Source: Kaiparowitsia implicata GSE-PSE-MK54-09C (lineage in GTDB: Bacteria; Cyanobacteriota; Cyanobacteriia; Elainellales; Elainellaceae). Taken from it: a stretch of 48,162 bases of DNA. The position numbers were made by a program, and so were the translations under genes. Shown here piece by piece: positions 1-48,162 of the stretch; position 1 is the first letter of the stretch, and each line of letters begins with the position of its first letter. The stretch lies in contig JAHHHI010000004.1 in NCBI GenBank assembly GCA_019359435.1, forward strand, positions 1-48,162, written 5' to 3'. The notes under the pieces were generated by a model that was given only the letters and a program-made list of their open reading frames with translations, did no database searches and was not told the origin of the DNA.

Positions 1-120
1 ATTGCCGGGCAGATGTTTGATAACGAATATGACCTAGCCATGACCGTCATTGAGGGGATGGAGGCACGCAGTCAAGCCGGGAATTACCCACTGGAACGTT
101 TTATATTTAATTGCGCCTAG
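1..120 (+). CDS. C-terminal 39 residues of an unidentified protein
   Basis: The first frame is open from the window edge to a TAG at 118-120 and reads through motifs such as MFDNEYDLAMTV and NYPLERF, which look like real coding sequence. It ends where similarity to the exporter pseudogene begins, so it is probably the last gene of an upstream operon. A siderophore-biosynthesis role would fit the neighbours, but the fragment is too short for me to recognise the family. Confidence 0.5.
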   Translation: MAGQMFDNEYDLAMTVIEGMEARSQAGNYPLERFIFNCA

Positions 121-1895
121 CTACTTATCTACTCCCCTTCTGTGTCTACTCCGCTATGGCAAACCCTATCGGGGCCAAATTTCGGGTGCTGTAGTCACCT
201 CCATTCTCAACACTATTTTTGACCTAGCCCCGCCCTACCTAATCGGCATCGCCATCGACGTGGTTGTGAATGAAGAGAACTCTTTGATCGCCCAATTCGG
301 CATTGCCAGCATCACCGGGCAACTGGCCATTCTATCCCTCCTAACCCTGCTGATCTGGAGCATGGAGTCGCTGACCGAGTACGCCTACAGTCGCCTGTGG
401 CGCAACCTGGCCCAAACCCTTCAGCACGAGCTGCGGGTCGATGCCTATAGCCATCTGCAAAACCTGGAGCTGAGCTACTTTGAAGACCGCAGCTCCGGCA
501 TGCTGCTGTCGGTGCTCAACGACGACATCAACCAGCTAGAGCGGTTTTTGAACTTTAGTGCCCACAATATTCTGCACTTTCTCACCACCATTCTGTTTGT
601 GGGCAGCACCTTTATTGCCCTGGCACCGGGCGTCTCCTGGTGGGCGATGGCCCCAATTCCCTTTGTGATTTGGGGGTCGGTGGTGTTTCAGAGCAGGCTA
701 GAGCCCCGCTATGCCGACGTACGCGAGAAAAGCGGGCTGATCAGCAGTCGGTTGTCCAACAATCTCTCGGGCATAGCCACGATCAAAAGCTTTACGGCGG
801 AGGGGTATGAGCGCGATCGCATCAGCGCCGACAGCAACGCCTACCGCCAGAGCAATGCCAAGGCGATCGCCCTCAGCGCCGCCTTTGTGCCCGTCATTCG
901 CATTGTGATTCTGGTCGGCTTTACCGCCACGCTGTTTTTGGGCGGCATGGCCGTGGCCCAGGGGCAGCTCTCCGCCGGTACCTACGGGTTTTTGGTTTTA
1001 TCATTCAGCGGCTGCTGTGGCCCTTTACCGACCTCAGCGAACTGATGGATGAGTACCAGCGCGCCATGGCCTCGGTGCGTCGGGTGATGGCGCTGCTGGA
1101 TACGGCGATCGCCATTCCCCCCGGCAGTCGCGCCCTGCCGCTTAAAACCGTCGCGGGCAGCGTGCAGTTTGACCAAGTCACCTTTGCCTATGAGGGTCGC
1201 CATCTCGTGCTCAAAGACCTGTCGCTGCACATTCCCGCTGGAGCTACCATCGGCATTGTGGGGGCCACCGGCTCGGGCAAAAGTACGCTCGTCAAGCTGC
1301 TGCTGCGGTTCTACGAGGTGGGCCAGGGGCAGATTGCGATTGATGGGCAAGACATTCGCGACCTCAACTTGGGCGATCTGCGCCGCTGCATCGGCTGGGT
1401 GAGTCAGGATGTGTTTTTGTTCACGGCACGGTGGCCGAAAACATTGGCTACGGCAGTTTTGACGCCAGCCGCGAGCAAATTATCCACGCCGCCCAGCAGG
1501 CCGAGGCCCACGACTTTATCCAAGAGTTGCCCCAGGGCTACGACACCATCGTGGGCGAGCGGGGGCAGAAACTCTCGGGAGGGCAGCGGCAGCGACTGGC
1601 GATCGCCCGCGCCCTGCTCAAAGACCCGCCGATTTTGATTTTGGATGAGGCGACTTCTGCGGTGGACAATGAGACCGAGGCGGCGATCCAGCGATCGCTA
1701 GCGGTGATTACTCAGGGTAGGACGACGATCGCGATCGCCCACCGTCTTTCCACGATTCGCAGCGCAGACTGTATCTACGTGATGGAGAACGGGCAACTGG
1801 TAGAGCAAGGTACCCATAAGGAGTTGTTATCGATGAGTGGTCTTTATGCAAACCTCTGGTATGTACAGTCAGGACTTTCGCCAACTCTACGCTGA
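121..1895 (+). pseudogene. ABC exporter (permease-ATPase fusion), frameshifted paralogue of the gene at 8687
   Basis: The region encodes a half-size ABC exporter, with a membrane domain (about 121-1000) and a nucleotide-binding domain with Walker [10 protein letters not shown], signature LSGGQRQR and Walker [10 protein letters not shown]. It aligns end to end with the intact protein at 8687-10462 but lies in three frames. One T is missing near 995-999: the expected GTYGFLVFI reading changes to [14 protein letters not shown]. Another T is missing near 1419-1422: expected VFLFHGTVAEN becomes [10 protein letters not shown]. No ATG or GTG lies in frame between the upstream stop at 118-120 and the homologous start; only a TTG at 50 is open. 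Both lesions are in short T runs, so sequencing error is possible, but the missing start favours real decay. Its ancestor probably exported a siderophore, judging from context. Confidence 0.85.
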
Positions 1896-1942
1896 TAGTT
1901 GTGTCACGTCTGGCAATGGTTACATCTAATAGGTGCTACTGA

Positions 1943-2791
1943 TCAGAAATAACTGCCGATCTGCAATTGCACAATCCGACCAGCGTTTTTGAAGAGTGTA
2001 AGCGGAATAAACGGAAGCAGTTGTGCCAGAATGCGCCAAGCGATCGGCAACCGTTGTGGATAATCAAGAAACTGGGCTAGATAAAAAACCTCTTGCGTTA
2101 ACTGTATAGTTTGACTCCAGGTTTCAAGTTCGCTAGACCGATCAATTCCCCACTTGAATTCAGCGTTCGTTTTCGAGACAGTCTCATGCTGTTTGGCGCT
2201 TCGTGAGCGTTTACGATTCAACACATCAAACACAGCTTTAACAGGACTAAAACACTCATTAATCTGCTGCAATAAGGCTTTATTTTCAATCTCCGAGAGA
2301 TACATGGATACGCCTTCATAGAGAACCATCATTGGCTGATTCGGTTCTCGTTGAATCGTGTCCATCCAGGTGAAATCTAGAATTGATTTAGCGATGAAGT
2401 GATGTCGGTCAGTCTCCTGAAAGAACTTGCGTCGTAGGGCAATCACCTCTGGAAAGTCCACTTCGTACCAGCGCACTTCACCGTTATCGACCCGCGAGAA
2501 TCGGGTACACAATCCGGCACCGAGATTGACAATCACCGCACTCGGATGGGTTTCCAGAAAGTTCTGCACCATGCGATCGCACGCTCTAGCCCGAATCACA
2601 CAGCCCAGTTGTGATGCCCAGCCCTTCTCATATTTTGTGAAGTCATAATCCAAGCTCTCTGCAATTTCGACAGCTTGGCAATCACTCAAAATCGGCTTAG
2701 GGCGCTGAGTTTCACTGGCACGAGCATAAAGGGTGATCATCAACGTCTCTGCAACGCCGACAAGCTGGTTGGTGGATTCTCGAAGTTGCAT
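1943..2791 (-). CDS. class I SAM-dependent methyltransferase, PPM/leucine carboxyl methyltransferase family
   Basis: The 282-residue product has the layout of the LCMT/PPM family: a glycine-rich SAM site NLGAGLCTRFSRV (about 90-103), the acidic loop YEVDFPEV, and YEGVSMYL at the end of the core fold. Members transfer a methyl group from SAM to carboxyl or hydroxyl groups of small molecules, and many sit in polyketide or siderophore clusters. It is transcribed divergently from the AraC regulator, with 91 bases between the two starts, so it is probably controlled by iron together with the receptor genes. The substrate is unknown; modifying a siderophore or its precursor is inference from context. 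Confidence 0.8.
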   Translation of the reverse strand: MQLRESTNQLVGVAETLMITLYARASETQRPKPILSDCQAVEIAESLDYDFTKYEKGWASQLGCVIRARACDRMVQNFLETHPSAVIVNLGAGLCTRFSRVDNGEVRWYEVDFPEVIALRRKFFQETDRHHFIAKSILDFTWMDTIQREPNQPMMVLYEGVSMYLSEIENKALLQQINECFSPVKAVFDVLNRKRSRSAKQHETVSKTNAEFKWGIDRSSELETWSQTIQLTQEVFYLAQFLDYPQRLPIAWRILAQLLPFIPLTLFKNAGRIVQLQIGSYF

Positions 2792-2828
2792 AGTCAGGAG
2801 GTTCTGGGTTTAGAGATAGGTGTGGTAG

Positions 2829-2850
2829 CATTATTGCAAATTATTCTTAT
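2829..2850. promoter_or_regulatory. candidate Fur-type site in the divergent methyltransferase/araC promoter
   Basis: Read on the minus strand, this AT-rich stretch holds two AATAAT hexamers separated by four bases, similar to the hexamer arrays bound by Fur. It lies between two divergent iron-island genes. It resembles the much better box upstream of fur at 31089 but is not a clean dyad, so the call is tentative. Confidence 0.35.
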
Positions 2851-2882
2851 TTGAGTCAATCTTCGATCGATTTAGTCTTACT

Positions 2883-3878
2883 ATGACGCTCATTCTTAAC
2901 CAAGCAGACTGGGACGAACTGTGTCAGCAGACACCTCCACCTGAAGCTGGCAATCGGGTGCTGGATGCATTTGAGTCGCTGACAAGTGTGCCGGAGTCGA
3001 TCGGGCAGGGCTATAGCCGCAGCATGGAGCTATTGCCTGGAGTATGGCTGAGTTTTACCGATCAGGAATTTCATCAAGATTGGATGCTTCAGGCCCCCGC
3101 CCATGACCATCCGATCCAGATTGGCATTTTTCTATCAGGCTATATCTACTTTGATGCGGTGCATCCAAATTTGGGGGGAACCTGCGGCTATTTTTCGGGT
3201 AGCGGCATTTCGCCTGCCTATGTGGAGAAGCATCGAAAAGGGCAGCGTCTCACAGTGGTAGATATCCAAATTTTGCCAGAACTGCTGGAGTCGTTCTTAA
3301 TGGATGGGCAATGCCGTTCTGATGTGTTGAAGCTGTTGGTGAAGGGAGAGGACTGGAAGGGTTCGTTTTACCCAACCGTGACGGCAAAGATGCGATCGCT
3401 GGCTCAGCAGATGTGGAATGCGCCCTACTTTGGTGCCGTAAAGCGAATGTATCTTCAGGCAAAGGTGTTTGAATTATTGGCGATGCAGCTTGACTGGGTT
3501 GCGTCGAATCCAGGGCAGTCCCGCATCTCACCGGGGTTAAAGCTGGATACGATCAATCGGTTGCATCACGCTAAAGAGATTTTGAGCCATCAACTGGAGA
3601 ATCCACCCTCGCTGATTGATCTGGCGCAACAGGTGGGGTTGAGCGATCGCACCCTGCAACGGGGGTTTCGAGAGTTGTTTGGTACAACGGTGGTGGGGTA
3701 CTCGATGCAGCAACGGCTAAACCGCGCTGAGCAACTGCTGCGGGAGCCTAGCCGAACGGTGGCAGAAGTGGCTCGCCTGGTGGGGTATGGGCATCTAAGT
3801 TACTTTGCGACGGTCTTCAAGCGCCAGTTTGGCATCACGCCCAGTGAGTGTTTGGCGGGGAAAAAGGCGGTTTTGTGA
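2883..3878 (+). CDS. AraC-family transcriptional regulator (PchR-like)
   Basis: This 331-residue protein ends in a double helix-turn-helix AraC domain (about 235-325): LIDLAQQVGLSDRTLQRGF followed by VAEVARLVGYGHLSYFATVF and FKRQFGITPSE. The first 220 residues are a variable ligand-sensing region. AraC regulators of this architecture next to TonB receptors (PchR type) usually activate siderophore uptake genes when the ferri-siderophore is present; that is family knowledge. The receptor follows about 130 bases downstream on the same strand, so activation of the receptor-lipoprotein genes is the likely role. The ATG at 2883 matches the end of the divergent promoter. Confidence 0.87.
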   Translation: MTLILNQADWDELCQQTPPPEAGNRVLDAFESLTSVPESIGQGYSRSMELLPGVWLSFTDQEFHQDWMLQAPAHDHPIQIGIFLSGYIYFDAVHPNLGGTCGYFSGSGISPAYVEKHRKGQRLTVVDIQILPELLESFLMDGQCRSDVLKLLVKGEDWKGSFYPTVTAKMRSLAQQMWNAPYFGAVKRMYLQAKVFELLAMQLDWVASNPGQSRISPGLKLDTINRLHHAKEILSHQLENPPSLIDLAQQVGLSDRTLQRGFRELFGTTVVGYSMQQRLNRAEQLLREPSRTVAEVARLVGYGHLSYFATVFKRQFGITPSECLAGKKAVL

Positions 3879-3934
3879 TACAAAAGGCGGTTTTATGGAT
3901 AGACGCCGCCCCTTGAGCTTCTCTACACTATGTC

Positions 3935-3954
3935 CTATTCCTAATCGGGAATAG
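3935..3954. promoter_or_regulatory. inverted repeat upstream of the TonB-dependent receptor
   Basis: CTATTCC and GGAATAG form a perfect 7-bp dyad around a 6-base spacer, about 50-70 bases before the receptor start. It is not GC-rich and has no T tract, so an operator for the neighbouring AraC protein or another repressor is more likely than a terminator. No binding evidence is available. Confidence 0.35.
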
Positions 3955-4005
3955 TTTTCAACAAGCTGGATTGTGCTGGCTGGTGTATAAGGAGTGGGTA
4001 TAAAC

Positions 4006-6573
4006 GTGGGACAGTTATCGTTTCAAGTGGGTCTGTGGTGTGTTGCGGGAATTGTGAGTAGCATTGTCAGCACGTTAGGGGTATCGCCAGTGTGGGCGCA
4101 GGTTGCGGCATCGCCTCTGTCTTCTCCTGTTCAAGGGGAAGTGGAGGAGGATACAGAGCCTCAACTCACGACCAATATTCTTCAACTGACTGAACTTGAC
4201 CAACCTGCAACAACGGTTGAAGATTGGGTGGCTCAAATCGAAGCGTCTCTGATCCAAATTACTGATGTGCGGGTGGAAGCAACGGACGCTGGATTGCAGG
4301 TAATTCTGGAAACGGCAGCGGGTGAACTGTCGCTTTCAGAAATTCGGGCGGTGGGTAATGCCCTGATTGCGGATATTGCCAATGCCACTGTTGCGGAGGA
4401 GTTCTCTCAATCAAACCCAATCGAAGGGATTGCGCTGGTGAGTGTGTCGCAATTGCCTGGTGACACCGTGCGAGTTGCCATTACGGGGACGGATGCAACC
4501 CCTGTGGCTGAGGTGATGCCAGAAACTCAAGGATTGGTGCTGGCAGTGACGCTGGGGGATGCCGATGCCGTTGCTGAAGAAGATGCGATTCAGGTGGTGG
4601 TGACGGGGGAGCAGGATGAGGGCTATAACCCACGGAGTGCAACGACAGCAACACGGACGGAAACACCGTTGCGAGATATTCCCCAATCAATTCAGGTAAT
4701 TCCTGAAGAAGTACTCCGCGATCAACGGGCTGATATTTCAAGTGCGCTCCTCAATGCCCCCAGTGTACGTAATTCAGCCCCCACGAACTTCGACTCCCTA
4801 CGATTGCAAGTGCGGGGATTTTTTAGCCAGCCTACACTGAATGGAATTCGGGACACAAACGGCCTAGCATCTAACATTGGGCCTGATCTAACAGGAATTG
4901 AACGGATCGAAGTTCTACAGGGGCCAAACTCTGTCCTGTTTGGTACATCCTCTCCGGGGGGAACTGTTAACTTTGTGACGAAGCAGCCCTTGAGTGATCC
5001 GTATTACTTTATTGAGGGGACTGTTGGAAGTTTCAACTTCTATCGTGGCGAGATAGATCTGTCAGGGCCATTAGACGACTCTGGAAGAGTTTTATATCGA
5101 CTCAATACCTCTTACAGGAATCAGGAGTTCTTCACCGACCTTAGTGAAACTAGAAATTTAGTAGTTGCACCCGTTATCAGTGTTGAACTTGGAGAGAATA
5201 CCAACCTGATCGTTGAAGGAGGGTATAGAAATTTGTACCAGGATAATTATAATTTGGGCTTGCCAGCAACTGGAACGATATTTTCTAATCCCAATGGCGA
5301 TATCCCCCGCGATCGCATCACCAATGAAGGGGAACTTGGTGTTGAAGCGACAAGAATTGGGTACAGATTAGAGCATCAATTCAGCGAGAATTGGTCATTA
5401 AATAACACCTTTCGATATGGATATGTGAACTATGACGGAGGTGGAATCAATATTGGCACTGAACTTTTGTCAGATAACCGTACTTTGCTGAGAACCTTCA
5501 ATGATTTACAAGACCAGTACTACGATTACAGACTTGTAACCAATATCCTGGGTAGATTCTCAACAGGTTCGATCGATCATCAGTTGTTATTTGGAATTGA
5601 TCTTGGCAGGTTAGATAACAGCTTAAGATTTACGGGCAGATCAGGTGCACCAATTGATTTATTTGATCCAATCTATGGTCAATCATCAGGAGACATTACT
5701 TTTGAACTTGATACAAATACCGTAACCGATGAACTTGGTTTCGTACTACAAGATCAGATAGAGCTTGCAGATAACTTAAATCTACTTTTAAGCGGACGGT
5801 TTGATTTATTTCGTCAAACCAATAGAGACTTCCTGGCAAATACAGAAGCCAGTCAATCAGGAGAAGCATTTAGTCCACGGGTGGGGATTGTGTATCAACC
5901 AATTCCAGCAATTTCTCTTTACGCAAGCTACAGCCGTTCGTTTGAGCCAGCGATCGGAGCTTCCTTTTCTGGCGAAGACTTTGAACCCACTAGAGGGACT
6001 CAGTTTGAGGTCGGTGTAAAAACTGATATTACTGATGACCTTTCAGCCACATTAGCGTTATACGATATTACCCAATCTAATGTTCTAACCGATGATCCAG
6101 GTAATCCGGGCTTCTCTATTCAAACAGGAGAACAACAAAGTCAGGGAATTGAACTGAGCCTTACAGGCGAAATTCTGCCAGGATGGAATGTTTTTGCGAG
6201 CTACGCCCATAACGATGCGCGCGTTACCGAAGATAATTCTATCCCCGTTGGCAATCGTGTTCAGCGAACCACCCCTCATGCTGCCAGCCTTTGGACAACC
6301 TATGAGGTTCAACAAGGTGATTTGCAAGGTTTGGGATTTGGGTTAGGGCTTTTCTATGTGGGCGATCGCGCTGGAGATGCAGCCAATACCTTTGAAGTTC
6401 CCAGCTATTTAACAACGGATGCCGCGATTTTCTATGAACAAAATAGATTTCGTGCGGCTCTCAATTTCAAGAATATTTTCGATGTAGACTATTTTGAAAA
6501 CGCTTTTAGTCGATTGCGAGTTTCTCCTGGAGCACCATTTACAGTACAAGGAACCATTTCTTGGACATTTTGA
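4006..6573 (+). CDS. TonB-dependent siderophore receptor with N-terminal AMIN domain
   Basis: This is an outer-membrane gated channel that would bind a ferri-siderophore and import it using TonB energy. A signal peptide ends near VSPVWAQ. An AMIN domain covers about residues 50-180, then a plug domain begins near RTETPLRDIPQSIQVIPEEV and includes IERIEVLQGPNSVLFGT and GGTVNFVTK. The remainder is a 22-strand-type barrel ending in the expected aromatic residue (ISWTF). I chose GTG 4006 because AAGGAG at 3988-3993 has usable spacing to it, whereas the in-frame GTG at 3994 directly abuts the Shine-Dalgarno. The product has 855 residues, normal for AMIN receptors of cyanobacteria. The lipoprotein gene follows after 57 bases, suggesting one transcript. 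The barrel half looks more AT-rich than the N-terminal third. Confidence 0.93.
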   Translation: MGQLSFQVGLWCVAGIVSSIVSTLGVSPVWAQVAASPLSSPVQGEVEEDTEPQLTTNILQLTELDQPATTVEDWVAQIEASLIQITDVRVEATDAGLQVILETAAGELSLSEIRAVGNALIADIANATVAEEFSQSNPIEGIALVSVSQLPGDTVRVAITGTDATPVAEVMPETQGLVLAVTLGDADAVAEEDAIQVVVTGEQDEGYNPRSATTATRTETPLRDIPQSIQVIPEEVLRDQRADISSALLNAPSVRNSAPTNFDSLRLQVRGFFSQPTLNGIRDTNGLASNIGPDLTGIERIEVLQGPNSVLFGTSSPGGTVNFVTKQPLSDPYYFIEGTVGSFNFYRGEIDLSGPLDDSGRVLYRLNTSYRNQEFFTDLSETRNLVVAPVISVELGENTNLIVEGGYRNLYQDNYNLGLPATGTIFSNPNGDIPRDRITNEGELGVEATRIGYRLEHQFSENWSLNNTFRYGYVNYDGGGINIGTELLSDNRTLLRTFNDLQDQYYDYRLVTNILGRFSTGSIDHQLLFGIDLGRLDNSLRFTGRSGAPIDLFDPIYGQSSGDITFELDTNTVTDELGFVLQDQIELADNLNLLLSGRFDLFRQTNRDFLANTEASQSGEAFSPRVGIVYQPIPAISLYASYSRSFEPAIGASFSGEDFEPTRGTQFEVGVKTDITDDLSATLALYDITQSNVLTDDPGNPGFSIQTGEQQSQGIELSLTGEILPGWNVFASYAHNDARVTEDNSIPVGNRVQRTTPHAASLWTTYEVQQGDLQGLGFGLGLFYVGDRAGDAANTFEVPSYLTTDAAIFYEQNRFRAALNFKNIFDVDYFENAFSRLRVSPGAPFTVQGTISWTF

Positions 6574-6630
6574 TTTTCGTCCTTCTATTAATTGATGCTG
6601 ACAGCTAAAACACCGAGATTAGTCTAGTCT

Positions 6631-7605
6631 ATGAAACGTTCTGTACGCCGTATTCTTTCCCTAGTTTTATTAGGAGTTTTGATATTTTTGCTCGTCCCAG
6701 CTTGTACTAAACGTGTTCCTCAAACCTCTACAGATTCAAAGTCTAGACAGTTAGCAACCGATTGTCGCGTGGTAAAACACGCGAGAGGAGAAGCCTGTAT
6801 TCCTCTCAATCCACAGCGAATTGTAACATTAGATTTTAATAGCTTTGCGGCAGCTCTTGCATTGGATGTTAAACCAGTTGCGACCTGGATAACAACTGAA
6901 ATTGAAGCTGATTTCGATTACTTTCAATCTAAATCAAGCGGGATTGAAATTTTGCGAAGTCCAACAGGGCAACCTAATTTGGAAAAGCTTGTAGAACTCA
7001 GTCCTGATTTAATCATTGTTATTTCTCATTCAGCATTTGAAGCAGTTTATGCGTATTTGCCAAGCATTGCACCAACCGTGATTTTGCCTTGGGAAGAGAT
7101 TACGGGTGATTGGCAGCAACAAACAGAGGAACTGGCAAGAACCCTTGAGAAGTCAGATATATTCAGCCAGAAGATGGATTACTACCATCAACGAATCAGT
7201 GAGCTGAAACAGCATCTCAATCAAAAGCAAGAAATTAAAGTATCATTTATGTTTATTGCTACAGGGCAGCTAGTTATAGCTCGTGAAAACTCTTTTGCAG
7301 GCGCAATCTTAAAAGACTTGGGCATTCTGAATCCGCTGTTTGAAGAATCAGGTGATCTGGATTTAGCGATTTCTAAGGAAGTCTTACCAGAGATTGATAG
7401 TGATGTCATTTTTATTGCATCTTTGCAGCAAGATGATCTCGCCATAATTGATGCACTTCGAAAAAATCCCCTTTGGGCACAGCTCAAAGCTGAAGAGAGA
7501 GATCAGGTGTATTTAGTCGATTTTTCTGTATGGCGCGGCTTGAATTTTTTCGCTGCCCAAAAGGTTCTTGATGACGTATCCAAATACCTAGTCAAAACAC
7601 CCTAA
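6631..7605 (+). CDS. iron-siderophore ABC transporter substrate-binding lipoprotein (FecB/FhuD type)
   Basis: The 324-residue product begins with a basic, hydrophobic signal and a lipobox ending in Cys (LLVPAC), so it should be a lipid-anchored periplasmic protein. The fold is the helical-backbone metal-receptor type: HARGEACIPLNPQRIVTLD opens the mature domain, followed by LSPDLIIVISH and the C-terminal lobe with NPLWAQLKAEERDQVYLVD. It would take the ferri-siderophore released by the receptor and hand it to the FecCD-type permeases encoded at 10.5-12.7 kb. It sits 57 bases after the receptor gene and 5 bases before the small metal-binding gene, consistent with an operon. Confidence 0.9.
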   Translation: MKRSVRRILSLVLLGVLIFLLVPACTKRVPQTSTDSKSRQLATDCRVVKHARGEACIPLNPQRIVTLDFNSFAAALALDVKPVATWITTEIEADFDYFQSKSSGIEILRSPTGQPNLEKLVELSPDLIIVISHSAFEAVYAYLPSIAPTVILPWEEITGDWQQQTEELARTLEKSDIFSQKMDYYHQRISELKQHLNQKQEIKVSFMFIATGQLVIARENSFAGAILKDLGILNPLFEESGDLDLAISKEVLPEIDSDVIFIASLQQDDLAIIDALRKNPLWAQLKAEERDQVYLVDFSVWRGLNFFAAQKVLDDVSKYLVKTP

Positions 7606-7610
7606 AAACC

Positions 7611-7985
7611 ATGCCAAAACACACCCTCTTTGTCTGCCAATCTTGCCACCATTCCTCTGAGAAGCCATCTGAAGAGCAACCTGCTGATGGTACACAATTA
7701 CTTGAGCGACTCAACGCATTAAGAGGTGAAAAAGCGCAGCTTAATGAGGTTGAAATCCAGCCTGTGGGTTGCCTTTGGACATGCGATCTCCCCTGTGCAG
7801 TTGCCTTCTCTGCCCCCCACAAACCCACCTACCTATTCACCACCCTGCCAACTGACAAAACTGCCACTGCCTTGCTTGAGTTTGGTGAACTCTATTGCAG
7901 CAGTCATACAGGTGATTTGCCCTGGAAAAAATTTCCAGAGGCGTTGCAGTCTGTAAGTATTGCAAAGATTCCGACAACAGGATAA
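7611..7985 (+). CDS. DUF1636-type small cysteine-rich metal-binding protein
   Basis: The 124-residue protein carries an N-terminal CQSC pair and a central CLWTCDLPC cluster. This resembles DUF1636 proteins, which have a thioredoxin-like ferredoxin fold and are annotated as predicted metal-binding proteins. They often accompany iron or cobalamin uptake genes in cyanobacteria. The start lies 5 bases after the lipoprotein stop, so translation is probably coupled and the gene belongs to the receptor operon. Binding of an Fe-S cluster or a role in reductive iron release is inference; the family assignment rests on the cysteine pattern and context. Confidence 0.65.
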   Translation: MPKHTLFVCQSCHHSSEKPSEEQPADGTQLLERLNALRGEKAQLNEVEIQPVGCLWTCDLPCAVAFSAPHKPTYLFTTLPTDKTATALLEFGELYCSSHTGDLPWKKFPEALQSVSIAKIPTTG

Positions 7986-8155
7986 CGAGATGAGTGGCGG
8001 AATTGATTAAGGGGCGATCGCATCGTTGAAGTGGAGGACGTGGAGGGGCGATTGTGCGCTGCACACACTTCGGGAACGAGCTTTGTGTGGGCTGAACAAA
8101 CAAATAGTAGAAGTAGTGGACGTTAAGGAGCGATCGCCCTAATACAAGCTCTCCT

Positions 8156-8380
8156 TTAACTCACTCGTTCAAGCCGTTCAGCCAGCCACACCTTAACAAT
8201 CGATTCACGAGTCACTCCCAGTCGCCTTGCTTCCCGATCTAATGCATCCAACATCCATTCAGGAAAATCGATCGTTACCGCTCTCGAGTCGTGCCCCGGA
8301 CGACGAGCTTGAGAGAGATCCAAAAATTCAGTAATCGTTTCACCTTGCTCAAAGCGCTGGTCAAATGCTTCCGCCTTCAT
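8156..8380 (-). CDS. brnA: BrnA-type antitoxin (ribbon-helix-helix)
   Basis: This 74-residue protein has the BrnA layout: a short acidic N-terminus, then RAVTIDFPEWMLDALDREARR, a beta strand and helices of a CopG/Arc-type DNA-binding fold (about 32-70). Its start overlaps the end of the upstream BrnT gene by 20 bases, the usual toxin-first order of this system. The antitoxin would bind and neutralise BrnT and repress the shared promoter. Confidence 0.85.
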   Translation of the reverse strand: MKAEAFDQRFEQGETITEFLDLSQARRPGHDSRAVTIDFPEWMLDALDREARRLGVTRESIVKVWLAERLERVS

Positions 8381-8630
8381 AAATCTCCACCTCTTCTGCT
8401 CGTGCCCGTCGAACGGATATGATTCGGACTCTTGATTCTCGATAGGTAATTACCGCTGACCAATGTTTAGCCTTAATTTTACCAATCACCAAAAATCTGG
8501 CTTCATCCTCGATTCTCGCGGGAATTTCAATGCGATCGATATCCATCCACAATTGTTGAGCCTCTGTAAAGTCAATGCCGTGCTTTTGCAGATTAGACTG
8601 ACTCTTTTGTGGATCAAACTCAAACTCCAT
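8361..8630 (-). CDS. brnT: BrnT-type ribonuclease toxin
   Basis: The 89-residue protein matches the BrnT pattern: FEFDPQKSQSNLQKHGIDF at the start, a central RFLVIGKI strand, and RIISVRRARAEEVEIYE at the end. BrnT toxins are RelE-fold ribonucleases that cut mRNA during stress; the RISxRRA motif is characteristic. It is divergent from the intact ABC exporter, with start codons 56 bases apart, so the two share a promoter region. The pair separates the receptor operon from the exporter, as expected of an inserted accessory module. Confidence 0.87.
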   Translation of the reverse strand: MEFEFDPQKSQSNLQKHGIDFTEAQQLWMDIDRIEIPARIEDEARFLVIGKIKAKHWSAVITYRESRVRIISVRRARAEEVEIYEGGSI

Positions 8631-8686
8631 ATCGCTGTCAATTGGCTCACCTTGTACAGGCTAGCATCTCCCCATTTTATCGAATC

Positions 8687-10462
8687 ATGACTCAGGTTCC
8701 TTTGGTACGTCTACTCCGCTACGGCAAGCCCTATCAGGTGCAAGTTTGGGGCGCAACGCTCTGCTCTATTTTTCGCACGCTGTTTGATTTAGCGCCGCCT
8801 TATCTGATCGGCGTTGCTGTCGATGTAGTCGTTGAGCAAGAAGCCTCATTGATTGCTCGATTTGGCATTCAAGATCCGCTGACTCAATTATTCGTGCTGT
8901 CGCTGCTGACGATCGCCACCTGGGGTTTAGAATCCCTTAGTCAATATGGAGCCGATAAGCTGTGGCGCAACCTGGCGCAAACCCTGCAACATGAATTACG
9001 AGTCGATACTTATAACCATCTCCAAGAGCTAGATCTCGCCTACTTTGAAGACCACAGCACGGGAACCCTGCTATCCATTCTCAACGACGACATTAACCAG
9101 CTAGAACGGTTCCTCAACTCCGGTGCCCAGGATCTGATCAGCTTCTTCGCACGAGTATGTGCCGTTGGCATCAGCTTTGTGCTGTTGGCTCCCGGTATTG
9201 CTTGGTGGGCAATGGTGCCGATTCCCTTCATTCTTTGGGGAACGTTTCTATTTCAATCTCGTTTGGCTCCTCGTTATGACACCGTGCGTGACCAGGCAGG
9301 GCTGATTAGCGATCGCCTTTCCAATAATCTCTCTGGCATTGCCACGATCAAAAGCTTTACCGCTGAAGCCTATGAGAGCGATCGCGTCTATCAAGAGAGT
9401 GAAGCCTATCGTCGAGGGAATCAAAGAGCGATCGCCCTCAGTGTTGCCTTTCAGCCGTTGATTCGGTTTCTGATTTTACTGGGATTTGTGCTGACGTTGT
9501 ACTTGGGCGGTCGGGAAGTGCTTCAGGGTCGCTTAACGGTAGGTACTTATGGTTTCATGGTGTTTATTGTGCAGGACTTGCTGTGGCCGTTTACTTTTCT
9601 CAGCGAAATCATGGATGAGTATCAACGGGCGATGGCATCGGTGCGGCGCGTCATGGGCTTGCTCGATACTCCGATTGCGATTCCCCATGGCGATCGCGTT
9701 TTACCACTCAGTTCTGTCCACGGAGAAGTTCAATTTGAGGATATAACCTTTGCCTACAACGGTCGTCATCCGGTTCTCAAAGATCTCTCGTTGCAGATTC
9801 CACCCGGAAACACGATCGGAATTGTGGGCGCAACAGGTTCAGGTAAAAGTACACTGGTTAAGCTTTTACTCCGCTTTTATGACGTGCAAAGTGGACGCAT
9901 TCTAATTGATGGCAACGACATTCGAGAACTTCACCTATTGGAGCTAAGACAATGCATTGGCTGGGTGAGTCAGGATGTCTTTCTATTTCACGGCACTGTT
10001 GCCGATAACATTCGCTATGGCAGTCTTAATGCAACTCAGGAGCAGATTATCCACGCGGCAAAACTAGCGGAAGCTCACGACTTTATTGAGCAACTTCCGC
10101 AAGGCTATGACACGATCGTGGGCGAACGGGGACAGAAACTCTCTGGGGGACAACGACAGCGGTTAGCGATCGCCCGTGCCATCCTCAAAGATCCACCAAT
10201 CCTGATTCTGGATGAGGCAACGTCAGCCGTAGATAACGAAACCGAGGCGGCGATTCAGAGATCTCTGGCAAAGATTACGCAAAATAGAACGACGATTGCG
10301 ATCGCCCATCGCCTCTCCACCATTCGCCATGCCGATGGCATCTACGTGATGGACAAGGGGCAAATTGTGGAGCAGGGCACCCACGACGAACTGCTAGAAC
10401 AGGGGGGCATTTACGCAGGCCTCTGGCGGGTGCAGTTGGGGGTGGGGGCGGTCGCAGTTTGA
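8687..10462 (+). CDS. ABC exporter, fused permease and ATPase
   Basis: The 591-residue half-transporter has six predicted membrane helices (about 1-300) and a nucleotide-binding domain with Walker [10 protein letters not shown] (about 380-388), signature LSGGQRQR (about 484) and Walker [10 protein letters not shown] (about 505). It would work as a homodimer in the inner membrane. The frame is open from 8609, but that start lies inside brnT; ATG 8687 (MTQVPLVRLL) fits the family and leaves room for a promoter. It is the intact paralogue of the pseudogene at 121-1895. Position between receptor and permease genes suggests siderophore export; a lipid or drug substrate cannot be excluded. Confidence 0.9.
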   Translation: MTQVPLVRLLRYGKPYQVQVWGATLCSIFRTLFDLAPPYLIGVAVDVVVEQEASLIARFGIQDPLTQLFVLSLLTIATWGLESLSQYGADKLWRNLAQTLQHELRVDTYNHLQELDLAYFEDHSTGTLLSILNDDINQLERFLNSGAQDLISFFARVCAVGISFVLLAPGIAWWAMVPIPFILWGTFLFQSRLAPRYDTVRDQAGLISDRLSNNLSGIATIKSFTAEAYESDRVYQESEAYRRGNQRAIALSVAFQPLIRFLILLGFVLTLYLGGREVLQGRLTVGTYGFMVFIVQDLLWPFTFLSEIMDEYQRAMASVRRVMGLLDTPIAIPHGDRVLPLSSVHGEVQFEDITFAYNGRHPVLKDLSLQIPPGNTIGIVGATGSGKSTLVKLLLRFYDVQSGRILIDGNDIRELHLLELRQCIGWVSQDVFLFHGTVADNIRYGSLNATQEQIIHAAKLAEAHDFIEQLPQGYDTIVGERGQKLSGGQRQRLAIARAILKDPPILILDEATSAVDNETEAAIQRSLAKITQNRTTIAIAHRLSTIRHADGIYVMDKGQIVEQGTHDELLEQGGIYAGLWRVQLGVGAVAV

Positions 10463-10532
10463 TCGGCTTAACCAAGATCCCTAGGTTTTGGCAAAACCCA
10501 GGGATCTGAACCTCTCAGCGGTTGCGTTGGCC

Positions 10533-11591
10533 TTAGGAGGCCGGTCTTCGACCATCGCGGCACAACAACCACAAAAAGTACGGTGTGCCAATCACGGCGG
10601 TAATCACCCCGCAGGGCAGCTCAATCGGTGCAAAGGCGAGGCGTCCTACTAAATCGGCTAGTTCGACAATGCAGGCTCCGGTCAAGGCCGCTACCGGAAC
10701 TAGCCCGATATGGGCTGGCCCAACCATCTGTCGGGCCAGATGTGGGGCCATGAGTCCGACAAAGCCAACATTGCCAGCAGTAGCGACTGATGCTCCGGCT
10801 AAGGCCACGGTGCAGAGCAGCAGCAGGCTGCGAGTCCCCTCCACCCGGCTGCCCAGCCCCTGGGCCAGGTTGTCGCCCAGGTTCAAGGTGTCCAGATCTC
10901 GCGCTAGCACCAGGGTCAGGGGCAGAAAAACCCCCAGCCAGGGCAGCAGCGGCCACAGGTGCTCCCAACTGCGCCCGTAGACGCTGCCGGTGAGCCATAC
11001 CAGCGCTTGGCTGACGTTATAAATATTGCCAAAGGTGATCATCAAACTGGTGAAGGCTCCCGTCAGCGAGGTGAGGCCGATGCCCACCAAAATCAGGCGA
11101 ATGGGAGAGCTGCCGCCGTTCCAGGCTAGGAGGTAGATGGCGATCGCCGCCCCCAGCCCGCCCAAAAACGCGGCGATCGGCAACCAGCCCACTGCCACCT
11201 GCGGGAACAGCACAATCAGCGCCACCGCCACCAAACTCGCTCCTGAGTTAATGCCGATGATTTCGGGTGCCGCCAGCGGATTGCGGGTAATGCCCTGCAA
11301 AATTGTCCCTGCTGTCGCCAGCCCCATGCCCACCAGCAGCGCCACCAGCGCGCGGGGCAGCCGCAGGGTATTCACCACAAAGGCATAGTCAGGGCTGGCC
11401 GAAAATCCCAAGATCGTCTTCACCACCTCCAGCGGCGGCACCGGATACTCGCCTTGACTGACGTTGAATACCAGAGAGAGCAAAGCAATTACCACCAGAG
11501 ATGCCAAAACCAAAGGCACCCGCCGATCAACCCGAAAGGAGAGCGGAAATTGTCGAGGGCGAATGGAGAGCCAGGGTTTTGTAGTGGACAT
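10533..11591 (-). CDS. FecCD-type iron-siderophore ABC importer permease
   Basis: A polytopic inner-membrane protein with about ten hydrophobic segments. FecCD motifs include RLPRALVALLVGMGLATAG, GITRNPLAAPEIIGINSGA and GNVGFVGLMAPHLAR. I set the start at ATG 11591 (MSTTKPWL), giving 352 residues, close to the family norm; an in-frame GTG at 11657 would add 22 residues. It follows the second permease by under 100 bases in the same direction. The two permeases probably form a heterodimeric channel for the siderophore delivered by the lipoprotein at 6631. No ATPase gene adjoins them. Confidence 0.92.
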   Translation of the reverse strand: MSTTKPWLSIRPRQFPLSFRVDRRVPLVLASLVVIALLSLVFNVSQGEYPVPPLEVVKTILGFSASPDYAFVVNTLRLPRALVALLVGMGLATAGTILQGITRNPLAAPEIIGINSGASLVAVALIVLFPQVAVGWLPIAAFLGGLGAAIAIYLLAWNGGSSPIRLILVGIGLTSLTGAFTSLMITFGNIYNVSQALVWLTGSVYGRSWEHLWPLLPWLGVFLPLTLVLARDLDTLNLGDNLAQGLGSRVEGTRSLLLLCTVALAGASVATAGNVGFVGLMAPHLARQMVGPAHIGLVPVAALTGACIVELADLVGRLAFAPIELPCGVITAVIGTPYFLWLLCRDGRRPAS

Positions 11592-11678
11592 GGGGGAGGG
11601 GTTTGAGGTGTCGGGTTTAAAGTTTAAGTTTCGTGGGGTAGCTTCGTAGGTGGGCACCGCCCACCATCAACTTGTGCC

Positions 11679-12707
11679 CTACCGCTTAATCTTCGACCTG
11701 GCCAAGTAGATAAAAAACGGTGCTCCCACCAGCGCCGTCATGATCCCTACCGGCAGCTCCTGGGGTCGAATCACCAAGCGCGCGACAGTGTCGGCGACCG
11801 ATAGCAAGATCCCCCCAGCGATCATGGAGTAGGGCAAAATCCAGCGGTAATCGACGCCGACGGCGAAGCGCACGACGTGGGGTACGACCAACCCCACAAA
11901 GCCAATCGGCCCAGCCAGGGCAACAGCGCTGCCTGCCAAAAGCACCACCATAATGGCGGCGGCGACCTTCACCCATCCCGTATTCAGCCCTAGCCCCTGG
12001 GCTACATCTTCGCCCAGGCCCATCAGGGTAAGTTGTCGTCCGAGGGCTAGGGACCCGACCAAGCCCACTGCAATGTAGGGCAGTATCGGCATGATGGCGG
12101 CAATATCTTGCCCGGCCAGCGACCCGGCCAGCCAAAAGCGAATTTCATCCAACGTGCGCTGGCTGAGAATGAGAATGCCTGTGGTGAGGGAGCTGAGCAG
12201 GTAGGAAAGCGCGGCCCCGGCGATCACTAGCTTCAGCGGCGTCAGGCCACTGCGACCCATGGAGCCGAGCCAGTAGACGGTAATGGCGGCGATCGCAGCC
12301 CCGCCAAAGGCAAACCCCACGTAGCTGCCACCGCTGCCGCGCAAAAACACCGCCAGCACCATCGCCAATGCCGCCCCCACATTAATGCCGAGGATGTCAG
12401 GTGCCGCCAGCGGATTGCGCGTTAGCCCCTGGGTAATGGCTCCGGCCACCGCCAGCGCCGCCCCCACCACCACTGCCAAAATCGCCCTCGGCAGCCGCAC
12501 CGTGCGAATAATCAGATGCTCCGTCGAGCCGTCGAATTGAAAGATGGCCTGCCACACGGTGCCCGGCGCAATATCCGCCGCCCCCAGCAAAACGCTGCCT
12601 AACAGGCAGGCCAGCAAAAGGCCACCGCCCAAACACAACCCCAATGTTAGGGATATAGGCGATTTAGAGAAAGCCAAAGGCTGCGATCGCACCATCTTTG
12701 CATGCAT
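11679..12707 (-). CDS. FecCD-type iron-siderophore ABC importer permease
   Basis: The 342-residue protein shows the same family signatures as its neighbour: RLPRAILAVVVGAALAVAG, GLTRNPLAAPDILGINVGA and GPIGFVGLVVPHVVR, with about ten membrane segments. It begins 37 bases after exbD, so exbB, exbD and both permeases are likely one leftward transcript. Coding sequence here is clearly GC-rich compared with the receptor gene. It would pair with the next permease as the membrane part of the siderophore importer. Confidence 0.92.
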   Translation of the reverse strand: MHAKMVRSQPLAFSKSPISLTLGLCLGGGLLLACLLGSVLLGAADIAPGTVWQAIFQFDGSTEHLIIRTVRLPRAILAVVVGAALAVAGAITQGLTRNPLAAPDILGINVGAALAMVLAVFLRGSGGSYVGFAFGGAAIAAITVYWLGSMGRSGLTPLKLVIAGAALSYLLSSLTTGILILSQRTLDEIRFWLAGSLAGQDIAAIMPILPYIAVGLVGSLALGRQLTLMGLGEDVAQGLGLNTGWVKVAAAIMVVLLAGSAVALAGPIGFVGLVVPHVVRFAVGVDYRWILPYSMIAGGILLSVADTVARLVIRPQELPVGIMTALVGAPFFIYLARSKIKR

Positions 12708-12744
12708 ATCAATTCACAGAAAAATGCCGAACAGTCCCATTCCC

Positions 12745-13152
12745 CTACTCCGGCTGTCGCGTCGCAATCCCCAACGTTGCCCCCTCAATCTCCCGCAGCT
12801 CATCCATGATCGCGATCACACGACCGTGGCTAACGGCTTCATCGGCATTGATCACAATCACCGATTCCTGAGTGCGACCCATCAGGTCGCGCACGTCAGC
12901 TTGGAGATTTTCGAGGGCGATCGCCTCCCGATTTAGGGCAATATCCCCCGACTCTTCTACCGTCACCGTAATCCGAGTTCGCTCCTGCACCTCGGCACTA
13001 GCAGACTTCGGCAGATTTACAGGCAGCGATTCTGAGCGGGTGAGGAACAGGCTCGAAATAATGAAAAACGTCAAAATCGCAAAGATGACATCGATCATCG
13101 GCACAATGTTGAGTTCAAAGTCTTCTTCGGGTTCGTCGGGGAGGTAGGACAT
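12745..13152 (-). CDS. exbD: ExbD/TolR-family biopolymer transport protein
   Basis: The 135-residue protein has the ExbD plan: a short cytoplasmic N-terminus, one membrane helix (FELNIVPMIDVIFAILTFF) carrying the conserved proton-path aspartate in MIDVIF, and a small periplasmic domain. With ExbB it converts proton-motive force into movement of TonB. It lies downstream of exbB in the same direction, after a 133-base gap, and just before the permeases. Confidence 0.92.
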   Translation of the reverse strand: MSYLPDEPEEDFELNIVPMIDVIFAILTFFIISSLFLTRSESLPVNLPKSASAEVQERTRITVTVEESGDIALNREAIALENLQADVRDLMGRTQESVIVINADEAVSHGRVIAIMDELREIEGATLGIATRQPE

Positions 13153-13285
13153 GGGAAGGGGAAGTGAATAGGGAAGGAGTGGGAGAGTTTTGTTCGCGCA
13201 GCGTCTCCGAAGGAGAAATCTTGGAGATTTTGAATGTTAAGTTTTGAATTAAAGCTCTACTGAGAGAACTTAAAACTCTGTTCAC

Positions 13286-13933
13286 CTACCTAGCAAAGGT
13301 CTCTTCCTTAAGCTGGCTCTGCCGTTCGTAATGGGTTTCGTAGAGAATCTCAAACTGGCCGCCGTACTCTTGAATCAGCGCGATCTGGCGTTTGTAGAAG
13401 CCGCGAAACAGATTGGCGAACAGCAGCGTACCAATGGCGACGACTAATCCAGCAGCGGTAGACACCAGAGCTTCGCTAATGCCGCCGGTTACTGCATTAG
13501 CATTGGCTCCAATGTCGCCCAACTGAATGGCGGCAAACGACGCAATTAATCCAAGAATGGTGCCCAGCAGCCCTAGCAGCGGAGCGACGCTAATAATGGT
13601 GGCAAAGACAGTGTTAAACCGGCGCAAGTGGGGCAGTTCGGCCTGCATGGCGCTGGCTAGAGCCAAGTGAAACTGCTTGGGGCTGGCCCCTTCAATGTCC
13701 AGCGCTTCGAGAAAAATGCGGGCGATTGGCAAGTTAACGTTCTGCCGCAGTTTGGGGTACACATCCATGGGCGCTTGCCGATAGGTGTGCAAAATGTCTT
13801 GCATCACCGGGCGTTGGCGGCGGTTGATACGAAACCAGAAAAGGGAGCGCTCGATGATCAGGGCGATCGCCAAAACCGAAAACCCCAGCAGCGGCCACAT
13901 AACAATGCCCCCTGCCGCAAAAATAGTACCCAT
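13286..13933 (-). CDS. exbB: ExbB/TolQ/MotA-family proton channel protein
   Basis: The 215-residue protein has three hydrophobic segments: one near the start (MWPLLGFSVLAIALIIERS) and two in the conserved core (SVAPLLGLLGTILGLIASF and ISEALVSTAAGLVVAIGTL). These are hallmarks of ExbB-type stators. It would form a pentameric inner-membrane channel around ExbD and drive TonB. It is the first gene of the leftward unit and is divergent from tonB across a 330-base gap, so the whole energising complex is encoded together. Confidence 0.93.
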   Translation of the reverse strand: MGTIFAAGGIVMWPLLGFSVLAIALIIERSLFWFRINRRQRPVMQDILHTYRQAPMDVYPKLRQNVNLPIARIFLEALDIEGASPKQFHLALASAMQAELPHLRRFNTVFATIISVAPLLGLLGTILGLIASFAAIQLGDIGANANAVTGGISEALVSTAAGLVVAIGTLLFANLFRGFYKRQIALIQEYGGQFEILYETHYERQSQLKEETFAR

Positions 13934-14263
13934 AGGCCTCTAATTGAATCTAATTGAAAAAGAGTGTCAAAAGGTATTGACTCTGATTTGAGAGACAATG
14001 TCAAGTCTTAGTTGGAAATGCTGGCATTGCAATGTCCAGGTATGGATTTCAGATAGAGCCGTTAGGGCAGAGGCTTTGTTAGCGGCTAAAAACCTAAAAC
14101 TCTTTTAGAACAGATATTTCACCGCCAGAAAAGGAACCCAATTTTATATCCAAAAAGATGCGCTGAAGATGCGCTCTGTCCAAACTTTGGCTTTTACCTA
14201 ATGCTATTCTTTATCAATCGTCTAGAATAGCTAAGACGATTTTTGTTCTTTAGGCAATTGATC
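13934..14263. promoter_or_regulatory. divergent exbB/tonB intergenic region
   Basis: This 330-base gap must hold promoters for both directions. An AT-rich stretch near 14200-14225 (TATTCTTTATCAATC) loosely resembles half of a Fur box and lies about 40-60 bases before the tonB start. No clear dyad, terminator or small gene was seen. Iron control is expected from gene content but is not proven by the sequence. Confidence 0.35.
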
Positions 14264-15868
14264 ATGAGCCTTTCAGAAATCTGCGTCCAACAGCATGAGC
14301 ACGAGCAGAAAAAGCTGAAAAGACTCCTGCTTTGGGGACTTGTGGGGTCCCTGGGTGCCCACGGGATAGCGCTTAGCCTCAGCCAGTTCAACGTTTGGCA
14401 AGCAGCCACCGATGAGGTATCGCCCATTGAGCTGATTGTTACTGACTCCCCAACCGAGCCACTGCCCGACGATTTAGAGGTCTTGCCCGACCCAGCCCAG
14501 CCCGCCGAACTCAGTACCCAAACCAACGACCCAGCAGCGGCGACAGCCAGTGCCCCACCGCGCGCGGCGGTAGTAGCTCCGCCTGCGCCAGTGGCACCTC
14601 CAGTAGAGCCGATCGCCCCAGACAGTCCAGAACCGCTGGAGAACACCCAGGCAGAATCAGCCTTAGAAGAACCCCAGCCCAATGTCGAGGAAGAGGCTCC
14701 CACCAGCGAAGCCGAAGCCGCCGAGGTAGCTGAAGACCTCCCAGACGATGTCGAAGAAGATGTCGAGCCGGAAGCCGTAGCCACTGAACCCACTGAGTCT
14801 CAGTTCGAGCGGCTGCGCAACCTGCAGCAGCAGCTACGCGAGTCCCGGGCCGACAGGGGCACCAGCACTACCGCCGCGCCCACCGAGTCCGCTACCGCTG
14901 GCGCTGGCACCGTCCCCAATGCGCCTGCGGGCGATCGCCCTGGGGTCGCGGCGGCCCCCTCAACCACCAACGGCAGCGGTCAGGGCCAAGGGTCGCGCAC
15001 CGTAGCTTGTCAAAACTGCGTGCGCCCCAGTTATCCCCGGAGCGCCCTTGATGCCGGGGCCGAGGGGCAACCCATGGTGAGCGTTGATATCAACCCTGAC
15101 GGCAGCGTGCGCAGTGTTACCCTCACTCGCTCCAGCGGCAATGCAGAAATCGACCAGGCCGCTATCCAAGCTGCTAGAAACTCCCGCTTTCAACCCGTCA
15201 CGGGTGGTGCCAGCGTGCCCATCGAGTATGATCTGACCATCGAAGGGTCGCGCCGCAACCGCGATGCCCGCCGCCGAGGTGAGCGCCAAACCGTGGATGT
15301 ACCTCCTGAGCCAACCCCTGCAACCGAGACAGCGGATACTCCCCCCGCTGCGGACACCTTTCCAAACCCTGACCCCTCAGAGGATGGTGCAGAGGATGCC
15401 CCCGCAACGCCATCTGCTGCTTCAGATGCCTCTGAGATAGAGCCCTCTGAGACAGAGGCATCTGGGTCAGAGCCTTCCGAAACAGAGTCCTCTGAATCAG
15501 AGCCTTCCGAAACAGAGTCCTCTGAATCAGAGCCAGAGCCTGCGACCGCGACAGAATCTGCCCCGACACCCCCAATAGCACCGAGCCAAAACGACCCAGT
15601 GCCAGCGCCGGAACCAACTCCTTCCCCGGTTAATCAGACGCCAACTCCGGCTGCACCGCCTCCATCTGCGCCTCCGGCCACCGTGAGTCCGCCAATTCCA
15701 GCGGCTCCCCGGCCAACTCCAGCGGCTCCTCCTCCAGCGCCACTGGCTCCCCGGCCAATTCCAGCGGCTCCCCGGCCAACTCCAGCGGCTCCTCCACCAG
15801 CGCCACTAGATCTCCTACCAACTCCACCAGCTCCAGCGGCTCCTCCATCAACTGAGTCAGGAGAATGA
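14264..15868 (+). CDS. tonB: TonB energy transducer with a long C-terminal low-complexity extension
   Basis: The 534-residue protein has a cytoplasmic start, one membrane anchor near LLWGLVGSLGAHGIALSL (about 25-42), a Pro/Glu/Ala-rich periplasmic spacer, and a TonB C-terminal domain at roughly 250-330 (RPSYPRSALDAGAEGQPMV, INPDGSVRSVTLTRSSGN, AARNSRFQPV). Unusually, the fold is followed by about 200 residues of disorder: Ser/Glu repeats (SETESSESEP) then PAAPPPAP repeats. Most TonB proteins end with the domain. ATG 14264 is preferred over the upstream in-frame TTG at 14243. It would span the periplasm and pull on the TonB box of the receptor, powered by ExbB-ExbD encoded divergently. Confidence 0.88.
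   Translation: MSLSEICVQQHEHEQKKLKRLLLWGLVGSLGAHGIALSLSQFNVWQAATDEVSPIELIVTDSPTEPLPDDLEVLPDPAQPAELSTQTNDPAAATASAPPRAAVVAPPAPVAPPVEPIAPDSPEPLENTQAESALEEPQPNVEEEAPTSEAEAAEVAEDLPDDVEEDVEPEAVATEPTESQFERLRNLQQQLRESRADRGTSTTAAPTESATAGAGTVPNAPAGDRPGVAAAPSTTNGSGQGQGSRTVACQNCVRPSYPRSALDAGAEGQPMVSVDINPDGSVRSVTLTRSSGNAEIDQAAIQAARNSRFQPVTGGASVPIEYDLTIEGSRRNRDARRRGERQTVDVPPEPTPATETADTPPAADTFPNPDPSEDGAEDAPATPSAASDASEIEPSETEASGSEPSETESSESEPSETESSESEPEPATATESAPTPPIAPSQNDPVPAPEPTPSPVNQTPTPAAPPPSAPPATVSPPIPAAPRPTPAAPPPAPLAPRPIPAAPRPTPAAPPPAPLDLLPTPPAPAAPPSTESGE
15460..15850 (+). repeat. tandem repeats inside the tonB 3' end
   Basis: Two in-frame arrays are visible. Near 15465-15540 a 30-base unit encoding SESEPSETES repeats about twice, and at about 15690-15830 units encoding PAAPRPTPAAPPPAPLAPR repeat nearly exactly. 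Such arrays can change length by slippage without breaking the frame. Confidence 0.75.
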
Positions 15869-16174
15869 AACCGCATCATTATTACCCAATTACCCACTGA
15901 ATTAGACCCATTTCAAATGGGCTTGGTGGGCATCTTTGGGGACTCAACCTGCAAGCGTTTGCAGGCGCAGGTCGTCTCATCCAAAAGTATGACCTGAATA
16001 CCACTACCCTGACGAAAGCAATCAGGCTTTGTCAAGTTCTATTTTTGTGAGATTGCGTTAGGGGTTGGCTAGGTCAGACCGCTGGCTTCTGCCGAGACGT
16101 GGTGTTGAGTCGCGGCATCCGTGCCGTAAGATCAGAGCTTATCGGCACTTGTTTAGAATGACTGGCGATCGCCC
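15869..16174. other. tonB-ilvA intergenic region, about 300 bases
   Basis: A short dyad CCCATTTCAAATGGG lies about 35 bases after the tonB stop and might act as a weak terminator, although no T tract follows. The rest presumably holds the ilvA promoter. No conserved RNA leader or small ORF could be supported. Confidence 0.35.
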
Positions 16175-17686
16175 ATGCTGTGTGACTATCTGCAACTCAT
16201 CCTCACTGCTCGGGTTTACGATGTCGCGCAAGAAACGCCGCTTGACCTCGCGCCCAATCTATCGGCTCGACTCGACAATCGACTGCTGCTCAAGCGAGAA
16301 GACATGCAGTCGGTCTTTTCCTTTAAGCTGCGCGGCGCCTATAACAAAATGGCGAAGCTGCCGCCCGATGTGCTGCGCCAAGGGGTGATTGCGGCCTCTG
16401 CGGGCAACCATGCGCAGGGGGTCGCGCTGGGAGCGCGGCAGTTGGGAACCTCTGCCATTATCGTGATGCCCATCACGACACCCCAGGTCAAGATTGATGC
16501 CGTGCGATCGCGCGGAGGCGAAGTAGTGCTGTGGGGCGAAACCTTTGACGAAGCCCATACCCACGCCCGCCAACTCGAGCAAGAAAAAGGACTAACCTTC
16601 ATTCATCCATTTGATGACCCGGATGTAATTGCGGGGCAGGGCACCATTGGCATGGAGATTTTGCGGCAGTATCAGCAGCCCATCCACGCTATATTTGTGG
16701 CGATTGGCGGCGGGGGCTTGATTTCGGGCATCGCCGCCTACGTTAAGCGCATCCGTCCTGATATCAAAATCATTGGCGTAGAACCCATAGATTCTGACGC
16801 GATGTATCAGTCTCTCAAAGTGGGTCGTCGGGTGAGGTTGCCTCAGGTGGGGATGTTTGCCGATGGGGTGGCGGTGCGCGAAGTGGGGCAAGAAACCTTT
16901 TGGCTGTGCCAGCAGTATGTAGACGACATTGTGCGCGTCAGCACCGATGACATCTGCGCCGCCATCAAAGACATTTTTGAAGATACTCGCTCGATTATGG
17001 AGCCTGCTGGCGCGCTGGCGATCGCCGGAGCCAAAGCCTATGTTGAACGCGAGGGTATCAGCGGAGAAACTCTGGTAGCAGTTGCCTGTGGAGCCAACAT
17101 GAACTTTGATCGGCTGCGCTTTGTTGCAGAACGAGCAGAACTGGGCGAACGCCGCGAGGCAATTTTTGCCGTTACTATTCCAGAAGAACCCGGAAGCCTG
17201 CGCCGCTTTTGCGAATGCATCGGCAAGCGCAACCTCACGGAATTTAACTATCGTATTGCCGATGAGCGCGCCGCCCACATTTTTGTCGGGGTGCAAATTG
17301 CCAACCGCGCCGATGCGACGACGATGGTAAAAACCTTTGAGCAGTGCGGCTTCAAAACCTTGGATCTAACCGATGATGAGCTGACCAAGCTGCACCTGCG
17401 CCATATGGTGGGGGGGCGATCGCCCCTAGCCCACAATGAACTGCTCTACCGATTTGAGTTTCCCGAACGCCCGGGTGCCCTCATGAAGTTTGTCTCCTCC
17501 ATGAGCCCCAACTGGAACATCAGCCTATTCCACTACCGCAATAACGGCGCTGACTATGGGCGCATCGTCGTGGGGATGCAGGTGCCCCCTGCGGAAATGA
17601 ATGAGTGGCAGGCCTTTCTCGACACCCTCGGCTACCGCTATTGGGATGAGAATCAAAATCCAGCCTATCGACTCTTTCTCGGTTGA
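16175..17686 (+). CDS. ilvA: threonine ammonia-lyase, biosynthetic
   Basis: The enzyme deaminates L-threonine to 2-oxobutanoate, the first step of isoleucine synthesis, using pyridoxal phosphate. The PLP lysine sits in SFKLRGAYNKM (about residue 50), AASAGNHAQGVA follows, and the phosphate-binding glycine loop is AIGGGGLISG. The 503-residue length and two C-terminal ACT-like regulatory repeats (EEPGSLRRFCECIG and FPERPGALMKFVSSM) identify the feedback-inhibited biosynthetic type. The start MLCDYLQLILTARVYDVA matches the family N-terminus. The stop lies 4 bases from the end of the convergent gene at 17691. Confidence 0.97.
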   Translation: MLCDYLQLILTARVYDVAQETPLDLAPNLSARLDNRLLLKREDMQSVFSFKLRGAYNKMAKLPPDVLRQGVIAASAGNHAQGVALGARQLGTSAIIVMPITTPQVKIDAVRSRGGEVVLWGETFDEAHTHARQLEQEKGLTFIHPFDDPDVIAGQGTIGMEILRQYQQPIHAIFVAIGGGGLISGIAAYVKRIRPDIKIIGVEPIDSDAMYQSLKVGRRVRLPQVGMFADGVAVREVGQETFWLCQQYVDDIVRVSTDDICAAIKDIFEDTRSIMEPAGALAIAGAKAYVEREGISGETLVAVACGANMNFDRLRFVAERAELGERREAIFAVTIPEEPGSLRRFCECIGKRNLTEFNYRIADERAAHIFVGVQIANRADATTMVKTFEQCGFKTLDLTDDELTKLHLRHMVGGRSPLAHNELLYRFEFPERPGALMKFVSSMSPNWNISLFHYRNNGADYGRIVVGMQVPPAEMNEWQAFLDTLGYRYWDENQNPAYRLFLG

Positions 17687-17690
17687 TCCA

Positions 17691-18113
17691 TTACGAATCA
17701 GCGCTGCCGTCTGCCGTTGGGTTCTGAATGCGCTGCTCAATATCCTCAAGCGTTTGCAGCACCAATCGGCGTGCTTGGAGCTGCCAACCTCGCTGCTGAA
17801 TCTTGATGGCAGCAAATCCACCCAACGCCGTCGCCAAAAAATCCACAGGCTGCATAAACGAAATACCCAACAGCAGCCCCAGCCCCGCAATGCCCCAAAA
17901 CGGCAGCGCCGCTGTTTGCCGCTGCTGCTCAATCACCTGACTGATTGGGTCGGTGGGCATCTCAGCTTGCAGGGTTTCTCTGATTTGCCGCTGCTCAGCG
18001 AGTGGCACCGAAATGCCGATCTTGCGCCGCAGTTTCTCAATCTTGCGGGCGGTAGTGCTATATTGCGTCAGCTCATCTTCTGCCATGAGGATGAGGCGTT
18101 CAAGTTGTGCCAT
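17691..18113 (-). CDS. conserved hypothetical protein with a coiled-coil and one membrane hairpin
   Basis: I do not recognise a named family. The start is set at MAQLERLILMAEDEL because an AGG lies a few bases before that ATG; the frame extends 20 residues further upstream. The 140-residue product has a charged helical first half (about 1-70) probably forming a coiled coil, then a hydrophobic stretch FWGIAGLGLLLGISFMQPV with a second, weaker one (FLATALGGFAAI), and a basic helical tail. It converges on ilvA with 4 bases between stops. Membrane association is likely; function is unknown. Confidence 0.65.
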   Translation of the reverse strand: MAQLERLILMAEDELTQYSTTARKIEKLRRKIGISVPLAEQRQIRETLQAEMPTDPISQVIEQQRQTAALPFWGIAGLGLLLGISFMQPVDFLATALGGFAAIKIQQRGWQLQARRLVLQTLEDIEQRIQNPTADGSADS

Positions 18114-18460
18114 CGTGACCTGCTCCATGCCAATTCTGAGAGTCCCCAGTATTGGCCTTGTCGTAATCTCCATCTGTCAGAAAAGCCAGAAGAGCCAATC
18201 CCAAGTTTCTTACCTTTAAGTCTCTCATCTCAGTCTCTCATCTTCGGTAGAAGAGAGGTGTTCACGTCGTAATTTTGTGTGGGCAAGTGCAGCCCACTCC
18301 CCACACAACCCTGACCCACCGAAGGGACTCGCATCAAATAACGTGGGATAGCCGTCCCGGCTGTCCACGGTCAGGCAAGATGCCTGACCTACAAGAACTG
18401 CACATTCAAAGATCCGTGTTCCTAAGCCCCTGTGGCTCGGTAGCTGAACATGCTCCGGCA
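18114..18460. other. intergenic region with short palindromes
   Basis: It contains an 8-bp perfect hairpin with a 3-base loop at 18370-18388 (GTCAGGCA/TGCCTGAC) and further dyads such as TGTGGG...CCCACA around 18280-18310. The GGCAAGATGCC core is a common interspersed palindrome in cyanobacteria (recalled, not checked). No gene is supported. Confidence 0.45.
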
Positions 18461-18883
18461 CTAGTCTCGCTTGAATGCGGCGGCAATGCGATTTTGCAGG
18501 CCTGCGAGGGGCCCTGGTGCCTTCTCCTTAGGCGGCACTGCGAGCTGAATCGGCTCATCTTTAAACTCTTTTAGGCGATGGCCAAACTCAAGCTGCGTCT
18601 GGTTTTTTCGCAGGATGGGGAAGAGGCGAAAACCACCCTGGAGCAGGTCTTCTCGGCTACCAAAGATGGCGCGGTCGATCTGGTTAGACCGCTTGACGGC
18701 GATCGCCCCCACGGGATACCACTGCTTTTTCCCCTGAATGCGAATGTAAACTTCATACTCGGGTAGGCCGTCCGCTCTCATTTTGTCGAGCTTCTGTGCT
18801 GCCACCTCTCGCTGCTCTATCCGCTTTGATGGCTTGGGACGCGCAGTTGACTGAGGCTTTCCAAATCCAAGGTTGGCAGGCAT
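18461..18883 (-). CDS. HHL1-like protein
   Basis: The 140-residue soluble product has the core pattern of HHL1-like proteins: PEYEVYIRIQGKKQWYPVG, IAVKRSNQIDRAIFGSRED, and a C-terminal FGHRLKEFKDEPIQLAVP. The plant homologue HHL1 is a thylakoid protein that helps photosystem II tolerate high light together with LQY1; in cyanobacteria the role is less clear. I chose ATG 18883 (MPANLGFGKPQS) since the family starts at such a GFGKP motif, although the frame stays open to 18949. The family name is from memory of the core motif, so confidence is moderate. Confidence 0.6.
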   Translation of the reverse strand: MPANLGFGKPQSTARPKPSKRIEQREVAAQKLDKMRADGLPEYEVYIRIQGKKQWYPVGAIAVKRSNQIDRAIFGSREDLLQGGFRLFPILRKNQTQLEFGHRLKEFKDEPIQLAVPPKEKAPGPLAGLQNRIAAAFKRD

Positions 18884-19067
18884 TGGCTGACTCCAAAGCA
18901 GAACGATTAATAAAAGTTTACAAGATTTTAAGCCAAAGCGATCGCCCATCCCACAGTCTGAGGCGACGGCATCTCCTCTAAACGTTCCAGATGATTTGAA
19001 TCACAGTGCGTTAACGGGGGCTGCAATACCGTAAGAGCAGGATTATTGCGAGGGCAAAGGAAAGTAC

Positions 19068-19589
19068 ATGAATGTAAGGACTTGGGCGATCGCTCCTTCC
19101 CTCTCTATTTTTGGGGTCGTCGCAACTGCAATGGTCATCACCGCAGGGGAATCTGCCAGTGTCAACGTTGGGACGCTGAATCTCCGCTCAGGGCCAGGCA
19201 CACAGTTTGCGGTTCTGCAATTTCTGCAACGGGGGGACTGGGTTAGCATCCACAACCGAAGCGGTGACTGGGTTTATGTCACCGATGCAGACGGTCGCAC
19301 GGGCTGGGTCTTTGAGCCGTTTCTGACCTCAAACTATGTAAATGGGGGGGATGTTGAGCTTGATGATATTCGCAGCAGCATTTTAGGAACGAGCGTAGAG
19401 TATGGTTATCGCCAGCTCTACCAACAGGGCTATACCTTCTTAGAAACACTTACCGAAACCGAAACCGTTGCAACCGAAGCCTGGATGCGCCAGACCGATG
19501 GCGCTGTACTTCACCTGATGGTGGAAGACACCGCCGAAGAGGAGTCTGCCGCATCGCGCTACATCGTTGATCTCCGCCGCATTCAGTAG
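19068..19589 (+). CDS. secreted SH3b-domain protein
   Basis: The 173-residue protein has an N-terminal signal (IAPSLSIFGVVATAMVITAG) followed by a bacterial SH3 domain at about 28-85: VNVGTLNLRSGPGTQFAVL, RGDWVSIHNRSGDWVYVTD and GRTGWVFEPFL. Such domains bind cell-wall peptides or act as adaptors in the periplasm. The remaining 85 residues match nothing I know. A good Shine-Dalgarno (AAAGGAAA) precedes the ATG. It stands alone before a tandem-repeat region. Confidence 0.75.
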   Translation: MNVRTWAIAPSLSIFGVVATAMVITAGESASVNVGTLNLRSGPGTQFAVLQFLQRGDWVSIHNRSGDWVYVTDADGRTGWVFEPFLTSNYVNGGDVELDDIRSSILGTSVEYGYRQLYQQGYTFLETLTETETVATEAWMRQTDGAVLHLMVEDTAEEESAASRYIVDLRRIQ

Positions 19590-19975
19590 CTCGGCATTGC
19601 CGAATACGAGGCCGAATACGGGGATAAATTCAAACATTAATGGGCCTCATAGGGGCGTATGGCCGGGTGCCCATGCCCAGATTCATAAGCGGTCCGTTTT
19701 GCATAGAAGCCTCTATCCGACAATCTCGGGCGATCGCTCCATAAGCCTAGTCGCTCCATAAGCTTAGCCGCTCCATAAGTTTAATCGCTCTATGATCTTG
19801 CGTAATCCTATATGAAGTGCTTTGCTAGCTGTGATTAATCCCGAAACTTAGGCTAAACGTCCTAAAAGTTTGCTTAGAGAGGTTAGTTTACACCGTAAGT
19901 TGTGATAGCTAGATGAAACCGGAAGTTTATGCCGCAGCCTGAGTTTGCATTGCCCAACCTGAGCGAATCGCGCCC
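19590..19975. other. intergenic region before the sensor-kinase operon
   Basis: This 386-base gap holds a 17-bp tandem repeat (separate entry) and presumably the promoter for the kinase pair. An AGTTTACACCGTAAG stretch near 19885-19900 is AT-rich, but I cannot define -35/-10 elements with confidence. No small gene is supported. Confidence 0.4.
19734..19795. repeat. 17-bp tandem repeat, 3 full units and one decayed
   Basis: The unit TCGCTCCATAAGCYTAG occurs at 19734-19750, 19751-19767 and 19768-19784 with few changes, and a decayed fourth follows. The first unit starts within a HIP1-type GCGATCGC site. It lies about 180-240 bases before the sensor-kinase start and could be a slippage-prone promoter element. 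Confidence 0.75.
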
Positions 19976-22963
19976 ATGAACAGTTCAGCCTCGACCCATC
20001 TAGATCAGCCCGATAGCCCTTACCGCGAAAGACCCCAAGACCCGATGGTGCGGCTGCAAGCGCAAGTCGAGGCTCTGCAACGGCAGGTCGCTATTGGGGA
20101 GCGATCGCTCGCGCAGGAGCAAAAGCTTCGGCAGCAGGCAGAGGCAAATCTCAGCAATTTCCTCGGCCAGCCTAACCTCTCTATTGTTAGCTTTCGGCTG
20201 TTTGAACACGACCCCCATACCTACGATTACGACTACTGTTCAGCGGGGTGTCACGCTGTTTTTGGCTACACGGCAGCAGAGTTTATGGCAGATCGCACGC
20301 TGTGGCGATCGCGCATTCACCCAGACGATTGGCACACCATCGTCGCCCCCTCCTGGCACCAACTCTTGCAGGGGGTTCCCCATCAGCGCGAGTATCGGTT
20401 TCGCCATCGTGATGGCAGCCAGCGATGGGTTCTAGCAGACCTTACCTCGCAGTGGAATGCGGCTGAACGCTGTTGGGTAGTGACCGTCATTGACCGAGAT
20501 GTGAGCGATCGCAAACAGGGACTAGATATCCTTGCCGCATCTGAGAGTCAGTACCGACTGCTGTTTGAAGCCAACCCCAATCCCATGTGGATTTTTGACT
20601 TAGAAACCCTGTCGTTTCTGGCCGTCAACCAAGCTGCAGCGAACCTGTATGGCTACACTCAAGCCGAACTCTTGCAGATGACACTGTCCGATATGCGTCC
20701 GGTTAATCGCGACAACACCCTGGCTCAATCTCTAGACGCGATCCGCCAAAATCCTGACCCACAGTACTGCGGCGAGTGGGTGCATCAACATAAAGACGGC
20801 TCTCTGATTCAGGTTAGCGTCAGCAGCAACTCGATAGTTTGGGCCGGAAAACCCGCCCGATTCACACTCATCAACGACGTCACAGCGCAAAAACAGAGTG
20901 AAGCGCGACAGCAGTTTGCTGAGGCTCAGCGCTCTGCCGCTGAACGGGCGCTGAGCAAGCGCGAAGCTCAGCTGCATGCGCTGATTGAGTATTTGCCGTT
21001 AGAAATTTGGGCGAAAGACCGTAATGGTATTTCTATCATCCAAAACCAAGCAGATCGGGAGCACTGGGGCCGAAATGTGGGAGCCCCTCACGATAAAAGC
21101 CAATTGCCCTCAGACCTATGGGATGCCTGGAAAGCACAGGATGCGCAGGTGCTTGCCGGGGAGGTAGTACGGTTAGAAGAATCGCGGCTTATCCATGGTG
21201 AATGGCGCACCTTTAACAAAATCATTGCGCCCATCTGGGTGGATGGGGCCGTTGATGGCATGGTGGGCGTCAACATTGACATGACGGATTACAAGCGTGC
21301 TAAAGCAGCGCTCGAAGAAAGCGAGACGTTTTTGCGCAGTATTTTCGAAGGATCGCAAGCTGCGATTTCAGTTATTGATGTTAGGGACAATATGTTGTGC
21401 CTTGCCGGTCTCAACCCGGCACAAGAAGAGCGGTTGGGGCTCATAGACGCTAGCGTTAGGGGCAAACCGCTAAGTGCTATCTTTCCACCGACGACGATCT
21501 ATCCCCTCTATCAGCGCTATTGGGGATGTGTGATGGAGCGGGTGGGGCGCATCTATGAGACCCATCAGCAACGCAACGGTGAAAGCTGCTGGTGGCTAAC
21601 CACGCTGACACCGTTGCTCAACAGCGACGGCCAAGTGTATCGGCTGATTGAATCAAGCCTTGATATCACCCCACGCAAGCTTGCCGAAGACCAGTTGCGG
21701 CAGCTCAATCAACGGTTGGAAGAACGGGTGCAGCAGCGCACGGCCGCGTTGCAGCAGCAAGCTCAGCGCGAGAAGCTGCTGCGGGCGATCGTCCAGCGCA
21801 TTCGCCAATCCCTTAACCTTGACGATGTGTTAGCCACTGCCGTTACTGAAGTCCGCCAGAGCCTAGGCACTGACCGTGCTGCTGTGCTGCATTGGCGTGA
21901 CCCTGACACGTGGGTCACTGTCAAAGACTCCGTTATGGAGGGGGCAACCTCTATCGAACAGGCCAGCTTTCCTAATAACCTACTGGCCCAATCTGCAACT
22001 GATGTATTGCAGCAGGGCGAGGCGCGAATCGTTCAGGATGTGGCGCAGGATCCATGGGGGACAGGTTTGCTCTCGTTTATGCAGTCCATTGGGGTAGTGT
22101 CCAAAATGGTGGCGCCCATTCTCTGTCGCGATAACCACGATGGCAATCAGGAACTGTGGGGCGTATTAGTGGTGCATTCGTCTCAGGCGGGGCGACGCTG
22201 GCAAGCGGCAGAACTGGAGGTGCTGAAACAGATTGCGAACCAGTTGGCGATCGCCATTCAACAGGCCAGCCTCTATCACCAACTGCAAGCCGAACTAGGC
22301 GAACGTCGCCGTGCCGAGTCACAGTTGCGCAGTTCTCTGCAAGAAAAAGAAGTGCTGCTGCAAGAAGTGCACCACCGAGTCAAAAATAACCTGCAAATGA
22401 TCTCCAGTCTGCTCAGCCTGCAATCCCGCACCATTGCAGACCCGCAGATTTTAGAACCCTTTGTTGAAGGCCAGCGCCGCATTCAAACGATGGCACTCAT
22501 TCACCAAAAGCTTTATCATTCTGGCAACTTGGCAGAAATTAATATGGCACACTATGTGCAGAGTTTGATTGCAGATCTGTTTAGTGCTTGTCGTTCGGGT
22601 GAGGTAGCGCTGTGCGCAGAGGTGGTGCCAGTCCCTGTTTCGCTAGATGTGGCGATCGCATGTGGACTCATCATCAACGAGCTTGTGTCCAATGCCTTTA
22701 AGTACGCGTTCCCCAACTCCCGTCAGATTTCCAATGGTCGCATTTCGATTCACTTTGCTCCAGACGCCACGGCCAAAGCCCCCCGCCAGTACACCCTCTC
22801 GATCGCAGACAACGGCATTGGCTTAGCAGAAACGGTTGACTTCCCCCACCCCACAACGCTAGGCCTACGCATTGTCTATGCCATGATTCAGAAGCTGCGC
22901 GCGCAGTACTGGGTTGACCGCACCGAAGGAAGCGCGTTTCACATTTCATTTACCCTCGACTAG
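19976..22963 (+). CDS. multi-PAS/GAF sensor histidine kinase, HisKA_2 type
   Basis: The 995-residue cytoplasmic kinase contains an N-terminal coiled coil, PAS_3-type domain (about 55-170, with RIHPDDWHTIV and RHRDGSQRWV), three further PAS domains (about 180-305, 325-440, 455-570), a coiled coil, a GAF domain (about 610-765, TDRAAVLHW...GVLVVHSSQAGRRW), a HisKA_2 domain with VHHRVKNNLQMISSLLSLQ (His799/His800), and a HATPase domain (NELVSNAFKYAFP, ADNGIG). HisKA_2 kinases usually signal to stand-alone receivers. The next gene starts 18 bases later and encodes a receiver-kinase hybrid, its likely partner. The ligand is unknown. Confidence 0.92.
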   Translation: MNSSASTHLDQPDSPYRERPQDPMVRLQAQVEALQRQVAIGERSLAQEQKLRQQAEANLSNFLGQPNLSIVSFRLFEHDPHTYDYDYCSAGCHAVFGYTAAEFMADRTLWRSRIHPDDWHTIVAPSWHQLLQGVPHQREYRFRHRDGSQRWVLADLTSQWNAAERCWVVTVIDRDVSDRKQGLDILAASESQYRLLFEANPNPMWIFDLETLSFLAVNQAAANLYGYTQAELLQMTLSDMRPVNRDNTLAQSLDAIRQNPDPQYCGEWVHQHKDGSLIQVSVSSNSIVWAGKPARFTLINDVTAQKQSEARQQFAEAQRSAAERALSKREAQLHALIEYLPLEIWAKDRNGISIIQNQADREHWGRNVGAPHDKSQLPSDLWDAWKAQDAQVLAGEVVRLEESRLIHGEWRTFNKIIAPIWVDGAVDGMVGVNIDMTDYKRAKAALEESETFLRSIFEGSQAAISVIDVRDNMLCLAGLNPAQEERLGLIDASVRGKPLSAIFPPTTIYPLYQRYWGCVMERVGRIYETHQQRNGESCWWLTTLTPLLNSDGQVYRLIESSLDITPRKLAEDQLRQLNQRLEERVQQRTAALQQQAQREKLLRAIVQRIRQSLNLDDVLATAVTEVRQSLGTDRAAVLHWRDPDTWVTVKDSVMEGATSIEQASFPNNLLAQSATDVLQQGEARIVQDVAQDPWGTGLLSFMQSIGVVSKMVAPILCRDNHDGNQELWGVLVVHSSQAGRRWQAAELEVLKQIANQLAIAIQQASLYHQLQAELGERRRAESQLRSSLQEKEVLLQEVHHRVKNNLQMISSLLSLQSRTIADPQILEPFVEGQRRIQTMALIHQKLYHSGNLAEINMAHYVQSLIADLFSACRSGEVALCAEVVPVPVSLDVAIACGLIINELVSNAFKYAFPNSRQISNGRISIHFAPDATAKAPRQYTLSIADNGIGLAETVDFPHPTTLGLRIVYAMIQKLRAQYWVDRTEGSAFHISFTLD

Positions 22964-22981
22964 CCCCTCGTCGGAGTTGGC

Positions 22982-24133
22982 ATGAACCCCATACGCATTT
23001 TGGTGGTGGAAGACGAATACCTCATCGCCATCGATGTTGCCGAGCGCCTACAGCAATTTGGCTATGAGGTAATTGGCACCGCCGACAGCGCCGCTACGGC
23101 CCGAGCCATTCTGCGCACAGCAGCCTGCCCAGATTTAGTGTTAATGGACATTTGCCTGCGAGATGGGGATGACGGCATTGAGCTGGCGCAACAGCTCCAG
23201 CAAGAGTATCCACTGGGGGTCATCTTTCTCACTTCCTATACCGACCCAGCCACCCTCGACCGTGCCAAGGCTACAACGCCCTTAGGTTACATTGTCAAAC
23301 CATTTCAGGATCAAGATCTCAGCACCGCTGTAGAAATTGGGCTAGCCCGGCATCAGGCCGAACAAGCTACGAAGCAAGCATTAAAGCGGCAGCGGCTATT
23401 GACCAATCTCAAATCCCACTTCACTGCGGTGGTGACGCGAGAGTTTCGCACCCCTCTCAACAGCATTAAGGCCTCTACTGATTTATTGCAGCAGCGCGGA
23501 GATAGCCTCTCAGAAGAAACGCGAGCAGCCTACTTTCAGCGGATTAGCGCTTCGGTACAGCAGATGAACACCTTGCTGGATGAGGTGCTCTTAATTAGCG
23601 AGAGCGAAATTGCCGATTTTCAGCCGCGACTGGCTCCGGTTGATGTGCTGTGGTTTTGTCGAGATCTGGTTGATGAGCTGCGATCGCACCTTCCCGACTA
23701 CCTTCTGCTGCAGTTTCGTACCGCAGCACCAGAAGCATCAGCCGACACCGACCCTAACCGCATCGCCAACCGCACCGACCAAGCCTACTACCTGCTCGAT
23801 ACTAAACTTCTCCGCTATATTCTCGAAAACCTGCTCACCAACGCCATTCAATATTCTGTCGATCCTGGAGAAGTGTTGTTTCTAGTTGACGTGCAGGCTC
23901 CTTGGCTAACCTTCATCATCCAAGATTCTGGCATTGGCATCCCCGAACACGATCAGCCCTTTCTGTTTGAGCCATTTCATCGCGGCAGCAACGTGGGAGA
24001 CATTGCAGGCACCGGGCTAGGGCTCGTCATCGTCAAGCGCTGCGTCACGGCTTTTGGCGGCACAATCGACGTGCATAGCACCTCTGGGGGCACTCGGGTT
24101 GTCGTAACGCTGCCTGCCGAGCAGGTGAAGTGA
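22982..24133 (+). CDS. receiver domain fused to a histidine kinase lacking the phospho-acceptor His
   Basis: The 383-residue protein starts with an intact receiver: acidic pair Glu10/Asp11, phospho-acceptor Asp56 (LVLMDICLRD) and Lys106 (YIVKPF). A HisKA-like dimerisation helix follows, but the H-box reads VVTREFRTPLNSI, with Arg153 where the phosphorylated His should be. The ATPase domain keeps its N box (NLLTNAIQYS), G1 (DSGIGIP), F (FEPFHRGSN) and G2 (GTGLGL) motifs. The module may therefore bind ATP without autophosphorylating, or act as a phosphatase or allosteric output. It is 18 bases downstream of the HisKA_2 kinase, probably its phosphodonor. Confidence 0.9.
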   Translation: MNPIRILVVEDEYLIAIDVAERLQQFGYEVIGTADSAATARAILRTAACPDLVLMDICLRDGDDGIELAQQLQQEYPLGVIFLTSYTDPATLDRAKATTPLGYIVKPFQDQDLSTAVEIGLARHQAEQATKQALKRQRLLTNLKSHFTAVVTREFRTPLNSIKASTDLLQQRGDSLSEETRAAYFQRISASVQQMNTLLDEVLLISESEIADFQPRLAPVDVLWFCRDLVDELRSHLPDYLLLQFRTAAPEASADTDPNRIANRTDQAYYLLDTKLLRYILENLLTNAIQYSVDPGEVLFLVDVQAPWLTFIIQDSGIGIPEHDQPFLFEPFHRGSNVGDIAGTGLGLVIVKRCVTAFGGTIDVHSTSGGTRVVVTLPAEQVK

Positions 24134-24381
24134 ACCAAGCCTGGCAAATTGGGTCTATCCATCTAACGTCGGCTAAGGGCGATCGCTCAGCAAACGTTGC
24201 GATTCCATGAAGTCTTACCCACTCCGAGAAGAGTTAAGGCATAATGGCGGATAGAATGTGCCAGTTGAAGCCAGAGATAAGCTGCTGATAAACCCCGAAT
24301 GTCAAATAGGCACGTGACTCATTCGCTGCCACTGCATTATCAACGGCTCATGACCGCTCGACCGTACCTATAGCAACGATT

Positions 24382-25083
24382 ATGGTGTTCTCTAACTCGT
24401 CTCAACATCCTATCCAAAGTGTCCGCCCCGCCCCGCTTGTCTCATCTACTGCCAGTGCTGAGATCAGCAATGCGATACCCATGGTGGTCGAGCAATCGGG
24501 ACGCGGAGAGCGCGCCTTCGACATCTACTCGCGGCTACTGCGAGAGCGCATTGTGTTTTTGGGAACCGCCATTGATGATGCCGTTGCTGATTCAATCGTG
24601 GCGCAGCTCCTGTTCCTCGACGCCGAAGAGCCTGAAAAAGACATTCAGATTTACATCAACTCGCCCGGTGGATCTGTTACGGCTGGGATGGCGATTTACG
24701 ATACAATTCAGCAAATTCGACCCGATGTCGTGACGACTTGCTTTGGTCTAGCCGCCAGCATGGGGGCATTTCTGCTTGCAAGTGGCACCAAGGGCAAACG
24801 GCTGGCGCTACCTAGCTCTCGAATCATGATTCACCAACCCCTAGGGGGTGCTCAAGGGCAAGCCGTCGATATTGAAATTCAAGCCCGTGAAATTCTTTAT
24901 CACAAGCGGACGTTGAACGAAATTCTCGTTTATCATACTGGGCAGACTTACGAAAAAATTGAGGCCGATACCGAACGCGACTTCTTTATGTCTGCTGAAG
25001 AAGCCAAAAACTACGGGTTGATCGATCAGGTTGTCTTCAGAACAGAATTACCTGATGCAGCAACTGGCGTGAATGCAAACTAG
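24382..25083 (+). CDS. clpP: ATP-dependent Clp protease proteolytic subunit (ClpP2-type)
   Basis: The 233-residue serine protease forms the barrel degraded into by ClpX. The catalytic triad is visible: Ser126 in GLAASMGAF, His151 in IMIHQPLGG and Asp200 in ERDFFMS, with the standard spacing. YINSPGGSV, the oxyanion region, is intact. The N-terminus is about 30 residues longer than the mature E. coli protein and may be processed; a later start is possible. clpX begins 16 bases downstream, the usual cyanobacterial clpP2-clpX arrangement; the trigger factor gene often upstream in cyanobacteria is absent here. Confidence 0.97.
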
Positions 25084-25099
25084 TCACTGAGAGACGACT

Positions 25100-26446
25100 A
25101 TGTCAAAGTATGACTCTCATCTCAAATGTTCATGTTCCTTCTGTGGCAAGTCACAGGAGCAAGTCCGCAAACTAATTGCGGGGCCAGGCGTCTATATTTG
25201 CGATGAATGCGTTGATCTGTGCAATGAGATCCTCGACGAAGAACTGTTCGACTCTGGTTCTTCGGTGCCGCAATCGTCCCCTCGTCGTGAGCCTCAGCCC
25301 GAAAAGCGGCCTGCACGAACGAGTCGATTGTCGCTGGGGCAAATTCCCAAACCTCGTGAAATTAAGAATCACTTAGATGACCATGTCATTGGTCAAGAAG
25401 AAGCAAAAAAAATCCTTTCTGTAGCGGTCTACAACCACTACAAGCGGCTAGCCTTTGCCCAGAGCAAGAGCAGTGGAAAATCTGACGACCCTGTAGAGTT
25501 GCAGAAATCCAACATTCTTCTGATTGGGCCAACGGGCTGTGGCAAGACATTGCTCGCCCAAACTCTGGCTGAGATGCTGGACGTGCCCTTTGCAGTAGCT
25601 GACGCGACTACGCTGACTGAAGCTGGCTATGTTGGAGAAGATGTAGAAAACATCTTGCTGAGGCTATTGCAGGTCGCAGATCTGGATGTGGATGAGGCCC
25701 AGCGTGGCATCATCTACATTGATGAGATTGACAAAATTGCCCGCAAGAGCGAGAATCCCTCCATCACGCGGGATGTATCAGGTGAAGGGGTGCAGCAGGC
25801 TTTGCTGAAGATGTTAGAAGGCACGGTCGCCAATGTGCCTCCTCAAGGTGGACGTAAGCATCCTTATCAGGATTGCATTCAGATTGATACCAGCAATATT
25901 TTGTTTATTTGCGGTGGCGCGTTTGTCGGGTTAGAAAAAGCCGTGGAACAGCGCATGGGCAAGAAAAACATCGGGTTTGTGCAACCCGGTGAAACGCCTC
26001 AGTCCAAAGAGAAGCGCTCAGCAGAAGCCCTTAAGTTTTTGGAGCCGGATGATCTCGTAAAGTTTGGCTTAATTCCTGAGTTCATTGGGCGCGTGCCGGT
26101 GATTGCTGTGGTCAATTCTTTGGATGAAGATGCACTCACTGCAATTTTGACAGAGCCGCAAAATGCCTTGGTCAAGCAGTATCAGAAACTGATGACGATG
26201 GACAATGTGCAGCTTGACTTTAAGGTAGATGCTGTCCGGGCGATCGCCAAAGAAGCCTACCGCCGCAAGACAGGGGCTCGAGCGCTGCGCAGTATTGTAG
26301 AAGAGCTGATGCTAGAAGTGATGTATGAGCTACCCTCTCGCAAAGATGTGAGCCGCTGCACCATTACTCGCGAAATGGTTGAGAAGCGCTCTACTGCCGA
26401 GCTGATTTTGCACCCGTCCTCAATTCCCAAACCCGAGTCGGCCTGA
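25100..26446 (+). CDS. clpX: ATP-dependent Clp protease ATP-binding subunit ClpX
   Basis: The 448-residue AAA+ unfoldase has the N-terminal zinc-binding domain (CSFCGKSQ...CDECVDLC, about 11-45), Walker A GPTGCGKT, Walker [12 protein letters not shown], and the C-terminal domain with [19 protein letters not shown]. It recognises tagged substrates and threads them into ClpP. A clean palindromic hairpin lies 86 bases after the stop. Confidence 0.98.
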
Positions 26447-26531
26447 GGGGTAGGGGCGCGGTTGAGCGCTAGTAGAGGATTTGTTCTAGGCTCTTTTTAG
26501 GCCTTTATCTATGAATCTGGTTTGAATTAAG

Positions 26532-26559
26532 ATAGCGCTGGGCGATCGCCCAGCGCTAT
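26532..26559 (+). terminator. perfect 28-bp palindrome after clpX
   Basis: ATAGCGCTGGGCGA and its exact complement form a hairpin centred on a HIP1-type GCGATCGC site. It lies between clpX and the next rightward gene, so it may end the clpPX transcript. The T tract after it is very short, so termination is not certain. Confidence 0.55.
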
Positions 26560-26606
26560 TCTAGTGTGAGGTATTGTTTGTTGTGATGTACGCCAGATAG
26601 AATCCT

Positions 26607-27491
26607 ATGCCGTTGATAACAATTCGTGGGGTTGACCATTACTATGAGTGGATCAGTGCCTCTTCACCGAGCGCTGATTTCATTCCCACCAAGCCAGTGC
26701 TGGTGTTTCTGCACGGATGGGGTGGCTCCGATCGATATTGGGAGTCAACGGCGCGGGCATTGACGTCAGACTTTGACTGCCTGCTCTATGATCTGCGTGG
26801 ATTTGGGCGATCGCCCTTGCCCACGCCCGTGCCTCCTGAGATTGCTGCGATTGGCTACGAGTTAGAGACCTACGCTGACGATCTAGCGCTGCTGCTTGAC
26901 GCCTTAGGAATCCAGACTGTATATCTCAATGCTCATTCCACTGGGGCATCTGTCGCCGTCTTGTTTCTTAATCGCTATCGCGAACGGGTCGAGCGAGCCA
27001 TCCTCACCTGCAACGGCATTTTTGAGTACAACAAGCTTGCGTTTGAAACCTTTTATGTGTTCGGGCGCTATGTAGTAGCCTTCCGCCCCCCATGGCTGAG
27101 CCGCATTCCTGGTGCTGACCGACTGTTCATGATGCGATTCTTGCGCCAAGCCATCCCCAAAAAAGAGCGGCAGGAGTTTTTAGAGGATTTTTTATTGGCT
27201 AACGGCGAAGCAGCGTTGGGCACCATTTATACCGCGGTAAGCAAAGATGCCGTAGAAGTGATGCCTCGTGAGTTTGCCGCACTCACGGTGCCCACCTTGC
27301 TCATTTCTGGAGAATATGATCAGATCATTCCAGCCGAAATGGGAAAAAAGGCCGCAGCGCTTAACCCCATTATTGAATACTGCATGATGTCTAATACCGC
27401 GCATTTTCCGATGCTAGAAGATACACCCACTTACCTCCAGGTGGTGCGTGCGTTTTTGAGCAATGCAGATAGTCTGCAGCCTATCGGTTAA
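26607..27491 (+). CDS. alpha/beta hydrolase
   Basis: The 294-residue protein has the alpha/beta-hydrolase plan: the oxyanion HGWGG motif (VFLHGWGGSDRYW), LYDLRGFGRS, a nucleophile elbow with Ser in AHSTGASV, the acid in SGEYDQIIP, and His in NTAHFPMLED. Such enzymes cleave esters, lactones or C-C bonds; the exact substrate cannot be read from sequence. There is no signal peptide. Its 3' end overlaps the convergent small membrane-protein gene by 11 bases. Confidence 0.9.
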   Translation: MPLITIRGVDHYYEWISASSPSADFIPTKPVLVFLHGWGGSDRYWESTARALTSDFDCLLYDLRGFGRSPLPTPVPPEIAAIGYELETYADDLALLLDALGIQTVYLNAHSTGASVAVLFLNRYRERVERAILTCNGIFEYNKLAFETFYVFGRYVVAFRPPWLSRIPGADRLFMMRFLRQAIPKKERQEFLEDFLLANGEAALGTIYTAVSKDAVEVMPREFAALTVPTLLISGEYDQIIPAEMGKKAAALNPIIEYCMMSNTAHFPMLEDTPTYLQVVRAFLSNADSLQPIG

Positions 27492-27792
27492 GCCGACAGC
27501 GGATAAAAAAGAACGGTTTTAGGGTGATTGCTAAAACTAGTGTTGCTGTTAATGTTGCACAAAGTAGGGCGATCGCCACTGCTTGTTCTACCACACTGGC
27601 AGCTTGAGTTTCTAGCATCAGCTCTTCGTACTCTGCTGTAGCGTGATCGGGTTGCTCCAGTGCAGTCAACACATCCGGCTGACAGACTTCATAGGGTGAT
27701 ATCTCGCAGGATGAGTCAGGGTTTGAATGGCTTGACGTCACGTCTGCTTGACGCGTTTGCCAGGCCGTTAGCCAATTAATGCTGCTTTGCAT
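27481..27792 (-). CDS. small predicted membrane protein, unknown function
   Basis: The 103-residue frame has a hydrophilic, acidic first part and one strong membrane segment near the end (VVEQAVAIALLCATLTATLVL), then a basic tail RCRLNR. I do not recognise the family. It overlaps the hydrolase gene tail to tail by 11 bases. Composition and the single clear membrane helix favour a real gene, but no homologue could be checked. Confidence 0.5.
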   Translation of the reverse strand: MQSSINWLTAWQTRQADVTSSHSNPDSSCEISPYEVCQPDVLTALEQPDHATAEYEELMLETQAASVVEQAVAIALLCATLTATLVLAITLKPFFFIRCRLNR

Positions 27793-28206
27793 AGGGTCAA
27801 GAGAATGACGAGTGACAATCGCTAGGCTGATATAGCGCTAGCCACGTTAATTGGGACAGTTTAATTTGATGAACCTATCACTTTGCCTAGGTTCTATCCA
27901 ATCGCTCCGACTCTACTGCTGTAACAATTGCTGTGGATATCAATCAGGATTTGACTTGGATTTTAGAGGTAGACATCAATAGTGCAACTGTTGAATTGAT
28001 TAAGATAAGCGTTTTTATGGAACCTTTACCGCACAAAAGGCTCACAAAAATAAAACACAAACCCGTACTTCATGCACCACAGCTCATGGGTTTGAAGCAT
28101 GGGTCATGGCTGTGCTCCGAATCTATGACGATAACCCCACTTCCGCACAGCAATTGTCAAACAAACACTAGCTAGTCATCCAAAATAATACGTAGTAGAT
28201 CGATTT

Positions 28207-28230
28207 TACAGGTATTTATAAATACCTGTA
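28207..28230. repeat. perfect 24-bp palindrome
   Basis: TACAGGTATTTA is followed directly by its reverse complement. It could be an operator or a hairpin; there is no gene immediately next to it. Confidence 0.6.
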
Positions 28231-28332
28231 CTCATAGTCTGCCGAAATATCTTTGGCGCGCTACTCTTCTACGAGAGATTGATAGATTCTTTAAGCGCGG
28301 ACTATCAGCCGTTGATGTCTGCTTGATAAATT

Positions 28333-28457
28333 AACGTCAGTTCGGGTTAAGAGGGTTTTGGGGCATCGCGCGTCGCGCGATGCCCCAAAACCCTTAATGT
28401 GCCGTGCGCGTCGCGCACGGCACATTAAGGGTTTGAGCTTATCCCGAACTCAGGTTG
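28333..28457 (+). mobile_element. family-1 element, copy 1 (125 bp, 4-bp target duplication AATT)
   Basis: The element is bounded by AATT at 28329-28332 and 28458-28461. Its ends are imperfect inverted repeats sharing AGTTCGGG and TAAG. Inside are two perfect 20-bp hairpins with one-base loops, the first built on GGGTTTTGGGGCATCGCGCG, the second on CCCTTAATGTGCCGTGCGCG, sharing a CCC. Folded, it would be a three-way junction. It is identical over all 125 bases to copy 2 at 34943, in the opposite orientation. It has no coding capacity, so it must be mobilised in trans if active. The flanking duplications and exact copy show recent transposition. Confidence 0.88.
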
Positions 28458-28614
28458 AATTATCTAGGGATAGAGAAAATTCCATGTTTTTTGTATTAAA
28501 AAATACAATTCTGTATTACTTGCTCTATCGTGATTGCAGCAGTTGAGCTATTTAGGTACAGGTGTTGCGGAATACTCGTACTGCAAGGGTTCTGCATGAG
28601 CATAAATCTTAAGC

Positions 28615-28728
28615 ACCGTCAGTTCGGCAAATTTCTAAAACCGTGCTGCCCGTAAGGCGGGCAACAGAATTTTGCGTTGTTTTAGTCTCGCAGCAGGAAG
28701 CTGAAACAACGCTATCGAACTCACCTTC
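28615..28728 (+). mobile_element. family-1 element, divergent member (114 bp, target duplication AAGC)
   Basis: AAGC flanks it at 28611-28614 and 28729-28732. The left end shares CGTCAGTTCGG and the right end CGAACTCA with copy 1, but the interior sequence is different. It still forms two hairpins: one around TGCCCGTAAGGCGGGCA and one in which GCGTTGTTTTAG pairs with CTGAAACAACGC. Conserved architecture with changed arm sequence suggests that structure, not sequence, matters. Confidence 0.75.
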
Positions 28729-29005
28729 AAGCCGCACTTCAAAGCGACGGTGTCACTCCCTCATGCAGTTAGTTTAATTGGTTTGGTATGCTCGATCCAT
28801 CCACTGCCAAACCGTCTTTGTCTTGGGTGTCCTGACGATCGAGATAACGGGATGCCGTCTGCCACTGAGGCTTTGTGCCTATGATACACATAGCGCAAGG
28901 GGCTTAGGCTCAAACCTTTAGGTTGGATTTTGACAGGCTACTGATTGCGGCAAATTGCGGCAATTAGAGTGAAGCCGCTTTGAGTAGACAGTCAGAGCGT
29001 GCCAC

Positions 29006-30172
29006 TTATCGTGCAGACAGAAGGGGGGCCGGGGCAACGCGTTCCATAATTTGTTGCACCACAGTAGCCGTCCAATCAATGTCTGCACCAGTAGTGTGCC
29101 GCCCTAAGGTAAAGCGAATACCGCTGCGGGCTTGGCGATCGCTCAACCCCATTGCCAGCAGAGTAGGACTAGGCACCAGTTTGCCACTGTTGCAGGCAGA
29201 CCCGGCGCTAATACCAATTCCCGCTAAGTTGAGGTGCCGCACGATGGTTCTGCCGTTGAGGCGATCGCCATCTCCGTGACGCAGATAAAAACTCGCATGG
29301 TGCGGCAACCGATGGGTGCGATCGCCCGTCGGCACCAAATCAGGAATCGCTGCCAACTGATGAAACAACTGATCACGTAACTGGGTCAGGCGCAACTGCT
29401 CTATCTGTAGCTCTGCCACTGCAAATTCTGCTGCCGTGCCGAAGCCTGCAATCGCAGGCATGGCCTGGGTGCCCGAGCGCAAACGAAATTCCTGCCCGCC
29501 ACCTCGCATCTGCGGTTCTAGCAACACCCCAGGGCGAACATACAGAGCCCCGGCTCCTGGCGGGCCGTAAAGCTTATGACTAGACAGCGAAAGTAAATCT
29601 ACGGGCAATTGCTGTACATCAATGGGGCAGCGGCCCGCGACCTGCACCGCATCGGTATGAAACAGCACGCCGTGGCGACGGGCGATCGCCCCCAGCGCAT
29701 CAATAGGCTGGAGCGTTCCTACCTCACTCTGCCCGTAGATCACAGAAATCAGCGCCGTGTTGGGTTGGAGCGATCGCTCCAGTTCTGCTGGGTCAACTCG
29801 CCCCTGCCCATCCACAAGAAGCCGCGTTACTGCCCAACCCTGACACTCGAGCCAGCGGACGGGGGCATCAATAGCGGAATGCTCAACGCTAGAAATCACA
29901 AGATGTTGAGGAGACGCATACCGTTGAGTTACGCCAAGAATGGCAAGATTATCGGCCTCGGTGCCCCCCGTTGTGAATACTATCGTTTCAGGCGCGGCAT
30001 TAATCAGTGCGGCCACCTGTGCCCGTGCCCGTTCTAACACGAGTGCCGCCCGTTCTCCCCACTGATGCAGGCTTGATGGATTACCCCACAACTCGGTCAT
30101 GACTTGGTGCATAGAGGCGATCGCCTCTTCCCGAGGTGGCGTAGTCGCGCTGTAGTCAAGATAGATTTGCAT
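29006..30172 (-). CDS. cysteine desulfurase, NifS/IscS family
   Basis: The 388-residue PLP enzyme takes sulfur from cysteine for Fe-S cluster and other sulfur transfer. The N-terminus YLDYSATTPP, the histidine region SSVEHSAIDAPV, HTDAVQVAGR, the PLP lysine in SLSSHKLYGPPG and the active cysteine loop GSACNSG are all present. It has the length of the group I (NifS/IscS) class, not the SufS class. It stands alone, leftward, 450 bases from the fur stop, with no other cluster-assembly genes. Which of the several cyanobacterial paralogues it is cannot be told from sequence alone. Confidence 0.93.
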   Translation of the reverse strand: MQIYLDYSATTPPREEAIASMHQVMTELWGNPSSLHQWGERAALVLERARAQVAALINAAPETIVFTTGGTEADNLAILGVTQRYASPQHLVISSVEHSAIDAPVRWLECQGWAVTRLLVDGQGRVDPAELERSLQPNTALISVIYGQSEVGTLQPIDALGAIARRHGVLFHTDAVQVAGRCPIDVQQLPVDLLSLSSHKLYGPPGAGALYVRPGVLLEPQMRGGGQEFRLRSGTQAMPAIAGFGTAAEFAVAELQIEQLRLTQLRDQLFHQLAAIPDLVPTGDRTHRLPHHASFYLRHGDGDRLNGRTIVRHLNLAGIGISAGSACNSGKLVPSPTLLAMGLSDRQARSGIRFTLGRHTTGADIDWTATVVQQIMERVAPAPLLSAR

Positions 30173-30620
30173 AGTGACGTTGCTAGTTCAGCAGGGCTCC
30201 GGTAGGGCTTCGGTCAACAGAAATACGCTTCTCTTTTAGGATAGGCCGTTGTGTTTCGCTTAGGGGACAGTCTAACGGCGCATTGCTTATCCCCAGAGTT
30301 TATGCAGCCTCAACGATCGTGTTGATCTCTCCCCGGCACAATTCCCTCAACACCCAGCATCGTGGACGAAGACGCTGGACGCTGGGCATTAGCCCTGATG
30401 CTGCCTCAGCTATCGGGTTCACGCGTTAGGGACTGATGAGGCCCCAGCAGAGTAAGAATTTCACAGATTCCCCGATTCACTGGGTTAGCGTTGCATCCGC
30501 GACAACGAGGGCGGCAAGAATAAATCAAAGCCCTGAGTTTCCATTAGCGATGGGTAACTCAGGGCTCTCTAGGAAATGGATTGTATCTGGCTCATTATTC
30601 GCGTTGTCACAGTAGAGCGT
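30173..30620. other. fur to cysteine desulfurase intergenic region
   Basis: This gap of about 450 bases holds the fur terminator hairpin at 30529-30566 and some GC-rich dyads (for example near 30355-30395, CAGCATCGTGG...GACGCTGGACGCTGG). The desulfurase promoter should lie near its left end. No small gene is supported. Confidence 0.45.
30529..30566 (-). terminator. hairpin downstream of fur
   Basis: AGCCCTGAGTT pairs perfectly with AACTCAGGGCT, with a small inner CCAT/ATGG stem in the loop. It begins 55 bases after the fur stop on the transcribed strand. The symmetric structure could terminate transcription from the right. Confidence 0.55.
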
Positions 30621-31076
30621 TTAAAGGGGGATGAGCGATCGCTGACAGGTTGGGCAAACGGCATGAATGATAAGTTGGCAATCGAGTAAATGATAGCCTT
30701 CTTTTTGGGCCGTTTTAGTCCCCGTTTTAAGAATGCCGTCATTCTTAAACTCAATGGTTTTGTTGCATTTAACGCAAATTAGATGGTGGTGATGATAGGG
30801 CGCAGGCTGATTAATTTCATAGTGCTTGTGCCCCTCTGCCAACTCCAATTCTCGTAAGATACCCATGCGTGCCATGAGTTTGAGGGTGCGATAAATTGTC
30901 GAAAGGCTGATGGGGTGACCATCTTCCTCCAACGTGTTGTACAGATCCTCAGCGCTCAGGTGCGTGCCCTTGGGCAAATTTTGAAAAATCTCCAGGATGA
31001 TTTCTCGCTGAGGTGTCAGACGCCATCCCTTTTCATTTAGCTCGGCCTTGAGCGAGGCAGCGGTGTAGATTGTCAT
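30621..31076 (-). CDS. fur: ferric uptake regulator FurA
   Basis: The 151-residue protein is close to cyanobacterial FurA: MTIYTAASLKAELNEKGWRL at the start, DNA-binding helix ISLSTIYRTLKLMARMGIL, the metal-binding stretch YHHHHLICVKC, and CPTC near the end. With Fe(II) it represses iron-uptake genes; in cyanobacteria FurA also binds haem and controls many other genes. I start at ATG 31076 (MTIYTAAS); the frame opens 31 codons earlier, but those residues do not match the family. A strong Fur box lies 13-31 bases upstream, so it should repress itself. Its likely targets include the uptake genes in the first 16 kb. Confidence 0.96.
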   Translation of the reverse strand: MTIYTAASLKAELNEKGWRLTPQREIILEIFQNLPKGTHLSAEDLYNTLEEDGHPISLSTIYRTLKLMARMGILRELELAEGHKHYEINQPAPYHHHHLICVKCNKTIEFKNDGILKTGTKTAQKEGYHLLDCQLIIHAVCPTCQRSLIPL

Positions 31077-31088
31077 AACCGACCTTCT

Positions 31089-31107
31089 CAATAATGCATC
31101 ATTATTG
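31089..31107. promoter_or_regulatory. Fur box in the fur promoter
   Basis: CAATAATG and CATTATTG form a perfect 8-bp dyad around a 3-base centre, a 19-bp site very like the classical Fur consensus with inward ATAATG/CATTAT halves. It is 13-31 bases upstream of the fur start codon, so binding would block transcription or translation initiation there. This supports autoregulation. Confidence 0.75.
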
Positions 31108-31149
31108 AAAATAATACCGAATTCCTGGATTACTTGCAAGAAGACCAAC

Positions 31150-31163
31150 TTATTGAGAATAAT
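31150..31163. promoter_or_regulatory. second Fur-like site upstream of fur
   Basis: TTATTGAGAATAAT repeats the motif TTATTGAAAATAAT found at 31102-31115, which partly overlaps the main Fur box. Two spaced copies fit cooperative binding of FurA to its own promoter. Sequence match only. Confidence 0.5.
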
Positions 31164-31500
31164 CAGCAATAGGTGGCTATAAATGAATGCCCTATACTTA
31201 ATAGTGTAGATAATTTAATAAGTCTATGGTTTGCTGTGTCTACAACAGGTTCTTTTAAGGCAAAACGCAAGCAGCTAAGATTTCGATTTACGATCGGCCT
31301 GCTTATAGAAAAGCCTTGTCAATTTGAACGCAATTTGCAAAGAATTTTATTGAAATAACAAGACTTAATTAATAAAACAATCGCCGTATGTGCGTGTTTT
31401 GTTAAAAGATAAAATTCCTTGCATGATGCATGATTCATGCAACTAAATAGAACCTAACGTTGAGACGACAGTTCCATAGCGTTCGTCACGATCTAGCAGT

Positions 31501-31517
31501 GTTCCAATGTTTGGAAC
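31501..31517. promoter_or_regulatory. inverted repeat between fur and tocopherol cyclase genes
   Basis: GTTCCAA and TTGGAAC flank a 3-base centre as a perfect dyad, about 60 bases past the stop of the cyclase gene. It may be a short terminator stem or an operator; no T tract was seen. Confidence 0.35.
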
Positions 31518-31577
31518 CTATACTTCACAGGTGTTTCACCCATTTTCTTTGACTTTGCACTATGAGGCTTTGCACAT

Positions 31578-32717
31578 CTATCGAGCCTTTGCCTTGCTTA
31601 GGGTGCTGAAGTCAGGCTGGCTGGCTGGGCTATAGTTTGCTGTGGCCCAGGGGGTAGTCCAGGACTTGCCGCCCACTTCTAATGCGGCTAAATTACTGTG
31701 CGCCGTAAGGATGGGAGGTTGGGACGAATTGGTCTGAATATCCCATAATTGCAAGGTCAAATTTCCGTTGGCCGTATCGCGGCAGTTGAATTTCATTCCC
31801 GCTTGGCCGGGCACACGCACTTGAGCGGGCGATCGCTCACACCATCCGGTCAGCGCAACGTTGTAACGGTCAGTCTCTGCACCAATCCACCAGCGGCCCC
31901 AAGGGTGAACAGCCCAAGAGATTTTGGCAGTCCACGGGGTAAATTCGTAAAACCGTCCTTGATAGTGAAGCCCGATCATTCCCACGGTTTCTTGCCAGGT
32001 GAAAATACGGCGATAGCTGCCGACGGCTGTCAGCGTCAATGCAGGCTGATCTATAAAGCTATTACATTGCATCCAAAACCACTGCTCTGGAAACGCACCG
32101 CCCCAGTTTTTCTCTGCGTATACAGGCGCATCCGTAAATTCGTACCGCTGCCCGTGCCACTCGATCCACCCTGTTGCCACCCCGTGGGCCATCAAGACTT
32201 GCCAGCCCGGTTCAAATAGCTGAAACCGTGAAAACCAGCCCGCTGTGGACTGCTGCGGCCGTGTAGGAGTGCCCCATCCATACACGGGTCGCAGGCGATA
32301 GCACCAGCGCGTCCATCGACCAGAGGCCGGGTCATAGAGCTGCCCTTGGTGCTGAGTCGCAGTCAACTGGTAACCTTCGGCAACAGTGGTGGCAAACCTC
32401 TGCGGGGCTAGCCATACGGGGCGTAGCGAATCAACGGGCGATCGCCAGTGCCCCACCCCAACGCAGTCGTGCCAGGCCCAAAACCCTGCCGTATTCGGGA
32501 ACGTGCGACACACATACGTGTCATCTGGCCCCAAAATTTGAGCGCAGCCACCGCTAGCGCGGGTGCCACCCGCCGGATTTTGGATGGAATACATGAAGGC
32601 GAAAGACTGTGCCAAATCAGGCAACGTCAGCCGGGTGTACCACCCTTCAAAAAAGGGGCGATCGCTCCCATCCCAGTGATAACCACTGTGGGGCGTTTGT
32701 AACGCCATAATGCTCAT
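31578..32717 (-). CDS. tocopherol cyclase (VTE1-like)
   Basis: The 379-residue protein matches the tocopherol cyclase family, which closes the chromanol ring in vitamin E synthesis: HSGYHWDGSDRPFFEGWYTR at the start, FAFMYSIQNPAGG, the core YAEKNWGGAFPEQWFWMQC, and many conserved Trp residues. Vitamin E protects membranes against lipid peroxidation. The alternative ATG three codons later is equally possible. It is leftward and not obviously in an operon; the large upstream gap probably carries its promoter. Confidence 0.92.
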   Translation of the reverse strand: MSIMALQTPHSGYHWDGSDRPFFEGWYTRLTLPDLAQSFAFMYSIQNPAGGTRASGGCAQILGPDDTYVCRTFPNTAGFWAWHDCVGVGHWRSPVDSLRPVWLAPQRFATTVAEGYQLTATQHQGQLYDPASGRWTRWCYRLRPVYGWGTPTRPQQSTAGWFSRFQLFEPGWQVLMAHGVATGWIEWHGQRYEFTDAPVYAEKNWGGAFPEQWFWMQCNSFIDQPALTLTAVGSYRRIFTWQETVGMIGLHYQGRFYEFTPWTAKISWAVHPWGRWWIGAETDRYNVALTGWCERSPAQVRVPGQAGMKFNCRDTANGNLTLQLWDIQTNSSQPPILTAHSNLAALEVGGKSWTTPWATANYSPASQPDFSTLSKAKAR

Positions 32718-33538
32718 CCAACCTGAATAGACACAACGCAGTCACACGCATAGGTCTTGACACTATAGCAACTGCCATTGCCCCAAAGCCAATACAGAAG
32801 CCTGCAATCCATTTAGCGGCCTGTCACGATCCGTAAATTTAACTAAAAATACGCTTTCGGGCTTCACTGAATCTTTAAGCCCTGATTTTTTAGCCTAAAG
32901 ATTGTTTGAAGGGAATGCTGTAAAGCGAGGGAAGCCTCATCCCAGCGCTATGCTCTACAGGTACGGATTCAGATCTCGGAATAGGCTCAGCTACGGCAGT
33001 TTGACAGATCTTATCTTCTTTACACCTGCACGCTTGCTGAAGCCGTTCAGGCCTGCTTAGGGCTGCCAGGGGGGGGTGCCACTGTTGAGGCACTGCTGAT
33101 TGACCCCGTCCGTAATACCCGCAGGGAGAACTGTTTATAGAAGAACCGCGACCGGGTTGCCGTCCCGAACTGGGCTAAGTCTTAAATAAGACTAATGCAG
33201 CAGCATAAAGAGCCTAAACGTGAGATTGGGGTGGCCCCCACCGACAATTATCTCATTGACTGTCTGCCGTTGGAGGTAAGACTTAGGCGGCTACAGATAA
33301 ATGCTCTTGTCCAGTGCTAGGTTTACCTTGTGGGGCGTCTATGCACCAAGAGGGCGATACCCCGCAGTTACCCAAATCGGGATGAATCGACCAGAAAACG
33401 CTAGATTTGCACAACCTACTACACTGAGTATAAACACTTAGGAAACGTGCCCTCTGAGCGATCGCCCCATCTAAGCACTACCCCTTATGTGCTCCTTCCA
33501 GCCTCACCTGTCATAGCCCGCCCTCTTCATCTGCCACC
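32718..33538. other. 820-base gene-free region, possibly with a structured RNA
   Basis: Frames here lack coding character. The stretch about 33170-33390 holds paired segments (separate entry). The rest contains a G-run near 33068-33075 and no identifiable repeat. Promoters of the flanking divergent genes must lie in it. Confidence 0.5.
33170..33390 (+). ncRNA. candidate structured RNA or mRNA leader
   Basis: CTAAGTCTTA at 33175-33184 can pair over 10 bp with TAAGACTTAG at 33277-33286, or locally with TAAGACT at 33187-33193, so two mutually exclusive folds are possible. Inside the long-range stem, TGAGAT (33221-33226) pairs with ATCTCA (33250-33255) around a GGTGG/CCACC hairpin. Beyond it CTCTTG pairs with CAAGAG around 33303-33353. 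No known RNA family signature was recognised. It is about 150 bases upstream of the glycosyltransferase gene, so a leader is possible. Strand is inferred from that neighbour. Confidence 0.3.
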
Positions 33539-34822
33539 ATGCGAATTTTGCTTTACTCTTACAACTACTGCCCAGAGCCCATCGGCATCGCTCCGCTGAT
33601 GACTGAACTGGCAGAAGGCCTGGTGCGTCGGGGGCATGAAGTGCGCGTCATCACCGGAATGCCCAACTACCCACAGCGCAAGATTTACAAAGGCTATCGC
33701 GGCAAGCTTTACCACATCGAAGAAGAAAACGGAGTGACGGTACAACGCTGCTACATCTGGATTCGGCCCAAACCAGGGCTGCTTGCCCGCATGATTTTAG
33801 ATGGTAGCTTTGTGCTGACCAGCTTTGTCCAAGCCCTCAACGGCTGGCGGCCAGATGTGATTCTGTATACCATTCCACCGTTGCCCGTCTGCGTGCCTGC
33901 GGTATTGCTAGGCTGGCTATACTCTTGCCCTGTCGTTGTGAACCTGCAAGACATACTGCCAGAGGCCGCTATCCATGTAGGCCTGCTCAAAAACGACTTG
34001 GCGATTCGAATCTTCAAGCAGCTAGAGCGCTTTGCCTACCGCTCAGCGTCTGCAATCTCAGTGATTACAGACGGATTTATCGAAAACTTACTCCGTAAGC
34101 GCGTACCGGCTAAAAAAATTACCTGCATTCCCAATTGGGTTGACATAGACTTTGTGCACCCCATGCCCAAAGCAGGCAACCCATTTCGAGAACGTAATGG
34201 ATTAGACGATAAATTTGTAGTTCTGTATTCTGGCAACATTGCCCTGACCCAAGGGTTAGAGACCGTGATTGACGCGGCCCAACAGTTGCAAGACATTCCT
34301 GACTTAGTATTTGTGGTCGTTGGGGAAGAGAAGGCGCGCAAACGACTGGAAGCATACTGTGAAGATCAGGGTGTGCACAACGTGCAGATGTTCGACTTTC
34401 AGCCAAGGGAAATGTTGCCTGAGCTGCTTGCAGCAGCTGACGTCAGCCTAGTGGTGCAAAAGCGCAACGTCGTTTCATTCAACATGCCCTCCAAACTACA
34501 GCTGCTGTTGGCTAGCGGTCGCCCCATCGTGGCATCGGTGCCGCTAAACGGCATGGCCGCCCGTGCACTGGGGCAAAGTGGCGGGGGGATGGTGGTGCAG
34601 GCCGAGAGATCTGAGCTACTAGCAGATGGCATTCGACGGCTCTACAACGAACCCGCTTTGGCAATAGAACTGGGTCAGCAGGGGCGTCAGTATGCCGCTC
34701 GTTACTATGCAAAAGAGCAAGCTTTAGATGCCTACGAATTGCTCTTTTCTCGCTTGGTGAAGAAAGTAGCAAAGCCTGTGGTGCTTGCACCTGTGCCAGA
34801 AGAAGTGCCGACTCATCGGTAA
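33539..34822 (+). CDS. WcaI-like glycosyltransferase, GT4 family
   Basis: The 427-residue enzyme has the GT-B layout: MRILLYSYNYCPEPIGIAPL at the start, LVRRGHEVRVITGMPNYPQ, a central hinge, and the nucleotide-sugar half with FVVLYSGNIALTQGLETVI and a C-terminal segment with NMPSKLQLLLASGRPIVAS. This matches WcaI-like glycosyltransferases that build extracellular polysaccharide. The sugar donor and acceptor are unknown. ATG at 33539 fits the family start. No other polysaccharide genes adjoin it. Confidence 0.9.
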   Translation: MRILLYSYNYCPEPIGIAPLMTELAEGLVRRGHEVRVITGMPNYPQRKIYKGYRGKLYHIEEENGVTVQRCYIWIRPKPGLLARMILDGSFVLTSFVQALNGWRPDVILYTIPPLPVCVPAVLLGWLYSCPVVVNLQDILPEAAIHVGLLKNDLAIRIFKQLERFAYRSASAISVITDGFIENLLRKRVPAKKITCIPNWVDIDFVHPMPKAGNPFRERNGLDDKFVVLYSGNIALTQGLETVIDAAQQLQDIPDLVFVVVGEEKARKRLEAYCEDQGVHNVQMFDFQPREMLPELLAAADVSLVVQKRNVVSFNMPSKLQLLLASGRPIVASVPLNGMAARALGQSGGGMVVQAERSELLADGIRRLYNEPALAIELGQQGRQYAARYYAKEQALDAYELLFSRLVKKVAKPVVLAPVPEEVPTHR

Positions 34823-34942
34823 GCGATGGCGCATGCCGCTTTAGCAGGGGATAGTCTAGGCTGGCCTAGAGTGATGGATCTTAGTACAATTCACACTCTA
34901 TAAAGACGGTTTGTGTAGAGATATAAAAGGCTCAGCCTACTG

Positions 34943-35067
34943 CAACCTGAGTTCGGGATAAGCTCAAACCCTTAATGTGCCGTGCGCGACGCGCACGGCA
35001 CATTAAGGGTTTTGGGGCATCGCGCGACGCGCGATGCCCCAAAACCCTCTTAACCCGAACTGACGTT
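34943..35067 (-). mobile_element. family-1 element, copy 2 (125 bp, target duplication ACTG)
   Basis: ACTG flanks it at 34939-34942 and 35068-35071. It is the exact reverse complement of copy 1 across all 125 bases, while the flanks differ. Together with copy 1 it brackets 6.5 kb carrying the desulfurase, fur, cyclase and glycosyltransferase genes in inverted orientation. Confidence 0.88.
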
Positions 35068-35281
35068 ACTGCACACTTTTCTTAAGGTCTATCCTTGTGT
35101 GGCTTTAGCTCACGCTAGTCCGCAGGCGAGGCCATTGGAAGAAGAGCATATCTAACCCCGCCGATCCCTTGCCTATTTGAGCTTACTTTTATTCTGAAAT
35201 GCGCGTGCAGAGGGCGCTTCCCCAAAAGCCTGGAGTTGCCATTTTAAGAACGGATACCAGGGTTGGGCCAACTGGGTAGAG

Positions 35282-35336
35282 TTTAGTCATGATGCGGTGT
35301 GGAGCGGTTGCCACCCCACACCGCATCATGACTAAA
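35282..35336. terminator. long perfect hairpin, 21-bp stem
   Basis: TTTAGTCATGATGCGGTGTGG pairs exactly with its complement around a 13-base loop (35303-35315). It lies about 30 bases beyond the stop of the rhodanese relic on the minus strand and about 460 bases after the glycosyltransferase stop. It could be a bidirectional terminator or another palindromic repeat; a short T run flanks neither side. Confidence 0.45.
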
Positions 35337-35364
35337 TAAGGACGACCAGAGAACTAACTGAGTC

Positions 35365-35570
35365 CTACCAATACTGGATCGGTAAGCGACCATTTGGGCC
35401 GCGGAAGGTGTTGTCTGCAACGTGAACCGCACCCGGAACATGTCCCGTAATGTAGTCTAGTGGGTTGATACGAACATCCACACGCGCAAGTTAGAATCAT
35501 CTGCGTGTTCGACCGGCCAAGCTGGCGAGATGAATCTTTTGGTCTCTTCTACAGATCTGTTCATGTTCAT
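35365..35570 (-). pseudogene. truncated, frameshifted rhodanese (thiosulfate sulfurtransferase) remnant
   Basis: Starting at ATG 35570 the frame reads a rhodanese N-terminus, with TKRFISPAWPVEHADDSNLRV. About one base is missing near 35470-35490; the next frame continues with DVRINPLDYITGHVPGAVHV and NTFRGPNGRLPIQYW to a TAG at 35365-35367. This is the order expected in sulfurtransferases (SPxWLxxH, DVR, GHxPGA). About 69 codons remain out of the usual 270-300, so both a frameshift and loss of the catalytic part have occurred. It is not an intact gene in any single frame. Confidence 0.75.
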
Positions 35571-35627
35571 GTCTATCTCAACGGTTGGCAGTCTCCTCGG
35601 TGCACCCGTGGTTTGAAGATTGGGACT

Positions 35628-36110
35628 TTAGTGCAGCGTCAAGCTTAATTGTTTGCGAGTGATTTGGGCATCACGGCTGAGTGGGGATAGACTCTCCGAC
35701 TGGCGTATCAGTTTCCAAACGTCATACATGATTGGGTCAATGGCGACAGGGTTAGACAAATAGGCATTGATCATCACAGGCAGTTCTTGACTCGCACTTG
35801 TGTCCGCACAAGTTGAGGTGACTAGAAGAGACATCCGGTTACCGGTCGTTTGTTTAGGGTGGCTGATCTGCTGAATCAATGGCTCAATGCTTTCAGTTGA
35901 GCACCCCATCTTGCAAAGTATTAGGGCAGGCTTATACAAATCTAGGATTCTAACAGCATCTTGAATCGAGCTGACTGTCGTTATATTTGCGCCGCATTTC
36001 TCAAGGGGCAACGTATACAACTCTCTGCTGTCGCGATCGCTATTGACCATTAGAACTTGTATATCGATGAGATTCATGAGATCCATTGGCCGTTCTTGGA
36101 CTGTGGTCAT
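35628..36110 (-). CDS. degenerate receiver-domain protein
   Basis: The 160-residue product, started at ATG 36110 because a GAGGTGA Shine-Dalgarno precedes it, folds like a response-regulator receiver: IDIQVLMVNSDRDSRELYTL, a middle strand PALILCKMG, and INAYLSNPVAIDPIMYDVW. The phospho-acceptor Asp is replaced (the strand reads LCKMG, with Lys67) and the conserved Lys of YLSKP is Asn120. It therefore cannot be phosphorylated in the usual way and may be a protein-interaction module. It follows the small Cys4 gene by 53 bases in the same direction; the two are probably cotranscribed. Confidence 0.75.
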   Translation of the reverse strand: MTTVQERPMDLMNLIDIQVLMVNSDRDSRELYTLPLEKCGANITTVSSIQDAVRILDLYKPALILCKMGCSTESIEPLIQQISHPKQTTGNRMSLLVTSTCADTSASQELPVMINAYLSNPVAIDPIMYDVWKLIRQSESLSPLSRDAQITRKQLSLTLH

Positions 36111-36163
36111 AGTGTCACCTCGATAATGTGAGAAGGTCGGGATGAAAGAATGCACAATTGAAC

Positions 36164-36358
36164 TTATGTAATGAACGGTTCACATCGTTCTATAGCTGGC
36201 ATGTTTTGATAGCAATGGGGACAACGCCAGTAAAGTCGGTTCATATGAACATGACGGAGTAAATGAGTTGAGCAACATGGACACTGATATCTGCTCTGCA
36301 TAGCCGTAGGGTTGAGGTAGCGGCATTCAGCAGCATTCACAATTAATCTCTTGATCAT
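36164..36358 (-). CDS. small Cys4 zinc-ribbon protein
   Basis: This 64-residue frame has two CxxC knuckles, CPCC and CPHC, separated by about 20 residues including HMNRLYWR, a typical zinc-ribbon spacing. A second in-frame Met is at residue 20. The function is unknown, but such ribbons bind nucleic acid or protein partners. It is upstream of, and codirectional with, the degenerate receiver. The Cys pattern and its operon-like position make a real gene likely. Confidence 0.65.
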   Translation of the reverse strand: MIKRLIVNAAECRYLNPTAMQSRYQCPCCSTHLLRHVHMNRLYWRCPHCYQNMPAIERCEPFIT

Positions 36359-36590
36359 GCTCGTCAGCAGGGAGTCCTAAGGAGGTCGGGATATCTGATT
36401 CTCAATAATGAGTCACTATTGTAGCGATTGATTGCCAGGTATCTTCGCAGAGGGTCTAGTCTCAACTGATGCACTTGTCCCATAACGATGACAGAGCGGT
36501 GTTTGATTTCGGGGTTGAATTGATTAAGTTAAATACGATGAGCGAAAAATATTTACTAATAATTTAAATTTACGTACCAAATTGATGCAT

Positions 36591-36715
36591 TAATCGGAGT
36601 TTGGGATAGGCTTAAAGCCTCAATGCCCCATGCGCATCGCTTACGGCTCCTTAAAATTTGGGGCACTGCACCGCCGCGCGTTGCCCTAAAAGCCGTCCTT
36701 CTCCAAACTTGAGTT
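36591..36715 (-). mobile_element. family-1 element, decayed copy 3 (125 bp, target duplication GCAT)
   Basis: GCAT flanks it at 36587-36590 and 36716-36719. It has exactly the same length as copies 1 and 2, and aligns without large gaps (shared blocks include GAGTT-GGGATA and TTGGGGCA), but many bases differ. One arm still pairs; the other has decayed. This is an older insertion of the same family in the orientation of copy 2. Confidence 0.75.
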
Positions 36716-36770
36716 GCATTAAATTCAACCATTGCCCGAGAACTGCTGGTAAGGGGGCGATCGCTCATCG

Positions 36771-36951
36771 AGGCGTCCCAGTTTTGTAGATGTCATTCTG
36801 TTCGCTTTAGCGGCTCTGAAAGAGCAACGTAGCGATAGCGAAGTGAAGAATCCCGATCTTGCGCAAAGCCTGAGATCCTTTGCTATACTCCGTTCCGTTG
36901 CTCCTCCGGAGCCGTTTCACGAACAGAAAGATAAAAGCGGGATGCACCCTC
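36771..36951 (+). mobile_element. family-2 palindromic element, copy A (about 180 bp, 8-10-bp target duplication)
   Basis: TCGCTCATCG occurs at 36761-36770 and again at 36950-36959, so a duplication of 8-10 bases flanks the element. The ends are inverted repeats containing CCCAGTTTTG and TGTCATTCTGTTCG. The middle includes GAAGAATCCCGATCT and GAGATCCTTTGC, which can pair. It is about 90 percent identical to copy B at 47668 by eye. The TGTCATTCTG...GAGATCC pattern resembles widespread bacterial repeats known from many genomes. Confidence 0.75.
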
Positions 36952-36995
36952 GCTCATCGGCATCACATCGCCAGGGGTTTAGCAGCTATACCGAC

Positions 36996-39314
36996 TCACT
37001 CGCCCTGCCATTCCCGGTCTTCTAATTCTTTCTGCGGCAGCAACAGCGTTGTTTCAATCTCTTGTCGAATAGTCGCTGTAATTTCACAATTGCTATTCAA
37101 GCAATCGATCAAGAGCTGATTTGCATCATAGTAGCGTTGCAGAACTTGCTCTTGCTCAGGGCTGAACTGCCAGGAGTGATTGATCTTTCGATAATCGGTG
37201 ATGGTGTCTCTCAACCGCTCTATCCAGGCAGAATAATGGGTCTGCGACCAGAGGTCAAGCCGTTCTTGGTTTTGATTGGGTGGTGGCAATTGATCTCTCA
37301 ATTGTTGGAGAGACTTATAGAACCCAGCATCTAAAATCATCACCATCATATTGTTGAGTGCCTCGCTACAGGCATTCGCATGGGCAAAATCCTGACTGGT
37401 TTCAACGGCGCAGCTCAGCAGCAAATGGTCTAACGCCGCATCCAAAAACATCCCCTGATCTAGCATGGTCGCTAGTGCAAAGTGGGTCACTGTGTGCGGA
37501 GTTTTGGCCATAGCGAGGTAAAAGGCCCGCGAGGTGGCGACTTTAGGTGGGGATTGAAGCGCTTGTGATTTTTTGCTGGCCCATACCAAAAACTCTTGTA
37601 GATAGGGGTCTTTGGCCACCATTGCATCGATCTGCTGTTTCATCAGTTGCATTAGCGAATCGGCACTGCGCAACATGGCTGTTGTTAACAAAAACACTTC
37701 GCGCCAGTAGGGATCGGTAATGTGGCCGACCAGCCCACTTAGCGCTTGCTCTAAGGCTCGCAAATTATGGCTGGCTACAATGTTTCGAGCCGTAAAATAT
37801 TCATGAAAGGCCAAGTAAGAAAACGAAAAAATTCCTCGCGCTCGTTCGGTGAGCAACCCATGCTGCGCCGCGATTGCATTGAGCATGGCCGCGCTTTCAA
37901 GCTGCAGTTCTTCTGGTTTTAACGCCACACCCGGCAAGGTCTGCAAATAGTCTCCAATATATTGCTCAATCGTGCGTTGCTCAAAGAAGTATTGTCCTTT
38001 CTCAAAGGTAACTGCCGCTACCTGACTGAGCAATTTCAGTTTTTGAGGCACCAAAAAGTTTCGATAGGCGGTGTCACGTTCAACGCCTTTTGCTTCATCC
38101 CATTGGCCGAGCAGCAGATCAAGCCCATGTTTATAGAAGTCGCTGCGCTTAGCCGGAAACCTCCCTGCGCCAGAAAACACCCAGCAGGCCAGATGCAGAA
38201 ACAACGGCGTCACGGCCAATCGTCGGAACTGCCAGTTCTCTGGCAAATCTAACTTCTGGATAAATTCAGCAGATTGCTCTTGCCCCGCTTGAACCGTGGT
38301 TTGAGTCAGTGCCACAAACCACTTTTGAGCAAAGGTGTTAATTTGAGCTTGCGTAAAAGGAGCAATCTCAACATCGGTGAAGCCTCGGAGTTGCAGCTTG
38401 TAGGCCGCAGTTCGGCACGACACCACAAATCGGTTCTTGTGATATTTTTCTGAAAACTTGCGGATCTCTCTTAAAACGGCAGAGATGTTTTGGTTGAGCA
38501 CTTCATCCATGCCATCTAGCAATAGCAAGACACGACCTGCTTTGAGCAGAGTTTCAGATACACTGGGGTCTTTGACCCCAGAAACAAGCAACGTTTGACG
38601 AATGTAGCTTAAGAGGCTAAATTTTCCGCTCTCCTCAGACTCTTTGGAAAAATCCCCTAGGGAAATAAAGATTGGAACCTGATGGCTGGCGAACTGACCT
38701 CGATTACACTGAATCGCTAAATTTTGTAAGAAGGTTGTTTTGCCAACGCCCGTTTTCCCTAAAACTCTAAGTTTTGAATTTTGCTCCACCACTTGCATTC
38801 CTGGAACTTGCTTCTGGGCTATATCTCCCAATCCCACGTGGTCAAACTCAGTCGGCTTTAGGGTTTGCATTGAAGAGAGATCAAACCACCGCTGACTCGC
38901 AATTTCTTCCAGAATGTTGACATCCACATAGATGTCGTCGAGGTTGACCGGACGGCTAATGTCTAAGAGCTGTAAGATTCCACACTGGTTTTGAACAGTG
39001 TCGTAGCGTTGCGATCGCACCTGCGCCACGAGTTCATCTATATCCAACGCGATACTATCTGCCACCTGTCCGGGTTCAGAAAAGGAATCAGGCGGATTCT
39101 CTGCGATGTCTCGCCAGACCAGATCAAGAATCAAACACAGGTCGATAAACACCTGTCGATCCACCGGTTGCCCAGTAAAAAAGCGCCAGACGGGCTGACG
39201 AGTTTTGAGGTTGGCCTCGGCAGCTAAATTTTCTTGCGTCCATCCTTTGAGGGCAAACGCTCGCTTAGCTTGTTGAATCCCAGATGGAGACGCATAGAGC
39301 GATCGCTTGGACAT
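36996..39314 (-). CDS. HTH-NACHT ATPase
   Basis: The 772-residue protein has an N-terminal helix-turn-helix-like region (about 14-70, KGWTQENLAAEANLKTRQPV), a linker, a NACHT ATPase domain with Walker A GKTGVGKTT (186-194) and Walker B LLLLDGMDEV (263-272), and a helical C-terminal region without visible repeats. NACHT ATPases are STAND proteins; some bacterial members are phage-defence sensors, others regulators, so defence is inference. The effector part is unusual in being a DNA-binding-like domain rather than a nuclease. It stands alone between a family-2 element and an IS630 remnant, suggesting a mobile accessory locus. Confidence 0.85.
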   Translation of the reverse strand: MSKRSLYASPSGIQQAKRAFALKGWTQENLAAEANLKTRQPVWRFFTGQPVDRQVFIDLCLILDLVWRDIAENPPDSFSEPGQVADSIALDIDELVAQVRSQRYDTVQNQCGILQLLDISRPVNLDDIYVDVNILEEIASQRWFDLSSMQTLKPTEFDHVGLGDIAQKQVPGMQVVEQNSKLRVLGKTGVGKTTFLQNLAIQCNRGQFASHQVPIFISLGDFSKESEESGKFSLLSYIRQTLLVSGVKDPSVSETLLKAGRVLLLLDGMDEVLNQNISAVLREIRKFSEKYHKNRFVVSCRTAAYKLQLRGFTDVEIAPFTQAQINTFAQKWFVALTQTTVQAGQEQSAEFIQKLDLPENWQFRRLAVTPLFLHLACWVFSGAGRFPAKRSDFYKHGLDLLLGQWDEAKGVERDTAYRNFLVPQKLKLLSQVAAVTFEKGQYFFEQRTIEQYIGDYLQTLPGVALKPEELQLESAAMLNAIAAQHGLLTERARGIFSFSYLAFHEYFTARNIVASHNLRALEQALSGLVGHITDPYWREVFLLTTAMLRSADSLMQLMKQQIDAMVAKDPYLQEFLVWASKKSQALQSPPKVATSRAFYLAMAKTPHTVTHFALATMLDQGMFLDAALDHLLLSCAVETSQDFAHANACSEALNNMMVMILDAGFYKSLQQLRDQLPPPNQNQERLDLWSQTHYSAWIERLRDTITDYRKINHSWQFSPEQEQVLQRYYDANQLLIDCLNSNCEITATIRQEIETTLLLPQKELEDREWQGE

Positions 39315-39967
39315 AAAACATATGGCTCATAAGTAGTAGTTAAACTCAAAAAATCAAACTTGTATAACCGTGAATTCGATCGCGCTGCCTGCGTTGCGGG
39401 CGGCGTAGTTTTGGGCGGCATTGGCAGAACTAACGGTGTTTAAAAATCCAGCCTAGGCCAAACACATGAACGATAGACAGGAAAATGTTCTAGTGCTGAG
39501 GGTGCGTTAGCGCATAACCTCCCTCTTTAGTGTAACGATTTGGAGAAACACGGCGCCCCAACATTCAGTCTGGGTGAATGTTACAGTCCATCAATCTTGT
39601 TAAATCAAACAAAATACACTCTTATCGAGTGGGGTTATCCAACCAGTTCAATTAAACGTGCGTTCGACGATTGCATGATTTCGCCTTCAGAGAACGGGCT
39701 GAAACAACCCTAAACAGAGCCTTCTGCGTCGCGAGCAGCGCGGTTTTAGGCATTTGCCGATCTGGCACTATACAAGGGATTCCAGCTTTAGGTGGAACTT
39801 ATACATAGCGCCTCGTCGGAATTGACGGTAGCGGTGTTCTAATACTAGGTGCATTTAGGCATGTTCAGAGGTAATGAGGTAGGATTACTCCTTCTCCGAA
39901 ATTTGGTGCTGACTATTCCAACAGCGCTACTATTCACGGGATTGGGCTATCTTCTTATATCAATTCT
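39315..39967. other. 650-base region upstream of the NACHT gene
   Basis: It should hold the NACHT promoter (AT-rich stretch around 39340-39360). A minus-strand frame ending at 39354 reads SSANAAQNYAARNAG and may be the tail of a lost gene, but it has no start. A GC-rich hairpin lies near 39708-39750. No complete gene is supported. Confidence 0.4.
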
Positions 39968-40719
39968 CTAAATACGCGTTACACATAGAGCATCGACTAT
40001 CCAATCCCACTGGGTGAGCGATCGCACCAGCTGAGGGGAAAGGTCATGCACCCATAGGCTAATGGCGTGCTGTAGTTCACCCAAGTCGTCAAAGCGAGCC
40101 CAGGCGAACGCCCGTTTGAGCTCCCGCCACACGCGCTCGATTGGATTGAGCTCAGGACAATAGGGTGGCTGAAACATCCAGATGACGTGGTCGGGGATAG
40201 TTAGGCTCTGAGCGGTGTGAGCGGGCACATTATCCACCTGAATCAGGTGTAAGTCATCGGGGAACTAGGCGGCAAAGCGGTGCAAAACCGCTTCAAAACA
40301 TACACTGTCAAGGTGAGAGAACTCCATCAGCCATGACGTGCCACTGAGGGACTCCACCAGACCGTACAACCAACGATACACAAACTGCCACTGCACCGTA
40401 CCGGTGGGTTGTACCCCAAACCCCGTCACCTTACGATGCTGAACGGCCAACAACTCGTGCCGACTCTCATCGCTGCACCAGTCGCGAATCCGACCCGCAG
40501 CGCGCTGCGGTAAGGCTGGCGTGGTCAGTTGGCGCAACTGCTGTCCAAGGTTTGCTGAAAGGACTCAACCGCCCCAGGAGTTTGCTTCTCAGACACCGGA
40601 CGCGGCACTTTGAGCTGGGCTTTGAGACCATAGCGTACCGTTTTATGCACCGTTTTGTACGGCACCTGTTGGTCATACATTGATAGATCCCCGTGGCCTG
40701 TCCCGTCTTCAGCCACCAC
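39968..40719 (-). pseudogene. IS630-family transposase, broken
   Basis: Minus-strand pieces read in order: a winged-helix fragment (VRYGLKAQLKVPRPVSEKQT), then a catalytic part with WQFVYRWLYG, then a DDE C-terminal part with DNVPAHTAQSL and PPYCPELNPIERVWRELKRAF. A one-base frameshift lies around 40531-40545, and a TAG in frame with the last part interrupts the segment after HRFAA (about 40266-40268). The 5' end of a full transposase is also missing. IS630/Tc1 elements insert at TA. The gene is dead; no intact copy is in the window. Confidence 0.85.
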
Positions 40720-41313
40720 AACACCTAGACTTTAGTGATTATACTAATACGTATTTACAAATCATTCCGGATCGCTATATCGCTCTTCATCGGTTCTCGG
40801 ATTTAAAGTGCCAAAACCTCGAGAATTGGTTGGGCGCTGAGTACAACAATTAACGTATATGCGCTAGTTCACCTATTCTCTGCCCAAAGTCAATGAAGAG
40901 CGATATACTCACTTGATCACAACGGACTCGTATTGCTATCGGGTTCTTGATGGCAAACGGCTTGCTGCTGCCCTTCCTGTTTCGACGCAGAATTATTAAT
41001 CAGTGAACTCGGTGACACAAGTGCAGCGGATCACAGGTCACGGCAGCGGACGGACGAAAGCCGCTGGTGGGGATTTTAGGATAAGGGCTGCCAAAAAAAT
41101 GGGATGCATCCGCTGCGACTCAAGAATGAGGCGCGATTAGGATTCCTCATCCTTTGGATAGATTCATTTCTATAAAGCGAACAATATAAAATCTGAAGAT
41201 TAGTCATTAAGTATTACATCCATGGTTTAGCGCCTTGCTCTCCTTCTTGCTCCCTTGCTCAATAGTCAATAGAAGGCGTTCTCATCTAACCAGATTCGTT
41301 ATTTCATTCACCT
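40720..41313. other. 590-base region between IS630 remnant and the large kinase
   Basis: It contains the 15-bp inverted-repeat element (40776-40907) and the promoter region of the kinase gene. A GC-rich inverted stretch near 41015-41075 (GCAGCGGATCACAGG) is weakly repeated at 41110. No gene is supported. Confidence 0.45.
40776..40907. mobile_element. 132-bp inverted-repeat element, possibly IS630-type MITE
   Basis: TATATCGCTCTTCAT at 40776-40790 and its exact complement at 40893-40907 enclose 102 non-coding bases. The element may be read as TATCGCTCTTCAT...ATGAAGAGCGATA flanked by TA on each side, the signature of IS630/Tc1 insertion. It lies 50 bases beyond the IS630 remnant but shares no recognised end with it. 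Confidence 0.6.
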
Positions 41314-44300
41314 GTGCGGAAGAAGAATAGCAAAGCACTTTGGGACATGGACGCATCACAGGCAGACAAGGTTACGACTTTTCTAATGGCAGACTCTGAT
41401 CACACAACTTTAATTATTATTGACAAGGCTCACGGTAGCGCTGAAGCCTATCAGCGGCTGTTGCGGCACAATATCGATGTATCATATCAGATTTTAGCAG
41501 GGCAACACGATGGCCCAATCCTGTCGCTGTGTCAATCTCGTCAAGTCGATGCCATTCTCTTAGAAGCCCATGCCGAAGGGGTTGCGGCGTTGCTGCAGCT
41601 TCAGTCCCAGATGGGGAAGATCTGCCCACCCGTGATTGTGATTGGCGAGAATGACGCGGCTCTGGCGGTACGGGTTATGAACGCAGGAGCGGCAACCTAC
41701 CTGGTTAGAGACCAACTGACTGCCGATGCGCTCTCTCGAGCAATTCAGACGGCGATCGCCCCCTCACAGTCTCTACAAAACGGTGAGGAAACTGGCAACG
41801 CAACGGCTGCAACGTTGATGCAGGCGACACGCTCCGATTCTCAAGAGCGCTACCAGACTCTGCTCATGTCAATAGACGAAGCCTTTTGCATTTTGCAGGT
41901 GATCTTCAATGACGCGGGGACGTGCATAGACTATCGCTATCTTGAACTTAACCCGTTGTTTGAGCAGCAAACGGGGTTGAAGAACGCCTTGGGCAAAACC
42001 ACCCGCGAGATGGTGCCAGATATTGAATCGTATTGGTTTGACATCTACGGTGCGGTTGCCCTCACCGGAAAGCCAGCGCGCTTTACAGACTATTCCGAGT
42101 CGATGGGGCGATGGTTCGATGTTAATGCGTTTCGGATTGATGAGCCCCAAAAACGCCGGGTAGCTGTTCTGTTAAAAGACATTACTGCACAAAAGCAAGC
42201 TGAAGCGACGGCTGCAGCAGATTTGCGAGATACCCAACTGCTGCATGACCTGAGCACTCGGCTCACCAGTGAAGCGAGTATTCAAACGCTCTATGACGAA
42301 ATTATGGCGGCGGCGATCGCCCTCCTAAGGGCCGATGCCGGTGCAGTACAAATTCTTGATGACGCAACGCAAGAGCTGGTGTTAATTGCCTTCCAAGGGT
42401 TTGATCAAGCCATGATCGAGCAGCTCCACCGCACCAGTGCCAATTCGAGAACCCCCTGCGGCATGGCGCTCACCACGAGCGATCGTATATTTGTTGATTT
42501 TGATGCACTAGACAGTGACGACGTCGATGATGCGTTGCACGCGTGTATTGAGGCGGGCTATCTCTCGGCTCAAGCCACCCCGCTTGTCGCTCGGTCGGGG
42601 CGGCTCATTGGCATGGTTTCAACCCAGTGGCGCACCCGCCATCGCTCGAGCGAGCGGGAACTTCGGTTTCTGGATCTGCTAGTGCGTCAGGCTGCCGACC
42701 TAATTGAGCATCGGCAAGCAGAGCAGGCGCTGCGCCAGTCAGAAGCAAAATACCGCACACTGTTTGAGCAGATTAGTGAAGGCTACGCAATTGCCGAAAT
42801 CATCGTGAATGAAAACGGCGAGGCGGTGGACTACCGCATGCTGGAAGTGAATCCAAAGTTTGAGCAGCTAACTGGCTTGTCTTGCGATGTGGCATTGAGT
42901 GGCAAAACCATTCGAGACATTGCACCCGAACTCGAAGAAGTCTGGTATCAACGGTATGGGCATGTTGCGTTGACGGGTGAGCCAGCCCGCTTTGAGCAAT
43001 ATTCTGAAGCGTGGGCTCGTTGGTATAACGTCTATGCGCTGCGGGTTCAAGAACCGGAAAAACGTTGCATTGCCATTCTTTTCACTGACATTACCGAGCG
43101 CAAGCAGGCAGAAACCAAATTGCGTGCCTCAGAAGAGCGGCTTCGGCTAGCCTCTGAGGCTGCTCAGGTGGGGGTTTATGAATATATTCCAAAAGCTGAT
43201 CGCGTTAGCTGGTCGCCCCTGTTAAAAACCATGTATGGGTTGCCCGCAGATGCAGACGTTACCTTTGTGCAATTCTCTGAGTTGGTTCACCCAGATGATC
43301 GCGCGCAAACCTTCACCCGCCTAGGAAAGTTTTTTCACCGAGAAGATCTCAGCCCCTATGAGCATGAGTTTCGGATTGTGCAAGCCGACGGAGAGGTGCG
43401 CTGGCATCGCGACCAAGGGCAAGTCTTGTTTTCTGGTGAGGGAGAACGACGCGGCCCCGAGCGCATGATTGGCGTCGTGCAGGATATCACCGCTCGCAAA
43501 CGAATAGAAGAACAGATGCATCGCGTGGCTGAGATGGATGCATTCCGCATTATGCTCTCGGATATGGTGCGATCGCTCACTGACCCCTCTGAGATTCAGG
43601 CTCAAACGGCGCATGTGGTGGGCGACTACCTCCAAGCCAATCGAGTGTTCTATGCCGAGGTCGAGAGCAGAGACGGCGTTGGCTATATCAACATCCACTC
43701 CGACTACTGCATGGATGGCGTTCCGACGATTGCTGGCTGTCATCGAGTGGATGATTTTGGCAGCACGGTGTTTAATCATTTGCGCACCGGACGAACGCTT
43801 GCCGTTGCGGATGTGAATTCTGACCCGCTGCTCACACCAGAAGAGCGTCAGTTCAACCTCGCAATCAAAACTCAAGCTTGGCTCTGTGTGCCTCTGGTCA
43901 AACATAGACACATCATTGCTGTCTTTACCGTTCAACAGGCCACGCCACGATCCTGGACGAGTGCAGAGATGGCGCTGGTAGAAGAAATAGCCGAACGCAC
44001 TTGGCTTGCGGGGGAACGGGCTCGGGCTGAAGCCGCCTTGCGCGAGTCAGAGCAAAAGTATCGCTCGCTATTTAACTCAATGGATGAAGGCTTTTGCCTG
44101 ATCAAGGTCTTGTTTGATCCGACTGGAAACCCATACGACTATCAGTTTCTCGAAACCAATGCAGCGTTTGAGCGGCAGACGGGCCTGGTTGACCCGCTTG
44201 GCAAAACAATACTTGAACTGGTGCCCCATCACGAAACGAGTTGGTTTGAAGTCTATGGCAGAATTGCGCAGACTGGCGTGCCCGAGCGATTCGAAAACTC

Positions 44301-46584
44301 TGCCGAGTCGCTAGGGCGGTTTTATGATGTTTACGCCTTTCGCATGGGCGAGCCCCACGAGCACCAAGTAGCTGTGCTCTTTAAGGACATTCATGAGCGC
44401 AAACGCCGTGAAGTAAACGCTGCCCTATTGGCCGAAGTTTCCAGCGATTTCTCACGGCTGGTGACGGCTGGGGAGATTATGGAAGCGGTCGGCGCAAAAA
44501 TAGGCGCGTTTATGGATGTGCCCTATTGCTACTTGACCGCCATTGACAAAGCACAAGATGAAGCGGTGTATCTCAACTGGTGGTGTGCAGACGGTATGCC
44601 GTGCTTGCCTGCTAACACGCGCCTGTCGGAGCATGTGACTGACGAGTTCTATAAACTCGTTGAAGCCGGAGAACCGATCGTCAGCAACGATACGCGAACG
44701 AACTCTATCACGCATGTAGAAGCCGCCGCCTTGCTTGGGGCCAGCTCGTTTATCACGGTGCCGTTCTACCAAGGGGGTGAGTGGAAATACCTGTTCTCTA
44801 TTCACGATGTTAATCCGCGCGTTTGGCGTGAGGACGAAATTGACTTAGTGTGCGAATTGGGGAATCGACTTGTTCCTCGGCTTGAACGCGCCCGGGCTGA
44901 ACAAGCCCTGCGAGACAGTGAGATGCGGCTCTCGGCAGAATTGCGGGATACCCAACTGCTGCAGCAGACGAGTAGCCAGTTAATTCAAGAAAACAATATT
45001 GATGTTTTATACGAGCAAATTTTAGATGCGGCGATTGCCCTGATGCATGCCGATATGGGCAGCCTGCAACGGCTAGATCCAGATCGAAACGAACTCCACC
45101 TTTTGGTGTCGCGAGGGTTTCATTCAGACTCGGCGGCCTATTGGGAATGGATCGGAAGCAACTCAGGTACATCGTGTGGCATTGCGCTCAGCACCCGCAG
45201 CCGAGTGATCGTGCCCGATATCGAGGCCTGCGAGCGAATTCTTGGCACCGACGACTACGCCGTATTCCAAAAGTCCAATATTCGAGCGGTGCAAACCACG
45301 CCGCTGATTTCTCGCAATGGTCAACTGGTGGGGATGATTTCTACCCACTGGACTCAACCCCACCAACCGTCAGAACGAGACCTTAACCTGGCGGATGTGC
45401 TGGCGCGGCAGGTGGCCGACCTGATTGAGCGGCGGCAGGCAGACCTGGCGCTGCAAGAATCAGAAGACCGGCTGAAACGGGCGCTCGCCATTGATACCGT
45501 TGGGGTCTTTTTCTTTAACCTGAAGGGGCGCATTACTGAGGTGAATGATGCATTTTTGCGGCTGAGTGGCTATAGCAAAATTGATTTTGAGGTCAATCGC
45601 CTGCGATGGCAGGATTTCACGCCCCCTGAGCACTTGCCAACTATGCTAAAGGCGATCGAAGAGCTAGAGTCCCTTGGGCGCACCACCCCCTATGAGAAAG
45701 AGTTGCGTTGCAAAGATGGCTCAGTGTGTTGGGTGTTGTGTGCGGCCAAGTCGCTCACTAAAACCGAAGCGGTGGAATTTATCATCGACATTAGCGATCG
45801 CAAGCAGGCAGAGCAAGCCCGAGAGCAATGGGCGCAAGAATTAAACCAGCTCAACCACCAGCTTGAAGGCCTAGCCGAGGAGCTAAGCCGACGGAATGAA
45901 GACCTGAATGAGTTTGCCCACATTGTGTCGCATGATCTGAAAGCGCCGCTGCGGGGGGTTCGCAACATTACCGAGTGGCTGCAAGACGATCTGGGTGACT
46001 CGATTCCGCTGGATAATCAAGAGCAACTGAACTTGTTGGCACGGCAGGTCGATCGCATGAATGCCTTGATTAACGATTTGCTCGAATATTCCCGTGTGGG
46101 ACGAACCAACCAGACCACCGAGCTGGTAGATGTGGGTGAACTGGTGCGAGAGTTGGTATTGGCTTGGTCTCTGCCGCCAACTGTGACCATCCGATTTGCA
46201 ACGTCTACGCCCACCTTTGAGTCCAATCGGCTCAACTTGCAGCAGGTCTTCTCTAACCTCATTGGCAATGCAATTAAGTATGGCTGTGAAGACGAAACGG
46301 GAGAGGTGATTATCTCTGCTGAAGAGCAGCCTGATTGCTATGAGTTTGCGATCGCCGATCAGGGCCCCGGCATCAAACCCGAGTGGCATGACAAGATCTT
46401 TGGCATTTTTGAAACGTTGCAGACCAATGCCAGCGCTAACACAACCAGCACAGGCATTGGTCTGGCTATTGTGAAAAAGCTGATTGAGGTAGAAGGCGGC
46501 AAGATCTGGATCGAATCTGAGGTGGGCGCCGGGGCAACGTTTTACTTTACTTGGCCGAAAAAGCCAACGACCGACAAGGGATAG
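41314..46584 (+). CDS. large PAS/GAF multi-sensor histidine kinase with degenerate N-terminal receiver
   Basis: The 1756-residue protein begins with a receiver-like domain (about 30-150) whose phospho-acceptor Asp is Glu84 (DAILLEAH) and whose Lys is Arg132 (YLVRDQL). Then come, in order, PAS (177-295), GAF (305-465), PAS (475-595), PAS_3 (605-735), GAF (740-905), PAS (910-1030), GAF (1035-1195), GAF (1205-1370), PAS (1380-1500), a HisKA domain with intact His1540 (VSHDLKAPLRG), and a HATPase domain with NLIGNAIKYG, ADQGPGIKP and GIGLAIVKKL. The first and last GAFs begin alike (RDTQLL), indicating internal duplication. GTG 41314 is used; ATG 41347 is equally likely. Ligands are unknown. Confidence 0.92.
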   Translation: MRKKNSKALWDMDASQADKVTTFLMADSDHTTLIIIDKAHGSAEAYQRLLRHNIDVSYQILAGQHDGPILSLCQSRQVDAILLEAHAEGVAALLQLQSQMGKICPPVIVIGENDAALAVRVMNAGAATYLVRDQLTADALSRAIQTAIAPSQSLQNGEETGNATAATLMQATRSDSQERYQTLLMSIDEAFCILQVIFNDAGTCIDYRYLELNPLFEQQTGLKNALGKTTREMVPDIESYWFDIYGAVALTGKPARFTDYSESMGRWFDVNAFRIDEPQKRRVAVLLKDITAQKQAEATAAADLRDTQLLHDLSTRLTSEASIQTLYDEIMAAAIALLRADAGAVQILDDATQELVLIAFQGFDQAMIEQLHRTSANSRTPCGMALTTSDRIFVDFDALDSDDVDDALHACIEAGYLSAQATPLVARSGRLIGMVSTQWRTRHRSSERELRFLDLLVRQAADLIEHRQAEQALRQSEAKYRTLFEQISEGYAIAEIIVNENGEAVDYRMLEVNPKFEQLTGLSCDVALSGKTIRDIAPELEEVWYQRYGHVALTGEPARFEQYSEAWARWYNVYALRVQEPEKRCIAILFTDITERKQAETKLRASEERLRLASEAAQVGVYEYIPKADRVSWSPLLKTMYGLPADADVTFVQFSELVHPDDRAQTFTRLGKFFHREDLSPYEHEFRIVQADGEVRWHRDQGQVLFSGEGERRGPERMIGVVQDITARKRIEEQMHRVAEMDAFRIMLSDMVRSLTDPSEIQAQTAHVVGDYLQANRVFYAEVESRDGVGYINIHSDYCMDGVPTIAGCHRVDDFGSTVFNHLRTGRTLAVADVNSDPLLTPEERQFNLAIKTQAWLCVPLVKHRHIIAVFTVQQATPRSWTSAEMALVEEIAERTWLAGERARAEAALRESEQKYRSLFNSMDEGFCLIKVLFDPTGNPYDYQFLETNAAFERQTGLVDPLGKTILELVPHHETSWFEVYGRIAQTGVPERFENSAESLGRFYDVYAFRMGEPHEHQVAVLFKDIHERKRREVNAALLAEVSSDFSRLVTAGEIMEAVGAKIGAFMDVPYCYLTAIDKAQDEAVYLNWWCADGMPCLPANTRLSEHVTDEFYKLVEAGEPIVSNDTRTNSITHVEAAALLGASSFITVPFYQGGEWKYLFSIHDVNPRVWREDEIDLVCELGNRLVPRLERARAEQALRDSEMRLSAELRDTQLLQQTSSQLIQENNIDVLYEQILDAAIALMHADMGSLQRLDPDRNELHLLVSRGFHSDSAAYWEWIGSNSGTSCGIALSTRSRVIVPDIEACERILGTDDYAVFQKSNIRAVQTTPLISRNGQLVGMISTHWTQPHQPSERDLNLADVLARQVADLIERRQADLALQESEDRLKRALAIDTVGVFFFNLKGRITEVNDAFLRLSGYSKIDFEVNRLRWQDFTPPEHLPTMLKAIEELESLGRTTPYEKELRCKDGSVCWVLCAAKSLTKTEAVEFIIDISDRKQAEQAREQWAQELNQLNHQLEGLAEELSRRNEDLNEFAHIVSHDLKAPLRGVRNITEWLQDDLGDSIPLDNQEQLNLLARQVDRMNALINDLLEYSRVGRTNQTTELVDVGELVRELVLAWSLPPTVTIRFATSTPTFESNRLNLQQVFSNLIGNAIKYGCEDETGEVIISAEEQPDCYEFAIADQGPGIKPEWHDKIFGIFETLQTNASANTTSTGIGLAIVKKLIEVEGGKIWIESEVGAGATFYFTWPKKPTTDKG

Positions 46585-46739
46585 AACGAATGTAGGGAAG
46601 CGCTGGTTCCCCGATTAGCCGTCGGGTGGTGACTATCTCTTGGGCGATCGCCCCAGCCGCACCCGTCACCCGCTTTAGCAGGAGAGCGATCGCGTTCAAC
46701 GGGTGTAACTGCTGCGGGTAACTGTCGTCATACAACGCA

Positions 46740-46774
46740 AAACCGTTCCGTCCGCGTCGTGGACAGAACGGTTT
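46740..46774. terminator. bidirectional terminator-like hairpin
   Basis: AAACCGTTC pairs with GAACGGTTT, and GTCC with GGAC inside, around a 7-base loop. It lies between the convergent ends of the large kinase gene (46584) and the lipoprotein gene (46840), with A/T runs at its base. It should end transcription from both sides. Confidence 0.6.
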
Positions 46775-46839
46775 ATGCATTGGCCAACTTGACGTTATGG
46801 AAGTCTGCCCTCAATGGGTTGACGGAGAGGAATCAGAGG

Positions 46840-47211
46840 CTACTGCACCACCTCGGCAGCCACAACGAGATTCACGGTGTCACGGTCAGTACAGTCCTGA
46901 TCGCCTTGGCACGATGCAGCAAGGACGGAGGCGCTTTCTCGCATGAGCTGCACGCGCTGACCAATCAGGTCGGTCTGTTCACACAGCTCAAAACTGGCTT
47001 CTGTGCTTGAGGTCTGCCCTTGGGCGTCTTCTATCTCCATATAGCAGGCTCTATCTCCTGGGGTGAGGCTGCGAACCATAACGACCTCTGGTTCTGATGC
47101 GGGGGGCGTCGCGGAGTTGTCCGTCGCTGAGGGGGCGTCTCCGGTGCTGGTTTGGCAACCGCTCAGCACTAGCCCTAGGGTGAGGAGCAGGGCTAGGGGA
47201 ACCGGAGTCAT
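46840..47211 (-). CDS. small lipoprotein, unknown function
   Basis: The 123-residue product, started at MTPVPLALLLTLG (47211) as an in-frame Met before a clean signal, has the lipobox LVLSGC and a low-complexity linker rich in Thr/Pro/Ala/Glu. The mature domain carries five cysteines (for example RACYMEIE, SFELCEQ, SCQGDQDC), some probably disulfide-bonded in the periplasm. I do not recognise the family. It converges on the large kinase gene. Confidence 0.65.
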   Translation of the reverse strand: MTPVPLALLLTLGLVLSGCQTSTGDAPSATDNSATPPASEPEVVMVRSLTPGDRACYMEIEDAQGQTSSTEASFELCEQTDLIGQRVQLMRESASVLAASCQGDQDCTDRDTVNLVVAAEVVQ

Positions 47212-47667
47212 AATGCGAGAGCGAGGGCGTAGCGTAGCGGAATTAAAAAGGGACACAATGGTGCTCGGTATACGATTCGGCTCAATGAAAGCAGCTCTAA
47301 AAGCGAGCGATCGCCCTTGATCATAGCTTGATTAACACGGGGCTAGCTTTATCGCTCGAGTCCCCAAGGTTGCGGATGCTAAGAGGGGCGATCGCTCAGC
47401 TTTAAACATTCACCCAGATAGCGTTACCCGCCTGTCGTTAGCATTTCGCCATAAGGTTCGGTCTCCCCCTCCACTTCTCCTGTTTTTGGAAAAGCAACGT
47501 CCTAAGCTGGTTGACGGGGGATTGGGGGAATAGAGAGCGATGCTATAAGTTTTAATACGGAAGGTTTAATACGGGCGATCGCCCTTGCCCTGTCAGATCT
47601 GCAGCAACGTAATGACAGCCAATATTGAGTGGCATAGCGACCCCGCTCACCGGACGCTGATAGCCTC
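47212..47667. other. region upstream of the lipoprotein gene
   Basis: About 450 bases with several HIP1-type GCGATCGC sites and no supported gene. The lipoprotein promoter should lie near its left end. Confidence 0.45.
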
Positions 47668-47849
47668 GAGTGCATCCCAGTTTTGCAAATGTCATTCTGT
47701 TCGCTTTAGCGGCTCTGAAAGAGCAACGTAGCGATCGCGAAGTGAAGAATCCCGATCTCGCGCAAGGACTGAGATCCTTCGCAACACTCCGTTCCGTTGC
47801 TCCTCCGGAGCCGTTTCACGAACAGGATGACAAAAGTGGAATGCACCCA
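47668..47849 (+). mobile_element. family-2 palindromic element, copy B (182 bp, 8-bp target duplication)
   Basis: ATAGCCTC flanks it at 47660-47667 and 47850-47857. Its ends, containing TGCATCCCAGTTTTG and CAAAAGTGGAATGCA, are inverted repeats; a second pair is TCATTCTGTTCG and CGAACAGGATGA. It lies in the same orientation as copy A at 36771, more than 10 kb away. No coding capacity. Confidence 0.8.
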
Positions 47850-47905
47850 ATAGCCTCTGCCTCTCACCGATAACTTGACGTTGTTCCAATAGTGCAGCCG
47901 GATTG

Positions 47906-48031
47906 TTAAGCACATACTTGCTTCAGAACCTCTTCGACAACCTGGTCAAGTGGTATGGTCGTCTTGATCTCGCATGTAGCTCCACGTCGTAGCAGCGGCT
48001 CAACTGTTTCAAGATAGAGCGTTGCTGGACT
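47906..48031 (-). pseudogene. possible 3' fragment of an unidentified gene
   Basis: A minus-strand frame of 41 codons ending in TAA at 47906 reads ETVEPLLRRGATCEIKTTIP and DQVVEEVLKQVCA. It looks coding, like the C-terminal part of a nucleotide-kinase-type fold, but an in-frame stop precedes it and no start exists. A second relic frame lies upstream of it (WVHLPTGTSVELTIDLF) in another phase, so this may be a decayed gene with frameshifts. Family not identified. Confidence 0.4.
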
Positions 48032-48162
48032 TTACCCCTCTTCTATCACTCTAAGCAGATGAAAAGATCAATTGTAAGTTCAACCGACGTACCAGTGGGC
48101 AGATGAACCCATTCATTTTGTGCGTTAACTGCTCACATCCAGTTTGCAATGAAGCGATAGGA

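Follow-up and report, generated by a model that had tools for sequence, protein, structure and literature searches.

The 48,162-nucleotide stretch of Kaiparowitsia implicata GSE-PSE-MK54-09C analyzed here (the window) corresponds to contig C4 in a draft genome of 6.7 Mb and 109 contigs. It carries four short repeated elements with inverted ends and direct repeats at their flanks, and raises the question of which transposase family has moved them and how their long hairpins have evolved. MITEs are known from cyanobacteria, Nezha being one of them. Our main reading, to which we give a probability of roughly 0.85, is that these are IS982-family MITEs, with a transposase presumably acting in trans and hairpins probably reshaped by template switching. 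The features on which the analysis is based are as follows.

28327..28333, no strand: target duplication to the left of copy 1, TAAATTA, differing by one base from the right side
28334..28455, plus strand: MITE copy 1, 122 bp, ACGTC...CAGGT, located by the exact-end pattern
28334..28351, plus strand: left terminal 18 bp of copy 1, 18/18 to one end of the host IS982 element
28352..28394, plus strand: hairpin 1 of copy 1, 43 nt with a single-base centre (A or T in 70/70 copies)
28388..28434, plus strand: hairpin 2 of copy 1, 47 nt, with AAACCCT common to hairpin 1
28438..28455, minus strand: right terminal 18 bp of copy 1, 17/18 to the other IS982 end
28456..28462, no strand: right target duplication of copy 1, TGAATTA, one mismatch to the left side
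28615..28726, plus strand: older diverged subfamily member with similar ends, 112 bp, flanks TTAAGC / TCAAGC (5/6 matching)
34938..34944 and 35067..35073, no strand: target duplication of copy 2, TACTGCA, exact
34945..35066, minus strand: MITE copy 2, 122 bp, same sequence as copy 1
36586..36592 and 36715..36721, no strand: target duplication of the old copy, TGCATTA, exact, 7 bp
36593..36714, minus strand: old degenerate copy (copy 3) of the same family, 122 bp, a covariance-model match that is also a row of the model

The initial annotation described four members of a single family with AGTTCGG-type inverted ends. These ends are present in all four elements, in the form AGTTTGG in the old copy, and copies 1 and 2, lying in opposite orientations, are indeed identical, with zero differences over 122 bp. 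The length of 125 bp had to be revised to 122 bp for copies 1 to 3, as three bases of the duplication had been counted as part of the element. Three of the four elements form one 122-bp family, while the fourth, 112 bp long by the boundaries set in this analysis, belongs to an older diverged family with at least 39 other places in the genome at 72-91% identity (40 of 155 candidates scored). The same subfamily search gave two more matches, both on the opposite strand of places already listed.

Altogether 70 complete copies with the exact ends ACGTC...CAGGT were found in the genome, compared to none for a reversed-pattern control, and when up to one mismatch was allowed the ends matched 338 times versus 11 for the control; the elements of the window are therefore not a product of chance. 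These copies comprise 43 distinct sequences, and 27 of the 70 repeat the exact sequence of another copy; the reading as a MITE, with many near-identical copies, holds. A covariance model gave at least 148 genome matches (150 of 3609 candidates scored), which correspond to at least 127 places by hand count once 21 opposite-strand duplicates of the same place are subtracted; the copies used to build the model match it by construction. The family is mainly intergenic. Of the 70 sites, 53 have 190-bp flanks and an exact duplication of 5 bp or more, and only four of these 53 lie inside an open frame of 100 or more codons, compared to 69.6% of 2000 random window sites. One copy lies in an apparent gene (L021), and the sequences on its two sides gave no Pfam match at E 1. 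Neither hairpin is present in five short derivatives, three of which, two of 46 bp and one of 48 bp, retain an exact 6-bp duplication. The 46-bp form, which accounts for four of the five, keeps one AGGGTTT, as expected from a deletion between AGGGTTT repeats.

The MITE has no transposase gene, its 122 bp being made up of two hairpins between the ends, and the mobilizing transposase was correctly noted as absent from the window; its likely family is found elsewhere in the genome. The host genome contains a 979-bp element whose ends match those of the MITE at 18/18 and 17/18 positions. Its open frame matched the NCBIfam IS982 transposase NF033520 (1.3e-43, 149 bits at a cut-off of 130) and Pfam DDE_Tnp_1_3 (4e-59). 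Since the terminal 18 bp are common to both, IS982 is the likely parent of the MITE, judging from sequence. The two perfect hairpins of the MITE were not found in the IS, where only the terminal 18 bp were seen in common. On the whole, the host genome has 11 matches to the IS982 transposase family, four of them above the cut-off, with pieces of the element at contig edges. The gene is disrupted in all five host copies long enough to judge (C1, C35, C97, C7 and C90), so that no intact IS982 transposase occurs among the judgeable assembled copies, the contig-edge pieces lying outside this judgement. C1 and C35 differ by 3 bases, and C97, which is cut short, has 11 differences from C1 over 836 common bases and the same stops there. 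Such near-identical disrupted copies imply that a defective IS982 element has itself been copied. In C7 the DDE part is open (250 aa) and the frame is interrupted upstream, while in C90 the gene is split between frames. The disruption of these host copies weighs against our explanation. Whether the genome has an intact transposase matters for mobility today, not for where the ends descend from.

At the host IS copies C1, C35, C7 and C90, no duplication was found when the two flanks of each copy were compared. In two cases the left flank of one copy equals the right flank of another (7-mers TTGATTA and TAATCTT), which may reflect recombination or exchange between IS copies, or mis-joining. When the left flank of C10 and the right flank of C1 are joined, a frame stays open for about 10 codons past the junction.

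Ends could be placed for 18 full-length IS982-type copies in the host and other genomes, including Pseudanabaena, Tildeniella and some Chloroflexota. Some relatives retain open transposase frames between ends equal or close to those of the MITE: frames of 300-311 aa with ACGT[CG]AGTTCGGG ends occur in G026 (twice), G035 and a Pseudanabaena. The Pseudanabaena relative, with AGTTCGGG ends and an open frame of more than 300 aa, has the exact duplication TAATTGA, and a relative in G021, with AGTACGG ends and a frame of similar minimum length (>300 aa), has TAGCTA. Exact duplications of 6-7 bp were seen at 2 of the 18 placed copies. The other 16, the intact copies of G026 and G035 included, show none, either exact or with one mismatch, and this counts against our explanation. 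Counted by eye, the left flank ends in A in 15/18 copies and the right flank starts with T in 15/18, as at the MITE sites.

Elements of 122 bp with the plan of the MITE occur in two other genera of the same family, G003 and G013, with identities of 75-77% and 86-90%, respectively, for the best matches listed. Their duplications include TACGTA, TAAAATA, TGTCCTA and TAGCCTA, and some copies (L119, L120, L124) have one decayed end and no duplication. An IS982 transposase above the family cut-off is absent from both genomes (best scores 23.7 and 26.5 bits), which also speaks against the proposed explanation. Across 291 genomes of the class, with 12 candidates scored in each, 33 genomes match the covariance model; scores over 100 bits were obtained in three genomes only (the host, G003 and G013), and all others reach at most 48.7 bits. 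The search for empty sites in sister strains covered 60 genomes, with no second genome of the genus among them.

The length of the target duplication is central to the choice of transposase family. At the ACGTC...CAGGT boundary, exact duplications flank 56 of the 70 copies (31 of 6 bp, 22 of 7 bp, 2 of 8 bp and 1 of 9 bp), with one-mismatch duplications at a further 10 and none at 4. Re-paired flanks, taken as a null, gave 0.84/70 exact and 5.4/70 with one mismatch, so the flanking repeats far exceed chance. The 4-bp duplication of the initial annotation, however, proved to be part of longer repeats, variable at 6-9 bp over the 70 copies. Most are 6-7 bp long and of a T-A...T-A pattern; in the 6-bp sites the first base is T in 29/31, the second A in 25/31 and the last A in 31/31. 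The exclusion of the IS630 type, which targets the 2-bp TA, still stands. A MITE of a transposase family making 4-bp duplications, as the initial annotation proposed, is now disfavoured and very improbable, even though repeats of 4 bp or longer flank an equal or greater number of copies once the boundaries are shifted outwards. If two bases of the right flank are assigned to the element (shift 0,2), such repeats are seen in 62/70 copies versus 56 at the chosen boundary, a point against our explanation, but the length still ranges over 4-7 bp (35 of 4 bp, 23 of 5, 3 of 6 and 1 of 7). Shift 1,1 gives 59/70 (33 of 4 bp, 22 of 5, 3 of 6 and 1 of 7). A constant 4-bp duplication was rejected, as the length was constant under no boundary shift compared over the 70 copies. 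The moved bases are also not fixed: exact 6-7 bp repeats occur where the left flank ends in G or C (L063, L077), and likewise where the right flank starts with G (L090, L093). Moreover, ACGTC...CAGGT ends conform to the 5'-AC rule for IS982 elements, and the element of this genome with such ends is IS982. The best fit is with IS982, at boundaries giving a variable 6-9 bp duplication.

The three-way junction proposed from the first inspection is borne out for copy 1, which folds more stably than its shuffles (z of -12.8 as DNA and -11.0 as RNA), and paired changes have preserved this 122-bp cloverleaf across three genera. The alignment of 50 sequences comprised the old copy of the window together with five copies from G003, four from G013 and 40 from the host; of the 43 distinct sequences of the host, three with indels (L093, L101, L107) were left out. 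Two-sided changes occur in 23 of 49 pairs, compared to a mean of 8.6 for shuffled and 4-7 for slid pairs, and 98.1% of the pairing cells can pair. When these 43 sequences were joined in a minimum spanning tree, two-sided changes of hairpin pairs numbered 18 and one-sided changes 22, while independent substitution predicts a mean of 0.18 two-sided changes and a maximum of 2 in 1000; these figures supersede a looser edge count (25 two-sided, 33 one-sided) that took in gap and overlapping pairs. Four tree edges with two changed bases consist of one two-sided hairpin pair each. In addition, three copies (L025, L078, L085) have a base added on both arms, and in one lineage (5/70 copies) three related AGGGTTT/AAACCCT segments changed together. 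The unpaired centre of hairpin 1 is A in 52/70 copies and T in 18/70; it changes between A and T on 8/8 tree edges, while A/T changes make up 4/69 elsewhere. The loop of hairpin 2 was replaced by its reverse complement on 3/10 edges, with one deletion edge left out.

We infer from these patterns that template switching within the hairpins rewrites their arms and inverts them whole. Rewriting is not the sole process, given the 22 one-sided changes and the hairpin-2 loops that were reverse-complemented on 3/10 edges only. Paired changes would also arise if a folded RNA or DNA structure were under selection and one-sided mutations were compensated later; the very strong covariation, the conservation of the fold in three genera and the existence of those one-sided changes all agree with such selection, which we regard as a live, though less likely, alternative. 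It sits poorly with the edges that join copies by a single two-sided pair and with the bases added on both arms, and pairing offers no advantage to an A/T-limited change in an unpaired centre; nor did any Rfam family match positions 28000-37000 of the window. Elements of the REPIN or IS200/IS605 type, which a Y1/RAYT transposase moves in single-stranded form, are likewise palindromic, small and intergenic, and REPINs show the same kind of compensatory changes (PMC3116915). The clear target duplications and DDE-family ends found here nevertheless make such an origin highly implausible. Neither REPINs nor other single-strand HUH elements are known to make target duplications.

According to the IS982 reading preferred here, a DDE transposase of this family, putatively supplied in trans, would bind the ends of the MITE and move it. 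Given that every assembled copy of judgeable length is disrupted, the functional one may have been lost, left unassembled or have come from elsewhere. During replication, the hairpin arms may template each other by strand switching, which would correct the arms and invert the hairpin: synthesis inside an extruded hairpin could rewrite one arm from the other or turn the whole hairpin around. Folding may also bring the ends of so short a DNA together for the transposase, as a 122-bp duplex would be too short and stiff to join its own ends, and the cloverleaf could thus serve as a built-in synapsis device. The full combination, in which a self-repairing palindrome evolves mainly by strand switching and its fold acts as a synapsis device for a DDE transposase, is offered as speculation and is in our estimate doubtful.

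With these results, a named transposase family can be assigned to an abundant bacterial repeat, whose target duplication is corrected as well. The 70 complete copies form a natural record of palindrome mutation, from which one genome yields counts of paired changes, insertions on both arms and hairpin flips, and the role of folding in very short DNA transposons becomes testable. Among titles and abstract beginnings of open-licence literature, no paper was found describing this element (IS982 with MITEs, target duplication or cyanobacteria) or this mode of evolution (template switching with MITEs). The text of a MITE review available to us does not contain the word IS982 (PMC10969869), and the MITEs reported for the Anabaena 90 genome are unlike the ends of its ISs (PMC3542288).

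Among known systems, IS982 elements are about 1 kb long, have conserved 5'-AC ends and vary in the length of their direct repeat, which is 6 bp in the 1028-bp ISNsp1 of Nostoc and given as 0 for several entries of the family (PMC7335449). The MITE has in common with this family the 5'-AC ends, the variable repeats and the transposase family matched here (PMC7335449), but differs in having no gene and in sharing, as far as was seen, only the terminal 18 bp. REPINs of Pseudomonas resemble it in being hairpin-forming and intergenic with common compensatory changes, but have a RAYT transposase and different ends (PMC3116915). A close counterpart is MITECca01, an IS982-derived MITE of a Cardinium endosymbiont, which is likewise small, multicopy and free of a transposase, and whose ends closely resemble those of an IS982-family element in its own genome (PMC9769881). 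In contrast to the MITE described here, it is about 240 bp long and its parental copies are intact, a distinction drawn from its description; the available part of that description contains no folded cargo or paired evolution (PMC9769881). Hence, IS982-derived MITEs as such are already known (PMC9769881), while the hairpin cargo of the present family is less expected and unusually informative.

Copying in trans appears to have multiplied a non-functional element of IS982, the family that includes the likely parent of the MITE, in the host genome (G000), since several stops interrupt the transposase of an element that is nevertheless present there in near-identical copies:

C1:383-1361, IS982 element copy
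C35:19239-20217, IS982 element copy
C97:12001-12836, IS982 element copy

Target duplications of the MITE kind are absent from 16 of the 18 full-length IS982 copies with placed ends (including L019, L020, L050, L052, L159, L205 and L209). The MITE itself is multicopy in two other genera of the same family (G003 and G013), and a search for the transposase family in both genomes returned no IS982 transposase above the family cut-off.

Five short derivatives have kept the MITE ends and carry neither hairpin:

L130, L131, L132 and L134, 46 bp
L133, 48 bp

The 46-bp forms fit an origin by deletion at the AGGGTTT repeats.

Other repeats were noted in the window, the first adjoining the degenerate MITE copy 3:

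36773-36970 and 47672-47869, 198-bp repeat (87% identity)
15423-15837, tandem repeats with 15-bp and 21-bp units
35282-35336, long inverted repeat, by eye unrelated to the MITE
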